A stretch of DNA of 64,000 nt from Aromatoleum evansii (GTDB lineage Bacteria > Pseudomonadota > Gammaproteobacteria > Burkholderiales > Rhodocyclaceae), in the NCBI RefSeq assembly GCF_012910805.1, contig NZ_WTVK01000001.1, forward strand, positions 62,001-126,000, in the 5' to 3' direction. Each line of letters starts with the position of its first letter. Position 1 is the stretch's first letter. The notes under the pieces are model-generated. The model was not told the DNA's origin. It was given only the letters and a program-made list of their open reading frames with translations, and did no database searches. The position numbers and the translations under genes were made by a program. Positions 1 through 64,000 of this stretch are shown in pieces.

Positions 1-129
1 GAGGACATTCGGGGCGGCCTGCGGAGTTGGCGGCATCGTATAAATGTCGATGTCCTCGCCGAAAACCGGCATGGCGCTGTTGATGCCTATGCAGGCCAGT
101 GCAATCGAGAGGGAGAGTTTCCTGTTCAT
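1..129 (-). CDS. pilY1: PilY1-type pilus protein, N-terminus only (partial)
   Basis: Only the first 43 codons are inside the window; the frame stays open to the left edge. It begins with ATG at 129 and opens with a signal peptide (basic MNRKLS start, hydrophobic core, small residues near residue 19). The mature start contains GEDIDIYTMPPTP. It lies 38 bp downstream of pilX on the same strand, the position PilY1 holds in fimT-pilVWX-pilY1-pilE minor pilin operons. PilY1 proteins are large tip-associated adhesins/calcium-binding factors of type IV pili. The call rests mainly on operon position and the N-terminal style; the diagnostic C-terminal beta-propeller is outside the window. Confidence 0.6.
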   Translation of the reverse strand, partial: MNRKLSLSIALACIGINSAMPVFGEDIDIYTMPPTPQAAPNVL

Positions 130-167
130 CTTAATGCTCCGTTCACTTCTCTGTTCGGCGCAGCGGG

Positions 168-776
168 TTATTCGCAGGCGTCCTTGGCTTCCGCATAGTC
201 GATCCTCATCTCCACCCCCTGAATGACCTGCGCCTTGGCGCCGGTCCCTGGAAGATCGACGTTCGCGGTCATTTCCCAAAGCGATGTCGCGCACAGCGAA
301 TTGCCGGAGATGTTGGTTGTCGGGTCGATAATCAAGATGTCGGTCGGTTTTCCGCCAAAGCAGGCGACGTTGTCAGGCGGAACATATTGCTCTTCCTTCT
401 CTTCACCATCGATGATCACCGTCCGCTTCGCAATCAGTTCGCCTTGCTTGATGTACCGGTAGCGTTTGCACGTCGGTGGCGGCACGGTAACTTTGTAGCT
501 GGTTTCGGGTGTAACGGCCGCACCATCAAAAGCGGGGAGCTGCACGTCGCGGGAAACATTCCGCGCCGTGAATTCATTCGAGTTGAGGGCCACGTCGAGG
601 TGGTAATTCGCTGCGTCCTCCGCCTCCTTTTGGAACTGCTCGTTCCCCACGACGAGGAGGTTCGTGTTCGCAAGGCGGATTGCCGACACGGCCAGCAGGG
701 TGATCAGGATGAGCATGATCAGGCCAACGAAAAGTACCGCGCCCCGCTGCGGTGCGCGCGCTCGTGGATGCATCAT
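168..776 (-). CDS. pilX: Minor pilin PilX
   Basis: A 202-residue protein with a short basic leader (MMHPRARAPQRG) followed by a single hydrophobic N-terminal helix (AVLFVGLIMLILITLLAV), then a mostly polar C-terminal domain with several cysteines. The helix lacks the Glu5 of classical pilins, as is usual for PilX. PilX is a minor pilin that primes type IV pilus assembly in the inner membrane with PilV, PilW and PilY1. I chose ATG 776 because it overlaps the pilW stop in an ATGA; ATG 773 is the alternative. The open frame extends upstream to 938, but that part overlaps pilW and lacks pilin character. Confidence 0.85.
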   Translation of the reverse strand: MMHPRARAPQRGAVLFVGLIMLILITLLAVSAIRLANTNLLVVGNEQFQKEAEDAANYHLDVALNSNEFTARNVSRDVQLPAFDGAAVTPETSYKVTVPPPTCKRYRYIKQGELIAKRTVIIDGEEKEEQYVPPDNVACFGGKPTDILIIDPTTNISGNSLCATSLWEMTANVDLPGTGAKAQVIQGVEMRIDYAEAKDACE

Positions 777-1789
777 TTCGTTCTCCGCGCCACGGGATGG
801 ATCAGTTCGACATAAGTGCTGAAGACGTGCCGTTTGTAGTTGTCGGCGAACGTGACGGGGGCCTTCGGACCGAGCGTGAAGGTCTTGGTGCTGGCGTCGT
901 AACCGGGAGTTGGCTCGAGCGCGCGAGCGAGCAACCACAGGCGGACGCCGACGATGTGGGGGAGCTGAACCGCGGTCGGGGTGTCGCTGAAGAGATCGGG
1001 TGATCCGTCTCCGCTGGTATCGATCGCGTATTCGAAGTGGATGTCCTCGATGCCTTCGACCATGGCCTGGACGTCGGGATTGGTGCTTCCGAGCGCCACG
1101 GCACGAAAATCGGCCCGTTTCAGGGTGGGGATGCTGTCACCCGCAACGTTGTTGCTGGCGATGAAGAACGCCCTGCGCAAGTACTGGCGAATCGGAGCCC
1201 GATTTGTCGTCTTGCAGTCGATCTGCATGAGATCGAAAGTGCCTGACCCGTTCTTCACCCGGAACGGTTTGTCGGTCACTGCACTGACATACTCGTCGCC
1301 GCACAGGGATACTTGCAGATAGCCGTTGTCCGGGTTGAGCGCGTCGGGTGCAGTAATCGCGGTGGATGCACGCTGCACAAACAGCAACCCGGTTCCGCTC
1401 TTTGCCGAAATCGGGCATGGGAAAGTCTCCGGGGTAAAACCTTGCACAGCGATATCCATCGACCCTTTCCAGACATCCACATCGGTCGAGCACGGGTTGG
1501 CAGTCGTGGATGCCGGTGTGCCCTGAAGGCTGGCGATGGCGTCGTAAAATCCCCCCATCGAGATCTCGTCGCGCAGGAGCTGGATTGCGTAGCGGCCGTT
1601 CTCAAGCTGCTGGGCGGCTTTGTCCAGTTCACGCCGAGCTTGGCTGTTGTTGATGAAGATGGTCGTCATCGCACCGATCACCAGTAACCCTAAGGTCATG
1701 GCGATCATCATTTCGATGAGCGAGATGCCCCTCTCGCGCGATCGGAAAACTCGGATGCGGGGTAGTGCGAGAAATCCAGCTGCGTGCAT
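773..1789 (-). CDS. pilW: Minor pilin PilW
   Basis: A 338-residue type IV pilus assembly protein. A prepilin leader ending in RERG precedes the helix ISLIEMMIAMTLGLLVIGAM, with Glu5 of the mature form retained, so it should be processed by the prepilin peptidase PilD. The long C-terminal domain matches PilW size (about 300-350 residues). It starts 6 bp after the pilV stop and its TGA overlaps the pilX ATG, so it is translated within one minor pilin operon. Minor pilins of this set form the initiating complex at the pilus tip. Confidence 0.88.
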   Translation of the reverse strand: MHAAGFLALPRIRVFRSRERGISLIEMMIAMTLGLLVIGAMTTIFINNSQARRELDKAAQQLENGRYAIQLLRDEISMGGFYDAIASLQGTPASTTANPCSTDVDVWKGSMDIAVQGFTPETFPCPISAKSGTGLLFVQRASTAITAPDALNPDNGYLQVSLCGDEYVSAVTDKPFRVKNGSGTFDLMQIDCKTTNRAPIRQYLRRAFFIASNNVAGDSIPTLKRADFRAVALGSTNPDVQAMVEGIEDIHFEYAIDTSGDGSPDLFSDTPTAVQLPHIVGVRLWLLARALEPTPGYDASTKTFTLGPKAPVTFADNYKRHVFSTYVELIHPVARRTK

Positions 1790-1795
1790 GATGGC

Positions 1796-2389
1796 TTACC
1801 CGGCAACTTGTTTGGGAATGAGGACACGCGTGACGACTGCCCGCCGCAGGCCGGCGCCGAAGTCGATGTCTGCGGCGCACTGAGCTCCAGGCGTATTGGC
1901 CGGTGGTGAGGCCGTGGGCATCAGCCCTTGCCAGACGCCGACAACGAAAAATTCGCCGAGTGCATCGTCCGTGGGCGGGACCGAGATCAGGCAGCCACGC
2001 ATGCCGATCGGAGCTCCGATGTTCCCTTTCGCTGTCGCTTCTGCCGCGCCCTTCATCGCATTGCTCCATTCGCAGAGCTGCGCGCTGACGTCGGCAGTGT
2101 CCGCGCACGCGGTGGGCTGGCCGTCGCCAACGCCGTAGGTGACCAGACTTTGCGTCTTGAACGTATCCACGTATTTGCGTCCTGCGGAAACACGGTCCGC
2201 CATGTCCTGCACCAGCATCAGCGCCACCGAGCGCTGATAGGCCTCCATTTCGACTTCGTTCGCCTTGGTCTGCAGGCCTGCGAGTCCGAGAAGCCCGATT
2301 GCCAGGATTACGATCGAAACGAGCACTTCGAGCAGGCTGAAACCTTTCTGCGGATGTCCCCGCCCGTTGTAGGGATGGCTACGGTTCAT
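1796..2389 (-). CDS. pilV: Minor pilin PilV
   Basis: A 197-residue prepilin with leader MNRSHPYNGRGHPQKG and the helix FSLLEVLVSIVILAIGLLGL, which carries the conserved Glu5 and the LxGLAGLQ continuation typical of PilV. I favour ATG 2389: it overlaps the fimT TGA as ATGA and lies 8 nt from a GAGGGA ribosome site. ATG 2395, two codons upstream, is also possible. The mature part contains the PilV pattern of a second short helix with VQDMADRV. It acts with FimT, PilW, PilX and PilE at the inner membrane in type IV pilus priming. Confidence 0.88.
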   Translation of the reverse strand: MNRSHPYNGRGHPQKGFSLLEVLVSIVILAIGLLGLAGLQTKANEVEMEAYQRSVALMLVQDMADRVSAGRKYVDTFKTQSLVTYGVGDGQPTACADTADVSAQLCEWSNAMKGAAEATAKGNIGAPIGMRGCLISVPPTDDALGEFFVVGVWQGLMPTASPPANTPGAQCAADIDFGAGLRRAVVTRVLIPKQVAG

Positions 2390-2871
2390 GAACATGCTCC
2401 CTCGGTCAGTCGCGGTCTGCCGGTGGTATCGAGGCGGATGCAGCGCTTTACGTTCGTTCCGCTGGTTGACACGGTAATCGCGGTATTTGCGCCGCTCGTC
2501 AGTCGGCCGGTAGCGCCGAAGACGATCGTGGGGTTTGCCGGACTGAAGCTCAGCCCCGCGAGCGCCGATTGCGAATGTACGGCCTGACCGCCGACCTGGA
2601 TCGTCCAGCCCTTTGCAAGATCGCTCCCGGTTAGCGCGAAACTGGCAGTCGCGTTGCTCTTCAGTGCTTCGCTTCGGGCGACGAGCATCGAGTCGTAGAG
2701 CGCCGACGATGCCGCGCGAACGCGCTGTGACGCGAGCAGCTCCTGGAACGATGGGTAACCGATCGCGGCGACAATTCCCAGTATCGCCACGACGACCATC
2801 AGTTCGATGAGCGAGAAACCCGTCGCGCGGGCCGGCGTCTTCAGGTGGCCGCTTACAGTCGTCGTGTTCAT
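2386..2871 (-). CDS. fimT: FimT/GspH-like minor pseudopilin
   Basis: A 161-residue prepilin: a 17-residue leader ends at ARATG and is followed by FSLIELMVVVAILGIVAAIG with Glu5. The region RVRAASSALYDSMLVARSEAL is the GspH/FimT hallmark after the helix, and the C-terminus ends with a cysteine pair (one in KRCIRL, one in GACS) likely to be disulphide-bonded. It starts 2 bp after the pilE stop and overlaps pilV by an ATGA. FimT-type proteins are low-abundance pilins; in some species they bind DNA for uptake. Whether this one does cannot be judged from sequence alone. Confidence 0.87.
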   Translation of the reverse strand: MNTTTVSGHLKTPARATGFSLIELMVVVAILGIVAAIGYPSFQELLASQRVRAASSALYDSMLVARSEALKSNATASFALTGSDLAKGWTIQVGGQAVHSQSALAGLSFSPANPTIVFGATGRLTSGANTAITVSTSGTNVKRCIRLDTTGRPRLTEGACS

Positions 2872-2873
2872 GA

Positions 2874-3326
2874 TTACCGACCGCCCCAGCAGTCCGCTGC
2901 GCTACCGGAACCGGAAATCCCCTTGTTTCCGGCCTGGTTGATGCTCAGGGTGCCGCATTTTGCGTCCTGTGCAAGTTGGGCGCCCGTCGGTACCGCTTGA
3001 ACGGTGAAAGCGGTCGCGGTCGGGGCTCCGTCCAGGCTGATCGCATAGTGCTTGCTGACTTCGGACGGCGGTGTGCTCATGCCGATGTCGCTCAGCGAGC
3101 CGAATGTGCGTGCGTCGAGGCGGTATTGCTGCTGCCGCGTCGCAATGTCGAGAAGGTACGCCGTGGTGACGCTGCGATTCGCTCTCACGAGGTAGGACGT
3201 GTAGGCGGGATAGGCAACGGCGGCGAGAATGCCGATGATCGCGACGACGATCATCACTTCGATCAGCGTGAAGCCGTTGCGGATCGGCTGGTGTGCGGGT
3301 TGTTTTGCGTTCACGATCAGGTCCAT
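2874..3326 (-). CDS. pilE: PilE-type minor pilin, first gene of the minor pilin operon
   Basis: A 150-residue prepilin with leader ending IRNG and helix FTLIEVMIVVAIIGILAAVA, then a globular domain with a C-terminal disulphide pair (AKCGTL and ADCWGG) that defines the D-loop of PilE-like pilins. The frame runs open far upstream, but only the ATG at 3326 gives a normal leader. It is followed after 2 bp by fimT, so all six pilin genes plus pilY1 form one minus-strand operon. It resembles the PilE minor pilin of Pseudomonas-type operons more than a major pilin because of its gene context. Confidence 0.87.
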   Translation of the reverse strand: MDLIVNAKQPAHQPIRNGFTLIEVMIVVAIIGILAAVAYPAYTSYLVRANRSVTTAYLLDIATRQQQYRLDARTFGSLSDIGMSTPPSEVSKHYAISLDGAPTATAFTVQAVPTGAQLAQDAKCGTLSINQAGNKGISGSGSAADCWGGR

Positions 3327-3560
3327 GGCATTAAGGGGTACGTGGATGGTATGGTCGGAACTGCATCCTGGGTAGAGGCTAGTCAAAGTCAGGTCAAAGC
3401 AGAAGTAGCGTCCGATGAGCGTCTGTTTTCTGCGTATGAGTGGCGACGTAGCATCCCCAGGCATCGCTTGCGGCGGTGGCGAGAAGCGCGCGGGCACGAT
3501 AACTCGGCAGCGTGGCCGACGCGGCGGCAGCTGGTTTCGTTCTTGAGGAGCTTGATTTCG
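3327..3560. promoter_or_regulatory. Divergent intergenic region with tandem CTTTGAC repeats
   Basis: 234 bp between pilE (minus) and the sensor kinase (plus). Two exact copies of GTCAAAG (3382-3388 and 3393-3399, read on plus) lie 11 bp apart, one helical turn. On the minus strand, toward pilE, they read CTTTGAC and each supplies a TTGAC -35-like element, so they may be promoter elements or an activator site for the pilin operon. I saw no convincing -10, sigma-54 element or AlgR box. Confidence 0.35.
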
Positions 3561-4592
3561 TTGGACAGCCCACCATCGCACGACGTCGTGACCCTTCCGG
3601 ATTTTCGCAATCTGGGCGTGCTGTTGCGCATCCTCGTCATTGCCGAGGCCGCAAATCTCGTAGCGCTTGCGGCCCACTCCCCGGATGTGATCGAGGCTCT
3701 GAAGGGGATCGGGGGGGCGGCACTGCCGTTCGAGTTGGCCCTGCTGGCGATCGTGCTGTTGTTGTTCCTGTTTTCGCCCCTTCTCGCACGAATTCCGTAC
3801 CGGCGTGGCGTCGGTGCTGTCGTGGCCGTCACTGCGATCGTCTCCGGCGGGCTGGACCTCGCCTTCCATGCCTGGGTGGGCGTGGTCCCCTGGGGGGCGG
3901 TGCTGAAGTCTGCGGCGATCGCGGGTCTTCTCGCGGGGGTGATCCTGGGCTACTTCAACTGGCGTCAGCGCGTTCTCTCTCCGGCCCTCGCGAAGGCGCG
4001 CCTGATCGCGCTGCAGTCGCGCATCCGGCCGCATTTCCTGTTCAACAGTCTGAATACGGCGGTTTCGCTGGTGAGGCAGGATCCGCGTCTGGCCGAACAG
4101 GTGCTGCTCGACATGTCGGACCTCTTCCGTGCCCTGCTCAAGGACAGTCGCTCCCTCGTTCCGCTCGCCGACGAGATCCGCCTCGCCGAGGCCTATCTGC
4201 AGATCGAGCAGCTGCGGCTGGGGGAGCGCCTGCGGGTGCATTGGGCCCGCGAAGATGCGCCTGTGTCGGTGAATGTCCCGATCCTGGTCCTGCAACCCCT
4301 GCTCGAGAACGCAGTCCGTTACGGCGTCGAGCCATTTGCCGCCGGTGGCGATGTACATGTAGAGATCCGTGCGGGCGCAAGCGAGCTCGTCATCGAGGTC
4401 ACCAACTCGACCTGTGGCGGCGAGTCGCCGGTGCCTTCGGGAAACAGGATTGCGCTTGCCAACATCGAGGAGCGACTCGGCCTGTATTTCGATGCGGAGG
4501 GAACCCTGCATATCTCGGCACGCGACAACCTGTTCGTCGTCAAGGTGTGCGTGCCGTTGCGGGGCGCGCGCACAGCCGCTCAGGTGGCGTGA
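3561..4592 (+). CDS. LytS/AlgZ(FimS)-family membrane sensor histidine kinase
   Basis: About 343 residues if started at TTG 3561, which sits 10 nt after a GAGGAG ribosome site; GTG 3588 is an alternative and the only in-frame ATG nearby (3348) would reach back to the pilE start. The N-terminal half holds about four hydrophobic segments. It is followed by the His_kinase H-box RPHFLFNSLNT (His about 158), a helical region and the N-box LLENAVRYGV, then a degenerate ATPase tail with NRIALANIEERL. This order is that of AlgZ/FimS. In Pseudomonas, AlgZ-AlgR controls the fimU-pilVWXY1Y2E operon, so its place beside the minor pilin operon is suggestive; no response regulator gene is next to it here. 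Confidence 0.8.
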   Translation: MDSPPSHDVVTLPDFRNLGVLLRILVIAEAANLVALAAHSPDVIEALKGIGGAALPFELALLAIVLLLFLFSPLLARIPYRRGVGAVVAVTAIVSGGLDLAFHAWVGVVPWGAVLKSAAIAGLLAGVILGYFNWRQRVLSPALAKARLIALQSRIRPHFLFNSLNTAVSLVRQDPRLAEQVLLDMSDLFRALLKDSRSLVPLADEIRLAEAYLQIEQLRLGERLRVHWAREDAPVSVNVPILVLQPLLENAVRYGVEPFAAGGDVHVEIRAGASELVIEVTNSTCGGESPVPSGNRIALANIEERLGLYFDAEGTLHISARDNLFVVKVCVPLRGARTAAQVA

Positions 4593-4694
4593 GGCTTCGC
4601 GATTTGGCAGTCGGGAGGCGAAAAGGTAGGCTGGTCGGTCGAGGCGTGCGCGCAATAGGGCGCACGGGTGGGGGTCAAATCCGGTAGGTGGAAG

Positions 4695-5354
4695 ATGGTC
4701 GGACTGGTCATGTTGTTTCGGATGTCGTTCATGGTCGTCGCCATTGTGGCGTCGCACGTGGCGCTGGCGGCGGATGTGGAGCTGGTCGGCCTTTTCGGCA
4801 GGAAGGCGGTGCTGGTCGTGGATGGTGGTGCTCCCCGTACGCTGGCGGTGGGCGAGCAGACCCGCGACGGACTGCGGCTGATCGAGGTGGCCGAGGGTGC
4901 GGCGGTCGTCGAGATCGGAGGAAAGAGGCAGAGGGTGGCGCTGGGCGCTGGCCCGGTCCGCAGCGGTGCCGGCGACCAGAGCGGTGCGGCGGCGGTCAGT
5001 CTCGTTGCGGATGCGCGTGGGCACCATTTTTCCAGCGGTAGCATCAACGGTGCATCGGTCCGCTTCCTCGTGGATACGGGCGCGAGCATGGTTTCGATGG
5101 GCGCATCGGACGCGCGTCGTGCCGGAATCGACTATCGCAAGGGTACGGGAGGTGTGAGCCAGACGGCCAGCGGCCCGGCGCGCGTGTGGAAGGTGAGGCT
5201 GGATACCGTGCGCGTCGGCGACGTCACCTTGCACGGCGTCGACGGGCTGATTCACGAGAACGACCTTCCGTTCGTGCTGCTCGGGATGAGTTTCCTCAGT
5301 CGCATGGACATGCAGCGCGAAGGCGATCGCCTGACGCTGCGCAAACGGTTCTGA
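4695..5354 (+). CDS. Periplasmic retropepsin-like aspartic protease (clan AA, TIGR02281-like)
   Basis: A 219-residue protein with a clear signal peptide (MVGLVMLFRM...SHVALA) and cleavage before ADVEL. Residues about 26-85 form a small beta domain resembling the PilP/GspC homology fold (VELVGLFGRKAVLVVDGG). A single retropepsin-like domain follows with the active site FLVDTGASMVSMG and the later LLGMSFLSRM motif; one domain would have to dimerise. The start ATG 4695 follows AGGTGGAAG and gives the signal peptide; GTG 4668 is an upstream alternative. Family members are periplasmic or membrane-anchored proteases of unknown substrate. The upstream kinase ends about 100 bp away and the Nudix gene follows within 10 bp. 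Confidence 0.75.
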   Translation: MVGLVMLFRMSFMVVAIVASHVALAADVELVGLFGRKAVLVVDGGAPRTLAVGEQTRDGLRLIEVAEGAAVVEIGGKRQRVALGAGPVRSGAGDQSGAAAVSLVADARGHHFSSGSINGASVRFLVDTGASMVSMGASDARRAGIDYRKGTGGVSQTASGPARVWKVRLDTVRVGDVTLHGVDGLIHENDLPFVLLGMSFLSRMDMQREGDRLTLRKRF

Positions 5355-5363
5355 GAGGTGGGC

Positions 5364-5984
5364 GTGACAGAGAGGGAAGGCGTGCGTTCGGGTGAATTCC
5401 GGGATGCGGAGTGGTTGCGTCGGCAATTCACCGAGGCGCGGCCGATCGAACCGGTGCACGAGGATGGCAGCCCGCCGGTGACGAACCTGAGGCCGGCGGC
5501 GGTGCTCGTGCCGGTCGTCGCGCGCGCGGAGGCCCTGACAGTGCTGCTGACGCGCCGCACGGATCACCTGCACCATCATCCCGGGCAGATCAGTTTTCCC
5601 GGCGGAAGGGTGGAGGAGACCGACGTTTCGGCGGTGATGACGGCGCTACGCGAGACGGAGGAGGAGATCGGTCTGGACCCCGATTGTGTCGAGTTGCTCG
5701 GGGAGCTCCCGGAATACCGCACCGGCACGGGGTTCCGCATCACGCCGGTGGTCGGGTTGGTGCATCCGCCCTTTGATCTGAGGCTCGATAGTTTCGAGGT
5801 TGCCGAGGCGTTCGAGGTGCCCCTCGCACATTTTCTCGATCCGGCCAGGCATCAGAAGCACAGGGCGGAGTACCAGGGAAGGATGCGCGAGTATTACGCG
5901 ATGCCCTATGGCGAGTACTTCATCTGGGGTGCGACGGCAGGAATCCTCGTATCCCTGTACAGATTTCTGGGCGAGAGGGAGTAG
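5364..5984 (+). CDS. Nudix hydrolase, CoA pyrophosphatase (NudL/YeaB type)
   Basis: A 206-residue Nudix protein. The Nudix box reads GGRVEETD then RETEEEIGL, and just before it lies the UPF0035/CoA signature (HHHPGQISFPGG). The likely reaction is cleavage of CoA or acyl-CoA to 3',5'-ADP and 4'-phosphopantetheine. GTG 5364 is preferred because GAGAGG lies 5 nt upstream; GTG 5358 is in frame. It begins 9 bp after the protease gene and is probably co-transcribed with it, although the functions are not obviously linked. Confidence 0.82.
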   Translation: MTEREGVRSGEFRDAEWLRRQFTEARPIEPVHEDGSPPVTNLRPAAVLVPVVARAEALTVLLTRRTDHLHHHPGQISFPGGRVEETDVSAVMTALRETEEEIGLDPDCVELLGELPEYRTGTGFRITPVVGLVHPPFDLRLDSFEVAEAFEVPLAHFLDPARHQKHRAEYQGRMREYYAMPYGEYFIWGATAGILVSLYRFLGERE

Positions 5985-6001
5985 GGCGACCGGCGGCGGT
6001 A

Positions 6002-6019
6002 GTTGACGTTGACGTCAAC
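6002..6019. promoter_or_regulatory. 18-bp dyad GTTGACGT-TG-ACGTCAAC overlapping a promoter
   Basis: Perfect 8-bp inverted repeats around a 2-bp centre. The left arm contains TTGACG (6003-6008), which is followed after exactly 17 bp by TATTTT (6026-6031), so the dyad covers the -35 element of a sigma-70 promoter for the downstream dehydrogenase. The shape (TTNACGT-NN-ACGTNAA) resembles operators described for MerR-family LiuR and related regulators of branched-chain amino acid and fatty acid breakdown in proteobacteria. No regulator gene is adjacent. Confidence 0.7.
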
Positions 6020-6078
6020 TGCAATTATTTTGCGCCTCCGTGTCGCCGCATGTGGACGGCGATGGAGAGGAGTTCGGC

Positions 6079-6846
6079 ATGAAGATCGAAAACAGCGTAT
6101 TCGTGGTGACCGGCGGCGGTTCCGGTCTTGGCGCGGCAACGGCGCGCATGCTCGTGGCGGCAGGCGGCAAGGTGGTTCTTGCCGACGTCAACCGCGAGGG
6201 AGGGGAAGCGCTCGCGAAGGAACTCGGCGCAAACGTGGTGTTTGCGCAGACCGACGTGACCAGCGAGGAGAGCGCCAAGGCGGCGATCGAGCGCGCGGTA
6301 GGTGAGTTCGGCGGGCTGCACGGACTCGTGAATTGCGCCGGCATCGCCCCTGCAGAGAAGGTGGTCGGACGCGACGCCCCGCACCGCCTGGAGACCTTCG
6401 CCCGTACGATCAACGTCAACCTGATCGGCAGCTTCAACATGATGCGGTTGGCTGCGGACGTGATGAGCAAGGCGGCTCCGAACGAAGAGGGCGAGCGTGG
6501 CGTGATCGTCAGCACCGCCTCGGTTGCGGCCTACGACGGTCAGATCGGGCAGGCCGCCTATGCGGCATCCAAGGCCGGCGTCGTCGGGCTGACGCTGCCG
6601 GTCGCGCGCGAGCTCGCACGATTCGGCATCCGGGTGATGACGATCGCGCCGGGCATCATGGAGACGCCGATGCTGATGGGAATGCCGCAGGAGGTGCAGG
6701 ACTCGCTCGGCAAGACCGTGCCGTTCCCGTCGCGCATGGGGCGTCCGTCGGAGTATGCGGCGCTCGTACGCCACATCGTCGAGAACGCCTACCTGAACGG
6801 CGAGACGATCCGCCTGGACGGCGCGATCCGAATGACGGCGAAGTAA
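6079..6846 (+). CDS. HSD10-like 3-hydroxyacyl-CoA dehydrogenase (SDR family)
   Basis: A 255-residue classical short-chain dehydrogenase. It has the NAD-binding glycine motif TGGGSGLG near the N-terminus, LADVN with an acidic residue at the end of beta-2 (NAD preference), [10 protein letters not shown], the catalytic Ser region [11 protein letters not shown], and YAASK as the catalytic Tyr/Lys. The long middle section ([19 protein letters not shown]) and the [10 protein letters not shown] stretch match type-2 3-hydroxyacyl-CoA dehydrogenases (HSD17B10-like), which oxidise short and branched 3-hydroxyacyl-CoAs in beta-oxidation or isoleucine breakdown. ATG 6079 follows GAGAGGAG. The dyad at 6002-6019 probably controls it. 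Confidence 0.82.
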
Positions 6847-6875
6847 TTTTACGTTCCGGCCTCGCGACCGGGGCC

Positions 6876-6912
6876 GGGGGGCGAGCCGATTCCGGCCGCC
6901 CCCCGCGTTTTT
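6876..6912 (+). terminator. Rho-independent terminator after the SDR gene
   Basis: Stem GGGGGGCG (6876-6883) pairs with CGCCCCCC (6897-6904), followed by GCG and five T residues to 6912. It closes the dehydrogenase transcript before ccoI. Confidence 0.75.
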
Positions 6913-7027
6913 GTGGCCAACTGGGATGGTCTTGGTCGGGATCGGGTAAGTGTGCTAAAAGTGCGATCCTCCCGGCTTCATGCTGCGCTGCAGCGGCTGC
7001 CTGTCCGGCTCCCTTCCGCCCGTCCCG

Positions 7028-9508
7028 ATGACTTCGTCCGAAAACGCTCTCCCTGCTGCATCTCCTGTCGAGGAGTGCTACCACTGCGGCCTGCCCGTCC
7101 CCTCGCAATCCAGCCACTACGTCGCGATCGACGGCGTCGAGCGGCGGATGTGTTGCGTGGGCTGCGAAGCGGTCGCACGATCGATCGTCGATAACGGGCT
7201 CAGCGACTACTACCGGCACCGCGACGCGATGCCCGAGCCGCAGAAGGAGGCGCTGCCTGCGGAATTGCAGGAGCTCGGGCTGTTCGACCATCCGGACTTC
7301 CAGAAGAGCTTCGTCGAGCCCGTCGGCGAGCATGAGCGTGAGGCGTCGCTGATCCTCGAGGGGATCACCTGTGCAGCCTGCGTCTGGCTGAACGAGCAGC
7401 ATGTGTCACGTCAGCCGGGTGTTTCGCTGGTCGATATCAATTACGCGACGCGGCGTGCGCGAGTGCGCTGGGACGAGCGCCGGACGCGGCTGTCGGACAT
7501 CCTCGCGGCGATCCAGGCGATCGGTTACCGAGCCTATCCCTATGATGCGGAGCGTTCCGAGCAGATCGCGCAACGCGAACGCCGCTCGATGCTGTGGCGC
7601 CTGTTCGTTGCAGGCTTTGGCATGATGCAGGTGATGATGTATGCCTTCCCGGCGTACATCGCCGGTGAAGGCGACCTGACGCCCGACATCGAATTGCTGA
7701 TGCGCTGGGCGAGCCTGGTGCTGACCCTGCCTGTGGTCCTGTACTCGGCTGCGCCGTTCTTCCGGCGTGCACTGCGTGATATCAGGTTGCGTCGTTTGGG
7801 CATGGACGTCCCGGTGGCGCTGGGGGTGGGCAGCGCGTTCATCGCGAGTGTCTGGGCAACCCTGACCAGCGGGGGCGAAGTCTATTTCGACTCGGTGACG
7901 ATGTTCGTGTTCTTCCTGCTGTGCGGGCGCTATCTCGAAATGATTGCGCGGCAGCGGGCCGTGCGCGGCGTGGAGGAGCTGGGGAAGGTGCTGCCTGCCT
8001 TCGCCGAGCGCCTTCCCGGCTGGCCGTCTCTGACCGGCGAGCGCGTTCCCGTGTCGCAACTCGCGGTGGGCGACGTCTTGCGCGTTCGTCCCGGCGAGGT
8101 TGTACCTGCCGACGGTGTCGTGATCGACGGCCGCAGCGATGCGAACGAGGCGCTCCTCACCGGGGAGAGCCTGCCGGTGCTCAAGTCGGTCGGCAGCGAG
8201 GTGACGGGGGGGAGCATCAACATCTCCAGCCCGCTGGCCATCCGGGTGGAGCAGACCGGCGATTCGACCCGTCTCGCGGCCATCCAGCGACTGATGGAGC
8301 GTGCTGCGAGCGAGAAGCCGGCGATCGCGCAGCAGTCCGACAGGGTTGCCGTCGTGTTCATCGTCGCCTTGCTGGTGCTCGCGTGCATTACCGGCGTGGT
8401 GTGGTATTTCGTCGATCCGTCACGTGCCCTATGGGTGTTCGTGTCGGTGCTGGTGGTGGCATGTCCGTGCGCACTGTCGCTCGCAACGCCCGTTGCGCTC
8501 ACCGTTGCGACCGATGCGCTGGCGCGGATGGGGGTGCTCGTGACCCGCGGCCATGCGATCGAGACGCTTGCCAACGCAAATCATTTCGTCTTCGACAAGA
8601 CCGGCACCCTGACGCTGGGCCTGCTGACGCTTGAGGAGACGCTGCCGCTCGCCGAGCTCGACGCCCGGCCGCTGCTGGCCATAGCCGCGGCGCTGGAGCA
8701 GTCTTCCGAGCATCCGGTTGCGCGGGCGTTGCGCGGTCCCGTCGATGACGCGGATCTCCCCGTTGCCCGGGATCTCGTTTCCGAGACGGGGCAGGGGGTC
8801 ACCGGAACGGTGGAGGGCGAGCGCTTCTGGCTGGGGCGTCCCGACTACGTGGCGGCGCATCTCGGCGGCGATCTGCCTCCGAGTCTCGATGCGATGTCGG
8901 GTCGCGGCGGTTCCGTCGTCGCGCTCGGCGGGCGGGGGGGCTGGCTGGGGCTTTTCCGTCTGGCCGACACTCCGCGTCCGGAGGCCGGCGAGCTGTGCGC
9001 GAAGCTGGCCGCGGAAGGCGTCCGCACTACCGTGCTGAGCGGCGACACACAAACCGTTGCGGCCGCGGTCGCCGCACGCCTGGGGCTGGATGAAGCGCAC
9101 GGCGGGATGACGCCTCAGGGTAAGCGGGACTTCATCGCAGGACTGCAGGCCGATCCGTCAGCCATTGTCGCCATGGTCGGCGACGGCGTGAATGATGCGC
9201 CGGTCCTCGCGCAGGCACATGTTTCGGTGGCGATGGGCGGAGGGACCGAACTCGCCCGCAACCAGGGCGACATCGTGCTGCTCAGCGAGAACCTTGCGGG
9301 GCTGGGGCGTGGCGTGGATCTGGCCCGGCGCACTCTCAGGGTCATCCGCCAGAACCTGTGGTGGTCGTTTGCCTACAATTTCACTTCGGTCCCGCTCGCG
9401 ATGGCGGGCCTGGTCACGCCCTGGATGGCCGGTATAGGCATGGCGGGAAGTTCGCTGCTTGTCGTGCTAAATGCCCTGCGCCTGCAGAATCAACGCCGGG
9501 TAAATTGA
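7028..9508 (+). CDS. ccoI: CcoI copper-transporting P1B-type ATPase for cbb3 oxidase assembly
   Basis: An 826-residue P-type ATPase of the CcoI/FixI group. The N-terminus has the CcoI-specific cysteine pairs CYHCGLPV and CCVGCEAV, then a heavy-metal domain with GITCAACVW. The core shows TGES, the membrane CPC motif (ACPCALSLATPVA), DKTGTLT phosphorylation site, SSEHPVA and GDGVNDAPVL. CcoI exports copper across the inner membrane to supply the CuB centre of CcoN. ATG 7028 starts the family-typical N-terminus although no ribosome site is obvious; ATG 6980 is possible. ccoS follows 6 bp downstream. Confidence 0.93.
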   Translation: MTSSENALPAASPVEECYHCGLPVPSQSSHYVAIDGVERRMCCVGCEAVARSIVDNGLSDYYRHRDAMPEPQKEALPAELQELGLFDHPDFQKSFVEPVGEHEREASLILEGITCAACVWLNEQHVSRQPGVSLVDINYATRRARVRWDERRTRLSDILAAIQAIGYRAYPYDAERSEQIAQRERRSMLWRLFVAGFGMMQVMMYAFPAYIAGEGDLTPDIELLMRWASLVLTLPVVLYSAAPFFRRALRDIRLRRLGMDVPVALGVGSAFIASVWATLTSGGEVYFDSVTMFVFFLLCGRYLEMIARQRAVRGVEELGKVLPAFAERLPGWPSLTGERVPVSQLAVGDVLRVRPGEVVPADGVVIDGRSDANEALLTGESLPVLKSVGSEVTGGSINISSPLAIRVEQTGDSTRLAAIQRLMERAASEKPAIAQQSDRVAVVFIVALLVLACITGVVWYFVDPSRALWVFVSVLVVACPCALSLATPVALTVATDALARMGVLVTRGHAIETLANANHFVFDKTGTLTLGLLTLEETLPLAELDARPLLAIAAALEQSSEHPVARALRGPVDDADLPVARDLVSETGQGVTGTVEGERFWLGRPDYVAAHLGGDLPPSLDAMSGRGGSVVALGGRGGWLGLFRLADTPRPEAGELCAKLAAEGVRTTVLSGDTQTVAAAVAARLGLDEAHGGMTPQGKRDFIAGLQADPSAIVAMVGDGVNDAPVLAQAHVSVAMGGGTELARNQGDIVLLSENLAGLGRGVDLARRTLRVIRQNLWWSFAYNFTSVPLAMAGLVTPWMAGIGMAGSSLLVVLNALRLQNQRRVN

Positions 9509-9514
9509 ACGTAT

Positions 9515-9718
9515 ATGGAAAGTCTTTACATCCTCGTGCCGCTTTCGGTGGTGCTGGTGTTCGTGATCGGCGTAATCTTCTGGTGGTCGTTGCGCTCGGG
9601 TCAGTACGATGACATGGAAGGCCCCGCCTATCGCATGCTCATGGACGACCGCGACCAGCCCGAAGGCCGTAAACCGGAACAGTCCGATGACCCTCCCGCG
9701 CAGGTCGGAAAACAGTGA
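9515..9718 (+). CDS. ccoS: CcoS cbb3 oxidase maturation protein
   Basis: A 67-residue protein with one N-terminal membrane helix (YILVPLSVVLVFVIGVIFW) followed by the CcoS/FixS signature WSLRSGQYDDMEGPAYRML. CcoS is needed for insertion of cofactors (heme and copper) into the CcoN subunit. It lies 6 bp after ccoI, the usual FixI-FixS pairing, and is followed by a 389-bp regulatory region before ccoN. Confidence 0.92.
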   Translation: MESLYILVPLSVVLVFVIGVIFWWSLRSGQYDDMEGPAYRMLMDDRDQPEGRKPEQSDDPPAQVGKQ

Positions 9719-9764
9719 TCCCCATGGTGGGGAAACACGTCCTCCGCTCATCGAGCGGGGTTTG

Positions 9765-9778
9765 TTGACCTACGTCAA
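9765..9778. promoter_or_regulatory. FNR/DNR box TTGAC-CTAC-GTCAA
   Basis: A good match to the FNR-family consensus TTGAY-N4-RTCAA. Its centre (9771.5) is exactly 32 bp from the centre of the -10-like hexamer CATACT (9801-9806), giving a predicted start near 9813 with the box at -41.5, the class II FNR geometry. It lies about 340 bp before ccoN, and a strong terminator intervenes. Confidence 0.75.
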
Positions 9779-9812
9779 CGCCCCGGAGAAGGAGGATTGG
9801 CATACTTTTCCA

Positions 9813-9919
9813 ACGGTTTTCGAGATTGGCGCGTCGCGATTCGATCGCGCCAATCACGTAAGGAATTTTTGTCTCTCTGTTGGGGTTGGGGGTGCGCTTG
9901 ATGCGCACCCTTTTTTTTT
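9813..9919 (+). ncRNA. Candidate FNR-activated small RNA between ccoS and ccoN
   Basis: Predicted from a class II FNR promoter (box 9765-9778, -10 CATACT 9801-9806) and a strong intrinsic terminator ending at 9919. The expected transcript is about 107 nt. It has a 5' hairpin (GATTGGCGCG 9824-9833 with CGCGCCAATC 9846-9855), an unpaired pyrimidine stretch with TCTCTCT at 9872-9878, a G-rich segment, and the terminator hairpin. No convincing open frame lies in it. The layout resembles FNR-dependent sRNAs such as FnrS, with TCTCTCT able to pair with purine-rich ribosome sites. The alternative is that this is only an attenuated leader of ccoNOQP. Confidence 0.5.
9890..9919 (+). terminator. Strong Rho-independent terminator upstream of ccoN
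   Basis: Perfect 8-bp stem GGGTGCGC (9890-9897) and GCGCACCC (9903-9910), loop TTGAT, followed by nine T residues (9911-9919). It separates the FNR box from ccoN, so FNR-driven transcripts starting at about 9813 should mostly stop here. Confidence 0.88.
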
Positions 9920-9926
9920 GCCCGAA

Positions 9927-9961
9927 AGCATGGGCTATGATGCAGTAATTAAAACCATGCT
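9927..9961. promoter_or_regulatory. Inverted repeat AGCATGG-N21-CCATGCT upstream of ccoN
   Basis: Perfect 7-bp arms at 9927-9933 and 9955-9961 flank an AT-rich core. The region 9920-10107 must hold the ccoN promoter if the terminator before it works. Apart from this repeat and a GGGT-ATTTTC-ACCC element near 9985, I see no second FNR box. Confidence 0.35.
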
Positions 9962-10107
9962 GGCAACAGGTTTTTTTTGTAATTGGGTATTTTCACCCAC
10001 TACTGCAGTGCAATAGAATGTCGGCCGTTGTCACGAGCCCGTGGCGAGCCGTTGCACATGCTCTCCCGGACTGGTGCTGAAGTTTTCTTCATCTCAAGGG
10101 GAGTTCC

Positions 10108-11532
10108 ATGCAATCGCAGGCGACTTATAACTACAACGTCGTCCGCCAGTTCTCCATCATGACAGTGGTGTGGGGCGTGGTGGGCATGCTGGTGGGGGTG
10201 ATCGTCGCAGCGCAGCTTGTCTGGCCCGAGCTCAATCTGGGCGAGTGGCTGCATTTCGGCAGGCTGCGTCCGCTCCATACGAACGCCGTGATCTTTGCAT
10301 TTGGCGGTTGTGCGCTGTTCGCGACCTCGTATTTCGTGGTCCAGCGGACCTGTCATACGCCGCTGTTCGCACCCTGGCTCGCAAGCTTCACCTTCTGGGG
10401 CTGGCAGCTGGTGATCGTGCTGGCGGCGATCTCCCTGCCGCTGGGCTTCACGTCCGGCAAGGAATATGCCGAGCTCGAATGGCCGATCGACATCCTGATC
10501 GCAGTGGTGTGGGTGTCGTATGCAATCGTGTTCTTCGGCACGATCGCCAAGCGCAAGACCAGCCACATCTACGTAGCGAACTGGTTCTTCGGCGGCTTCA
10601 TCCTCACGGTCGCGCTGCTGCACATCGTCAATAGCGCCGCGCTGCCGGTCAGTCTGACGAAGTCCTACTCGGCCTACGCCGGCGTGCAGGACGCGATGAT
10701 CCAGTGGTGGTACGGCCACAACGCAGTGGGCTTCTTCCTGACTGCGGGCTTCCTCGGCATGATGTACTACTTCGTGCCGAAGCAGGCCGAGCGTCCGGTG
10801 TATTCCTATCGCCTGTCGGTGGTGCACTTCTGGGCGCTGATCTTCACCTACATGTGGGCGGGTCCGCACCACCTGCACTACACGGCGCTGCCCGACTGGA
10901 CCCAGTCGGTGGGCATGATCTTCTCGCTGATCCTGCTGGCGCCGTCGTGGGGTGGCATGATCAACGGCGTGATGACGCTTTCGGGCGCATGGCACAAGCT
11001 GCGTACCGATCCGATCCTCAAGTTCCTGATCACCGCGCTGTCCTTCTACGGCATGTCGACCTTCGAAGGTCCGATGATGTCGATCAAGACGGTCAATGCC
11101 CTGTCGCACTACACCGACTGGACCGTCGGTCACGTGCATTCGGGCGCGCTCGGCTGGGTCGCGATGATCTCTATCGGTTCGATGTACTACCTGATCCCGC
11201 GCATGTACGGCAAGACCCAGATGTACTCGGTCGGGCTGATCAACACGCACTTCTGGATCGCGACGATCGGCATCGTTCTCTACATCGCCTCGATGTGGAT
11301 CGCCGGCGTGATGCAGGGGCTGATGTGGCGCGCGACGAACCCGGACGGCACGCTGACCTATTCCTTTGTCGAGAGCGTGAAGGCGAGCTATCCCTTCTGG
11401 GCGATCCGCCTCGCAGGCGGGGTGATGTTCCTGACCGGCATGCTCATCATGTTCTACAACATGGTCAAGACGATGGCAGGCGAGAAGGCGTACGAGGCGC
11501 CCGTGGTCGCCCCCGCTGCCGCTCACGCTTAA
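10108..11532 (+). CDS. ccoN: cbb3-type cytochrome c oxidase catalytic subunit CcoN
   Basis: A 474-residue heme-copper oxidase subunit with about 12 membrane helices. Ligand motifs are visible: [12 protein letters not shown] (low-spin heme b His), [13 protein letters not shown] (CuB His), [14 protein letters not shown] (the CuB His pair, with the preceding FTYMW tyrosine that forms the His-Tyr crosslink in C-family oxidases) and [12 protein letters not shown] (heme b and b3 histidines). It reduces oxygen to water with high affinity. Start ATG 10108 follows AAGGGGAG. First gene of ccoNOQP; ccoO follows after 15 bp. Confidence 0.97.
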
Positions 11533-11547
11533 TCGGAGAGACAGAAC

Positions 11548-12180
11548 ATGGCTCAATCGAAACATGAATTCATCGAGCGCAGCGTCGGCTGGCTGATCGT
11601 GCTGACCCTTCTGACGGTCAGCGTCGGCGGTCTCGTCGAGATCGTTCCGCTGTTCTTCCAGAAGACCACGACGACGGCGATCGACCGTACCGGCAAGCCG
11701 CTCGACGTGAAGCCCTACGAACCGCTGCGCCTGGTGGGACGCGACATCTACGTGCGCGAAGGCTGCTACAACTGCCATTCGCAGATGATCCGCCCCTTCC
11801 GCGCGGAAACCGAACGTTACGGCCACTACTCGGTCGCGGGCGAATACATCTACGACCGTCCGTTCCAGTGGGGCTCCAAGCGCACCGGTCCGGATCTCGC
11901 GCGTGTCGGCGGCCGTTATTCGGATGAATGGCATCGGGTGCACCTGATCAATCCGCGCGATGTCGTGCCGGAGTCGAACATGCCCGCATTCCCGTGGCTG
12001 CAGCGTCCGGTCAAGGCAGACGACATCGAGGACAAGATGCGCGCGCTGCAGACGCTGGGACACCCCTACACCGCCGAGCAAATCGCCGGTGCGCGCGCCG
12101 CGCTCGAGGGCAAGTCGGAAATGGACGCCATCGTTGCCTACCTCCAGGGGCTGGGCATCGCACTGTCGAACTTCAAGTAA
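11548..12180 (+). CDS. ccoO: cbb3 oxidase subunit CcoO, membrane-anchored monoheme cytochrome c
   Basis: A 210-residue protein with one N-terminal membrane anchor ([20 protein letters not shown]) and a periplasmic cytochrome c domain. The single heme c site is CYNCHSQM and the probable axial methionine lies in [10 protein letters not shown]. It passes electrons from CcoP to CcoN. The ribosome site GGAGA precedes ATG 11548. It sits directly between ccoN and ccoQ, the standard order. Confidence 0.96.
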
Positions 12181-12197
12181 GGAAAAGGAGAAGCGCC

Positions 12198-12377
12198 GTG
12201 GATATCAACGATCTCCGGTCACTGGTCACCGTGCTCGGCCTGGCGTGTTTCGTCGCCATCTGCGTATGGGCATACAGCAGGAGCGCACGGGCTGGCTTCG
12301 AGGAGGCGGCGCGACTTCCCTTCACCGATGACGATGCGCCGGCCCTCCCCGGGGGCCGGCACAGCAAGGAAGGATAA
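12198..12377 (+). CDS. ccoQ: cbb3 oxidase small subunit CcoQ
   Basis: A 59-residue protein starting at GTG 12198, 7 nt after AAGGAG. One membrane helix (VTVLGLACFVAICVWAYS) is followed by a short cytoplasmic tail with FEEAARLPF, the CcoQ/FixQ signature, and an acidic end. CcoQ stabilises the CcoNOP complex. Its stop lies 2 bp before the ccoP ATG. Confidence 0.92.
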   Translation: MDINDLRSLVTVLGLACFVAICVWAYSRSARAGFEEAARLPFTDDDAPALPGGRHSKEG

Positions 12378-12379
12378 AA

Positions 12380-13285
12380 ATGGCTGACTTTATTAGCGGC
12401 TTCTGGAACGCGTATGTGATGGGCCTGGTGGGCCTGAGCCTGCTGTTCTGCCTGTTCGTGCTCATGTCGAACAACAAGCGGGAAACCGGGCCGGTCGAAC
12501 TGCACGGTCACGTTTGGGACGAAAACCTCGCCGAGTACAACAACCCGCTGCCGCGTTGGTGGTTGTACCTTTTCTGGATCACCCTGATCTTTGCCGTGGC
12601 TTATCTGGCGATGTATCCGGGCTTCGGCAATACCAAGGGCGTGCTCGGCTGGAGCGCGGTCGGTCAGTACGAGACCGAGATGCGCCAGGCCGAGGAGCGT
12701 TACGCCCCGATCTTTGCCAAGTACCAGGGCATGGACGTGGCGGCGGTCGCCGCCGACGAGGAGGCGCGCGGCGCGGGCAAGCGCCTGTTCGTGACCTACT
12801 GTGCGCAGTGTCACGGCGCGGACGCCCGCGGTGCGAAGGGTTTCCCGAACCTGACCGACAAGGCATGGAACTGGGGGGGCGAGGCCGAGACGATCAAGAC
12901 CACGATCACCGGCGGGCGCATGGGCATGATGCCGCCGTTCGGGCCCGTGCTGGGCGCCGAAGGGGTCAAGGACGTGGTGAACTACGTGCGTTCGTTGTCG
13001 GGGCTGGCGCATGATTCGCTGCGCGCCCAGCGCGGGGCGGAGCTGTTCCAGCAGAACTGCGTTGCCTGCCACGGCCCCGAGGGGAAGGGTACCCAGGCGA
13101 TGGGGGCTCCGAACCTGACCGACGGTGACTGGCTGTATGGTTCGACCGAGGCCGTCATGACGGAAACGGTGCAAAACGGTCGCACCAACCGCATGCCCGG
13201 ATTCGGCGAGTTCCTCGGCGAGGCCAAGGTCCACCTGTTGGCCTCGTATGTGTATGGCCTCTCGAACCAAGCTGCCGCTAAGTAA
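12380..13285 (+). CDS. ccoP: cbb3 oxidase diheme cytochrome c subunit CcoP
   Basis: A 301-residue subunit. Two membrane helices near the N-terminus (about residues 10-30 and 60-80) are separated by HVWDENLAEYNNPLPRWW, the FixP N-terminal signature. Two cytochrome c domains follow with CAQCH and CVACH and later methionine ligands (GRMGMMPPFG and NRMPGFGEFL). CcoP accepts electrons from soluble or membrane cytochromes c. It ends the ccoNOQP operon; a GC-rich hairpin lies 37 bp downstream. Confidence 0.96.
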   Translation: MADFISGFWNAYVMGLVGLSLLFCLFVLMSNNKRETGPVELHGHVWDENLAEYNNPLPRWWLYLFWITLIFAVAYLAMYPGFGNTKGVLGWSAVGQYETEMRQAEERYAPIFAKYQGMDVAAVAADEEARGAGKRLFVTYCAQCHGADARGAKGFPNLTDKAWNWGGEAETIKTTITGGRMGMMPPFGPVLGAEGVKDVVNYVRSLSGLAHDSLRAQRGAELFQQNCVACHGPEGKGTQAMGAPNLTDGDWLYGSTEAVMTETVQNGRTNRMPGFGEFLGEAKVHLLASYVYGLSNQAAAK

Positions 13286-13321
13286 GTCGAAGTCCTGAAT
13301 TAGCTGCACCGCTGCTCAAGT

Positions 13322-13341
13322 CCCCGGGGTTCGCCCCGGGG
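13322..13341. repeat. CCCCGGGG-TTCG-CCCCGGGG hairpin between ccoP and ccoG
   Basis: Perfect 8-bp stem with a UUCG tetraloop. There is no T tract, so it is more likely an mRNA-stabilising or processing hairpin separating ccoNOQP from ccoG than a terminator. Confidence 0.6.
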
Positions 13342-13383
13342 AAAATTCTAATCAGTAAATCAGAAAATACGGATATAGCGATA

Positions 13384-14814
13384 ATGAGCGATCCGGTACG
13401 GGTGCGCGTGGTCCCGAAATCGCAGCTTCGGGACGAGCAAGGCGACGATCTGTATGCGGCCAGGCAGAAAATTCACGTCCGGTCGGTGAAGGGCGTCTTC
13501 GCGAACTGGCGTTGGGCCCTCGTCTGGCTGACCCAGATCATCTATTACGGACTGCCGTGGCTGACCTGGAATGACCGCCAGGCGGTCCTGTTTCATCTCA
13601 CCGAACGCAAGTTCTACATCTTCGGCGGGGTCTTCTGGCCGCAGGACGTGTTCTATCTGGCGATCCTGCTCATCATCTCGGCCTACGCCCTGTTCTTCTT
13701 CACCGCGATCGCGGGACGCCTGTGGTGCGGATACGCCTGTCCGCAGACGGTCTACACGGAAATCTTCATGTGGATCGAGGAGAAGATCGAAGGCGACCAC
13801 AACAAACGCCGCAAGCTCGAGGCGGCTCCGATGGACGCGCGGAAGATCGGTCTGCGCGCGGCGAAATTTTCCGTCTGGGGGCTGTTCTCGCTGTGGACCG
13901 GGTTCACGCTCGTCGCCTATTTCACTCCGGTAGACGAGTTGTTGCAGTCTGCCGCGACCTTCGGCTTCGGTCCGTGGGAAATCTTCTGGATCCTGTTCTA
14001 CGGCGGCTTCACCTACCTGTTCGCGGGCGTATTGCGCGAGCAGGTGTGCAAGTACATGTGCCCCTATGCCCGTTTCCAGAGCGTGATGTTCGATCCGGAT
14101 ACGCTCGTCGTGACCTATGACGAGGAGCGGGGTGAGCCGCGCGGAAGCCGTCGCAAGGGTGTGGAGCCCCGCAGTGCCGGTGTTGGCGACTGTATCGACT
14201 GCGGCATCTGTGTTCAGGTGTGCCCCACAGGTATCGATATCCGCCAGGGGCTCCAGTACGAGTGCATCGGATGCGGCGCCTGTATCGACGGCTGCGATCA
14301 GGTGATGGACAAGATGGGGTATCCGCGCGGTCTGATCCGCTATTCGACGGAGAATGCCGTGCGGCGTCATTGGGGGCGGAGCGAGATCCTGCGGCACGTG
14401 ATGCGTCCCCGCACGCTGATCTACGGCGGTGTTCTCGTTCTGATTCTGCTGGCGACGATGTGGAGTCTTGCGACGCGGTCGGATCTGCGCGTTGACGTGA
14501 TCCGCGACCGCGCAACACTGGCACGCGAAGTCGCGGGCGGGCTGATCGAGAACGTGTATCAGCTGCGCATCATGAACATGCAGGAGATCACGCGTCCGGT
14601 CGTCGTGCGTGTCTCGGGGCTCGAGGGAATCCGGCTGGAAGGTCCGCAGCAGTTCGAGATCAAGCCGGCGATGACCGAGTCGGTGACCGTGCAGGTCCAG
14701 GTGCCGCCCGAGGCTGCGGCGCCCGGCAGCCACGAGATCGTTTTCGAGTTCGGTGTTCCCGGCGACTCCGCAGTTGCCGTCCGGGAACGCACCACTTTCC
14801 TCCTTCCGCGCTAA
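13384..14814 (+). CDS. ccoG: CcoG/RdxA/FixG, polyferredoxin for cbb3 oxidase maturation
   Basis: A 476-residue membrane protein. Membrane segments occur around residues 45-70, 90-115, 160-185 and 200-220, with a last helix near 345-365. Cluster ligands are CGYACPQTVYTE, CKYMCPYARFQ, and the two-cluster ferredoxin motif CIDCGICVQVCP plus CIGCGACIDGC. A C-terminal immunoglobulin-like FixG domain follows. CcoG reduces Cu(II) to Cu(I) during cbb3 assembly in Rhodobacter. It begins about 100 bp after ccoP and is followed by ccoH after 14 bp. Confidence 0.95.
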   Translation: MSDPVRVRVVPKSQLRDEQGDDLYAARQKIHVRSVKGVFANWRWALVWLTQIIYYGLPWLTWNDRQAVLFHLTERKFYIFGGVFWPQDVFYLAILLIISAYALFFFTAIAGRLWCGYACPQTVYTEIFMWIEEKIEGDHNKRRKLEAAPMDARKIGLRAAKFSVWGLFSLWTGFTLVAYFTPVDELLQSAATFGFGPWEIFWILFYGGFTYLFAGVLREQVCKYMCPYARFQSVMFDPDTLVVTYDEERGEPRGSRRKGVEPRSAGVGDCIDCGICVQVCPTGIDIRQGLQYECIGCGACIDGCDQVMDKMGYPRGLIRYSTENAVRRHWGRSEILRHVMRPRTLIYGGVLVLILLATMWSLATRSDLRVDVIRDRATLAREVAGGLIENVYQLRIMNMQEITRPVVVRVSGLEGIRLEGPQQFEIKPAMTESVTVQVQVPPEAAAPGSHEIVFEFGVPGDSAVAVRERTTFLLPR

Positions 14815-14828
14815 TCAGGAGTACACGC

Positions 14829-15344
14829 ATGCGCAGTGCAAACATGCACAAGACACTCGAGCCCTGGTATCGGCAGGGCTGGCCCTGGTTCCTGATCGCC
14901 ATTCCTGCGGTTGCCGTGATTGCGGGAATGATCACGCTGTGGCTTGCCGTCAGCACCTGGGATGGTCTCGTCGTCGACGACTATTACCAGGAGGGCAAGG
15001 CGATCGAGAAAACGATTGCGCGTTCGCTCAAGGCGGCCGAACTGGGGCTGCTGGCCGATGTCCGCCTGCGCGCCGAGGAGGTGACGCTCGATCTCACGAG
15101 CTCCGCCAACGTCCCGTTGCCCCCTACGGTGGTGTTGACCATTTCCCACCCGACGCGCGGCGGGATGGATCAGGTGGTCTTGCTCAAGCGCCGAGACGGC
15201 GGCGTGTTTGCGGCGCCGCTGTCTCCGCTGTCGGCGGGACGGTGGCTGCTGCAGGTGGAGGACGAGTCGCGCAACTGGCGCATGAACGGGTCGGTGAACA
15301 TTCCCGCCGAGTCCGTGATCCACATCGCTCCGGCGAAGTCCTGA
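14829..15344 (+). CDS. ccoH: CcoH/FixH cbb3 oxidase assembly protein
   Basis: A 171-residue protein with an N-terminal membrane helix (FLIAIPAVAVIAGMITLWLA) and a periplasmic beta domain containing VVDDYYQEGKAI, the FixH hallmark. CcoH interacts with CcoN during assembly and stays associated with the oxidase in Rhodobacter. ATG 14829 lies 7 nt after AGGAG; an internal ATG at codon 6 is possible. It is co-directional with ccoG (14-bp gap) and with the small membrane protein that follows. Confidence 0.92.
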   Translation: MRSANMHKTLEPWYRQGWPWFLIAIPAVAVIAGMITLWLAVSTWDGLVVDDYYQEGKAIEKTIARSLKAAELGLLADVRLRAEEVTLDLTSSANVPLPPTVVLTISHPTRGGMDQVVLLKRRDGGVFAAPLSPLSAGRWLLQVEDESRNWRMNGSVNIPAESVIHIAPAKS

Positions 15345-15367
15345 TTGCTGCCGCCCAGGGGAACGCG

Positions 15368-15604
15368 ATGCTGAAATGGATACAGGTGTTGTGGCCGTCG
15401 TTTCTGGTGGCGGGGCTTGCCGAAGCCGTCTTTTTCACGGTGATCGATCCACAGGAGCTCTATCTCTTCGGCGAACCGGTGCACTACTCGCTGACGGCCA
15501 CATACTCGATCGGATTCTTCGGTTTCTGGCTGGTCGGCGCGGCGTCCAGCCTGCTGACGCTGTTCTTTCAGCGTGGTGCCGCGGAGCTTAACCGTAAGGC
15601 GTAA
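15368..15604 (+). CDS. Small membrane protein linked to the cbb3 cluster, function unknown
   Basis: A 78-residue protein that begins at ATG 15368 after AGGGGAACG. It has two predicted membrane helices: one at about 8-26 (VLWPSFLVAGLAEAVFFTV) and one at about 46-66 (TYSIGFFGFWLVGAASSLLT), joined by an acidic loop with DPQELYLFGEPV. It is 23 bp downstream of ccoH and ends the cluster at a hairpin. I do not recognise a named family. Position suggests a role in oxidase assembly or stability, which is inference. Confidence 0.75.
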   Translation: MLKWIQVLWPSFLVAGLAEAVFFTVIDPQELYLFGEPVHYSLTATYSIGFFGFWLVGAASSLLTLFFQRGAAELNRKA

Positions 15605-15610
15605 GATCGG

Positions 15611-15640
15611 CATCGGGCGGCGAAGTAGCGCCGCCCGATG
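15611..15640. terminator. Hairpin between convergent ccoGH and uspA genes
   Basis: Perfect 12-bp stem CATCGGGCGGCG (15611-15622) and CGCCGCCCGATG (15629-15640) with loop AAGTAG. There is no T run on either side, so it may act with Rho or only as a 3' stabilising structure for both convergent transcripts. Confidence 0.6.
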
Positions 15641-15667
15641 CGCGTGGCGCAAGTGACCAGCTGCAGG

Positions 15668-16111
15668 TCAGCGGTAAACGAGGACGGGGGTCTTGCTGTG
15701 GGTGAGAACTTTTTGCGTCTCGCTGCCCAGAAGCAGGCCGGCGATGCCGCGGCGCCCGTGCGACGCCATGAAGATCAGGTCGCAGCCGTGACGCTCGGCC
15801 GCGTCGATGATCGCTTCATAGGGGACTTCATTGACGATTGTGTCGGTGTCCGCGGTGACGCCGGCTCCGTCCGCTGCGCTCTTCGCCGCGTCGAGGATGC
15901 GTTTTGCCTCGTCGGCTGCCGCCTTGCCGAACTGTTCCGGAGTGGTGGGATCGATCAACGCCCCCTCACCGTAAATCGGCATCGGGAAGTCGGGTTGCGC
16001 ATAGAAGAACGTGATGCGAGCCCCGGCGTCCTTGGCGAAGGAAACGGCGCGGGCGATGGTGCTCTCGGACAGCGGGGAGCCGTCCGTGGGGACCAGTATG
16101 TGCTTGAACAT
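15668..16111 (-). CDS. Universal stress protein, UspA family
   Basis: A 147-residue single-domain Usp. The N-terminal beta strand FKHILVPTDGS, the pocket Asp in LVPTDGSPLS, and the nucleotide loop ASHGRRGIAG followed by LLGSETQKVLTHS fit the ATP-binding subclass (G-2X-G-9X-G(S/T)). Usp proteins of this kind in anaerobes are often FNR-controlled and support survival without oxygen. The gene is divergent from the nuclease/PHA synthase pair. A TATAAT reads toward it at 16151-16146, placing the FNR box (16195-16208) near -61.5. Confidence 0.88.
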   Translation of the reverse strand: MFKHILVPTDGSPLSESTIARAVSFAKDAGARITFFYAQPDFPMPIYGEGALIDPTTPEQFGKAAADEAKRILDAAKSAADGAGVTADTDTIVNEVPYEAIIDAAERHGCDLIFMASHGRRGIAGLLLGSETQKVLTHSKTPVLVYR

Positions 16112-16145
16112 CGTGCATCTCCCAAGGTTTTGCGAGGACAGATCG

Positions 16146-16151
16146 ATTATA
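16146..16151 (-). promoter_or_regulatory. -10 element of the uspA promoter
   Basis: Perfect TATAAT on the minus strand. The predicted start near 16140 puts the FNR box centre (16201.5) at about -61.5, the class I FNR distance, on the same DNA face. No good -35 hexamer is visible, consistent with an activator-dependent promoter. Confidence 0.6.
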
Positions 16152-16194
16152 GCGACCCCGCTCGTGTGAAAGCGACGATAAAGCTTGCGGGTGG

Positions 16195-16208
16195 TTGATT
16201 CCCGTCAA
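16195..16208. promoter_or_regulatory. FNR/DNR box TTGAT-TCCC-GTCAA shared by divergent genes
   Basis: Near-perfect FNR-family site. Toward the plus strand, TATTCA (16231-16236) is centred 32 bp away, giving class II geometry for the nuclease/PHA synthase transcript (start near 16243, 13 bp before the ATG). Toward the minus strand it lies at about -61.5 for uspA. Confidence 0.78.
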
Positions 16209-16255
16209 TCTTCGTCGCTGTCGCTCCCGATATTCAATGTCACGTGGGAGGCAGC

Positions 16256-17665
16256 ATGGAACTGACATTTTTCGGCGCCGCCGGGGAAGTGACCGGCTCT
16301 TGCGCACGCCTGCGCTACGACGGCGGCACGTTCCTTGTGGACTGCGGCCTGTTCCAGGGAGGACGGGACGCGGACCGCAAGAACCTGCGGGCCCTCGATT
16401 TCGATCTGCGCGGGATCGATTTCGTACTCCTGACGCATGCCCACCTCGATCATTCGGGCCTCATTCCGCGGCTGGTGTCGCTCGGTTACCGGGGAAAGAT
16501 CTACGCCACGGCTGCCACCGTCGACCTGCTCGGCGTGATGTTGCTCGATTCTGCGCACATCATGGAAAAGGAGGCGGAGTGGATCAACCGTGGCAAGCGC
16601 GAGCGGAACCTGCGCCGCGGCTACGAGGCGGCTCCGCTGTATACCGTCAATCAGGCACGAGCGAGCCTGGCGAGCCTGCGCAAGGTCGCATACGGCGAAG
16701 AGTTTACGCCGCACCCGGGGGTCCGTTGCCGCTTTCATGACGCGGGCCACATCCTGGGATCGGCGGTGATCGAGCTCGACATCGAATCCGGCAGCGCTGT
16801 GCGCAAGGTGGTTTTCAGCGGTGACCTCGGGCAGCCGACGAGGCCGGTGTTGCGCGACCCTACGCCGATTCCGGAGGCGGACTTCCTTGTTGTGGAGTCT
16901 ACTTACGGCAATCGCGCTCACCGCGCGATGGCGGAAACCGAACGGGAGCTTGTAGCCATACTCAAGGACACGCTCGAGCGCCGGAAGGGCAATGTCATCA
17001 TCCCGGCGTTTGCGGTAGGGCGCACGCAGGAAATGCTGTTCGTGCTGGCGGGGCTGGTGCGTCAGGGCAAACTGGACGGGCTGGATGTGGTCGTCGATTC
17101 GCCGATGGCGGCGGCAGTGACCGAGCTCACGCTGCGTTACGACGAGCTGTGGGACGACGAAACGCGCGAGCTGCTTGGCTGGATCCGTGCCCACGGCGAG
17201 CGCATGCGCCTGAGGTTCGTTCAGGATGTGGAAGAGTCGAAGGCGCTGAATGACGAACGGTCCGGGCTTGTGATCATTTCGGCAAGCGGGATGTGCGAGG
17301 CGGGGCGGATCAAGCATCACCTGCGCTACAACATCGACCGCAGCGAGTGCAGCATCGTGATCTGCGGTTTCCAGGCGGCAGGCACGCTGGGCAGGCGCCT
17401 GGTTGACGGTGCCCGCGCGGTCACCCTGTTTGGCGAGCGGATCCCGGTGCGGGCCGCAGTCCATACCATAGGGGGGCTGTCGGCCCACGCCGACCAGCCG
17501 GCGTTGCTGGAATGGCTGGCGAATTTCAAGCAGCCGCCACGCCATACGTTTGTCGTGCATGGCGAGCTGCAGGCGGCAACTGCGCTGGCGGATGCAGTGG
17601 ATGAGCGGTTCGGCTGGCCGCATGTCACGGTTCCGGCCGCGGGGCACTGTTATAGTCTGACTTGA
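16256..17665 (+). CDS. Metallo-beta-lactamase/beta-CASP RNA-processing-type hydrolase
   Basis: A 469-residue protein. Zinc-binding motifs of the MBL fold are present: HAHLDHSG, the later DAGHILGSA histidine and GDLGQP. The beta-CASP insert follows with STYGNR and PAFAVGRTQE. The C-terminal RMMBL part contains SGMCEAGRIKHHL and HTIGGLSAHADQ. These are the features of the CPSF73-like bacterial and archaeal RNA nucleases. ATG 16256 follows GGGAGG; GTG 16244 is in frame. It is the first gene behind an FNR box, and the PHA synthase begins 31 bp after its stop, suggesting co-regulation. The RNA target is unknown. Confidence 0.85.
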   Translation: MELTFFGAAGEVTGSCARLRYDGGTFLVDCGLFQGGRDADRKNLRALDFDLRGIDFVLLTHAHLDHSGLIPRLVSLGYRGKIYATAATVDLLGVMLLDSAHIMEKEAEWINRGKRERNLRRGYEAAPLYTVNQARASLASLRKVAYGEEFTPHPGVRCRFHDAGHILGSAVIELDIESGSAVRKVVFSGDLGQPTRPVLRDPTPIPEADFLVVESTYGNRAHRAMAETERELVAILKDTLERRKGNVIIPAFAVGRTQEMLFVLAGLVRQGKLDGLDVVVDSPMAAAVTELTLRYDELWDDETRELLGWIRAHGERMRLRFVQDVEESKALNDERSGLVIISASGMCEAGRIKHHLRYNIDRSECSIVICGFQAAGTLGRRLVDGARAVTLFGERIPVRAAVHTIGGLSAHADQPALLEWLANFKQPPRHTFVVHGELQAATALADAVDERFGWPHVTVPAAGHCYSLT

Positions 17666-17696
17666 GCGTCATCGCGACGTGCGGGAGCGTCGGGCC

Positions 17697-19448
17697 ATGA
17701 AGAACGGAACTGCGAACAGGAAGCGTGGTGCGGGAGATCCTCAGCGAGCCGTGCGGCGCGCACTTCGCGATATCCACGACAGCGTCGAAGGGACTCTCGA
17801 TCCGCTCGGGATGGCTGCTCCGATCATGCATGCACAGCTTGCCTGGCTTGCTCACCCCCAGGAACTTGCCGAACGGATGGTCGAGCTCTCGAGCGACCTG
17901 TGGCGCCTGCAATGGCATTCCGCCTGCCGTGCGATGGGGCTGGCCAGCAAGGATCCTGTCCTTCCCAATGCTGACGATGAGCGGTTTGCCGATCCGGTGT
18001 GGACCGATTCCGCAACCTGGGATCTGACCAAGGAGTGGTACCTCGCGTTCACGCACCACATGCAGGACATGCTCTTCGACACGCCGGGGCTGTCGAGCAA
18101 GGAGCGCCGTCGGGCCGCGTTCTGGTGGCGGAAGTGGTTGAACGCGGTTGCGCCGACCAATTTCTTCTGGACCAATCCGGTCGCCATACGCAAGGCCATG
18201 GAGACGAAGGGCGAGAGCCTCGCCGAGGGCGTACGCAACATGCTCGCGGACCTCGAGGCGGGTGAAATCCGCCTGAGCAGTCCGGGCGATTTCAAGGTGG
18301 GGGTCACGCTGGGCACGAGCGCGGGATCGGTCGTGTTCCGCAATCGGCTGCTCGAAGTGATCCACTATGCGCCGACGCAGCCGAAGGTGCATGCCGAGCC
18401 GGTCGTGATCGTCACGCCATGGATCAACAAGTTCTACATTCTCGATCTGACGCCGAAGAAGAGCATGGTCCGCTATCTGCTGGATCAGGGCCTGGACGTG
18501 TTCATCACGAGCTGGAAGAACCCCGATCAGTCGATGCGCGACGTCACCTTCGATGCCTATCTGGAGGAGGGCGTCCAGGCGATCGTCGAAACGGCGCGCA
18601 GCTTCACCGGCGCAGCCAAGGTGCATGCGGTCGGCTACTGTATCGGCGGCACGGCGCTGGCGATGTACATGGCGTGGGCGAATCGCCGCTTCCCCCCGAA
18701 CGAGGTGCCGGTGGCCGACTGGACCCTGTTCACGACGCTGGTCGACTTCCATCGGCCCGGGGATATCGAGGTATTCATCGATGAGGCGAGTGTCCGCTAC
18801 CTCTCCGAGAACATGGCGCGCAAGGGCTTCCTCGAAGGCAAGGAAATGGCCTCCGCCTTCCGCCTGCTCCGTTCCAACAGCCTGATCTGGCACTACGTCG
18901 TGCACGGCTGGCTGTACGGCGAGGCGCCCGCCCCCTTCGACGTGTTGTACTGGAACATGGACGCCACGCGCATGCCCTATGCGATGCATTCGTGGTACCT
19001 GCGCGAGCTCTATCTCGAGAATCGCCTCATCGAGGTGGATGGCCTGACGATTTCGGGGCAGCCGATCGATCTGTCCCGCATCGTCCAGCCGCTATATGCC
19101 GTGGGAGCCGAGGACGACCACATCGCGCCGTGGGCGCAGGCGTATCGCGTCAATAATCTCGTCACCGGGCCGCGGCGTTTCGTGCTGTCGAGCTCGGGCC
19201 ACATCCTTGGCATCGTCAACCCGCCGGTGAATCCGCCCAGGCGCAAGTACTGGGTCGCGGCGGCCCGACGCACGGACAAGGCGGACGACTGGCGCAAGCA
19301 CGCCGAGGAGCATGAGGGCAGCTGGTGGAACGACTGGGTCGCCTGGCTCAAGCCGCGCTGCGGCGAGCTTGTCGACGCCCGCCCTGCCGCGTCCGCGGCC
19401 TTTCCCGAGATTGCCCGGGCTCCGGGGCAATACGTGCTCGAGCGCTGA
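17697..19448 (+). CDS. phaC: PHA synthase, class I-like (FNR-box-linked copy)
   Basis: A 583-residue polyhydroxyalkanoate synthase. The N-terminal PhaC domain contains NPVAIRKAMETKGES. The alpha/beta-hydrolase core has the lipase-like box GYCIGG with catalytic Cys about 315, Asp in YAVGAEDDHIAPW and His in SSSGHILGIVNPP. It polymerises 3-hydroxyacyl-CoA on PHB granules. ATG 17697 starts the family N-terminus. Unlike the second copy at 52.6 kb, it lies away from phaB and phaR and follows the beta-CASP gene behind an FNR box, so it is probably induced at low oxygen. The 31-bp gap suggests one transcript. Confidence 0.9.
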   Translation: MKNGTANRKRGAGDPQRAVRRALRDIHDSVEGTLDPLGMAAPIMHAQLAWLAHPQELAERMVELSSDLWRLQWHSACRAMGLASKDPVLPNADDERFADPVWTDSATWDLTKEWYLAFTHHMQDMLFDTPGLSSKERRRAAFWWRKWLNAVAPTNFFWTNPVAIRKAMETKGESLAEGVRNMLADLEAGEIRLSSPGDFKVGVTLGTSAGSVVFRNRLLEVIHYAPTQPKVHAEPVVIVTPWINKFYILDLTPKKSMVRYLLDQGLDVFITSWKNPDQSMRDVTFDAYLEEGVQAIVETARSFTGAAKVHAVGYCIGGTALAMYMAWANRRFPPNEVPVADWTLFTTLVDFHRPGDIEVFIDEASVRYLSENMARKGFLEGKEMASAFRLLRSNSLIWHYVVHGWLYGEAPAPFDVLYWNMDATRMPYAMHSWYLRELYLENRLIEVDGLTISGQPIDLSRIVQPLYAVGAEDDHIAPWAQAYRVNNLVTGPRRFVLSSSGHILGIVNPPVNPPRRKYWVAAARRTDKADDWRKHAEEHEGSWWNDWVAWLKPRCGELVDARPAASAAFPEIARAPGQYVLER

Positions 19449-19491
19449 TCCGATCCTGGCTCGACGGCTGAGCCGGGGGCGCTACCCCCGA

Positions 19492-19505
19492 TTGACCCCT
19501 GTCAA
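19492..19505. promoter_or_regulatory. FNR/DNR box TTGAC-CCCT-GTCAA between convergent genes
   Basis: An FNR-family site in the 114-bp space between the 3' ends of phaC (plus) and the dnr-like gene (minus). GAGAAT (19528-19533) is centred exactly 32 bp away on the plus side, so the predicted transcript would start near 19540 and run antisense into the dnr-like gene. GGGGG-CGCTA-CCCCC just upstream (19475-19489) may close the phaC transcript. Confidence 0.6.
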
Positions 19506-19562
19506 GGTGACTCGCGGCCTGCGCACAGAGAATCCCCCGAAAGCCCCGCCAGCGGGTGCCGG

Positions 19563-20249
19563 TCAGCCCTGATGGCGGGCCAGGCGGGCGGGGTCCAGCA
19601 GGGAGATGTGTTTACCGTGTACCGTGATGAGTCCGGCTTCGGACAGGTCGTGAAAAATCCGCGACAGCGTTTCGGGCGTCAGATTGAGCCGCGAGGCGAT
19701 GACCTGCTTGCTTGTCGGCAGGGCGATGTCGCAGGCGCCGTCGCTTTCGCCGTCGACCTGCTGCAGCAGGTAGCCGATCACCCGCTGCATGCTCGAGCGC
19801 AGGGAGTAGGTCTCGACGTCCTGGATCATGCCGTGCAGGCGGATCGCCATGCCGGCGAGGAGTTTGCGTGCGAATCCCGGATCCTGGTCGATCAGTTCCG
19901 ATACCACCGCCTGGCCGATGTGCAGCAGCTGCGTCGTGGTGAGGGCTTCGGCGAACACCGGGTACGGGCGGTTGAGGAACATCACGGCCTCGCCGAAGGT
20001 GTGCATGGGGCTGATGATTTCGACAACTTTTTCGTTGCCCTGCGCGGACGACACGGCGAGCTTCATCTGACCCGAAACGACGTAGTAGAAGCCGTGCACG
20101 GGATCGCCGCGCTGGAACAGGATTTCGCCCTTTTCGAGATGGCGTTCGCGGGTGAAGCGGGCGACACGGTCGATCTCCTCTGCGGTCAGTTCGCCGAAGA
20201 AAGAAACCTGGCGCAGAGCGGCGGGGATATCGACTGGGCGGTTGGGCAT
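19563..20249 (-). CDS. dnr: CRP/FNR-family regulator of the DNR (nitric oxide) type
   Basis: A 228-residue regulator. Its cyclic-nucleotide-like domain contains GFYYVVSGQMKLAVSS and MHTFGEAVMF, close to the DNR pattern. The helix-turn-helix is TPETLSRIFHDLSEAGLI, with the E..SR recognition helix that reads TTGAT-N4-ATCAA-type sites. The N-terminal FNR cysteine cluster is absent. DNR proteins sense NO through heme and switch on denitrification. The start ATG 20249 follows ACGGAG; the longer open frame upstream is antisense to nnrS. It is divergent from nnrS, supporting a role in the NO response. Confidence 0.82.
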   Translation of the reverse strand: MPNRPVDIPAALRQVSFFGELTAEEIDRVARFTRERHLEKGEILFQRGDPVHGFYYVVSGQMKLAVSSAQGNEKVVEIISPMHTFGEAVMFLNRPYPVFAEALTTTQLLHIGQAVVSELIDQDPGFARKLLAGMAIRLHGMIQDVETYSLRSSMQRVIGYLLQQVDGESDGACDIALPTSKQVIASRLNLTPETLSRIFHDLSEAGLITVHGKHISLLDPARLARHQG

Positions 20250-20388
20250 TTCGGACTCCGTGGGGAAACTCGTGCATTCTAACCCGCAACCCAATACGGG
20301 CCGCGATCCTGTGCCTCGGCGACTGTCTCCGTTGGGCGCGACAACGGACAAGGCGCAGGCTCGAGCAAAGCCGGCTTCGGGCTCCTTG

Positions 20389-21576
20389 ATGCTGTTTGTC
20401 GCGCCGCACAGGACACTGTTCCTTTCCGGCGCCGTGATGCTTCTCGTGAGCTTTGCGCTGTGGGCCATCGAGCTCGGCGCCCGCGCGGGGCTGCTGCCTG
20501 CGATCGGCTGGGTGTTCCCCCCGGGGTGGATGCACGCCCTGCTCGTGACGGGCGGCGTCTTCCCCCTGTTCATGTTCGGATTTCTCCTCACCGCCATGCC
20601 ACGCTGGCAGGGATACGACGAGATTGCGGCGGGACGCTGGCTCTGGTCGTGGCGCCTGCTCGCGGCCGGGTGGGCCCTCGTTACGGTGGGGATGATCGCG
20701 CCGGGCGTTGCCATGGCGGGCTTGGTGCTCGTGCTTGCCGGATGGGGCGGGATGCAGCGCATCCTGTGGCAGGTCGCGCATCATGGCGATCTGGAGGCCC
20801 TGCATGCTCGCGTGGTGTGCTACGCGATGATCGCCGGAATGCTTGCCGTAATTGCCTGGCTCGGTTTTGCGCTGAGCGGCGATCCGGTCTGGGCGCGTAT
20901 TGCGATCGAGCTTGCGGTGTTCTGCTCGCTGTTGCCGGTGTTCTTCAGTGTGTGCCATCGCATGGTGCCCTTCTTTTCCAGCGGCGTGATCCCGTCCTAC
21001 GTCATGGTGCGTCCGCTGTGGGTTCTGGTGCTGGTCGTCGGGGGCAGCGTCATGCATGCCGTGTTCGACGTCGCGGGATGGTTGTCGCTGCGCTGGATCG
21101 CGGATGCACCCGCCGCGGTCGCGGCCCTGTGGCTGTCGCGGCAGTGGCGGCCGGTGCCGGCGATGAAGGTGCCCCTGCTGGGGATGCTCCACATCGGCTT
21201 TCTGTGGCTGGGAATCGCGCTGACCCTCTTCGCGATCCAGAGCGCGGCCTCGCTGCTCGGGTACAACATGCTGGGCATGGCCCCGCTGCATGCGCTGGGT
21301 GTCGGATTCTTCGGGTCCGTCCTGATGGCGATGGTGTCGCGGGTCACCCTCGGGCATTCGGGTCGCAAGCTCGCAGCAGATCGCCTGACTTGGGGACTTT
21401 TCCTCGGTCTCGAACTCGTCGTCGTCGTGCGGATCACGGCTGAGCTCGTCCCCGCAGGCTGGTCGGCGCTCGTCATGCTGCTGGCTGTGCTCGGTTGGCT
21501 GGGCGTGTTCGGCGCCTGGGCAACGCGCTATCTGCCGATCTACTGGCGCCCGCGCAGCGACGGGCGTCCGGGTTGA
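20389..21576 (+). CDS. nnrS: NnrS family membrane protein (nitric oxide response)
   Basis: About 395 residues with some 12 hydrophobic segments. Conserved NnrS positions are seen: WMHALLVTGGVFPLFMFGF near the N-terminus, FFSVCHRMVPFFSS in the middle and a late H-A-L-x-x-G motif (APLHALGVGFFGS). NnrS is a heme- and copper-containing membrane protein that protects against NO-derived stress. The start is uncertain: ATG 20389 gives normal length, but the frame is open upstream (GTG and TTG candidates) and no clear ribosome site is visible. It is followed after 4 bp by the SirB2-like gene. Confidence 0.85.
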   Translation: MLFVAPHRTLFLSGAVMLLVSFALWAIELGARAGLLPAIGWVFPPGWMHALLVTGGVFPLFMFGFLLTAMPRWQGYDEIAAGRWLWSWRLLAAGWALVTVGMIAPGVAMAGLVLVLAGWGGMQRILWQVAHHGDLEALHARVVCYAMIAGMLAVIAWLGFALSGDPVWARIAIELAVFCSLLPVFFSVCHRMVPFFSSGVIPSYVMVRPLWVLVLVVGGSVMHAVFDVAGWLSLRWIADAPAAVAALWLSRQWRPVPAMKVPLLGMLHIGFLWLGIALTLFAIQSAASLLGYNMLGMAPLHALGVGFFGSVLMAMVSRVTLGHSGRKLAADRLTWGLFLGLELVVVVRITAELVPAGWSALVMLLAVLGWLGVFGAWATRYLPIYWRPRSDGRPG

Positions 21577-21580
21577 GCGC

Positions 21581-21979
21581 ATGTACCCGGCGATCAAGCA
21601 CCTGCACATCCTGTGTGCGATCCTGAGCATCAGCGGCTTCCTGCTGCAGGGCATGTGGATGCTGCTGCGCAGCCCCCTGGTGGATCACCGCGTCACGCGC
21701 ACTCTGCCGCATGTGATCGACACGGTGTTTCTCGGCAGCGCGATCACGCTGGCGACGATGAGCGGCCAGTACCCCTTCGTCGCGCCGTGGGTCACCGCCA
21801 AGGTCGTCGCGCTTGTCGTCTATATTCTTCTTGGCGCGACCGCGCTGCGCTGGGGACGCACCATGCGCGTCCGGGTAATGGCGCTGCTGGCGGCCCTGCT
21901 TGTTTTTTCATGGATCGTGTCGGTGGCACTGAGCAAGCACCCGGCAGGATTCCTCGCGTATGCCGGAGTGTTCCAATGA
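21581..21979 (+). CDS. SirB2 family membrane protein
   Basis: A 132-residue protein with four membrane helices and the SirB family opening YPAIKHLHILCAILSISGF and later HVIDTVFLGSAITLA. SirB2-like proteins are small membrane proteins of unclear function, named after an invasion-gene regulator locus in Salmonella. Here the gene is tightly packed between nnrS (4-bp gap) and the hemerythrin gene (ATGA overlap), so it probably belongs to an NO or low-oxygen response unit. Confidence 0.8.
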   Translation: MYPAIKHLHILCAILSISGFLLQGMWMLLRSPLVDHRVTRTLPHVIDTVFLGSAITLATMSGQYPFVAPWVTAKVVALVVYILLGATALRWGRTMRVRVMALLAALLVFSWIVSVALSKHPAGFLAYAGVFQ

Positions 21980-22506
21980 CCGATTCGCTGATCCCTTCCT
22001 CGCCCGGTTTCGAGACGCCTCTCGAGATGCTCGAGGCCTGCCATGAGCGCCTGCAGGCGCAGCTTGCGACCCTGGCACGGCTCGCCGCATGGCTGCCGGA
22101 GCATGGTCCGGACAAGCAGGCGCAGCAGGCTGCCGCCAACGTGATGCGTTACTTCGACGTCGCTGCCGTCAAGCATCATCAGGACGAGGAGGACGACCTT
22201 TTCCCCGTCCTGCGCGCGCGTGCCGATGAGGCCCGGCGTGCCGAACTCGGCGCGCTCATCGACTGGATCCTGGCGGATCACCAGAAGCTCTTTGCCGGCT
22301 GGGCGCGGATGCGCACGCGTCTTGAGCGCATTGCCGCCGGAGAAGCGACCGATCTCACACCGGCGGACGTCGACGCGTTCGCGGATGCCTATCGCCGCCA
22401 CATTCAGCGCGAGGAGGGCGAGCTGTTGCCGATTGCGCGCAATCTGCTGTCCGAAGAAGACATCGCCGCCCTGTCCGGCACGATGACTGCGCGACGGCGT
22501 CAATAA
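21976..22506 (+). CDS. Hemerythrin HHE-domain protein
   Basis: A 176-residue all-helical protein. Iron-ligand candidates occur in the expected order: His in LEACHERLQ, the HHQDEEDDLFP motif, His in LADHQKLFAG, and HIQREEGELLP. This fits a diiron hemerythrin-like/HHE protein related to YtfE/DnrN-type repair or oxygen/NO-binding proteins, though the N-terminal ScdA region is missing. Its ATG overlaps the sirB2 stop (ATGA). Placement after nnrS suggests a role in NO or oxygen handling. Confidence 0.85.
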   Translation: MTDSLIPSSPGFETPLEMLEACHERLQAQLATLARLAAWLPEHGPDKQAQQAAANVMRYFDVAAVKHHQDEEDDLFPVLRARADEARRAELGALIDWILADHQKLFAGWARMRTRLERIAAGEATDLTPADVDAFADAYRRHIQREEGELLPIARNLLSEEDIAALSGTMTARRRQ

Positions 22507-22545
22507 CGGCCGAGGGCGACGGGCGTATGAAGAGGGAAAGCCCCT

Positions 22546-23292
22546 TCAGGGGCGCGGCGTGGGGTGCTGGATCAGCCGCTTCAGGCCGACGATGTCCAGA
22601 ATGCGGATGTGTTTCTGCTGAACTGCGATCAGCCCTTCGTCCTGGAACTTCGAAAAGGCGCGTGACACAGTCTCCAGCTTTAGGCCGAGATAGGAGCCGA
22701 TCTCCTCGCGGGTCATGCGCAGGTGGAACTCCGCCGGAGAAAAGCCGCGCGCCGTGAAACGCTGGGACATGTTGAGCAGGAAGGCCGCCAGGCGCTCTTC
22801 CGCACGCATCGAGCCGAGGAGGGTCATCACGCCATGGTCGCGCACGATTTCGCGGCTCATCACCTTGTGGAACTGCAGTTGCAGCCCCTCGACCACGCGC
22901 GAAAGCTCCTCGAGCTTGCTGTATGCGATGACGCACACCTCGCTGTCTTCCAGCGCGATCGCGTTGCAGGAATGGGCTTCGGTGCTGATGCCGTCGAGTC
23001 CGAGCATCTCCCCTGTCATCTGGAAGCCGGTGACCTGTTCGCGCCCGTCCTCAAGCAGCACGTCGGTCTTGAACGAGCCGGCGCGGATCGCGTAGATTGC
23101 CTCGAAGGGATCGCCCGCGCGATACAGGTGCTGCTGGCGCTTGATCTTGCGACGTGCGCCGACGAGTTCGTCGAGACGGTCGATTTCCGATTCCGACATC
23201 CCGAACGGCAGGCACAGCTCGACCAGATTGCACTGGGAGCATGCGACCTTCAGACTCGCAACTGTAATCGGCACCGTCGCCTTCATTTGCAC
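22546..23292 (-). CDS. fnr: FNR, oxygen-sensing transcription regulator
   Basis: A 248-residue FNR. With GTG 23292 as start, Cys18, Cys21 and Cys27 (CSQCNLVELC) and Cys120 (EDSEVC) match the spacing of the four [4Fe-4S] ligands of E. coli FNR (20, 23, 29, 122). The helix-turn-helix is TREEIGSYLGLKLETVSRAFSKF. ATG 23286 two codons later is equally possible; AAGGA lies 10 nt before the GTG. An FNR box between this gene and hemN suggests autoregulation or hemN control. It should read the four FNR boxes in this window. Confidence 0.95.
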   Translation of the reverse strand: MQMKATVPITVASLKVACSQCNLVELCLPFGMSESEIDRLDELVGARRKIKRQQHLYRAGDPFEAIYAIRAGSFKTDVLLEDGREQVTGFQMTGEMLGLDGISTEAHSCNAIALEDSEVCVIAYSKLEELSRVVEGLQLQFHKVMSREIVRDHGVMTLLGSMRAEERLAAFLLNMSQRFTARGFSPAEFHLRMTREEIGSYLGLKLETVSRAFSKFQDEGLIAVQQKHIRILDIVGLKRLIQHPTPRP

Positions 23293-23351
23293 GATAATAT
23301 TGTTCCTTCTACATCGACCGAGAAGTGGCAGGCGCCTGTCGGAATGTACCG

Positions 23352-23365
23352 TTGATCCACGTCAA
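23352..23365. promoter_or_regulatory. FNR box TTGAT-CCAC-GTCAA between fnr and hemN
   Basis: Strong FNR-family site. The hexamer 32 bp toward hemN is GATCGT (23388-23393), a weak -10; the mirrored position toward fnr (GCCACT on the minus strand) is weaker. Activation of hemN is the likelier role. The predicted hemN start near 23400 favours the second in-frame ATG (23420) as its initiator. Confidence 0.75.
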
Positions 23366-23419
23366 CCACGAAACTGCGGCTTTTTGAGATCGTACGGAAT
23401 GCACTCAAGCGATACAACC

Positions 23420-24811
23420 ATGACCAGTCAGAAAGATCTTGTTTTCGACCAGCAGTTGATTCGTCGGTTCGACATCAACGGGCCGCGTTACACGTCCTAC
23501 CCGACGGCCGATCGCTTCGTCGAAGCGTTCGATGCCCGTGCATTGCGGGACTGGCTGGCGCAACGCGGTGTGGGCGGCGTGAGTAAACCGCTCTCATTAT
23601 ACTTCCACATCCCCTTCTGTAACACGATCTGCTATTACTGCGCCTGCAACAAGATCATCACCAAGGATCATGCGCGCTCGGCCAAGTACCTGAAATATCT
23701 CGATAAGGAAATCGAGATGCAGGCAGCCGCGCTGGGCGGAAGCCATCAGGTCACGCAGCTGCACCTGGGCGGCGGCACGCCGACCTTCCTGTCGCACGAC
23801 GAGCTGCGCCAGCTCATGGACTCGGTGCGCAAACGCTTCACGCTGGTGCCGAACGGCGAATACTCGATCGAAGTCGATCCGCGCAAGGTCGATTTCGACA
23901 CGGTCAAACTGCTCGCCGACCTTGGCTTCAACCGCATGAGCGTCGGTGTGCAGGACTTCAACGAGGACGTGCAGGAGGCGGTCAACCGCATCCAGAGCTA
24001 CGACGAAACCAAGCTCGTGATCGATGCCGCCCGTGCCACCGGCTTCAAGTCGATCAGCATGGACCTGATCTACGGCCTGCCGCGCCAGAACATCATCAGC
24101 TTCAACCGCACGCTCGAGCAGGTGCTGGAGCTGTCGCCCGATCGCATCTCGCTGTACAGCTACGCCCACCTGCCGGGTCTGTTCAAGCCGCAGCGGCGCA
24201 TCGCGATCAACGACATGCCGACGTCCGACACCAAGCTGCAGATCCTGCAGCTGGCGATCCGCCGCCTGACCGAGGCGGGCTATGTCTATATCGGCATGGA
24301 CCACTTCGCGAAGCCGGACGACGAGCTGACGATCGCGCAGCGCCAGGGGCGCCTGCACCGGAATTTCCAGGGCTATTCGACGCAGGCCGAGTGCGACCTG
24401 CTGGCCTTCGGCGTCTCGGCGATCGGCAAGATCGGTCCGGTGTATTCGCAGAACGTGAAGACGCTCGACGAGTACTACGATGCCCTCGATCGCGACGAAC
24501 TCCCCGTCCTGCGCGGCATCGAGCTTACTGCCGACGACCTGCTGCGCCGCTCGATCATCCAGGCGCTGATGTGCCATTTCGAGCTGTCGATCGACTCGAT
24601 AGAGATCGCGCACTTGATCAAGTTCGACGAATATTTCGCCGACGAGCTCGAGGATCTCAAGGCGATGGAGGAGGCCGGGCTGCTGAAGGTCAGCGACAAG
24701 TGGATCAGCGTGCTGCCCCCGGGGCGTCTTCTGGTGCGGGGTATCGCAATGGTGTTCGACCGCTACCTGCGCGCAGACCGCGAGCGCGCGCGCTATTCGA
24801 AGGTCATCTGA
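23420..24811 (+). CDS. hemN: HemN, oxygen-independent coproporphyrinogen III dehydrogenase
   Basis: A 463-residue radical SAM enzyme. The cluster motif is CNTICYYCACNK after YFHIPF, followed by LHLGGGTPTFL, the IEVDPRKV stretch, the MDLIYGLPRQ segment and a C-terminal HemN domain. It makes protoporphyrinogen IX precursor without oxygen, supplying heme for respiratory enzymes. ATG 23420 gives the family length; ATG 23399 is in frame 7 codons earlier but would coincide with the predicted transcript start. It is divergent from fnr behind an FNR box. Confidence 0.95.
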   Translation: MTSQKDLVFDQQLIRRFDINGPRYTSYPTADRFVEAFDARALRDWLAQRGVGGVSKPLSLYFHIPFCNTICYYCACNKIITKDHARSAKYLKYLDKEIEMQAAALGGSHQVTQLHLGGGTPTFLSHDELRQLMDSVRKRFTLVPNGEYSIEVDPRKVDFDTVKLLADLGFNRMSVGVQDFNEDVQEAVNRIQSYDETKLVIDAARATGFKSISMDLIYGLPRQNIISFNRTLEQVLELSPDRISLYSYAHLPGLFKPQRRIAINDMPTSDTKLQILQLAIRRLTEAGYVYIGMDHFAKPDDELTIAQRQGRLHRNFQGYSTQAECDLLAFGVSAIGKIGPVYSQNVKTLDEYYDALDRDELPVLRGIELTADDLLRRSIIQALMCHFELSIDSIEIAHLIKFDEYFADELEDLKAMEEAGLLKVSDKWISVLPPGRLLVRGIAMVFDRYLRADRERARYSKVI

Positions 24812-24939
24812 ACCGAGCGCACTGCCCGCGGGCGCGGGCTGTGCAGGGCAGGAGAAGGTGATACAGTGCGGGCGTCCTCGGGCGCCCGTTTCTTTTTGCG
24901 CTGCGGCCGCGGGCTTCTTCTGTCTTTCCCATCGTCGCC

Positions 24940-25647
24940 ATGCCTGAAACCGGTTACATCGCAGCCTTCCTGACCGGCCTTCTGGGAGGCACGCACTGCG
25001 TCAGCATGTGTGGCGGCATCGTCGGTGCGCTCACCGTGAACATGCCCGGCCGGGCCGGTCGCCAGTGGCAGGTGCACCTCGCCTACAACCTCGGCCGGAT
25101 TGCCACCTACACCGCGCTGGGCGGTGCCCTCGGTGCCCTCGGCACGGTAGGCATGCTGTTCTCGGACAGCCTGCCGGTGCAGATGGGCCTGTACGTGCTC
25201 GCGAACCTGATGCTCGTCGCCCTGGGCTTGTACTTGACCGGCTTCACACGCCTGCTCGCGCCCGTCGAACGCGCGGGCCTCGTGCTGTGGAAACGCGTGC
25301 AACCTTTCACTGCACGCTTCATCCCCGCCCGTTCGGTCGGCCAGGCCTTGCCGCTAGGGCTGCTGTGGGGATTCCTGCCCTGCGGCCTCGTCTATAGCGT
25401 GCTGACGACTGCCCTGGTGACCGGCTCGGCAGGGCGCGGGGCGGGGCTGATGCTGGCCTTCGGGCTCGGTACGCTGCCCAACCTGATGCTTGCGGGGATG
25501 GTGTTCAAGCGCTTCCGCGACATCACGCGCAACCGCCGCGTCCGTTTCGTCGCCGGAATGCTCGTCCTCGGTTTCGGCGTGTTCGGGCTGTTCCATGCCC
25601 CCAGCCTCGGCGGCGCGCTCTGGCGCGGCGTCGTGTGCGAGGTGTGA
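24940..25647 (+). CDS. TauE/SafE (DsbD_2-like) membrane protein near the FNR-HemN locus
   Basis: A 235-residue membrane protein with about six helices. The motif GTHCVSMCGGI near residue 17 and WGFLPCGLVYS in the middle are the two cysteine motifs of this family, annotated as sulfite exporter TauE/SafE or cytochrome biogenesis-like. Relatives often sit beside cbb3 oxidase or fnr-hemN genes, and a role in metal or heme delivery for oxidase maturation is plausible. The actual substrate cannot be read from sequence. It follows hemN by 128 bp. Confidence 0.75.
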   Translation: MPETGYIAAFLTGLLGGTHCVSMCGGIVGALTVNMPGRAGRQWQVHLAYNLGRIATYTALGGALGALGTVGMLFSDSLPVQMGLYVLANLMLVALGLYLTGFTRLLAPVERAGLVLWKRVQPFTARFIPARSVGQALPLGLLWGFLPCGLVYSVLTTALVTGSAGRGAGLMLAFGLGTLPNLMLAGMVFKRFRDITRNRRVRFVAGMLVLGFGVFGLFHAPSLGGALWRGVVCEV

Positions 25648-25689
25648 GGGCTCAGCCAGGCCGTTGGTGTGGTGGCCGGGCGCGAGCCT

Positions 25690-26118
25690 TCACTCGCGTG
25701 CAGGGGGCTCGGCGGCGTTCGCGAGGGCGTGGAGGATCGGGCAGGGGGCGGGCGCCTCCGTATGCTCGCAACAGGACACGAGCCCCTGCAGCGCGCCGCG
25801 CATCTCCTCCAACTGGCGGATGCGCGACTCGACATCCGCGATCTTCGCCTGGGCGAACGCGCGTGCCCGTTCGCGGTCTGTTTCTTCGTCCAGCGCGAGC
25901 AGCTCCGAGACCTCGTCGAGGCTGAAGCCGAGCGCTTGGGCACGGCGGATGAAGCGCAGGCGAGCGACTTCGTCCATTCCGTAGACGCGGAACGCGCCCC
26001 GGTGGGCGCCGTTCGCCGCGAGCAGGCCGCGACGCTGGTAATAGCGCACGGTTTCGACGCCGACTCCGGCGGATTTCGCCAGCGCACCGATGGTGAGGGT
26101 ACTGATGGGGGTGTTCAT
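25690..26118 (-). CDS. MerR-family metal-responsive regulator
   Basis: A 142-residue MerR protein: [26 protein letters not shown] is split between the winged helix and wing, and a long dimerisation helix follows. The metal loop near the C-terminus has [15 protein letters not shown], matching Cys117 and Cys126 of mercury MerR. The Cys82 counterpart is replaced (EETDRERA where MerR has THCEEA). It is divergent from a Cu(+)-type ATPase with a MerR-type operator in between. CueR would have a different loop, so metal specificity (Cu, Hg, Pb or other) is open. Confidence 0.82.
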
Positions 26119-26123
26119 GGGGG

Positions 26124-26155
26124 TTGACTCCGTACTTCGGTACAGGGTTTAGACT
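26124..26155 (+). promoter_or_regulatory. MerR-type promoter/operator of the copA-like gene
   Basis: -35 TTGACT (26124-26129) and -10 TAGACT (26150-26155) are separated by an over-long 20-bp spacer (19 bp if TTAGAC is the -10). Within the spacer lies GTAC-TTCG-GTAC (26132-26143), close to the mer operator core. The long spacer requires MerR-induced DNA distortion. The regulator's own ATG is only 6 bp to the left. Confidence 0.82.
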
Positions 26156-26240
26156 GCCACCAGACGTTCCGTTCCGCAAGCGCCGAACGGGCCGTGCGGA
26201 TCCGGGGAGGATCCGGAACCTGGCGAATGGAGTGGTGCAG

Positions 26241-28643
26241 ATGAGTGCTCCCGAAACGACAATGAAGAGCCCGACACTGGAGTTGCCGGTGTCCGGTATG
26301 ACCTGCGCCGCGTGTGCGGCGCGGATCGAAAAGGTGCTGAAACGTTTGCCGGGGGTGGACGCCTCGGTCAATCTCGCCGCGGAAAAGGCGCGCGTGAGTT
26401 TCAGCGATCCGGCCAGCGGACCCGAGCAGGTGATTGCGGCGATCCGCAAGGCCGGATTCGATGTGCCGCAGGCGACGATGGAACTCGCCGTCACGGGCAT
26501 GACCTGTGCAGCGTGCGCGACTCGGTTGGAAAAGGTGCTTAACCGGCTGCCGGGCGTCGATGCTGCGGTGAATTTCGCGACCGAACGCGCGACGCTGCGC
26601 TTCCAGCCGGGGCTTGTCGTTCCCGAGGCCATTCGCGAGGCCGTGCGTCGCGCGGGCTTCGAAGGGGTGGAAACGGGCATCGCCGCGCGCGAGCAGCAGC
26701 GCCTGCAGCAGGCGCAGGCGTGGAAGTCGGACATGCGGCGCTTCTGGATCGCCGCGCTGCTCACCTTGCCGCTGCTGGCACAGATGCCCCTGATGTTCGG
26801 CGGGCAATTGGCGGGCGCGCACGAACTCGTTCCCCGCTGGCTGCAGCTGCTGCTCGCCACACCGGTGCAGTTCTGGATCGGCGCGCGCTTCTACCGCGGC
26901 GCGTGGTCCGCCCTGCGCGGGGGCGGGGCCAACATGGATGTGCTGGTGGTGCTCGGAACGTCGATGGCGTGGATCTACAGCACGGCGGTGACGCTGCTCG
27001 GTCGTCACGACCTGCACGTGTATTTCGAGGCGTCGGCGACGATCATCACGCTGATCCTGCTCGGCAAGTTGCTCGAGGCGCGTGCCAAGGCGCGCACGAC
27101 GGCGGCGCTCGATGCCTTGCTGCGCCTGCAGCCCAAGCTCGCGTTCGTCGAGCGCGACGGCGAGATCGTTTCCGTTCCCGTGGAGACCCTGCAGCCCGAA
27201 GACCGCTTCGTGGTGCGCCCCGGCGATGCGATCCCGGTGGATGGCGAGGTCGAGTCGGGTGAGTCGGCGATCAACGAGGCAATGCTGACGGGGGAAAGCA
27301 TGCCGGTCGACAAGCGCCCGGGCGACAAGGTGTTTGCGGCCACCCTGAATGGACAGGGGGTCTTGCGCTGCCGGGCGACCGGTGTCGGGGCGCATACGCT
27401 GCTGGCGGGAATCATTCGCATGGTCGAGCAGGCGCAGGGCTCGAAGGCGCCCGTGCAGCGGCTCGCGGACCGCATCGCGGCCGTTTTCGTTCCTGTCGTC
27501 GTGGCGATAGCGGCGCTTACTTTCGTCGGCTGGTGGTGGCTGGCGGGGGACTTCGCCCAGGCATTGATCAGCGCCGTTGCGGTGTTGGTGATCGCATGTC
27601 CCTGTGCGCTCGGGCTGGCGACCCCCACCGCGATCATGGTCGGAACGGGGCAAGGGGCCCGTGCGGGCATGCTGGTGAAAAATGCCGAGGCGCTCGAGCT
27701 GGCGGAAAGGATCAGGGTGCTCGCGGTGGACAAGACCGGCACGCTGACGGAGGGGGCGCCGGAGGTGAGCGACGTGATTCCCGCCGCCGGGTGGAGTCGC
27801 GAGGACTTGCTTGCGATCGCGGGCGCACTGGAGGCGACGAGCGCCCACCCGATCGCCGCGGCGATCGTCCGTGCCGCGCGCGAATCCGGGGCGCAGCGTG
27901 CTTCGGCGGAAGAGGTGGTGGCTGTAGGGGGCAAGGGACTTGCGGGGCGCGTCGAGGGGCGTGAGGTGCTCATCGGCACGCCGGGTTTCCTCGACGAGCG
28001 GCAGGCCTCGGTGGATGCCGCGGTTTGCGAGCGGATGGCGGCGGGGGGCAAGACCCTCGTGGCCGTGGCCGTCGATGGCGTGTTCGCGGGTGTCATCGGC
28101 GTGGCGGACCGCGTCCGCGCCGATTCGGCCGCGGCGGTCGCGCGCCTCAAGGCGCGCGGTCTGCGGGTGGTGATGCTGACCGGCGATCACCCGGCCACGG
28201 CCGCCGCGATTGCGGCGCAGACGGGCATCGAGGACTGGCGCGCGGGCGTGCTGCCGGGAGATAAGGCCGCTGCGGTGAAGGCCCTCGCCGGCCACGGACG
28301 GGTCGGCATGGCGGGCGACGGCATCAACGACGCCCCCGCATTAGCGGCTGCCGACGTATCGTTTGCAATCGGTGTCGGCGCCGACGTCGCGGTCGAGGCT
28401 GCGGACATCACGCTGGTGAGGAACAGCCTGCACGGGGTGGCGGATGCGATCGATCTGTCGCGCGCGACGCTGTCCAAGATCCGGCAGAATCTGTTCTTTG
28501 CCTTCATCTACAACGTGCTGGGCATCCCGCTGGCGGCGCTGGGTCTCCTCAATCCGGTGATTGCCGCTGCGGCGATGGCGATGAGTTCGGTTTCGGTAGT
28601 CACCAATTCGCTGCTGCTGCGGCGTTGGGCGCCGGACCGATGA
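26241..28643 (+). CDS. copA: Copper-exporting P1B-1 ATPase (CopA type)
   Basis: An 800-residue P-type ATPase with two N-terminal heavy-metal domains ([13 protein letters not shown] and [13 protein letters not shown]), TGES, the membrane motif [30 protein letters not shown] and [14 protein letters not shown] late YNVLG and [15 protein letters not shown] match the P1B-1 Cu(+) signature (N/Y and M-S-S in helices 7 and 8). It exports Cu(I) from the cytoplasm. ATG 26241 follows GGAG by 8 nt; the open frame reaches back to the -35 region but that part is leader. A CopZ-like gene follows after 24 bp. Confidence 0.93.
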
Positions 28644-28667
28644 GCCGACTTCTCGGGAGAAACTGAT

Positions 28668-28877
28668 ATGGCGGAAGTGACGATCAAGGTCGAGGACATG
28701 AGCTGCGGCGGCTGCGTGCGCAACGTGACGACGGTCCTCAAGGCGCTGCCGGGCGTGAGCGATGCCCAGGTGTCGCTCGAAGCGGCCCAGGCCGTGATCC
28801 AGTACGATCCGGCAAAAGTGTCGGTCGAGGCGATGCGCGCGGCGGTCGAGGATGCCGGCTTCGGCAGTCCCGCCTGA
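28668..28877 (+). CDS. copZ: CopZ-like heavy-metal chaperone
   Basis: A 69-residue ferredoxin-like heavy-metal-associated domain with the metal site MSCGGCVRNV near residue 11. It follows the copper ATPase by 24 bp, so it is likely the cytosolic Cu(I) chaperone delivering to CopA. ATG 28668 lies after GGGAGAAACTGAT. The glycine pair in CGGC rather than CAAC differs from most CopZ proteins but is common in MerP-like or related chaperones. Confidence 0.88.
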   Translation: MAEVTIKVEDMSCGGCVRNVTTVLKALPGVSDAQVSLEAAQAVIQYDPAKVSVEAMRAAVEDAGFGSPA

Positions 28878-28893
28878 CGAGGCACTGCGGGGC

Positions 28894-29712
28894 TCAGTCG
28901 TCCAGTTTGAAGACGATGGGCACCAGGAGCGAGCTTTCGATGGCTGTTTCGCCTTGGCGAGCCGGCACGAATCGCCATGACTGCACGGTCTCCCGGGCGG
29001 CGTCGTCCAGCCTCGGATGCCCGCTGCTGTGCGCGACTTCCACCGCTTCGGCGCGCCCGTCGGGGCGCACGCGCACGCGCAGCGTGACCTTTCCCTGTTC
29101 GCCGCGCCGCCGCGACAGCTTCGGATACTGGGGCGCGGGGTTTTCGAGATAGGCGGCGTCGTACCTCGGCGCATGGAACGACGCACCGGCTGCCGTCGCG
29201 CTCCGGGCCGGCGCAGCGTCCGTGATCCCGGCGGGCGCCGATGTGTTGCGGGTCGTGGGGGTGTGCGGGTCTCCGCCGGGCTCCGGCTCTGCCTGCAGCT
29301 GTGGCGAGTGTGTGTCAGGCTCGGCACGTCCGGCGGAAGCGGCGGTCAGCTCCGCGGAGGGTGGGGGGGAGGCGGCAGAGTCCGCCCGGCGTCCGTGGGG
29401 CTTTGCGGGGGGCGGAGCGGCTAATTTCCGGGCCGGAACCGAGAGATGCGTGACGGGCGCAGCGTGCGGATCGGGCGAGGCGAGGTGCGTCCCCGATCGG
29501 GGCTGCGCGTCTGCGGCAAGCAGGCGGACGCTGATGGCCGCCGCTTCGGCCAGCTGCGGTTCCCGCTGGGGCTCGCCTCCCAGCCCGGAGAGTGCGGCCA
29601 GTCCGGCCGCGTGCGCGCCGGCGACCGCGGCCAGCCAGCCCCAATGGACCGCTCGCAGCCCTTGCTTCGGGCGGCGCGATGGTGGCGAGGCCGTGGGAGG
29701 CGGTGCGGGCAT
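28894..29712 (-). CDS. tonB: TonB family protein
   Basis: A 272-residue protein: one N-terminal membrane helix ([20 protein letters not shown], residues about 24-44), a long Pro/Ala-rich periplasmic spacer (45-180), and a C-terminal TonB domain with [27 protein letters not shown] and [14 protein letters not shown]. TonB couples the proton gradient through ExbBD to outer-membrane receptors. No exbB or exbD is adjacent, so this is an orphan copy. It lies convergent with copZ, 16 bp apart. The start lacks an obvious ribosome site. Confidence 0.85.
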
Positions 29713-29841
29713 CCGGAGCAGGCGTATTCGTGCAATCAGGGCGCGCGATTATAGCGTGCCGGGCGGAATGCCCGGGGCGCCCTGCTTCGCCGGCTGGTCG
29801 CCGAATGTTTCAAGCTGCCGACGACAGGGGTTATTTCCACA

Positions 29842-29847
29842 TATAAT
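29842..29847 (+). promoter_or_regulatory. -10 element of the ppa promoter
   Basis: Consensus TATAAT 32 bp before the ppa start codon; the -35 region is weak. A GGGAGGGAAG ribosome site precedes the ATG. Confidence 0.55.
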
Positions 29848-29878
29848 TCGCCCCACAAAATTTTCACGGGAGGGAAGT

Positions 29879-30409
29879 ATGGGTTTCGATCAGGTGAAGG
29901 CCGGCAAGGACGTGCCGAACGATATCAACGTCATCATCGAGATTCCGGCTCAGGCCGATCCGATCAAGTTCGAGGTGGACAAGGATAGCGGCGCGGTGTT
30001 CGTCGACCGCTTCATGGGCACCTCGATGCGCTACCCGATCAACTACGGCTACGTTCCGCACACGATCGCCGGTGATGGCGACCCGGTCGACGTGCTGGTC
30101 GTGACGCCCTTCCCGCTGCTGCCGGGCGTGGTGATCCGCTGCCGTCCCGTCGGCGTGCTGAAGATGGAAGATGAGTCGGGCCAGGACGCGAAGGTCGTCG
30201 CGGTTCCCGTCTCCAAGCTGACCCCGCTGTACGACAAGGTGCAGACCACCGACGACCTGCCCGAACTGCTGATGAAGCAGACCGTGCACTTCTTCGAGCA
30301 CTACAAGGATCTCGAGCCGGGCAAGTGGGTCAAGGTGCTGGGCTGGGGTTCGGTCGAAGATGCCAAGAAGGAAATCCTCGACGGCCTGAACAACGCTGCC
30401 GGCAAGTAA
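29879..30409 (+). CDS. ppa: Inorganic pyrophosphatase
   Basis: A 176-residue family I soluble pyrophosphatase. The active-site acidic residues appear in [37 protein letters not shown] (the DGDPVDVLV signature) and [15 protein letters not shown]. It hydrolyses PPi and pulls biosynthetic reactions forward. ATG 29879 is chosen for its ribosome site and family N-terminus although the frame is open upstream. It is flanked by a TATAAT promoter and a strong terminator, so it is transcribed alone. Confidence 0.97.
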
Positions 30410-30433
30410 TCACGGCACCGTCTGCAGGATGAG

Positions 30434-30466
30434 GATGGCCCGCCAGAGCGCGGGCCATCTGCTTTT
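30434..30466 (+). terminator. Terminator after ppa
   Basis: Perfect 10-bp stem GATGGCCCGC (30434-30443) and GCGGGCCATC (30450-30459), loop CAGAGC, then TGCTTTT. Confidence 0.8.
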
Positions 30467-30484
30467 CAGGGGAAGGTGAAAGCG

Positions 30485-30883
30485 CTAGCCGAGCTTGCAG
30501 TCGCTGGCGAGCGGCTTGTTCGTGTCGCGGTCGAGCAGGATGCTCTTCCACGGCAGGTCGATCCATACCAGGCCGCTGCGTTCGTCCTCGAAGCGCGGCA
30601 GCCCCGAGTGCGACGGATTGCGCGCGAGCTGGTAGCGTTTTCCGCTCCAGCCGATGTGAACCTGGCTGGCATTGCCGGCCGTACGCTGCACGTCGACGCG
30701 CCGCCCCATGTCGCAGCGATATGTGCCGCTCGCAAGCTGGAATTCCAGCTGCTGATTATCCGTGCTCGCCGGGGTATCGAGGACGCCGGGCTCCGTTCCC
30801 GCGCCTGCGGAGGGCGCAGGCGGCGTGCTCGAACATGCGGCGAGGGCGAGAAGCGAAGCGAGGAGCGCGAACCGGACTGGCAT
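30485..30883 (-). CDS. MliC-like lipoprotein (c-type lysozyme inhibitor family)
   Basis: A 132-residue lipoprotein with a lipobox LLALAAC (lipidated Cys about 17) followed by SSTPP. The mature part after residue 45 contains FQLASGTYRCDMGRRVDVQ, the MliC/PliC opening with its disulphide Cys, and ends in LASDCKLG with the partner Cys. Such proteins protect peptidoglycan from host lysozyme. The invariant S-G-x-x-Y region is only partly matched (SHSGLPRFEDE), so inhibition is not certain. ATG 30883 gives the signal peptide; the frame is open further upstream. Confidence 0.72.
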   Translation of the reverse strand: MPVRFALLASLLALAACSSTPPAPSAGAGTEPGVLDTPASTDNQQLEFQLASGTYRCDMGRRVDVQRTAGNASQVHIGWSGKRYQLARNPSHSGLPRFEDERSGLVWIDLPWKSILLDRDTNKPLASDCKLG

Positions 30884-31049
30884 CGAATGATCCGTTGGGG
30901 TACTTGATGATTGCATTCTAGTTCCCCGCTGTCGGGCGTCGTGCCGGCTGCCGGCAGTCAAGCGTAACAGAAGGTTTCCCGCGTAAGGTGGGCTGTTCGC
31001 GCAGGTGGGCGGCTGCCGGGACGCGACCCGACGCGGTATAGTTGCGCCC

Positions 31050-32675
31050 ATGAAACCGCATGCTCAATCGCTCTCCATCGCCGTTGCCCAACTGAATTGC
31101 ACGGTGGGCGACCTGAAGGCGAACGCCGACCGGATCATCCGCGCCGTCGAACAGGCCCGCACGCTCGGCGCCGACCTCGTCCTGACCCCAGAGCTCGCGT
31201 TGTCGGGCTACCCGCCCGAGGACCTGCTGCTCCGCCCTGACTTCTACCGCGCCTGCGCGCGCGAAGTGGCGCGCATCGCCGAGCATACGCAGGGCATAAC
31301 GCTCGTGCTCGGCCATCCGGAGGCACGTCAGGCCAAGCGCTACAACGCGGCCTCGGTGATTCGCGACGGACGGATCCTGACCACGTATCACAAGCATCAC
31401 CTGCCGAACTACGAGGTGTTCGACGAGGAGCGCTATTTCGACCACGGACGGGCGGCGTGCGTTTTCGAACTGAAGGGTGTGAAGCTTGGCGTGAATATCT
31501 GCGCGGACCTGTGGGAGCCCGGTCCGGCTGAGCTCGCCCGCGTCGAGGGGGCGCAGGTGCTGCTCGGTCTCAACGCCTCTCCCTACCACATGAACAAGTT
31601 GCAGCGCCGTTATGAGGTGTTGCGCGAGCGGGTGGGCGGCACCGGTTTGCCGGTGGTTTACTGCAACATGGTGGGCGGACAGGACGAACTGGTGTTCGAT
31701 GGCGCCTCGTTTGCGCTCAATCCGGACGGATCGCTCGCCTGGCAGACGTCCGCGTTCGATGAGCGCCTCGACATCGTTCGCCTGCAGGGCGATCGCTGGG
31801 TGGATGGCGAGCAGATCGATGGGCGTCCGATCGAAGCCGAGGTGTATGAGGCGCTCAAGGTGGGCGTGCGTGACTATCTGGGCAAGAATGGTTTTCCGGG
31901 CGCCCTGATCGGACTCTCCGGCGGTATCGATTCGGCCCTGACGCTGTGCATCGCGGTCGATGCCCTCGGCGCCGACAAGGTGCGGGCGGTGATGATGCAA
32001 TCGCCCTACACCGCACAGATGAGCCTCGACGACTCGCGCGAACTGGTGGCGAACCTTGGTGTCCGTTATGACGAGATCCCGATCGAGCCGGCGATGGAGA
32101 CCTTCGCAGGCATGCTTGCGGACCAGTTCCGCGGCTTGGCGGCGGACACCACCGAGGAGAACCTGCAGAGCCGCATCCGCGGCATGATCCTCATGGCGCT
32201 GTCGAACAAGACCGGCGCGATCGTGCTCACGACCGGCAACAAGAGCGAGATGGCGACCGGCTACGCGACGCTGTACGGTGACATGGCGGGCGGCTTCGCT
32301 GTGCTCAAGGATCTCTACAAGACCTTCGTGTTCAGACTCGCGCGCTGGCGCAACACCGTCAGCCCGGTGATCCCGGAAAACATCATCACGCGGCCGCCTT
32401 CGGCGGAGCTCAAGCCCGACCAGAAGGACCAGGATTCGCTGCCGCCGTATGAGGTGCTCGATGCGATCATCGAAGCGTACATGGAGCGCGACGAGTCGCC
32501 GCGGGACATCATCGCCGCGGGCTATCCGGAAGCCGATGTGCGCCGCACGGTGGCGATGCTCAAGCGCAACGAGTACAAGCGCCGTCAGGCGCCGGTCGGA
32601 ATCCGCGTAACCAAGAGAGGATTCGGCAGAGACTGGCGTTATCCGATAACATCGCGCTATCAGGACGAATATTGA
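31050..32675 (+). CDS. nadE: Glutamine-dependent NAD+ synthetase
   Basis: A 541-residue fusion of an N-terminal nitrilase-type glutaminase domain and a C-terminal NAD synthetase. The glutaminase triad is Glu in LTPELALSGYPPED, Lys in YHKHHLPNYEVFDEERYF and Cys in GVNICADLWEP. The synthetase P-loop is LSGGIDSALTL, with TTGNKSEMATGY later. It makes NAD from deamido-NAD using glutamine or ammonia. ATG 31050 starts the family sequence. glnB begins 51 bp downstream and may be co-transcribed, linking nitrogen status. Confidence 0.96.
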   Translation: MKPHAQSLSIAVAQLNCTVGDLKANADRIIRAVEQARTLGADLVLTPELALSGYPPEDLLLRPDFYRACAREVARIAEHTQGITLVLGHPEARQAKRYNAASVIRDGRILTTYHKHHLPNYEVFDEERYFDHGRAACVFELKGVKLGVNICADLWEPGPAELARVEGAQVLLGLNASPYHMNKLQRRYEVLRERVGGTGLPVVYCNMVGGQDELVFDGASFALNPDGSLAWQTSAFDERLDIVRLQGDRWVDGEQIDGRPIEAEVYEALKVGVRDYLGKNGFPGALIGLSGGIDSALTLCIAVDALGADKVRAVMMQSPYTAQMSLDDSRELVANLGVRYDEIPIEPAMETFAGMLADQFRGLAADTTEENLQSRIRGMILMALSNKTGAIVLTTGNKSEMATGYATLYGDMAGGFAVLKDLYKTFVFRLARWRNTVSPVIPENIITRPPSAELKPDQKDQDSLPPYEVLDAIIEAYMERDESPRDIIAAGYPEADVRRTVAMLKRNEYKRRQAPVGIRVTKRGFGRDWRYPITSRYQDEY

Positions 32676-33065
<390 letters not shown>

Positions 33066-33077
33066 GCGGCGCCCGTA

Positions 33078-34145
33078 TCAGGGGCGGGCCGCGTTGCCTG
33101 CCCTGAGCAGCACCAGCAGGGCCCCCGAGCCGCCGTCGTGGGGGCCTGCCTGGCAGAACGCCAGGATCTCCTCGCGTTGCGCGAGCCAGCCGCGTGACAG
33201 GTGTTTCAGGATGGACTGCTTGCCCGGCGAGCCGTGGCCCTTGCCGTGGATCACGCGCACGCAGCGCCGGCCCTGCTGCAGGCTCGCGGCAAGAAAATGA
33301 GCGAGTTCTTCCCGTGCCTCGTCGCGATTGCAGCCATGCAGGTCCAGCTGGGCCTGCAACACCCAGCGGCCGCGGCGCAGGTCGGTGAGTACGCGGCGCG
33401 GCAGTCCCGGCCGCAGGAACGCCGCTTCTTCGCCGGTTTCCAGCCGGTCTTCCAGCGTCATCGGTGCTTCCATCGACTCTCGCAGCGCTTCGCGCTCGTC
33501 CTCGACGTGCTTCAGCGGGTGGGGCTGGGGCCGGGGCGCTTCGACCTCGGCGCGATTGCGCGTGTCCACGGGTCTGGCTCCGCGCACCGCGTAGCGGAAG
33601 AGGTCGGCCGGATTTGTGCTGTCCGCATCCGCAGGCAGCAAAAGAAAATCGCGCTCGCCAAGGTCCGGCGCAGAGGGAGAGTGGGCGGCGCGATGTCGCG
33701 CGTGGCGGTGATCGATGCCGACCTCGGCACGGTTGCCGCGATCGAGCGGGATGACGTCTTCCATCGCGAAGCGGAAGAGCTCGCCGTCGTCACGGGGTGT
33801 GCTTCGCCGCGGTGCCGCTGCAGGCGAGTCGTCATCGGCCTCCGGAGTTTGCGGCCGGCGAACCGGGGCAGGTTTCGGCGTTTCCAGTTCGGCCCTGCGC
33901 GCCGATTGCGGCAGCGGCGTCACGCCCTGAAGCGCTGCGCGGAGCAGGCCGGCGTCCGCCGCGTCCGTATCGGTGGCCGGAGTCTTGCCCGTATCGCTGG
34001 CGATGGCGGGGCGCTCGATACGGCGACCGAACACCCGCTCCTCGCGCAGCCCGCCCCGCAAGGAGGCCAGCCCCTCGAACGGGCTGGCCGATCGCCCGCG
34101 CGGTTCTGCCGGGCGGGACGAGGCCGGGCGGGGCGGGCGTGGCAC
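33078..34145 (-). CDS. Smr-domain protein with three tandem N-terminal motifs
   Basis: About 355 residues if started at GTG 34145, just after the trxB stop. The C-terminal Smr domain has LDLHGCNRDEA (residues about 267-277) and VIHGKGHGSPGK (about 298-309), the nuclease-type motifs of MutS2 and SmrA proteins. Ahead of it are three related units at about 66-86, 121-141 and 181-201 (LLRAALQGVTPL, LFRFAMEDVIPL, LFRYAVRGARPV, each followed by a RAE element); ordinary bacterial Smr proteins have one. Linkers are low-complexity Pro/Ala/Arg. The true start is uncertain because the frame continues into trxB. Confidence 0.78.
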   Translation of the reverse strand: MPRPPRPASSRPAEPRGRSASPFEGLASLRGGLREERVFGRRIERPAIASDTGKTPATDTDAADAGLLRAALQGVTPLPQSARRAELETPKPAPVRRPQTPEADDDSPAAAPRRSTPRDDGELFRFAMEDVIPLDRGNRAEVGIDHRHARHRAAHSPSAPDLGERDFLLLPADADSTNPADLFRYAVRGARPVDTRNRAEVEAPRPQPHPLKHVEDEREALRESMEAPMTLEDRLETGEEAAFLRPGLPRRVLTDLRRGRWVLQAQLDLHGCNRDEAREELAHFLAASLQQGRRCVRVIHGKGHGSPGKQSILKHLSRGWLAQREEILAFCQAGPHDGGSGALLVLLRAGNAARP

Positions 34146-34149
34146 GGGA

Positions 34150-36002
<1,853 letters not shown>

Positions 36003-36116
36003 GGGGCGGGGTGCGGGAGCGCCTGTATCGCTTCGCAACAGCTTCGCGTCGGCCGGGGTCGCTGATCGCATATAATCGCGAATTGTCGATTTTCCAGGGC
36101 CCTCGTTCCCGCGCCG

Positions 36117-38428
<2,312 letters not shown>

Positions 38429-38432
<4 letters not shown>

Positions 38433-39070
38433 GTCGTAGCGGAGGTGTCATCAGGTCGGGGCTGCGTCTCGGCGCGGCGTTGATGCTGATTTGTGCGTCG
38501 GCTGTCGCGTCCGCCGGCGGAATTGCGCAGTTGCGCCAGTTCATCGATGGCGCACGCACCGCGCAGGGGGAATTCGAGCAGACCGTGTTCGCCGCATCGG
38601 GACGCAAACCCCAGCGCGCCAGCGGCAGTTTCATTTTCGCGCGCCCGGGCAAGTTCCGCTGGACCTACGACAAGCCGTACGCGCAGGTGCTGGTGAGCGA
38701 CGGCGACAAGCTGTGGTCCTGGGACCGCGATCTGAACCAGGTCACGGTGAAGCGTCTCGGCGATGCGCTGGGCAGCACGCCCGCTGCGATCCTCGCCGGG
38801 GATGACGCAATCGAGCGCAATTTCGAGCTCGCCGAGGCCGGAGCCGCGGACGGGCTGGAATGGGTGCACGCGAAACCCCGCCAGGCCGACAGCAGCTTCG
38901 AATCGATGCGCATGGGCTTCGCGGGCGGCGTGCTCAAGCGCATGGAGCTGAAGGATAACTTCGGCCAGACGACCCTGATCGAGTTCCGTTCGCTGGTTGC
39001 CGGCGCACGTGCTGATGCCGCGCAGTTCCGTTTCGTGCCGCCGCCCGGCGCCGACGTCATCGGCGACTGA
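38429..39070 (+). CDS. lolA: Outer-membrane lipoprotein carrier protein LolA
   Basis: A 213-residue periplasmic chaperone with a signal peptide ending near SAVASAGG. Motifs include [37 protein letters not shown] and the C-terminal [11 protein letters not shown]. LolA ferries lipoproteins from LolCDE to LolB. GTG 38429 overlaps the ftsK stop (GTGA) and lies 3 nt after AAGGAGGGC. ftsK-lolA-rarA is a conserved arrangement, with rarA beginning 14 bp later. Confidence 0.93.
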
Positions 39071-39084
39071 GGCTCGCGCCGGCG

Positions 39085-40428
39085 ATGGCTGATCTCTTCG
39101 ATTCGGTGGAGCCGCCGCGCGTGCCGCTCGCCGAGCGGATGCGACCGAAACGGCTCGACGAGATCGCCGGCCAGCGCCATCTGGTCGGTCCGGGCAAGCC
39201 GCTAAGGCTCGCCTTCGAGTCCGGCAAGCCGCATTCGATGATCCTGTGGGGGCCGCCAGGTGTCGGCAAGACCACGCTCGCGCGCCTGATGGCGCAGGTC
39301 TTCGATGCGGAGTTCGTCGCCCTGTCGGCGGTGTTCTCCGGCGTCAAGGACATCCGCGAGGCGGTCAGTCAGGCGCAGGCCGCGAAGGCGCGGGGCCGTC
39401 ACACGATCCTCTTCGTTGACGAAGTGCATCGCTTCAACAAGGCGCAGCAGGATGCCTTCCTGCCCTATGTCGAGCAGGGGCTGGTGACCTTCATCGGCGC
39501 GACGACGGAAAATCCCTCCTTCGAGGTGAACTCGGCGCTGCTGTCGCGTGCAGCGGTGTACGTGCTGGAGCCGCTGGACAACGAAGCGATGGGCGGATTG
39601 TTCGAGCGGGGGCGGGCGATGGCATGCCCGCAACTCGTTTTCGACGAGACGGCGCGCGAACGCATGATCGGCTTCGCCGACGGGGACGCCCGACGGCTGA
39701 TGAACCTGATCGAGCAGGTGCAGGTCGCCGCCGAGACCGCCGGCGTCAATCCGGTGACGCCGGAATTCGTCGACGAGGCCTTGTCGAGCAAGCTCAGGCG
39801 CTTCGACAAGGGCGGCGAGGCTTTCTACGATCAGATCTCGGCCCTGCACAAGTCGGTGCGCGGTTCCAACCCGGACGCCGCGCTGTACTGGCTGTGCCGG
39901 ATGCTCGACGGCGGTGCGGACGCGCTATACCTTGGCCGCCGGCTCGTGCGCATGGCCGTCGAGGATATCGGTCTGGCCGATCCGCGTGCGCTGGAAATCA
40001 CCCTGAATGCCTGCACGACCTACGAGCGGCTCGGATCGCCCGAAGGCGAACTGGCGCTCGCGCAGGCGACGATCTTCCTCGCCTGTGCCGCGAAGTCGAA
40101 CGCCGTCTACAAAGCCTACAACGCTGCGCGGCAGCACGTGGCAAGCGACGTGTCGCGCCCGGTGCCGCTGCATCTGCGCAATGCGCCGACGCGGCTGATG
40201 AAGGAACTGGGTTACGGCAAGACCTACCGCTATGCCCATGATGAGCCGGAAGCCTATGCCGCGGGCGAAACCTACCTTCCGGAAGGCATGACGCCGCCCG
40301 GCTGGTATCGTCCCACGCCTTACGGAATGGAAGCCCGCATTGCTGCCAAGCTGGAGCACTTGCGCGAACTCGACGCGGCAGCTGCGACGCCGGTTCCAAG
40401 GTCCGGCGCGCGCGGCAAAGCGGAATAA
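39085..40428 (+). CDS. rarA: Replication-associated recombination protein RarA (MgsA)
   Basis: A 447-residue AAA+ ATPase: Walker A GPPGVGKTTLA, Walker B FVDEVHRFNKAQ, sensor 1 GATTENPSFEVN, arginine finger SRAAVYVLEP, and the C-terminal MgsA domain with ALYWLCRMLDGGADALY. It acts at stalled replication forks with SSB. ATG 39085 starts the conserved MADLFD sequence. It belongs to the ftsK-lolA-rarA unit. Confidence 0.95.
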   Translation: MADLFDSVEPPRVPLAERMRPKRLDEIAGQRHLVGPGKPLRLAFESGKPHSMILWGPPGVGKTTLARLMAQVFDAEFVALSAVFSGVKDIREAVSQAQAAKARGRHTILFVDEVHRFNKAQQDAFLPYVEQGLVTFIGATTENPSFEVNSALLSRAAVYVLEPLDNEAMGGLFERGRAMACPQLVFDETARERMIGFADGDARRLMNLIEQVQVAAETAGVNPVTPEFVDEALSSKLRRFDKGGEAFYDQISALHKSVRGSNPDAALYWLCRMLDGGADALYLGRRLVRMAVEDIGLADPRALEITLNACTTYERLGSPEGELALAQATIFLACAAKSNAVYKAYNAARQHVASDVSRPVPLHLRNAPTRLMKELGYGKTYRYAHDEPEAYAAGETYLPEGMTPPGWYRPTPYGMEARIAAKLEHLRELDAAAATPVPRSGARGKAE

Positions 40429-40443
40429 AGTGTTCCCGCGTCC

Positions 40444-40707
40444 TCAGTGAGGCAGGGGATGGTCGGCCATGAAGCGCGCCTGGACGCTCTTCGCGCGTTC
40501 GGCCTGCGCGAGGTCGCCGCGTTCGGTAGCCCGGTCGATCAGGTCCTGCATATAGCCAGTAAGTACGAGAACGCCCTCGGTCGTCTGGACCATGCCGCAG
40601 ACGATCTGTGCGGCGGCTCCGTCTGGAATTCCCTCGTGCTCGGCAATCAGTGCAACTTCGTCGTCGGTCAAATCGCAGTAATCAAGGCAGTCACGAATCG
40701 ACAGCAT
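40444..40707 (-). CDS. Conserved hypothetical protein, 87 residues
   Basis: Small acidic cytoplasmic protein beginning MLSIRDCLDYCDLTDDEVAL, with no signal peptide or membrane helix. ATG 40707 is 6 nt after GAGGAG; an upstream GTG (40734) is less likely. It lies convergent with rarA, 15 bp apart. Similar short proteins with the CLDYCDLT start occur in other Rhodocyclales-type genomes as I recall, but no function is known to me. Confidence 0.7.
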   Translation of the reverse strand: MLSIRDCLDYCDLTDDEVALIAEHEGIPDGAAAQIVCGMVQTTEGVLVLTGYMQDLIDRATERGDLAQAERAKSVQARFMADHPLPH

Positions 40708-43680
<2,973 letters not shown>

Positions 43681-43842
43681 GCAGTCATACCGTTAGACAT
43701 AACCGCATGATTCTGATGGAGTGCGCCAGATTCGGCAATGCCGACAAAATTCCGATGTCCTGAATTTTGCTCCGGAAACGCTGCTTTTCTGCGTAGTTCG
43801 ATCCTGGTATATTAGAAAACGATGAAATAACAGGAGAGCATC

Positions 43843-44208
43843 ATGGCCGGGAAGTCCTTCGTCCAGATCACGCGCGATGTGTCCAAGGCGCTCGACACCT
43901 TGCGGGCGGAAACCCCCGAGGCAATGAGCGGATTCAGCCAATTGGCTCGCGGCGCGCTGCGCGATGGCGCGCTTTCCGCGCTGAACAAGGAACTGATCGC
44001 ATTGGCGATCGGAGTGGCCTCACGTTGTGATGCCTGCATCGGCTTTCACGTCAAGGCGTTGATCCGCCTCGGCGTAAGCCGTGAGCAGTTGATGGAGACC
44101 CTCGCGATCTGCACCTACATGGGCGGCGGGCCGACCCTGATGTATGCAGCGGAGGCGGTGCGGGCGTACGAGGAGTTTCAGGAAGTGGGGGCGAAGGTGT
44201 CGGCCTGA
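43843..44208 (+). CDS. Carboxymuconolactone decarboxylase/AhpD-like family protein
   Basis: A 121-residue helical protein with the AhpD-type redox motif CDACIGFH in RCDACIGFHVKALIRLG, so it is likely a thiol peroxidase-like or alkylhydroperoxidase-related protein rather than a true decarboxylase. ATG 43843 follows AGGAGAG. A TATATT -10 candidate lies at 43808-43813. It stands alone between mltF (divergent) and the tRNA-Ser gene. Confidence 0.82.
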   Translation: MAGKSFVQITRDVSKALDTLRAETPEAMSGFSQLARGALRDGALSALNKELIALAIGVASRCDACIGFHVKALIRLGVSREQLMETLAICTYMGGGPTLMYAAEAVRAYEEFQEVGAKVSA

Positions 44209-44248
44209 CCTGGACGAGCGCGCGCATAAAAAAATTTTTGCGTTGTTG

Positions 44249-44276
44249 TTGCCGCGCGGAATTTTCTGCGTATAAT
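44249..44276 (+). promoter_or_regulatory. Promoter of the tRNA-Ser/tRNA-Arg transcript
   Basis: -35 TTGCCG (44249-44254), 16-bp spacer, -10 TATAAT (44271-44276) and a GC-rich discriminator, as in stringently controlled stable RNA promoters. The start is predicted near 44283. Confidence 0.75.
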
Positions 44277-44281
44277 TCGGC

Positions 44282-44308
44282 CTCCCGCAAGGCTAGCCCT
44301 TGCGGGAG
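44282..44308 (+). repeat. Hairpin at the 5' end of the tRNA-Ser precursor
   Basis: Perfect 11-bp stem CTCCCGCAAGG (44282-44292) and CCTTGCGGGAG (44298-44308), loop CTAGC. It begins at the predicted transcription start and ends 2 nt before the tRNA. Probably a leader structure affecting RNase P processing or transcript stability. Confidence 0.65.
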
Positions 44309-44310
44309 TC

Positions 44311-44401
<91 letters not shown>

Positions 44402-44438
44402 TCGTTGCAAGGTCCCCGATGGGATCGTGCAAGCAAAT

Positions 44439-44515
44439 GCGCCCGTAGCTCAGTTGGATAGAGTACCTGGCTACGAACCAGGGGGTCGTGGGTTCGAATC
44501 CTGCCGGGCGCGCCA
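44439..44515 (+). tRNA. tRNA-Arg (ACG), copy 1
   Basis: A 77-nt tRNA with CCA. Acceptor GCGCCCG pairs with CGGGCGC; anticodon arm CCTGG-CTACGAA-CCAGG gives ACG (inosine-modified by TadA). It is 38 nt after tRNA-Ser with no separate promoter, so it is probably in the same transcript. Confidence 0.95.
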
Positions 44516-44524
44516 GGTTTGATT

Positions 44525-44552
44525 GAAATGGGCATCTTCGGATGCCCATTTC
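44525..44552 (+). terminator. Terminator after tRNA-Arg copy 1
   Basis: Perfect 12-bp stem GAAATGGGCATC/GATGCCCATTTC with TTCG tetraloop; the following T content is modest. Confidence 0.75.
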
Positions 44553-44596
44553 ATTTGCGGGCGCTGCTTGGGCGAAGTTCCTCCCGCGTTGCGAGC

Positions 44597-44624
44597 TTGA
44601 CTGATTTATAGAATACGCTATAAT
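44597..44624 (+). promoter_or_regulatory. Promoter of tRNA-Arg copy 2
   Basis: -35 TTGACT (44597-44602), 16-bp spacer, -10 TATAAT (44619-44624); start predicted near 44631, only 5 nt before the mature tRNA. Confidence 0.8.
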
Positions 44625-44635
44625 TTTTTTCTTTA

Positions 44636-44712
44636 GCGCCCGTAGCTCAGTTGGATAGAGTACCTGGCTACGAACCAGGGGGTCGTGGGTTCGAATCCTG
44701 CCGGGCGCGCCA
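44636..44712 (+). tRNA. tRNA-Arg (ACG), copy 2
   Basis: Identical in sequence to the copy at 44439, including CCA. It has its own strong promoter and terminator, so the second copy is independently expressed. Confidence 0.95.
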
Positions 44713-44723
44713 AGTTTGAAAGT

Positions 44724-44753
44724 AAAAAGGCCTGTCGAAAGACGGGCCTTTTT
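44724..44753 (+). terminator. Terminator after tRNA-Arg copy 2
   Basis: 13-bp stem AAAAAGGCCTGTC/GACGGGCCTTTTT (one G-U pair), loop GAAA, ending in T residues. The symmetric A/T ends suggest it can work in both directions. Confidence 0.82.
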
Positions 44754-44819
44754 GCATTTTACCGCCTCTGCATTCAATTGCGGCCTCGCGAGCGGTGCAG
44801 GATTGCTTCCCTACTACTG

Positions 44820-45026
44820 TTACAGCGCCTGGAACAGGTACGCAAACGCTACGAGTCCCATTACGAACCAGAAGACGAGAAATGCCGGCCACCGTACCTT
44901 GTTGAACCAGGTGTCGTTGAGCCGCCGTTTCGGTGCGGCTTCACGTTCGACCGCGTGCGTGCGACGGTCCTCGGTGGAAAGCTCGGGCGGCGCACCAGAG
45001 CCGGGGTTGTAGTTGATGGCGGACAT
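44820..45026 (-). CDS. Small single-pass membrane protein, function unknown
   Basis: A 68-residue protein with a polar N-terminal half (residues 1-40, charged and proline/alanine-rich) and one C-terminal membrane helix (WPAFLVFWFVMGLVAFAYLF). It begins with ATG 45026, 7 nt after GGAGGAG, a very good ribosome site. I do not recognise a family. It lies between the tRNA-Arg terminator and a degraded region. Confidence 0.68.
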   Translation of the reverse strand: MSAINYNPGSGAPPELSTEDRRTHAVEREAAPKRRLNDTWFNKVRWPAFLVFWFVMGLVAFAYLFQAL

Positions 45027-45215
45027 GATGGACTCCTCCTCCCGAACATCTATTGCTTGGTATCGGGTCGCGTCCGGTGGCGACCTATTTCTAGTATAGA
45101 CATCCATGCTGCGGGCTTCCCGAGCCGAAGGAACTCCGTAGGGAAGGGAAGAAAGGGGACGCAGTTGGCGGCCCCTGTGCAGGAGATGTTACAGCGCCGA
45201 AGTTCGGATGTTCGC

Positions 45216-45410
45216 TCAATCGGCGGCGGTCTGGATGCGCTGAAAGACCTCGGGAACATTCACGACGCGGTTGCCTACGAATTCGATGCGCCGGCGGGTG
45301 ACCCCGGCGCGTTGGAGTTTGTCGCATTTGTTGCGTTCGGCCCCCCACTCTTGCAGGTGGGGATGGCGATCGAGCAGGTCGGCGAGCATCCGGGCGAGGA
45401 CGACCGGCAC
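45216..45410 (-). CDS. Unrecognised short ORF, possible gene remnant
   Basis: A 64-residue frame starting at a GTG 14 bp after the carbonic anhydrase pseudogene. It is amphipathic and basic/acidic mixed (VVLARMLADLLDRHPHL, then RRIEFVGNRVVNVPEVF), with no signal peptide, and it reads like the C-terminal piece of a longer protein. There is no good ribosome site. It may be a remnant of a decayed neighbour; it could equally be non-coding. Confidence 0.3.
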   Translation of the reverse strand: MPVVLARMLADLLDRHPHLQEWGAERNKCDKLQRAGVTRRRIEFVGNRVVNVPEVFQRIQTAAD

Positions 45411-45424
45411 CGGAACCGAAACCG

Positions 45425-45912
45425 TCAGACGTAGTACCAGCCGTGAAGAGTGAGGCTGCCATCGGCGATGCGACGCCCAACCGCTGGATAAGTCATCAGG
45501 TTTGCGAGGTGCCGGACGACCATCGCCTTTTCGGTGGCGCGCATGACATCTTCACTTTCCGCGTGGCCGTCGAAACGGGGGCGATCCGAGGATAACCCAG
45601 GTGCCCGTCGCGCCAGGATGAGATCGCGCACCCGGCCGCCCTGTGCGAGCCATTTGCGTGTTGGCGTCAGTTCTTCCGGAGTCTCGGCCGGGTACAGGGC
45701 GGTGCACGCGCCTCAGTGCGAGTGACCGCAGACGATGATTTCGGAGACGCCGAGAACCGCTGCGGCGTATTCGATGCCGGCTCCGGCAGAACTGCACTCC
45801 TGTCCGCGGCGGTGAGGGGGACCATGTTGCCGACGTTGCGCATCACGAACAGGTCGCCCGGCGCCCACTGGGTGAGGGCATGAGGAATGATGCGGGGGGC
45901 GGCGCAAATCAC
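45425..45912 (-). pseudogene. Beta-class carbonic anhydrase pseudogene
   Basis: Recognisable pieces in order: ICAAPRIIPHALTQWAPGD with FVMRNVGNMVPL (first zinc Cys kept, but the Asp of the usual CxDSR is lost), then after a one-base frameshift GIEYAAAVLGVSEIIVCGHSH, then a TGA (45715-45713) exactly where the third zinc ligand Cys should be. Reading continues in the same frame to LANLMTYPAVGRRI and SLTLHGWYYV. About 40 N-terminal residues are missing next to the sirtuin stop. Truncation, frameshift, nonsense codon and lost catalytic Asp together indicate a dead gene. Confidence 0.82.
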
Positions 45913-45955
45913 GCCGGCGCGCTGCTACATGGGCGGTTGCGCCGGGCTGTCACGT

Positions 45956-46792
45956 TCAGCCGCGCAGCAACTTCCAGTGCCTGTGGATCTCGCGCAGCGC
46001 AGCGAGGCCTTCCAAGGGCACGGAAAGGCCTTTGTGGCCGGGAATGTCAGGGGCACGGGGATTGATCCGCACCAGGTTTCCCCCGATGCGCTCGCTGAAG
46101 AGGCGGATCGTCGGGATGTCGACGCCGGCGCCGATCTCGATGACGACGAGGCGTTTGACGCGTTCGAGCCACGCCGCCAGTGCTTCGCGTTGTGCCGCGC
46201 TGCGAGTGTCTATCCAGTCCCAGTCGTCGAACATCAAGATGTTCGGGCGTGCTATCCCGCCGCAGTGGGGGCAGCGGGGCGGCTCCGAGTCGAGGCGGCA
46301 TGCAGACTCGTCGACCCGGGGCGTGAATCCGGCGGCTTCCCAGATCGTATCTCGGCACGGCTGCAGGCATTGCAGGTGATGGATCGATCCATGGATCTCC
46401 GCGACGCGCGCGGGCTCGAACCCGGCTTTCTGGAACTGGCCGTCGACATTGCTCGTGAGGACGAACGCGCCGCGGGGTATGTCGTCCGCAAAGTCGTGCA
46501 GGAGGCGGAAGCCCTCATGCGGGACGGTGTCGCGATACAGCCGCAATCGGTGTCCGTAGAATCCCCACGCGCGCGCGGCGTCCGCACGAAATGCCGCGGG
46601 CGAGGCGATTTCGGTGAACGATGTGCCGCTGCGCGCGAGCGCTGGATACGCCTTCCAGAAGCCTTCGTTGCCGCGAAAGTCGGGTAGGCCCGAGTCGACG
46701 CCCATGCCGGCGCCGGCCGTGACGAGCAGAGCCTCGGCGTCCGCAATGGCTGCCGCGCATCGTTTCAGTGTCGCTGCGAGGTCCGTGTTCAT
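45956..46792 (-). CDS. SIR2-family NAD-dependent protein deacetylase (sirtuin)
   Basis: A 278-residue sirtuin: NAD-binding TAGAGMGVDSGLPDFRG, TSNVDGQFQKAG, the catalytic HGSIHHLQC with general-base His, zinc cysteines in LQCLQPC and RCPHCGG, and IGAGVDIPTI near the end. It removes acyl groups from lysines using NAD. ATG 46792 starts the family sequence; a longer frame upstream is mltB 3' DNA. It follows mltB by 22 bp in the same direction. Confidence 0.87.
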   Translation of the reverse strand: MNTDLAATLKRCAAAIADAEALLVTAGAGMGVDSGLPDFRGNEGFWKAYPALARSGTSFTEIASPAAFRADAARAWGFYGHRLRLYRDTVPHEGFRLLHDFADDIPRGAFVLTSNVDGQFQKAGFEPARVAEIHGSIHHLQCLQPCRDTIWEAAGFTPRVDESACRLDSEPPRCPHCGGIARPNILMFDDWDWIDTRSAAQREALAAWLERVKRLVVIEIGAGVDIPTIRLFSERIGGNLVRINPRAPDIPGHKGLSVPLEGLAALREIHRHWKLLRG

Positions 46793-46814
46793 GGCGGGCA
46801 ACGCCGGGCTGGTG

Positions 46815-48035
46815 TCAGCTTTCTTCGCCCTCTGCCGTCCCTGCGAGCCGACGCAGCACATCCAGCATGTAGCGGCCGGCGCGCCCGTCCGGTTCCAGTC
46901 CGTTGGCTCTCTGGACGTCCTGGATGGCTTCGCGGCTGGTCTTGCCGATCAGACCGTCGATCTCGCCGATCGCATAGCCGAGGCGCACCAGCAGTGACTG
47001 CACCTCGCGGCGTTCGGCTCGTGACAGGCCCGGATCGTCGGTCGGCCAGGGTCTGACGAAGGCGCCGCTGCCGCGCAGGCGGTCCGACAGGTGGGCGATC
47101 GCAAGGGCATAGGTTTCAGCCGTGTTGTAGGAATACAGCGCGTCGAAATTCCGTTGCACGAGGAAGGCCGGCCCGCCTTCGCCGGCGGGCAGGAGGACGG
47201 CTGCGGCGGTGGTCGATGCTTCCAGCGGAACGCCGTCGATGCGCCGGACCCCGAGCCGCACCCATTCCGCGATCGAACGCTTGTTGTGCCTGCCTGCAAG
47301 CGAAAAATCGAAGTCGCCCGGCAGCGTTATCTCATGACCCCACGGCTGTCCGCTGACCCAGCCAGCCTTGATCAGGAAGTTCGCCGTCGAGGCGAGGGCG
47401 TCGGGAATGCTGTCGACGAGATCCCGTCGCCCGTCGCCATCGAAGTCGACGGCGACGCGGGCGAAGGTGGAGGGCATGAACTGGGTATGGCCGAAGGCGC
47501 CCGCCCAGGAGCCGGTCAGGCGCGCAGCGTCGACATCGCCGTTCTCGATGATCTTCAGCGTGGTGAAGAATTCGCCACGGAAGAAACTCTGCCGCCGACC
47601 GAAGCACGACAGGGTGGAGAGCGAGGTCAGCAGTGGCCGTTTGCCGAAGTTGCGTCCGAAGTTGCTTTCCACTCCCCATACAGCCACGATGGTGGCCGCG
47701 TCGACGCCGTATTGTGTTTCGACCTGCTGCAAGGTTGCGGCCCATCGCTCCATCATCGCGCGGCCATCGGCGACGCGTTCCTCGTCCACGAGTCCAGCCA
47801 GATAATCCCAGATCGGCGTTTGGAACTCCGGTTGGTAATCGAGGAGGCCGAGGACTGAACGATCAGGCTCGAGCGCGCGCGTCAGTGCATCGAAGGTCTC
47901 CTGCTTGATGCCATGTTTCTGCGCTTCCGAGCGCAGATCGCCCATGCAGCGTTCGAAAGAGGCGTCGGCTGCTGCGGGCAGCGAAAGCAGGGTGGCAATC
48001 AGGGTGCCGGAGGCGACGGCGGGCTTGAGGAACAT
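46815..48035 (-). CDS. mltB: MltB-type lytic murein transglycosylase with peptidoglycan-binding domain
   Basis: A 406-residue periplasmic enzyme with a signal peptide (MFLKPAVASG...AAADASF). The MltB-type catalytic domain has AVWGVESNFGRNFG (catalytic Glu), RRQSFFRGEFFTTL, SWAGAFGHTQFMPSTF and DFDGDGRRDL. A C-terminal peptidoglycan-binding domain follows (LSRAERREVQSLLVRLGY, IDGLIGKTSREAI). It cleaves glycan strands non-hydrolytically. No lipobox is visible, so it may be soluble rather than anchored. Confidence 0.9.
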   Translation of the reverse strand: MFLKPAVASGTLIATLLSLPAAADASFERCMGDLRSEAQKHGIKQETFDALTRALEPDRSVLGLLDYQPEFQTPIWDYLAGLVDEERVADGRAMMERWAATLQQVETQYGVDAATIVAVWGVESNFGRNFGKRPLLTSLSTLSCFGRRQSFFRGEFFTTLKIIENGDVDAARLTGSWAGAFGHTQFMPSTFARVAVDFDGDGRRDLVDSIPDALASTANFLIKAGWVSGQPWGHEITLPGDFDFSLAGRHNKRSIAEWVRLGVRRIDGVPLEASTTAAAVLLPAGEGGPAFLVQRNFDALYSYNTAETYALAIAHLSDRLRGSGAFVRPWPTDDPGLSRAERREVQSLLVRLGYAIGEIDGLIGKTSREAIQDVQRANGLEPDGRAGRYMLDVLRRLAGTAEGEES

Positions 48036-48269
48036 TGCTGAGAGGCTTCGGAGCGAACATGCGAATGGTACTCCGCTTGCGCAGAATGCGCTGCGGGGGC
48101 GATCGAATTGCATCCGTATGGCATTCCTCGCGAGTTCGCCGACCATTCTTGCGAAGCGTTACGGCCGAAGTTTACGTTTTGACGTATCCTGAGGTCATTC
48201 CTGTCGCGCATCGGAGCGGGGCTCCGTTTGCAGCCGATCAGTGCCCCTGAACTTCCATGGTGGTCCCGA

Positions 48270-49715
48270 ATGAAGCTTAACCTCGTAATCCTCTCCGGCG
48301 GTTCCGGTACGCGATTGTGGCCGCTTTCGCGTGAGCAGTATCCGAAGCAATTATTGGCGCTGATCGGTGACGATACCATGCTGCAGCAGACCGCGACCCG
48401 GCTCGACGGATTTTCGGGGAGCCTCCCCGTCGCCGTCGAGCCGATTGTCGTGTGCAACGAGGAATATCGTTTCATCACTGCCGAACAGATGCGTGCGATC
48501 GGCCGGCCGACCCGTCACATCCTGCTCGAGCCGATCGGTCGCAACACCGCGCCCGCGCTGACGCTGGCCGCCCTTTCGGTCGTGCGTGAGGGCGATGACG
48601 GAGTGCTGCTCGTGATGCCCGCGGACCACGTCGTCCGTGACCGCGAGGCCTTCCACCGTTCCGTGGCAGTCGGGCTGGAGGCGGCGAAGGAGGGGGCTAT
48701 GGTCACCTTCGGGATCGTCCCCGAACGTGCGGAAACGGGGTACGGGTACATCCGCTTCGGCAGCGAGTGTAGTCCGGGCGTGTGCGAGATCGCCGCCTTC
48801 GTCGAGAAGCCGGACGCGGAAACGGCAGCCGAGTATGTTGCGAGCGGTGCCTATCTGTGGAACAGCGGCCTCTTCATGGTGCGCGCGAGCGCATGGCTGA
48901 AGGCGATCGGCCACTTCAATCCGGCCATGCTGGCCGCCTGCGAGGCGAGCCTGGATGCGGCCGTCCGGGATATCGATTTCGTGCGGATCGGGCGCGGCGC
49001 GTTTGAGGCGTGCCCGTCCGATTCGATCGACTATGCGGTCATGGAGAAACTTGCTGGAACGCCCGAACTGGGCATCGCGCCGCGTGTCGTGCCGATGTCC
49101 GTCGGCTGGTCCGACGTCGGCGCCTGGGATGCGCTATGGGCGCTTGCCGAGAAGGACGGCACCGGCAATGCTGCACGCGGCGATGTCGTGTTCGAGGACA
49201 CCACGGACAGCCTTGTTCATGCCACCAGCCGCATGGTCGCCTGCGTCGGTGTGGATGGGCTCGTCGTCGTCGAAACGCCCGATGCTGTCATGGTCGCGCA
49301 CAAGGACCGCACGCAGGACGTCAAGAGGATCGTTGCCCGCCTCAAGGCAGACAAGCGCAGCCAGGTCTACGCCCATCGGAAAATTCACAGGCCGTGGGGC
49401 TGCTACGATTCGATCGACAACGGTCAGCGCTTCCAGGTCAAGCACATCCAGGTCAAGCCCGGGGCGGCGCTCAGTCTTCAGATGCACCACCACCGTGCCG
49501 AACACTGGATCGTCGTGAGCGGCACAGCGAAGGTCACCCGCGGCGACGAAACCTTCCTGCTCACCGAAAACCAGTCGACCTACATTCCGCTGGGCGTTAC
49601 CCATCGTCTAGAAAATCCCGGAAAGCTGATGCTCGAGATGATCGAGGTCCAGTCGGGGAGCTATCTGGGCGAAGACGATATCGTCCGCTTCGAGGATACC
49701 TACGGTCGCAAGTAG
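48270..49715 (+). CDS. manC: Mannose-1-phosphate guanylyltransferase/mannose-6-phosphate isomerase
   Basis: A 481-residue bifunctional enzyme. The nucleotidyltransferase domain has GGSGTRLWPLSREQYPKQ and PADHVV; the C-terminal cupin isomerase part has QMHHHRAEHW and YIPLGVTHRLENPG with zinc-binding His and Glu. It makes GDP-mannose for exopolysaccharide or LPS. ATG 48270 starts the conserved sequence. It stands alone here, divergent from mltB, and ends at a GC-rich hairpin. Confidence 0.93.
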   Translation: MKLNLVILSGGSGTRLWPLSREQYPKQLLALIGDDTMLQQTATRLDGFSGSLPVAVEPIVVCNEEYRFITAEQMRAIGRPTRHILLEPIGRNTAPALTLAALSVVREGDDGVLLVMPADHVVRDREAFHRSVAVGLEAAKEGAMVTFGIVPERAETGYGYIRFGSECSPGVCEIAAFVEKPDAETAAEYVASGAYLWNSGLFMVRASAWLKAIGHFNPAMLAACEASLDAAVRDIDFVRIGRGAFEACPSDSIDYAVMEKLAGTPELGIAPRVVPMSVGWSDVGAWDALWALAEKDGTGNAARGDVVFEDTTDSLVHATSRMVACVGVDGLVVVETPDAVMVAHKDRTQDVKRIVARLKADKRSQVYAHRKIHRPWGCYDSIDNGQRFQVKHIQVKPGAALSLQMHHHRAEHWIVVSGTAKVTRGDETFLLTENQSTYIPLGVTHRLENPGKLMLEMIEVQSGSYLGEDDIVRFEDTYGRK

Positions 49716-49728
49716 CAAGGGGGCGTTA

Positions 49729-49753
49729 CCGGACGGGGCTCGCGCCCGTCCGG
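49729..49753. terminator. Hairpin between convergent manC and bamD
   Basis: Perfect 9-bp stem CCGGACGGG (49729-49737) and CCCGTCCGG (49745-49753), 7-nt loop, no T tract; likely Rho-assisted or a shared 3' structure. Confidence 0.55.
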
Positions 49754-49776
49754 CAGAAGGGTGTGGCGACTTTCGA

Positions 49777-50574
49777 TTACCAGAGCTGCCACCACGGACG
49801 GCCGTCCTTCGGCCCGCCCGCGTAATACACGCTGTTCGGGAAGTTCTTGCGCATCACCCGCTCGGCGTCGTCACGCAGGTCGCTCATGCCCAGCGCGTCG
49901 TAGCTCTTGACCAGCATGAACAGCGCCTCTTCCGTCGCCGGGGCGTTCGGGTAGGTCTTGATCGTGGCCTGTGCCCGGTTGATGGTGGCCACGTAGGCGC
50001 CGCGCTTGTAGTAATAGCGGGCGACATGCACCTCGTGCTGGGCGAGCGAGTTCACCAGGTATTGCATGCGCTGTCGTGCGTCTTCGGCGTAGCGGCTGCC
50101 CGGAAAACGGCTCACGAGCTGGCCGAAGGTGTCGAAGGACTCCTGGGCAGCCTTCGGGTCACGCTCGGAGAGATCCTGGTTCGACAGGCCTGCGAGCAGG
50201 CCGAGGTCTTCGTTGAAGGTCGCGAGGCCCTTCAGGTAGTACATGTAATCCGCGTTGGGATGGTTGGGGTGCAGCTTGATGAAGCGGTCTGCCGCAGCGA
50301 TGGCAAGCGCCGGCTCGTACGACTTGTAATGCGCGTAAGCGACCTCGATCTGAGCCTGTTGCGCGTAGCGGCCGTAAGGGAAGCGCGCCTCGAGCTTTTC
50401 GAAGAGCTTGATGGCTTGCTCGTAGGAACCCTCGGCCATGTAGTTCTTCGCTTCGGAGTACAGCTTCTGGGCATTCCAGCCCGCCGTCTCGTCGATCTGT
50501 TCCGGCAACAGGCCGCATCCGCCGAGCAGCAATGCACCGATAACCGCTAAACTTCCAAGGGTGAACCTGGCCAT
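49777..50574 (-). CDS. bamD: Outer-membrane assembly lipoprotein BamD
   Basis: A 265-residue lipoprotein with lipobox LLLGGC (Cys20), then TPR repeats: YSEAKNYMAEGSYEQAIKLFEKLEARFPYG is the first, typical of BamD. The motif HPNHPNADYMYYLKGLA and later RDPKAAQESFDTF are family features. It works in the BamABCDE complex for beta-barrel insertion. Its ATG is 13 bp from the rluD start on the other strand, the usual bamD-rluD arrangement. Confidence 0.95.
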   Translation of the reverse strand: MARFTLGSLAVIGALLLGGCGLLPEQIDETAGWNAQKLYSEAKNYMAEGSYEQAIKLFEKLEARFPYGRYAQQAQIEVAYAHYKSYEPALAIAAADRFIKLHPNHPNADYMYYLKGLATFNEDLGLLAGLSNQDLSERDPKAAQESFDTFGQLVSRFPGSRYAEDARQRMQYLVNSLAQHEVHVARYYYKRGAYVATINRAQATIKTYPNAPATEEALFMLVKSYDALGMSDLRDDAERVMRKNFPNSVYYAGGPKDGRPWWQLW

Positions 50575-50587
50575 CGAAAAAACTCGC

Positions 50588-51550
50588 GTGAATGAACCGG
50601 ACGATTATAGCCCACTGGGAGAGGCTGCTTCGCACCACCGGCTGACGATACCTGCCGACTGTGCCGGCCTGCGGCTCGACCAGGCCCTTGCGCGCCTTTT
50701 CCCCGCCCACTCGCGCAGTCGCCTGCAGGCCTGGCTCAAGTCCGGGCGTGTCAGCCTCAACGGCAGCCTCCATGATGCAAAGTTCAAGGTCTGGGGCGGC
50801 GAAGCCCTGGAAGTCGATGCGGCGCCGGTGCCCGAAGAGGTTGCCGAGGCACCCGAGGACATCCCGCTCGACATCGCCTACGAGGATGCCCACATCCTTG
50901 TTATCGACAAGCCGGTCGGTCTCGTCGTGCATCCCGGTAGCGGCAACTGGAGCGGGACGCTTCTCAATGCACTGCTGCACCACGCTCCGGAACTCGCCAA
51001 CATCCCGCGCGCCGGCATCGTGCACCGTCTCGACAAGGACACCAGCGGACTGATGGTGGTCGCCCGCACCCTCGAGGCGCAGACGGACCTGGTGCGGCAG
51101 CTCCAGGCGCGTAGCGTCAAGCGACACTATCTCGCGCTGGTGCACGGGATGGTCACCGGCCCCGGCGTAGTCGATGCCTCTATCGGCCGGCACCCCTCGC
51201 AGCGCACGAAGATGGCCGTCCATTCGGGCGGTCGCGCGGCAGTCACGCGCTATTCCGTGCGCGAGCACTTCGCCCGCGCGACACTCGTCGAGTGTCGGCT
51301 CGAAACCGGTCGCACGCATCAGATCCGCGTCCACATGGCGCACATCGGCCATCCGCTGGTGGGCGATGCGACCTACGGGCGACGGCGCAGCGGCTGCGCG
51401 ACCCTGGACGCCTTCCCGCGGCAGGCGCTGCACGCCTTCCGCCTGGGGCTCCTTCACCCGGCTACTGGCGAGGAAATGGTGTGGGAGTCGCCATTGCCCG
51501 AAGATTTCGAGAGCCTGCTTGCATCCATCCGCGCGGAGACGCCCGCATGA
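50588..51550 (+). CDS. rluD: 23S rRNA pseudouridine synthase RluD
   Basis: A 320-residue enzyme: S4 RNA-binding domain (LRLDQALARLFPAHSRSRLQ) and pseudouridine synthase domain with catalytic Asp in HRLDKDTSGLMVVA and the LETGRTHQIRVH motif. It modifies helix 69 uridines (1911, 1915, 1917 in E. coli). GTG 50588 is preferred because the frame to 50561 would overlap bamD; no ribosome site distinguishes them. pgeF overlaps its stop (ATGA). Confidence 0.94.
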   Translation: MNEPDDYSPLGEAASHHRLTIPADCAGLRLDQALARLFPAHSRSRLQAWLKSGRVSLNGSLHDAKFKVWGGEALEVDAAPVPEEVAEAPEDIPLDIAYEDAHILVIDKPVGLVVHPGSGNWSGTLLNALLHHAPELANIPRAGIVHRLDKDTSGLMVVARTLEAQTDLVRQLQARSVKRHYLALVHGMVTGPGVVDASIGRHPSQRTKMAVHSGGRAAVTRYSVREHFARATLVECRLETGRTHQIRVHMAHIGHPLVGDATYGRRRSGCATLDAFPRQALHAFRLGLLHPATGEEMVWESPLPEDFESLLASIRAETPA

Positions 51551-52290
51551 GTCCCGACTGGTTCGAGCCCGACTGGCCTGCTCCGGAGCGCGTGCGCGCC
51601 CTCGTCACGACACGGCACGGTGGTGTCAGCGAGGGGCCGTGGGCGAGCATGAATCTCGGTGGCCACGTTGGCGACTCGCCGCTGGCCGTCGCCCGCAATC
51701 GGGCCATCCTGCGCGCTGTGGTGCCGTCCGAGCCGTGTTGGCTGGATCAGGTGCATGGCATTGAAGTGTGCGATGCGGCAGCAGTGGGGGGCGACCCCGT
51801 TCCGCCGCGTGCCGACGCGTCGATCGCGCGCGCTGCAGGCGCCGTGTGCGTCGTGATGACCGCGGACTGCCTGCCGGTGCTGTTCTGCGATGACGAGGGG
51901 GCGGTCGTGGCCGCAGCCCATGCGGGATGGCGCGGGCTCGCGTCGGGCATTCTCGATGCGACGGTCGCACGCATGAACATACCGCCTGCACGGATCATTG
52001 CCTGGATGGGCCCGGCCATCGGCGCGGATGCCTTCGAGGTCGGCGGCGAGGTGCGCGAGCGCTTCGTTACTGCCGACGCTGGTGCCGCGCGTGCGTTCCA
52101 GCCGGCGGAGCTGCCCGGCAAATGGTATGCGGACCTGTTCGAGCTCGCACGCCGGCGCCTGCGAGCGATCGGGGTCGATCGGGTCTACGGGGGCGACGTC
52201 TGCACATTTTCCGACCCCTTGCGCTGGTTTTCCTATCGGCGCGACGGCGTGACGGGGCGCCTGGCCTCCCTCGTGTGGCTCTCCGATTGA
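51547..52290 (+). CDS. pgeF: Peptidoglycan editing factor PgeF (YfiH, DUF152)
   Basis: A 247-residue protein of the multicopper polyphenol oxidase-like (YfiH/laccase-domain) family. Metal-site residues lie in LDQVHGIEV, VMTADCLPVLFCD and AAHAGWRGL. In E. coli PgeF prevents misincorporation of L-Ser into peptidoglycan; purine nucleoside phosphorylase activity is also reported for the family. ATG 51547 overlaps the rluD stop, so the two are translated together. Confidence 0.9.
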   Translation: MSPDWFEPDWPAPERVRALVTTRHGGVSEGPWASMNLGGHVGDSPLAVARNRAILRAVVPSEPCWLDQVHGIEVCDAAAVGGDPVPPRADASIARAAGAVCVVMTADCLPVLFCDDEGAVVAAAHAGWRGLASGILDATVARMNIPPARIIAWMGPAIGADAFEVGGEVRERFVTADAGAARAFQPAELPGKWYADLFELARRRLRAIGVDRVYGGDVCTFSDPLRWFSYRRDGVTGRLASLVWLSD

Positions 52291-52306
52291 CGGGCAGCCC
52301 TTCCGA

Positions 52307-52531
52307 CTATTGATCGATATCCGATTCGGTTCTATCGTTCGTCGGTGTCTCGTCCGGGTTTTCGCGGCGGGCGGCCGCGCGGCGGCGAGCCGGCGTCCCG
52401 GCCAGCCACAGGAACAGGGCCATTGGGCCTAGTCCCCAGAATACGAAGGTGAGCACGCCGCCGACGACCGTGGTGTCCGAGATCGCCGCGATCAGCACGA
52501 CGTACAGCCAGGCGATTGCAATAATGTACAT
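52307..52531 (-). CDS. Small membrane protein, function unknown
   Basis: A 74-residue protein with two membrane helices (residues 2-20 and 25-43, WLYVVLIAAISD and FVFWGLGPMALFLWLAG) and a highly charged C-terminal tail (ARRRAAARRENPDETP). ATG 52531 is the only start that leaves out a polar extension. No family recognised. It is convergent with pgeF, 16 bp apart, and divergent from phaC. Confidence 0.6.
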   Translation of the reverse strand: MYIIAIAWLYVVLIAAISDTTVVGGVLTFVFWGLGPMALFLWLAGTPARRRAAARRENPDETPTNDRTESDIDQ

Positions 52532-52650
52532 GGCGCCGATTTTACCCGCGGCAGTGCGGGTGCGGCGCCGCGGACCGTGAGCGGTCCGGGGAGAATCAAG
52601 TTGACCAGCGAATTCCGCATGTGTCCGAACCTGCGCCTCAGGAGGGGCTG

Positions 52651-54393
52651 ATGTCCGAATCCGACAACAAACAGGGCAATCCCGCAATCGAGGGCATGCT
52701 GCAGTTCGGCCAGGCGATGGCCCAGAATTTTTTTCAGGCGATCGCGCGCCAGCATGCGGTCATGCAGGACAGCAGCGGAGACGCTGCGCCGGCCATCAGC
52801 CTGCCGGAAAACGAAGCGATTGCGCGCCTGCAGCAGGACTTCGCCGCGCGCCACGTTGCGCTGTGGTCGTCGATGCTGCAGCTGAAGCCAGGCGAGAAGG
52901 CGGCCCCCGTCATTGCCCCCGAGCCGGGAGACCGGCGGTTTACGGCGCCCGAATGGAGCGAGAGCCCCGTCTTCGACTACATCCGCCAGGCCTACCTGCT
53001 GAACGCGAGCTTTCTCAACCAGGTTTCCGACGAGTTGCCGATGGCTGATGGTCGGGCCAAGTCGCGCCTTCAGTTCCTGACCCGGCAATACGTCGATGCG
53101 CTCGCGCCGTCGAATTTCGCCGCCACGAATCCCGAATTCATCAAGACCGCCCTCGACACCGAAGGTGAGAGCATCACGCGCGGGATCAAGAACCTGATCG
53201 CCGATCTCGAGAAGGGTCGCGTGTCGATGACCGATGACGAGGCTTTCGAGGTCGGGCGCAACATCGCCGTGTCGCCAGGGGCGGTTATCTACCAGAACGA
53301 GCTGATGCAGCTCATCCAGTACGCGCCGCTCACCGACAAGGTCGCCCAGGCGCCGCTGCTGATCGTGCCGCCCTGCATCAACAAGTTCTACGTCCTCGAT
53401 CTGCAGCCGGACAACTCGCTGGTGCGTTTCGCTGTGGAGCAGGGCTTCACCGTCTTCCTCGTCTCGTGGAAGAACCCCAAGGCAGCGGAGTCCACCGCGA
53501 CCTGGGATGATTACCTCGAGAAGGGCCCGCTCAAAGCGCTCGAAGTCGTGCGTACCGTCACGCGCGTGAAGAAACCGAACGTGCTCGGCTTCTGCGTTGG
53601 TGGCACGATATTGACATCGGCTCTCGGCGTGGCGCGTGCGCGTGGCGAAGATCCTGTGGCGAGCCTGACGCTGATGACGACCTTGCTCGATTTCGCGGAT
53701 GCGGGCGAGCTCGGCTGTCTGGTCGATGAGGCCAGTGTGACTGCCCGCGAAGCCGCAATTGGAAAAGGGGGGCTGTTACCCGGGCAGGAACTCGCGAATG
53801 TGTTTTCCGCGCTGCGTGCCAACGACCTCATCTGGCAGTACGTCGTCGGCAACTACCTGAAGGGCAACAAACCGCAGGCATTCGACCTGCTGTACTGGAA
53901 TTCCGATAGCACGAATCTGCCGGGGCCGTTCCTGACGTGGTATTTGCGTAACATGTATCTGGAAAATAACCTGCGGATGCCGGGCAAGCTCAAAATGCTC
54001 GGTGCAAAGGTCGATCTCGGCAAGGTCGACGCGCCGGCATATCTGCTCGCTACGCGCGAGGATCATATCGTCCCGTGGAAGGGGGCCTATCTTTCGCGCG
54101 GACTCTTGGGTGGTGAAACGACCTTCGTGCTGGGCGCGAGCGGTCACATCGCCGGGGCGATCAATCCGGCGTCGAAGAACCGTCGCAGCTACTGGGTGAA
54201 CGCCTCCGGCGCCGCCGACCCGGACGAATGGCTGGACGGTGCGGTCGAGCAGAAGGGTAGCTGGTGGTTGAACTGGATCGAATGGCTCAGGCCATACGGA
54301 GGCAAGCAGGTTGCGGCACGAGGCCGCCTCGGCAATGCCAAGTACGCACCGATCGAACCCGCACCCGGGTGTTACGTGAAGGAAAAGGCTTGA
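52651..54393 (+). CDS. phaC: PHA synthase, class I (pha-operon copy)
   Basis: A 580-residue class I PhaC. The N-terminal domain contains NPEFIKTALDTEGESITRG; the hydrolase core has GFCVGG with catalytic Cys315, Asp in LLATREDHIVPW and His in GASGHIAGAINP. It makes PHB on granules. ATG 52651 lies 5 nt after AGGAGGGG; GTG 52621 is in frame. It heads phaC-phaB-phaB-phaR. A diverged paralogue lies at 17.7 kb. Confidence 0.95.
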   Translation: MSESDNKQGNPAIEGMLQFGQAMAQNFFQAIARQHAVMQDSSGDAAPAISLPENEAIARLQQDFAARHVALWSSMLQLKPGEKAAPVIAPEPGDRRFTAPEWSESPVFDYIRQAYLLNASFLNQVSDELPMADGRAKSRLQFLTRQYVDALAPSNFAATNPEFIKTALDTEGESITRGIKNLIADLEKGRVSMTDDEAFEVGRNIAVSPGAVIYQNELMQLIQYAPLTDKVAQAPLLIVPPCINKFYVLDLQPDNSLVRFAVEQGFTVFLVSWKNPKAAESTATWDDYLEKGPLKALEVVRTVTRVKKPNVLGFCVGGTILTSALGVARARGEDPVASLTLMTTLLDFADAGELGCLVDEASVTAREAAIGKGGLLPGQELANVFSALRANDLIWQYVVGNYLKGNKPQAFDLLYWNSDSTNLPGPFLTWYLRNMYLENNLRMPGKLKMLGAKVDLGKVDAPAYLLATREDHIVPWKGAYLSRGLLGGETTFVLGASGHIAGAINPASKNRRSYWVNASGAADPDEWLDGAVEQKGSWWLNWIEWLRPYGGKQVAARGRLGNAKYAPIEPAPGCYVKEKA

Positions 54394-54505
54394 CGCGTAC
54401 ACGCCGGTCCGGAACCGGAATTGTCCAGCGGCAGCGGACACGGGGGCGCTGCCGGAAGTGTCTGGAAACCCCTTGTGGATCGATCAACGGGAGAGGAGGA
54501 AGTTT

Positions 54506-55243
54506 ATGGCAAGAGTCGCACTAGTGACCGGTGGCATGGGTGGCCTGGGCGAAGCGGTGTGCATCAAGCTCGCCGCGCTGGGCTACAAGGTCGTGACGAC
54601 ACATTCCCCGGGCAACACCAAGGCCACTGAATGGCTGCCCATGAACAACATGGGCTACGGCTTCAAGGCCTATCCCTGCGATGTCTCGGATTTCGATTCG
54701 TGCAAGACCTGTGTCGAGACTGTCACCCGGGAAGTGGGCCCCGTCGATGTGCTGGTGAATAACGCCGGGATCACCCGCGACATGACCTTCAAGAAGATGA
54801 CCAAGGCCGACTGGGATGCCGTCATCTCCACCAACCTCGACAGCGTGTTCAACATGACCAAGCAGGTCATGGACGGCATGGTCGAGCGCAAGTGGGGACG
54901 CGTCATCAACGTATCGTCGGTCAATGGCCAGAAAGGTGCATTCGGCCAGACCAACTACTCCGCAGCGAAGGCGGGGATGCATGGTTTTACCAAGGCGCTC
55001 GCACTGGAAGTCGCGCGAAGCGGAGTCACCGTCAATACCATCTCGCCGGGATACATCGGCACCAAGATGGTGACGGCCATCCCGCAGGAAATCCTTGAAT
55101 CCAAGATCCTGCCGCAGATTCCCGTGTCGCGTCTGGGCAAGCCCGAGGAAATTGCCGGCCTGGTGGCCTATCTCGCGTCTGAGGAGGCCGCGTTCGTGAC
55201 CGGCGCCAACATCTCCATCAACGGCGGGCAGCACATGTTCTGA
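54506..55243 (+). CDS. phaB: Acetoacetyl-CoA reductase, copy 1
   Basis: A 245-residue SDR: TGGMGGLG dinucleotide motif, NNAGITRDMTFKKM, the catalytic NVSSVNGQKGAFGQTNYSAAK segment (Ser, Tyr, Lys) and C-terminal GANISINGGQHMF. It reduces acetoacetyl-CoA to (R)-3-hydroxybutyryl-CoA, normally with NADPH. ATG 54506 is 6 nt after GGAGGAAG. A terminator separates it from copy 2. Confidence 0.93.
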   Translation: MARVALVTGGMGGLGEAVCIKLAALGYKVVTTHSPGNTKATEWLPMNNMGYGFKAYPCDVSDFDSCKTCVETVTREVGPVDVLVNNAGITRDMTFKKMTKADWDAVISTNLDSVFNMTKQVMDGMVERKWGRVINVSSVNGQKGAFGQTNYSAAKAGMHGFTKALALEVARSGVTVNTISPGYIGTKMVTAIPQEILESKILPQIPVSRLGKPEEIAGLVAYLASEEAAFVTGANISINGGQHMF

Positions 55244-55267
55244 CCGGGACCACATCCGGTTCGGTAG

Positions 55268-55303
55268 CGGCGCGTTTCCGACAAGGGCGCGCCGTTTTAT
55301 TTT
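55268..55303 (+). terminator. Terminator after phaB copy 1
   Basis: Stem CGGCGCG (55268-55274) and CGCGCCG (55288-55294) followed by TTTTATTTT. It separates the phaC-phaB1 transcript from the next phaB. Confidence 0.75.
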
Positions 55304-55338
55304 CCTTTTGCAGTGCAGCAAGCTCTCCGAAAAGTCCC

Positions 55339-55344
55339 TATAAT
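55339..55344 (+). promoter_or_regulatory. -10 element of the phaB copy 2 promoter
   Basis: Consensus TATAAT 112 bp before the start codon. The leader is GC-rich (CGGTAATGC and GCCGCAC), and no clear -35 is visible. Confidence 0.5.
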
Positions 55345-55456
55345 TTACCGGCTTTGCGGTAATGCACTGCCGCACGGTTGTCAGAGGAGGCGCTTGCGGA
55401 CGCTGGTGGCGCAGCCGCACTCGCTTCCCTTCACCAATCTGCAAGAGGATTGCACC

Positions 55457-56197
55457 ATGACTCAGAAAGTCGCACTCGTTACCGGCGCCATGGGCGGTTT
55501 GGGCACTGCGATCTGCCAGGCCCTCGCCAAGGATGGCCTGAAGGTTGTCGCCAACTGTCTGCCGGGTTTTCCGCAGAAGGACGAGTGGCTCGCCAAGCAG
55601 AAGGAACTCGGCTTCGAGTTCATCCCCGCCGAAGGTGACGTGTCCGATTACGAATCCTGCAAGGCAATGGTCGCCAAGATCGAAGCCGACGTCGGCGTGA
55701 TCGAGGTCCTGGTGAACAACGCGGGCATCACTCGCGACAAGTTCTTCCCCAAGATGGAGAAGGGCCAGTGGGATGCGGTGATCAATACCAACCTCAACAG
55801 CCTGTTCAACGTCACGCATCACGTCTCGCCGAAGATGGCCGAGCGCGGCTGGGGGCGGATCATCAACATCTCCTCGGTCAATGGCGTCAAGGGTCAGGCA
55901 GGCCAGACCAACTACTCCACGGCCAAGGCCGGCGTGCTGGGCTTCACCAAGGCGCTTGCCGCCGAACTGGCCACCAAGGGCGTGACCGTCAATGCGATCG
56001 CTCCGGGCTACATCGGCACTGAAATGGTCATGGCGATCCGCGAGGACATCCGCCAGGGGATTATCGATACCGTCCCGATGAAGCGTCTCGGCAAGCCGGA
56101 GGAAATCGGTGCGCTGTGCTCCTATCTCGCGTCCGAGCTGGCCGGCTATGTGACCGGTGCCACGATCAACATCAACGGCGGCCTGCACATGTGCTGA
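55457..56197 (+). CDS. phaB: Acetoacetyl-CoA reductase, copy 2
   Basis: A 246-residue SDR paralogous to copy 1 and collinear with it: TGAMGGLG, NNAGITRDKFFPKM, NISSVNGVKGQAGQTNYSTAK and GATININGGLHMC. Same reaction. ATG 55457 is preceded by GCAAGAGGATTGCACC with a GAGG ribosome site. It has its own promoter and a perfect terminator, so it can be expressed independently of phaC. Having two phaB copies but no phaA nearby is unusual. Confidence 0.93.
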   Translation: MTQKVALVTGAMGGLGTAICQALAKDGLKVVANCLPGFPQKDEWLAKQKELGFEFIPAEGDVSDYESCKAMVAKIEADVGVIEVLVNNAGITRDKFFPKMEKGQWDAVINTNLNSLFNVTHHVSPKMAERGWGRIINISSVNGVKGQAGQTNYSTAKAGVLGFTKALAAELATKGVTVNAIAPGYIGTEMVMAIREDIRQGIIDTVPMKRLGKPEEIGALCSYLASELAGYVTGATININGGLHMC

Positions 56198-56230
56198 TGC
56201 AGTATTCCGCCTCGGCGGATCGCTGCGAGA

Positions 56231-56257
56231 CCCCGCCGAACGGCGGGGTTTTTATTT
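56231..56257 (+). terminator. Terminator after phaB copy 2
   Basis: Perfect 8-bp stem CCCCGCCG/CGGCGGGG around AA, followed by TTTTTATTT. Confidence 0.85.
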
Positions 56258-56268
56258 CTGCACCGCGG

Positions 56269-56274
56269 TATAAT
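56269..56274 (+). promoter_or_regulatory. -10 element of the phaR promoter
   Basis: TATAAT 50 bp before the phaR start codon; the -35 region is AT-rich and not well defined. Confidence 0.5.
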
Positions 56275-56323
56275 TTTATTGAACGTGGAGAGCGGAATTC
56301 ACCGCCGACGAGGAGAGGTATTG

Positions 56324-56953
56324 ATGGCTGAGCAGTCGCGACTTATCAAGAAGTATCCCAATCGCCGTCTGTACGATACGAGGACCAGTTCCTACATCAC
56401 GCTGGCCGATGTGAAGGAGCTCGTATTGGGGCGGGAGGAATTTCAGGTTGTCGATGCCAAGACCGGCGAAGATCTCACGCGCAGCATTCTTCTCCAGATC
56501 ATCCTCGAGGAAGAGGCGGGCGGTGCCCCCATGTTCACCAGCGACCTGCTCGCGCACATGATCCGCTTCTACGGCAACGCCACGCAAGGGATGATGGGCA
56601 AGTACCTCGAGAACAACATCAAGGCCTTCACCGAGATGCAGGCGAAGCTGCAGGAGCAGGCGCAGGCGATCTACGGCGAGAACAGCCCGATCAGCCAGGA
56701 TCTGTGGGCCCAATTCCTCAACTTCCAGGGACCCGCGCTGCAGAGCGTGATGGGCACTTACGTCGATCAGAGCAAGAAGATGTTCTCGCAAATGCAGGAG
56801 CAGATCGAGAACCAGACGCGCAGCATCTTCACCGGCTTCCCGTTCCCGAATTACGCTCCCGCTGCCAAGGAAGAGCAGGCCGCCACGCAGGCCGCCAAGG
56901 AAGCGAAACCCGAAGCGCCTGCCCCCAAAGGCAGCCGTTCGAGCCAGAAATAA
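56324..56953 (+). CDS. phaR: PHB synthesis repressor PhaR
   Basis: A 209-residue protein with the PHB_acc_N motif IKKYPNRRLYDTRTSSYITLADV and a central helical acc domain, then an Ala/Lys/Pro tail (AAKEEQAATQAAKEAKPE). PhaR binds PHB and DNA and represses phasin genes until granules form. GAGGAGAGG lies ahead of ATG 56324. It follows the phaB copies and carries its own promoter. Confidence 0.93.
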   Translation: MAEQSRLIKKYPNRRLYDTRTSSYITLADVKELVLGREEFQVVDAKTGEDLTRSILLQIILEEEAGGAPMFTSDLLAHMIRFYGNATQGMMGKYLENNIKAFTEMQAKLQEQAQAIYGENSPISQDLWAQFLNFQGPALQSVMGTYVDQSKKMFSQMQEQIENQTRSIFTGFPFPNYAPAAKEEQAATQAAKEAKPEAPAPKGSRSSQK

Positions 56954-57004
56954 CATCCAGGCCGGGGCCATTCCGGATCCCGGCCGGCATCCCCCCTTCA
57001 GAGC

Positions 57005-58336
57005 ATGACCCAGAACAAGACCCCAGGCGTACCGCGAGTCGGTTTCGTCTCCCTCGGCTGCCCCAAGGCGACCGTCGATTCCGAGCATATCCTCACGCGC
57101 CTGCGAGGCGAGGGGTACGAAATCTCCGGCAGCTATGACGACGCCGACCTAGTGGTTGTCAATACCTGCGGCTTCATCGACGCCGCCGTCGAGGAGTCCC
57201 TCGACGCCATCGGCGAGGCGCTGGCCGAGAACGGCAAGGTCATCGTGACCGGTTGCCTGGGTGCCAAGGACGATGTCGTGATGGCGGCACATCCCCAGGT
57301 ACTCGCCGTGACCGGTCCGCATGCGACCGATGCGGTCATGAAGGCGGTTCACCAGCATCTGCCCAAGCCGCACGACCCCTTCACCGACCTCGTGCCGCCG
57401 CAGGGCATCCGCCTCACTCCGAACCACTACGCGTACCTCAAGATTTCCGAAGGCTGCAACCACCGTTGCACCTTCTGCATTATTCCGTCGCTGCGCGGCG
57501 ATCTCGTGTCGCGCCCGATCCATGAAGTGATGCGCGAGGCCGAATCGCTGGTGGACGCGGGGGTGAAGGAACTCCTGATCATCTCCCAGGATACCAGCGC
57601 ATACGGAGTCGACACCAAGTACCGGACCGGCTTCTGGAACGGGCGCCCCATCAAGACCCGCCTGTTCGATCTCGCGAAGGCACTGGGCGAACTCGGCGTG
57701 TGGGTCCGCATGCACTACGTCTACCCCTACCCGAGCGTGGACGAACTCATCCCGCTGATGGCCGAAGGCAAGATCCTTCCCTACCTGGACATCCCGTTCC
57801 AGCATGCCAGCCCGCGCATCCTCAAGGCCATGCGGCGCCCCGCGAACGCCGAGAACGTGCTCGAGCGCATTCGCTCCTGGCGCAGCATCTGCCCGGACCT
57901 CACGATCCGCTCGACCTTCATCACCGGCTTCCCCGGCGAGACCGACGAGGACTTCGAGCTCTTGCTGCAGTTCCTCGAGGAGGCGCAGCTCGACCGCGTC
58001 GGTGCGTTCGCGTATTCCCCGGTCGAGGGCGCCGAGGCAAACCAGCTGCCTGGCGCAGTTCCCGACGAGGTTCGCGAGGAGCGGCGCATGCGCCTGATGG
58101 AGTTCCAGGAAGACATCTCGACCCAGCGTCTCGAGCGCTGGATCGGCCGCGAGATGACCGTCCTGGTCGACGACATCGAGGAAGATGGCGCGATCGCGCG
58201 CTCTCCGGGCGATGCGCCCGAGATCGACGGCCTGGTCATCATTCCCGATGGCGAGGGGCTGGAGCCTGGCGAGTTCGCCCGGGTACGCATCACCGACTGC
58301 GACGTGCACGACCTGTACGCCGAACCGATCGCCTGA
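57005..58336 (+). CDS. rimO: Ribosomal protein S12 methylthiotransferase RimO
   Basis: A 443-residue radical SAM enzyme: N-terminal UPF0004 with [24 protein letters not shown] and TGCLGAKDD (auxiliary cluster cysteines), radical [11 protein letters not shown], then a TRAM domain. It thiomethylates Asp88 of S12. It starts 51 bp after phaR; co-transcription is possible. A patatin gene follows after 15 bp. Confidence 0.94.
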
Positions 58337-58351
58337 CGGGCAGGGCTGCCG

Positions 58352-59311
58352 ATGTTCGAGCCGACGCCGCAGAAAACTGGCAGGTCCGGCCCCGTCATCG
58401 GATTGGCGCTTGGCAGTGGTGCTGCGCGCGGTTGGGCGCACCTCGGAGTGCTGCGCGCGCTTGCGCGCGAAGGGATCGAGCCGCAGATCATCTGCGGCTG
58501 CTCCATCGGTGCCTTCGTCGGCGCAGCGATGGCCTCTGGCGACCTCGGGAAGCTCACCCAGTGGGCAGAGGCGCTCAAGTGGCAGGATGTCGTCTCGCTG
58601 CTCGATGTGAGCCTGCGCGGTGGGCTCATCAAGGGCGAGAAGCTCATTCAGTTTTTCGAGCGCAACTTCGTCGACCGCGACTTCTCGCAGCTCGATCGCC
58701 GGTTTGCGTGCGTCGCGACCGAACTCGAAACCGGGCGCGAGGTCTGGCTGCGCGAGGGAAGTGTCGCGGAGGCGGTGCGCGCCTCGATCGCGCTGCCCGG
58801 GTTGTTTACGCCCATCGTGCGCGACGGGCGTCTGCTCGTTGACGGCGGGCTCGTGAATCCGGTGCCGGTATCCTTGTGTCGCGCGATGGGGGCCGATGTC
58901 GTGATCGCAGTCGACCTCGGTTCGGACATGATCGGCAAGGCGTGGCGTGCCGCCCCGGTGGAAGATGTCGAAGAGACCTCGGAAGGCTGGACCGAGCGGC
59001 TCTTCGCGCGTCTCGGCCTGCCGACCAATGGCAATGGACGCGGCTCCCAGGAAGGTGGCGCCGTGACTTCCCTGCCGTCCCTGATGACCGTGCTCACGTC
59101 CAGTATCAACATCATGCAGGTGCGCATCGCGCGCAGCCGCCTTGCGGGCGAACCCGCCGATGTCCAGATCTCGCCGCGGCTGGCGCACATCGGCACGATG
59201 GATTTCCATCGCGCACGTGAGGCGATCGCGGAGGGCGAAGCTGCTGTCACGGGCATGTTGCCGGCCCTGCGCTACGTGCTTGGACAAGCGGCTCCCGGAG
59301 GTGGCGCATGA
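58352..59311 (+). CDS. Patatin-like phospholipase (RssA/NTE family)
   Basis: A 319-residue patatin protein: glycine-rich LALGSGAARGWAHLGVL oxyanion motif, nucleophile elbow IICGCSIGAFVG (GxSxG), and the catalytic Asp in LLVDGGLVNPVPV. It likely hydrolyses lipids or lysophospholipids at the cytoplasmic face. It follows rimO closely and its stop overlaps the next ATG. Confidence 0.85.
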   Translation: MFEPTPQKTGRSGPVIGLALGSGAARGWAHLGVLRALAREGIEPQIICGCSIGAFVGAAMASGDLGKLTQWAEALKWQDVVSLLDVSLRGGLIKGEKLIQFFERNFVDRDFSQLDRRFACVATELETGREVWLREGSVAEAVRASIALPGLFTPIVRDGRLLVDGGLVNPVPVSLCRAMGADVVIAVDLGSDMIGKAWRAAPVEDVEETSEGWTERLFARLGLPTNGNGRGSQEGGAVTSLPSLMTVLTSSINIMQVRIARSRLAGEPADVQISPRLAHIGTMDFHRAREAIAEGEAAVTGMLPALRYVLGQAAPGGGA

Positions 59312-60714
59312 ACGACGTGGTTGCGGCGCTGGCGAACGTCGTCGGGGCGCAGTATGTCATGCACGACTCTGCCTCGATGGCACCCTACCTCACGGACTGG
59401 CGCGGCCGTTATACCGGCCGCGCAATGGCCGTCGTGCGGCCTGGAAGCACCCAGGAAACGGCGGACATCGTGCGCATCTGTGCTTCCGCGCGCGTTCCCA
59501 TGGTGCCGCAGGGCGGCAATACCGGGCTGTGCGGGGGCGCGACGCCGCTTCCCGATGGCGACTCCGTCCTCGTCAGCATGGCGCGCATGAACCGCATCCG
59601 GACGGTCGATGCCGCAAACAACGCGCTCGTGGCGGAAGCGGGGTGCACGCTCGCGGCGGTCCAGCAGGCGGCCGAGGGTGGCGACAGGCTGTTTCCGCTC
59701 TCGCTCGCGTCCGAGGGCAGCTGCCTGGTCGGGGGCAATATCTCCACGAACGCAGGTGGGGTCCAGGTGCTGCGCTACGGGAACATGCGCGAACTCGTGC
59801 TCGGTGTCGAAGTGGTGCTTCCCGACGGGCGTGTCTGGAACGGGCTGCGCTCTCTGCGCAAGGACAACACCGGCTACGACCTCAAGCAACTTTTCATCGG
59901 CGCCGAGGGAACCCTGGGTATTGTCACCGCGGCCGCCCTCAAGCTCTTTCCCCGCCCGCAGGCAACAGCGACGGCCTGGGTTGCCGTTCCCGATGCGCGA
60001 GCCGCCGTCGATCTGCTATCGCTGTTGCGTGATTGTTGCGGGGAGCGCGCCACTGCCTTCGAACTCGTCGGTCGGTCGGCGCTCGACCTCGTTTTAAAGC
60101 ATATTCCGGCCATGCGTGCTCCGCTCGCCGGCGCCCACGACTGGCATGTCCTCGTCGAGCTGGCTGACGCGTTCGATGGCGAGGCTCTGGATGGCATGCT
60201 CGAACGGACAATCGCCGCGGCGATCGACAGCGGGCTGGCAGTCGATGCCGCAGTCGCTGCAAATATTGCGCAGGCCCGTGCCTTCTGGGCGTTGCGGGAG
60301 AACATCTCGGAAGCGCAGAAGATCGAGGGGGTCAGCATCAAGCACGACATTTCCGTACCGGTCAGCGCCATCCCCGATTTCCTGCAGCAGACGCAGCAGG
60401 CGCTCATGGCCTTGTGGCCCGACGTGCGTATTGTCGCCTTCGGCCACCTCGGCGATGGAAACCTGCATTACAACCTCTCCAAGCTCGGCGCTGTCGACAA
60501 CGCCGAATTCGTGGCCCGGACGCAAGACGTCAATCGCATCGTCCATGATCGGGTCGCCGCGCTGAATGGATCGATCTCGGCCGAGCACGGCATCGGCCAG
60601 TTGAAGCGCGAGGAGAATGCCCGCTACAAGTCCGAGGTCGAACTCGATCTGATGCGCACGGTGAAGCGTGCCCTCGACCCGCATGGACTGATGAATCCGG
60701 GGAAAGTCGTCTGA
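59308..60714 (+). CDS. FAD-linked 2-hydroxyacid dehydrogenase (GlcD/D-2-hydroxyglutarate type)
   Basis: A 468-residue FAD oxidase: FAD-binding FAD_binding_4 with VRPGSTQETADIVR and VPQGGNTGLCGGATPL, then the C-terminal FAD oxidase part with GHLGDGNLHYN and AEHGIGQLKREE. Likely oxidises D-lactate, glycolate or D-2-hydroxyglutarate to the keto acid. ATG 59308 overlaps the patatin stop (ATGA), implying one transcript with rimO. The exact substrate is not determined. Confidence 0.83.
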   Translation: MNDVVAALANVVGAQYVMHDSASMAPYLTDWRGRYTGRAMAVVRPGSTQETADIVRICASARVPMVPQGGNTGLCGGATPLPDGDSVLVSMARMNRIRTVDAANNALVAEAGCTLAAVQQAAEGGDRLFPLSLASEGSCLVGGNISTNAGGVQVLRYGNMRELVLGVEVVLPDGRVWNGLRSLRKDNTGYDLKQLFIGAEGTLGIVTAAALKLFPRPQATATAWVAVPDARAAVDLLSLLRDCCGERATAFELVGRSALDLVLKHIPAMRAPLAGAHDWHVLVELADAFDGEALDGMLERTIAAAIDSGLAVDAAVAANIAQARAFWALRENISEAQKIEGVSIKHDISVPVSAIPDFLQQTQQALMALWPDVRIVAFGHLGDGNLHYNLSKLGAVDNAEFVARTQDVNRIVHDRVAALNGSISAEHGIGQLKREENARYKSEVELDLMRTVKRALDPHGLMNPGKVV

Positions 60715-60739
60715 GCTGCGAAAAAGTCGAAATTCGGGG

Positions 60740-60768
60740 TTTACAGCCTGTGAGGAGCACCCTATAAT
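60740..60768 (+). promoter_or_regulatory. Promoter of the first Ala-Glu-Asp tRNA cassette
   Basis: -35 TTTACA (60740-60745), 17-bp spacer, -10 TATAAT (60763-60768), GC-rich discriminator. Confidence 0.82.
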
Positions 60769-60786
60769 GCGCGCTCTTTCGCCGTC

Positions 60787-60862
<76 letters not shown>

Positions 60863-60877
60863 GTCGAAAGAATTGCA

Positions 60878-60953
60878 GTCCCCATCGTCTAGAGGCCTAG
60901 GACACCGCCCTTTCACGGCGATAACCGGGGTTCGAATCCCCGTGGGGACGCCA
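60878..60953 (+). tRNA. tRNA-Glu (TTC), cassette 1
   Basis: 76 nt with CCA. Acceptor GTCCCCA pairs with TGGGGAC; anticodon arm CCGCC-CTTTCAC-GGCG gives TTC. Confidence 0.95.
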
Positions 60954-61025
60954 ATATGCAGCGAGGCGTCGAGGTATAATGACGAGTCGCAAGCCGGTCG
61001 GTAAAGCCGGGCAAAAGGTCAGCGC

Positions 61026-61102
61026 GGAGTGGTAGTTCAGTTGGTTAGAATACCGGCCTGTCACGCCGGGGGTCGCGGGTTCGAGCCCCGTCCACTCCGC
61101 CA
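61026..61102 (+). tRNA. tRNA-Asp (GTC), cassette 1
   Basis: 77 nt with CCA. Acceptor GGAGTGG pairs with CCACTCC; anticodon arm CCGGC-CTGTCAC-GCCGG gives GTC. Confidence 0.95.
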
Positions 61103-61154
61103 TCAACATCTCGGGCAATATGCCCGGGTGAAGTAGCAGTAAGTTTTAAAGTGC

Positions 61155-61183
61155 TTGCGGTTGGTAGCGCCAGAAGCTAGAAT
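61155..61183 (+). promoter_or_regulatory. Promoter of the second Ala-Glu-Asp tRNA cassette
   Basis: -35 TTGCGG (61155-61160), 17-bp spacer, -10 TAGAAT (61178-61183). A weak hairpin with TCGGGCA-ATA-TGCCCGG lies between the cassettes near 61110-61128. Confidence 0.75.
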
Positions 61184-61196
61184 GCGCAGCTCTGTT

Positions 61197-61272
<76 letters not shown>

Positions 61273-61290
61273 ATGAAGCACAAAGACGTT

Positions 61291-61366
61291 GTCCCCATCG
61301 TCTAGAGGCCTAGGACACCGCCCTTTCACGGCGATAACCGGGGTTCGAATCCCCGTGGGGACGCCA
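61291..61366 (+). tRNA. tRNA-Glu (TTC), cassette 2
   Basis: Identical to the cassette 1 copy, 76 nt with CCA. Confidence 0.95.
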
Positions 61367-61429
61367 TATAATGCAAGGCGTCGAGAAGACGAGTTGCAGC
61401 CGGAAAAGTTGCCGGCAACTGGTCAGCGC

Positions 61430-61506
61430 GGAGTGGTAGTTCAGTTGGTTAGAATACCGGCCTGTCACGCCGGGGGTCGCGGGTTCGAGCCCCGTCCACT
61501 CCGCCA
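61430..61506 (+). tRNA. tRNA-Asp (GTC), cassette 2
   Basis: Identical to the cassette 1 copy, 77 nt with CCA. Confidence 0.95.
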
Positions 61507-61513
61507 ACATATG

Positions 61514-61544
61514 AAATGGGAGCCTTCGGGCTCCCATTTTTTTT
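61514..61544 (+). terminator. Terminator after the tRNA cassettes
   Basis: 11-bp stem AAATGGGAGCC/GGCTCCCATTT with TTCG loop, then a run of eight T residues. Confidence 0.9.
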
Positions 61545-61642
61545 GCCTTTTCTCCTCCCTTTCTCCGCTTGTCGCCATGGCCCAGGTGTGTCGGGTATCG
61601 AGCCGTCGCGACCGCGCGCTGGTTCCCGTCCCGACAATGCGT

Positions 61643-61667
61643 TATAGTTCCATACGCATCGGTATGG
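61643..61667 (+). promoter_or_regulatory. hbd promoter with CCATAC-GCATCG-GTATGG dyad
   Basis: -10 TATAGT (61643-61648) is followed at once by a perfect 6-bp inverted repeat (61650-61655 and 61662-61667) that spans the predicted start near 61655, a typical repressor position. The -35 is weak. Confidence 0.5.
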
Positions 61668-61717
61668 TGTCGGCCGCAGATGGGCCGGAGCGTTGCTTAC
61701 CAAGGGAGCGGGAAACG

Positions 61718-62569
61718 ATGAGTCTGAAGAAGATCGGCGTCGTAGGCGCCGGCACGATGGGTAACGGCATTACGCAGGCCTTTGCGGTGGCCGGGTTCGA
61801 CGTGGTGATGATGGATGTTGCCAAGGCGGCGGTGCAGCGTGGCATGGCCACCCTGACGGCGAGCCTCGATCGCCTGATCAAGAAGGAAAAGATGACCGCC
61901 GAACAGAAGGCGGAGGCGCTTGCGCGCGTCGCCACGGCCAGCGACGTGGGAGCTCTCGCGGATTGTGATCTGGTGATCGAAGCGGCAACCGAGAATCTCG
62001 AACTGAAGCTGAAGATCTTCGCGCAGCTTGATGCGATGGTGAAGGCGGACGCGGTTCTGGCGTCGAACACCTCCTCGATTTCGATTACCAAGCTCGCTGC
62101 GTCGACAAAGCGCGCCGACAAGGTTGTCGGCATGCACTTCTTCAATCCGGTGCCAATGATGGCGCTCGTCGAGCTGATTCGCGGCCTGCAGACGTCCGAC
62201 GCGACCTATGCCGCGGTCGAGGCGGTCGCGCAGGCGATCGGCAAGACGCCCGTCCAAGTGCGCAACAGCCCGGGTTTTGTCGTCAATCGACTGCTTTGCC
62301 CGATGATCAACGAGGCGATCTTTGCGCTTGGAGAAGGGCTTGCGACGGCCGCCGAGATCGACGAGGCGATGAAGCTCGGATGCAATCACCCGATCGGGCC
62401 CCTGGCCCTCGCCGACATGATCGGCCTCGATGTCGAATTGGCAGTGATGCAGGTGCTGTTCGAGGGCTTCAAGGACCCGAAGTACCGTCCGGCGCCCCTG
62501 CTCGTCGAGATGGTCGAGGCGGGCTATCTCGGCCGCAAGTCAGGCAAGGGATTCTACGAGTACAAGTAA
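61718..62569 (+). CDS. hbd: 3-hydroxybutyryl-CoA dehydrogenase
   Basis: A 283-residue NAD-binding dehydrogenase: GAGTMGNGI nucleotide motif, [11 protein letters not shown], the [12 protein letters not shown] loop, catalytic His in [10 protein letters not shown] and conserved PGFVVNRLL, then the C-terminal helical domain with GLGxxGN-like [10 protein letters not shown]. It interconverts 3-hydroxybutyryl-CoA and acetoacetyl-CoA in beta-oxidation or PHB turnover. ATG 61718 follows AAGGGAG. It is convergent with rho. Confidence 0.93.
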
Positions 62570-62613
62570 GCCTGTCGAGGCTTGCGGGCCTCATTTTGCT
62601 GCGCACAAAACAA

Positions 62614-62638
62614 AAACGCCACCGACAAGGTGGCGTTT
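62614..62638. terminator. Bidirectional terminator between hbd and rho
   Basis: Perfect 10-bp stem AAACGCCACC (62614-62623) and GGTGGCGTTT (62629-62638), loop GACAA. On the minus strand, after rho, it is followed by a T-rich run (GTTTTTGTTTTG), so it serves rho strongly and hbd weakly. Confidence 0.8.
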
Positions 62639-62658
62639 CCATGTCCGGGGCGTCCGGA

Positions 62659-63918
62659 TCAGCCGCGCCGCATCGCGTCGAAGAACTCCGCGTTGCTCTT
62701 GGTCGCCTTGACCTTGTCCATCAGGAATTCCATCGCGTCGATGTCATCCATGCCGTACAGCAGCTTGCGCAACACCCACACTTTTTGCAGCACGTCCGCC
62801 TTCATCAGCAACTCCTCGCGGCGAGTCCCCGAGCGGTTGACATTGATGGCGGGATACACGCGTTTCTCCGCCATGCGGCGATCGAGATGCAACTCCATGT
62901 TGCCGGTGCCCTTGAATTCCTCATAGATCACTTCGTCCATGCGGCTTCCAGTGTCGATCAGGGCCGTCGCGATGATGGTCAGCGAGCCGCCTTCCTCGAT
63001 ATTCCGTGCTGCGCCGAAGAAACGCTTGGGCTTCTGCAGGGCGTTGGCATCCACGCCGCCGGTCAGGACCTTGCCGGAGGCCGGTACCACGGTGTTGTAC
63101 GCCCGCGCGAGCCGCGTGAGGGAATCGAGCAGGATGACGACGTCCTTCTTGTGTTCCGTGAGTCGTTTGGCCTTTTCGATGACCATCTCGGCGACCTGCA
63201 CGTGGCGCGAAGCGGGTTCGTCGAAAGTGGACGCCACCACCTCGCCTTTGACCGAGCGCTGCATTTCGGTGACTTCTTCGGGACGTTCGTCGATGAGAAG
63301 GACGATGAGGGCGACGTCAGGGTGATTGGCCGAGATGGCGTGGGCAATGTGCTGCAGCATCACGGTCTTGCCGCTCTTCGGCGGCGCCACCAGCAGACCC
63401 CGCTGTCCCTTGCCGATCGGCGCGATCATGTCGATGATGCGGCTGGTGATGTTCTCCTCGCCGCGAATGTCGCGCTCAAGCTTCAGGCACTCGTTGGGGT
63501 GGAGGGGGGTGAGGTTCTCGAACAGGATCTTGTGCTTGCAGTTCTCGGGCGGCTCGCCGTTGATCTTGTCGAGTTTGACGAGGGCGAAGTAGCGTTCGCC
63601 GTCCTTCGGGGTGCGGATCTCGCCCTCGATGGTGTCGCCGGTGTGCAGGTTGAAGCGGCGGATCTGCGACGGCGAGACGTAGATGTCGTCGGTGCCGGCC
63701 AAGTAGGAGATGTCCGGCGAGCGCAGGAAGCCGAAGCCGTCGGGAAGCACTTCGAGCGCCCCGTCACCGTATATGGGTTCCCCTTTCTTGGCGCGGTTCT
63801 TGAGCAGGGCAAAGACCAGTTCCTGCTTGCGCAAGCGGTTGGCGCCATCGATTTCGTTTTCGATGGCCATCTCCAGCAGCTGGCTGACGTGGAGGGACTT
63901 GAGCTCCGATAATTGCAT
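62659..63918 (-). CDS. rho: Transcription termination factor Rho
   Basis: A 419-residue Rho: N-terminal helix-extended domain beginning [21 protein letters not shown]-binding cold-shock-like region ([23 protein letters not shown]), Walker [12 protein letters not shown], Walker [17 protein letters not shown] and the Q-loop/R-loop region. It is the hexameric RNA helicase for factor-dependent termination. ATG 63918 starts the standard N-terminus. Only 82 bp of upstream DNA lies in the window, with no recognisable gene start of its own. Confidence 0.97.
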
Positions 63919-64000
63919 GGCGAAGGGGCGCGACGGGGCGCAGATGGATGAAACCGATGAGGGGGATGCTGCGGGAGAAGATGCTGCTGCGGCGCCGGAA

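Follow-up and report, generated by a model that had tools for sequence, protein, structure and literature searches.

Organization of the ccoS-ccoN intergenic region

The stretch of DNA analysed here, referred to throughout as the window, comprises 64,000 nucleotides of an Aromatoleum evansii contig, and carries on its plus strand two cco genes with a predicted small RNA (sRNA) gene between them. The upstream gene (9515-9718) is one that we take to be ccoS from its position and neighbourhood, and the downstream gene (10108-11532) is named ccoN from its sequence and neighbourhood. A terminator-like hairpin, recognized by pattern only, lies 3' of ccoS (9742-9760), and is followed on the same strand by an FNR box, TTGACCTACGTCAA (9765-9778), that is a perfect match to TTGAYN4RTCAA. 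The box is at the class II position, with the element CATACT (9801-9806) located where the -10 of a class II FNR promoter is found, an arrangement that is expected of an FNR-activated base-pairing sRNA. With the centre of the box at 9771.5, class II geometry places the predicted transcription start at 9813. A pattern scan identified an intrinsic terminator, GGGGGTGCGC-TTGAT-GCGCACCC with nine T residues (9888-9919, stem 9888-9912), and promoter geometry and terminator together predict an FNR-activated sRNA of ~107 nucleotides (9813-9919, plus strand), for which there are no transcript data. The predicted transcript ends 188 nucleotides before the AUG codon of ccoN at 10108. The original prediction of a class II FNR box, a -10 element and a predicted transcript of this length terminating well short of ccoN was thus borne out. 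Between the sRNA terminator and ccoN, a candidate sigma70-type promoter for ccoN, TTTTCA-18-TAGAAT (9990-10019, plus strand), can be identified by pattern only, with 9 of 12 matches to the consensus.

Sites that match TTGAYN4RTCAA with at most one mismatch are not rare in the window (6 versus 2.95 expected), and terminator-like sites in the interval 9400-10300 number 4, versus a shuffle mean of 0.9. Three other perfect FNR boxes are present in the window (16195-16208, 19492-19505 and 23352-23365), the first of them positioned 84 nucleotides before a minus-strand gene (15668-16111) that by eye resembles a universal stress protein gene. Elsewhere in the window, a block of three tRNA genes is present in two consecutive copies of identical score (60787-61099 and 61197-61503), and one tRNA gene is repeated (44439-44512 and 44636-44709), suggesting local tandem duplication.

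The segment from 9811 to 9920 has a predicted folding energy of -44.9 kcal/mol (z -4.8), surpassing 200 of 200 dinucleotide shuffles. The fold includes a 5' hairpin (9824-9855, plus strand) with a perfect 10-bp stem formed by 9824-9833 and 9846-9855. Further downstream on the same strand, a conserved core, UUUUUGUCUCUCUGUUGGGGUUGGGGGUGCG (9866-9896), is the proposed pairing region, as judged from an alignment of relatives and from complementary sites in other genes, and runs into the 5' arm of the terminator. Pairing had initially been assigned to an unpaired TCTCTCT stretch; the conserved region is longer than this stretch and includes GUUGGGGUUGGGG, and the description as unpaired holds only in part, because in the predicted ensemble the UCUC of the core can pair with the adjoining GGGG, leaving the core only partly unpaired.

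Recurrence across the Rhodocyclales

The FNR box, -10 element, 5' hairpin, core and terminator form a unit that is found repeatedly in the Rhodocyclales. With the DNA as query, matches were obtained in 35 of 61 genomes at an E value of 0.1, 29 of them within the window's family; the six from outside it are without exception weak (E 0.014-0.098). A perfect FNR box is present 74-111 nucleotides 5' of the core in 29/29 family loci (L003-L031). In the alignment of 29 relatives, UCUCUGUUGGGGUU and GGGUGCG are invariant in 29/29, as are TCTCTGTTGGGGTT, GGGTGCG, CGCACCC and seven T residues; the 5' half diverges, and the predicted transcripts range from 69 to 108 nucleotides. The range of lengths and the divergent 5' halves argue against the RNA functioning as the messenger for a small peptide, a reading that is barely conceivable. 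The original prediction held that the transcript contains no ORF, which needs qualification in that a 135-amino acid frame (9609-10016) spans the sRNA, and is the one feature that favours a peptide; the frame begins within ccoS and passes through the terminator.

A scan of named genomes for the core recovered at least 119 loci. Among the matches listed, 115 of 119 loci possess a perfect FNR box 67-143 nucleotides upstream of the core, against a background expectation of 0.17; two of the four lacking one (L220 and L240) are truncated by a contig end, and the other two (L202 and L228) show none. For the same listed matches, the T-run is kept in 118/119 loci, a CcoS or CcoI match lies upstream in 111/119, and ccoN lies at most 800 nucleotides downstream in 96/119. 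At the offset from the box expected for class II, 102/111 loci have a -10-like hexamer, versus 9/111 after shuffling. Taxa represented among the matches listed (80 loci) are Azoarcus, Aromatoleum, Thauera, Dechloromonas, Azonexus, Accumulibacter, Zoogloea and Sulfuritalea, together with metagenome-assembled genomes (MAGs) among the listed matches that are labelled more broadly as Betaproteobacteria, Burkholderiales or, once, Gammaproteobacteria.

Of 150 family genomes, 119 contain an exact 12-mer taken from the core complement, and 31 do not. In the wider order, a covariance model matched 26 of 300 genomes, nine in the family and 17 outside. Eleven of the out-of-family matches were opened, of which two strong ones (G333 and G352) are genuine loci with ccoI, ccoS and ccoN around them; the nine weak ones (L101-L109) are bare terminators by their look, and were rejected as sRNA loci. 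The core was unmatched in plasmids. Four loci (L123 and L124 of G140, L135 of G093, and L081 of G100) are sRNA-like variants with an altered terminator arm and the same core complement; the two variants of G140 are on separate small contigs, and may represent a paralogue or an assembly duplication.

Conservation of RNA structure

The 5' regions of 137 loci have a mean folding z of -2.24, versus -0.43 for an equally long stretch past the terminator. In 26 short-form relatives, changes on both sides of the 5' helix are found in 7/7 pairs, with 84% of cells paired, and in a partner-sliding control on the same relatives whole-structure pairing falls from 91.5% into the range of 41.5-60.8%. By this covariation, the predicted 5' hairpin is shown to be preserved as a structure and not as a sequence. 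In the 29-sequence alignment, covariation is evident in only 1 of 13 pairs because the 5' halves of these sequences do not align. The terminator stem hardly varies among relatives and is thus uninformative with respect to pairing, its near-invariance suggesting that the 5' arm of the predicted terminator is also under sequence constraint.

Relationship of the RNA to ccoN

An alternative explanation is that the RNA is a cis-acting attenuator or leader of ccoNOP, whereby transcription driven by FNR would start at 9813 and the terminator would set the flow into ccoN. The position of the RNA 188 nucleotides before ccoN on the same strand is in keeping with such a role, as are the presence of ccoN within 800 nucleotides in 96/119 listed loci and the lack, in the window's own clade, of a second perfect FNR box before ccoN. 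An attenuator would be expected always to lie in cis to ccoN and to supply its only FNR-controlled promoter. This expectation is not met, as a second, separate perfect FNR box lies between the core and ccoN in 90 of the 96 listed loci having ccoN within 800 nucleotides, and 10 listed loci on uncut contigs keep the sRNA with no ccoN match downstream. The T-run kept in 118/119 listed loci, the conservation of the core beyond what a terminator needs, and the complementary sites at other genes also count against attenuation, which was rejected as the main explanation and is regarded as improbable.

It had been noted in the original prediction that the FNR site at this place usually serves the cco operon directly, making an intervening terminator odd. 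In modified form this is correct, as most of the relatives examined have an FNR site 5' of the sRNA as well as one 5' of ccoN; in the window's clade, no perfect second box is found. Because of this absence, some read-through into ccoN is still possible, and a dual function can be envisaged, in which the RNA acts as an sRNA and partial read-through feeds ccoN at low oxygen, mainly in clades such as that of the window that are without a second FNR box. Apart from the FNR-dependent promoter, only the sigma70-type candidate with its 9/12 matches was seen as a possible promoter of ccoN, which lends some support to a dual function; the strength of the terminator, with its nine T residues, does not. 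The available portion of one study (PMC9765128) reports expression of the Cco system under the conditions studied, as would be accounted for by a constitutive promoter of ccoN. A dual function is accordingly doubtful, while remaining a genuine possibility. Of the outcomes initially left open (sRNA, attenuated leader, or both), a stand-alone sRNA is supported by the recurring unit, the covarying hairpin and the sites before the starts of other genes, and the attenuator is weakened.

Several loci differ in arrangement. At L217 (a Zoogloea MAG) and L251, the sRNA lies 3' of ccoS and an ndk-like frame, identified by eye, is downstream of it. At L239 and L256, Rrf2-like and FNR-like frames (also by eye) follow the sRNA in place of ccoN, which may place the sRNA next to its presumed activator. 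In the same-genus relative L014, the second FNR box directly adjoins a -10-like TACAAT before ccoN, a position that would fit repression by FNR rather than activation.

Complementary sites in the own genome

Sites with at most one mismatch number 8 in the own genome, versus 6 for a reversed control; complementary sites are enriched by position, and not clearly by number. The pattern CAACAGAGA-N4-26-ATG occurs at six places, versus none for the reversed control, and a rough estimate based on the composition of ten chosen window leaders and an assumed 5400 genes gives 0.5 such sites expected at true starts. The six places are boxC, a glutathione transferase gene, dmpE (whose NCBIfam score of 394 bits is slightly under the cut-off of 409), dmpF, a small frame that by eye resembles a pilin, and the interior of an SDR gene, away from its start. 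An own-genome site in an SDR gene on C266 and its counterpart in G005 are both located within coding sequence. Two additional sites are found at boxD, which has a GTG start, and at a ferredoxin gene.

The boxC and boxD genes are in divergent arms of the box (benzoyl-CoA epoxidation) cluster, and each of their sites is unchanged in G009. The meta-cleavage genes dmpE and dmpF are adjacent; G002 and G012 retain the dmpF site, and neither of these two genomes has the dmpE site in exact form. By our reading of the sequences, the complement overlaps the Shine-Dalgarno region in boxC, boxD and the glutathione transferase gene, and is upstream of it in dmpF and the ferredoxin gene. Hfq is encoded in the genome.

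The ferredoxin leader (L033, G000:C280:10900-11016) contains the hairpin GGGGTGCG...CGCACCCC and, 3' of it, CCAACCCCAGCAGAGA, complementary to both the core and the terminator arm of the sRNA, and the same leader occurs in nine other same-genus genomes. It may represent a strong target or a sponge. This site corresponds to a weaker second BLAST match in the own genome (C280), which was rejected as a second copy of the sRNA because it is antisense, has no T-run and lies within the ferredoxin leader (YfhL-type by NCBIfam); the match is to a complement of the core.

Complementary sites in other genomes

Including the own genome, the ferredoxin leader site was found in 10 of 17 same-genus genomes. 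Twenty core-like places were fetched, of which 17 match the core region, 16 of them in leaders and the other within the opening codons of an SDR gene; the remaining three are not about the core, or are in coding DNA of unrelated genes. Ten of the 16 leader places belong to ferredoxin, with others including a 2Fe-2S ferredoxin and TusE/DsrC. These places had been picked by their similarity to the sRNA, and a controlled test was therefore made in eight genomes, in which sites with at most one mismatch to CCCCAACAGAGA were scored as successes if an ATG frame of at least 60 amino acids began 12-60 nucleotides downstream. There are 54 such places, eight of which are sRNA genes, leaving 46. An ATG frame is found downstream of 25/46 core-complement sites, versus 6/30 for a reversed motif and 4/30 for a motif that keeps CAGAGA (30 of 34 places fetched), with Fisher p values of 0.0026 and 0.00026, respectively, and 4.7e-5 for the pooled controls. 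Two of the genomes (G009 and G012) carried previously known ferredoxin sites, and hence the test was repeated without these sites, giving 23/44 and a pooled p of 1.3e-4.

The frame rule is mechanical, and lets some spurious frames pass in all three sets. Nor are the 46 sites all independent, since G009 and G012 share the ferredoxin site, and G106 and G153, which are of one genus, share a FolE2 site. A comparison of pairing energies was excluded as a test, because sites preselected for complementarity bias it. The AGAGA half of the motif looks like a Shine-Dalgarno sequence and part of the enrichment may thus be generic, although the count for the CAGAGA-keeping control is low.

With most single-hit genomes left out, 63 distinct family places with the exact 12-mer were fetched, comprising 41 sRNA genes, 4 apparent sRNA variants and 18 others. 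Fifteen of the 18 satisfy the ATG-frame rule, one of them (L117) doubtfully. The candidate genes are proA-like, acetaldehyde dehydrogenase, an ABC binding protein, TusE (twice), ErpA, isocitrate lyase, an FAD-dependent oxidoreductase, SucA, DsrE-like proteins, an HbpS-like protein and others, some of them named by eye. Neither sucA nor TusE qualifies as a family-wide target: the sucA site of G170 is missing from 30 other sucA leaders, where the longest exact complement is 7 nucleotides, and TusE/DsrC homologues beyond L044, L114 and L131 reach at most 8 nucleotides. Targets vary between lineages.

A base-pairing sRNA should possess a conserved region complementary to the start regions of mRNAs, and such a region is present here, partly unpaired in the predicted ensemble. 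The invariance of the core and its repeated GGGG would also be compatible with an RNA that titrates a protein through a G-rich or CU-rich core rather than pairing with messages; given that core-complementary sites before gene starts exceed the controls, titration is thought very improbable.

A model for oxygen-dependent control

It is considered highly probable that 9765-9919 is a stand-alone gene for an FNR-activated, trans-acting base-pairing sRNA that masks ribosome-binding sites, partly those of aerobic aromatic catabolism, with expression, Hfq binding and regulation being inferred. Conservation of promoter, terminator, structure and core was observed directly, as was the non-random placement of complementary sites. 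In the absence of transcript, FNR-binding or Hfq data, activation by FNR, pairing, translational repression and assistance by Hfq are deductions from these observations. At low oxygen, FNR would occupy the class II box and drive synthesis of a transcript of ~107 nucleotides ending at the intrinsic terminator, which the 5' hairpin probably protects. The invariant core GUCUCUCUGUUGGGGUUGGGG would then pair with CCCCAACCCCAACAGAGAGA-type sites, whose placement at or just upstream of ribosome-binding sites is observed, and the paired sRNA, probably with Hfq, would reduce translation of the target messages. Candidate targets in the own genome are boxC, boxD, dmpE, dmpF, the YfhL-type ferredoxin and the glutathione transferase. 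The likely role of such a circuit would be to turn down the aromatic catabolism that requires oxygen, along with some redox functions, once oxygen is lacking, with ccoNOP on its own promoter.

A more far-reaching hypothesis, put forward tentatively, is that facultative anaerobes degrading aromatic compounds have in this sRNA a hitherto missing switch that depends on oxygen and acts after transcription, with FNR driving synthesis of the RNA when oxygen is absent. By blocking translation of boxC, boxD and the meta-cleavage genes, the sRNA would allow both pathways to stay transcribed ('open') while the workable one is favoured, and the same core would be redeployed across the Rhodocyclales on lineage-specific targets, including sulfur relay and Fe-S proteins, isocitrate lyase and monooxygenases. 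According to the part of the study that is available, Aromatoleum aromaticum EbN1, of the same genus, contains transcripts and proteins of both benzoate pathways, and likewise the TCA-cycle proteins, in essentially all conditions, and has metabolites of the benzoate pathways only under the matching electron acceptor (PMC9765128). So far as that portion goes, expression of both pathways argues against complete silencing of the box pathway; partial or transient control is still possible.

Among the papers listed from the open-licence PMC literature, no description of an FNR-dependent sRNA in these bacteria was found, nor any paper on this RNA. Rhodocyclales bacteria are important in denitrification, in phosphorus removal from wastewater, and in the anaerobic degradation of aromatic pollutants, and the present analysis adds to the bacteria of these processes an order-wide, very strongly conserved predicted sRNA.

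Comparison with known RNAs

FnrS of Enterobacteria is activated by FNR, ends at a Rho-independent terminator, and represses functions that are not needed without oxygen. The present RNA shares the predicted FNR activation, a size of ~100-120 nucleotides and the Rho-independent terminator, and differs in its genomic place between ccoS and ccoN. The FnrS model (presumably Rfam RF01796) was unmatched at its gathering score in the window and in 18 relatives' loci, and was likewise unmatched up to an E value of 5 in 9700-10110.

The closest lax Rfam scores were those of SorX (RF02784; 25.8 bits, E 0.00035) and SorY (RF02651; 25.5 bits, E 0.0035), which cover the end of the hairpin, the core and the terminator, and are under the gathering scores of 46.6 and 111, respectively. 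Our guess is that these scores stem from a common appearance, U-rich sequence together with a terminator. With no gathering score reached in the window or in the 18 relatives' loci, membership in FnrS, AniS or any other Rfam family was rejected. Another cco-linked RNA, the HRC-8-4 motif of Rhodobacterales, is a conserved terminator-like RNA adjoining cco genes and, judging from the accessible part of its description (PMC8632094), is different from the present sRNA.

In the betaproteobacterial genus Neisseria, the sibling sRNAs NmsRA and NmsRB have a UC-rich, single-stranded stretch that is flanked by stem-loops and bears anti-Shine-Dalgarno motifs, and lower the levels of TCA-cycle enzymes (PMC5362039, available sections). 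To the extent that those sections describe it, this pairing mode is similar to that proposed here; the NmsR sRNAs differ in being relA-linked, and no FNR control is mentioned for them in the same sections.

Neisseria also possesses AniS (gonococcal FnrS), an sRNA made under oxygen limitation, on the evidence of the accessible portions of two reports (PMC4176332, PMC5362039). AniS (RF02274) is of similar size, its Rfam model having 106 positions; the score of its model was 18.8 bits versus a gathering score of 50, and the model was unmatched at gathering in 18 relatives' loci. As stated in the available part of one of these reports, the targets of AniS/FnrS remain elusive (PMC5362039), unlike the present sRNA, for which candidate targets can be named. 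By analogy, and with expression and regulation inferred, the putative sRNA of the ccoS-ccoN region, while reaching no Rfam threshold, would work in the manner of FnrS and AniS.
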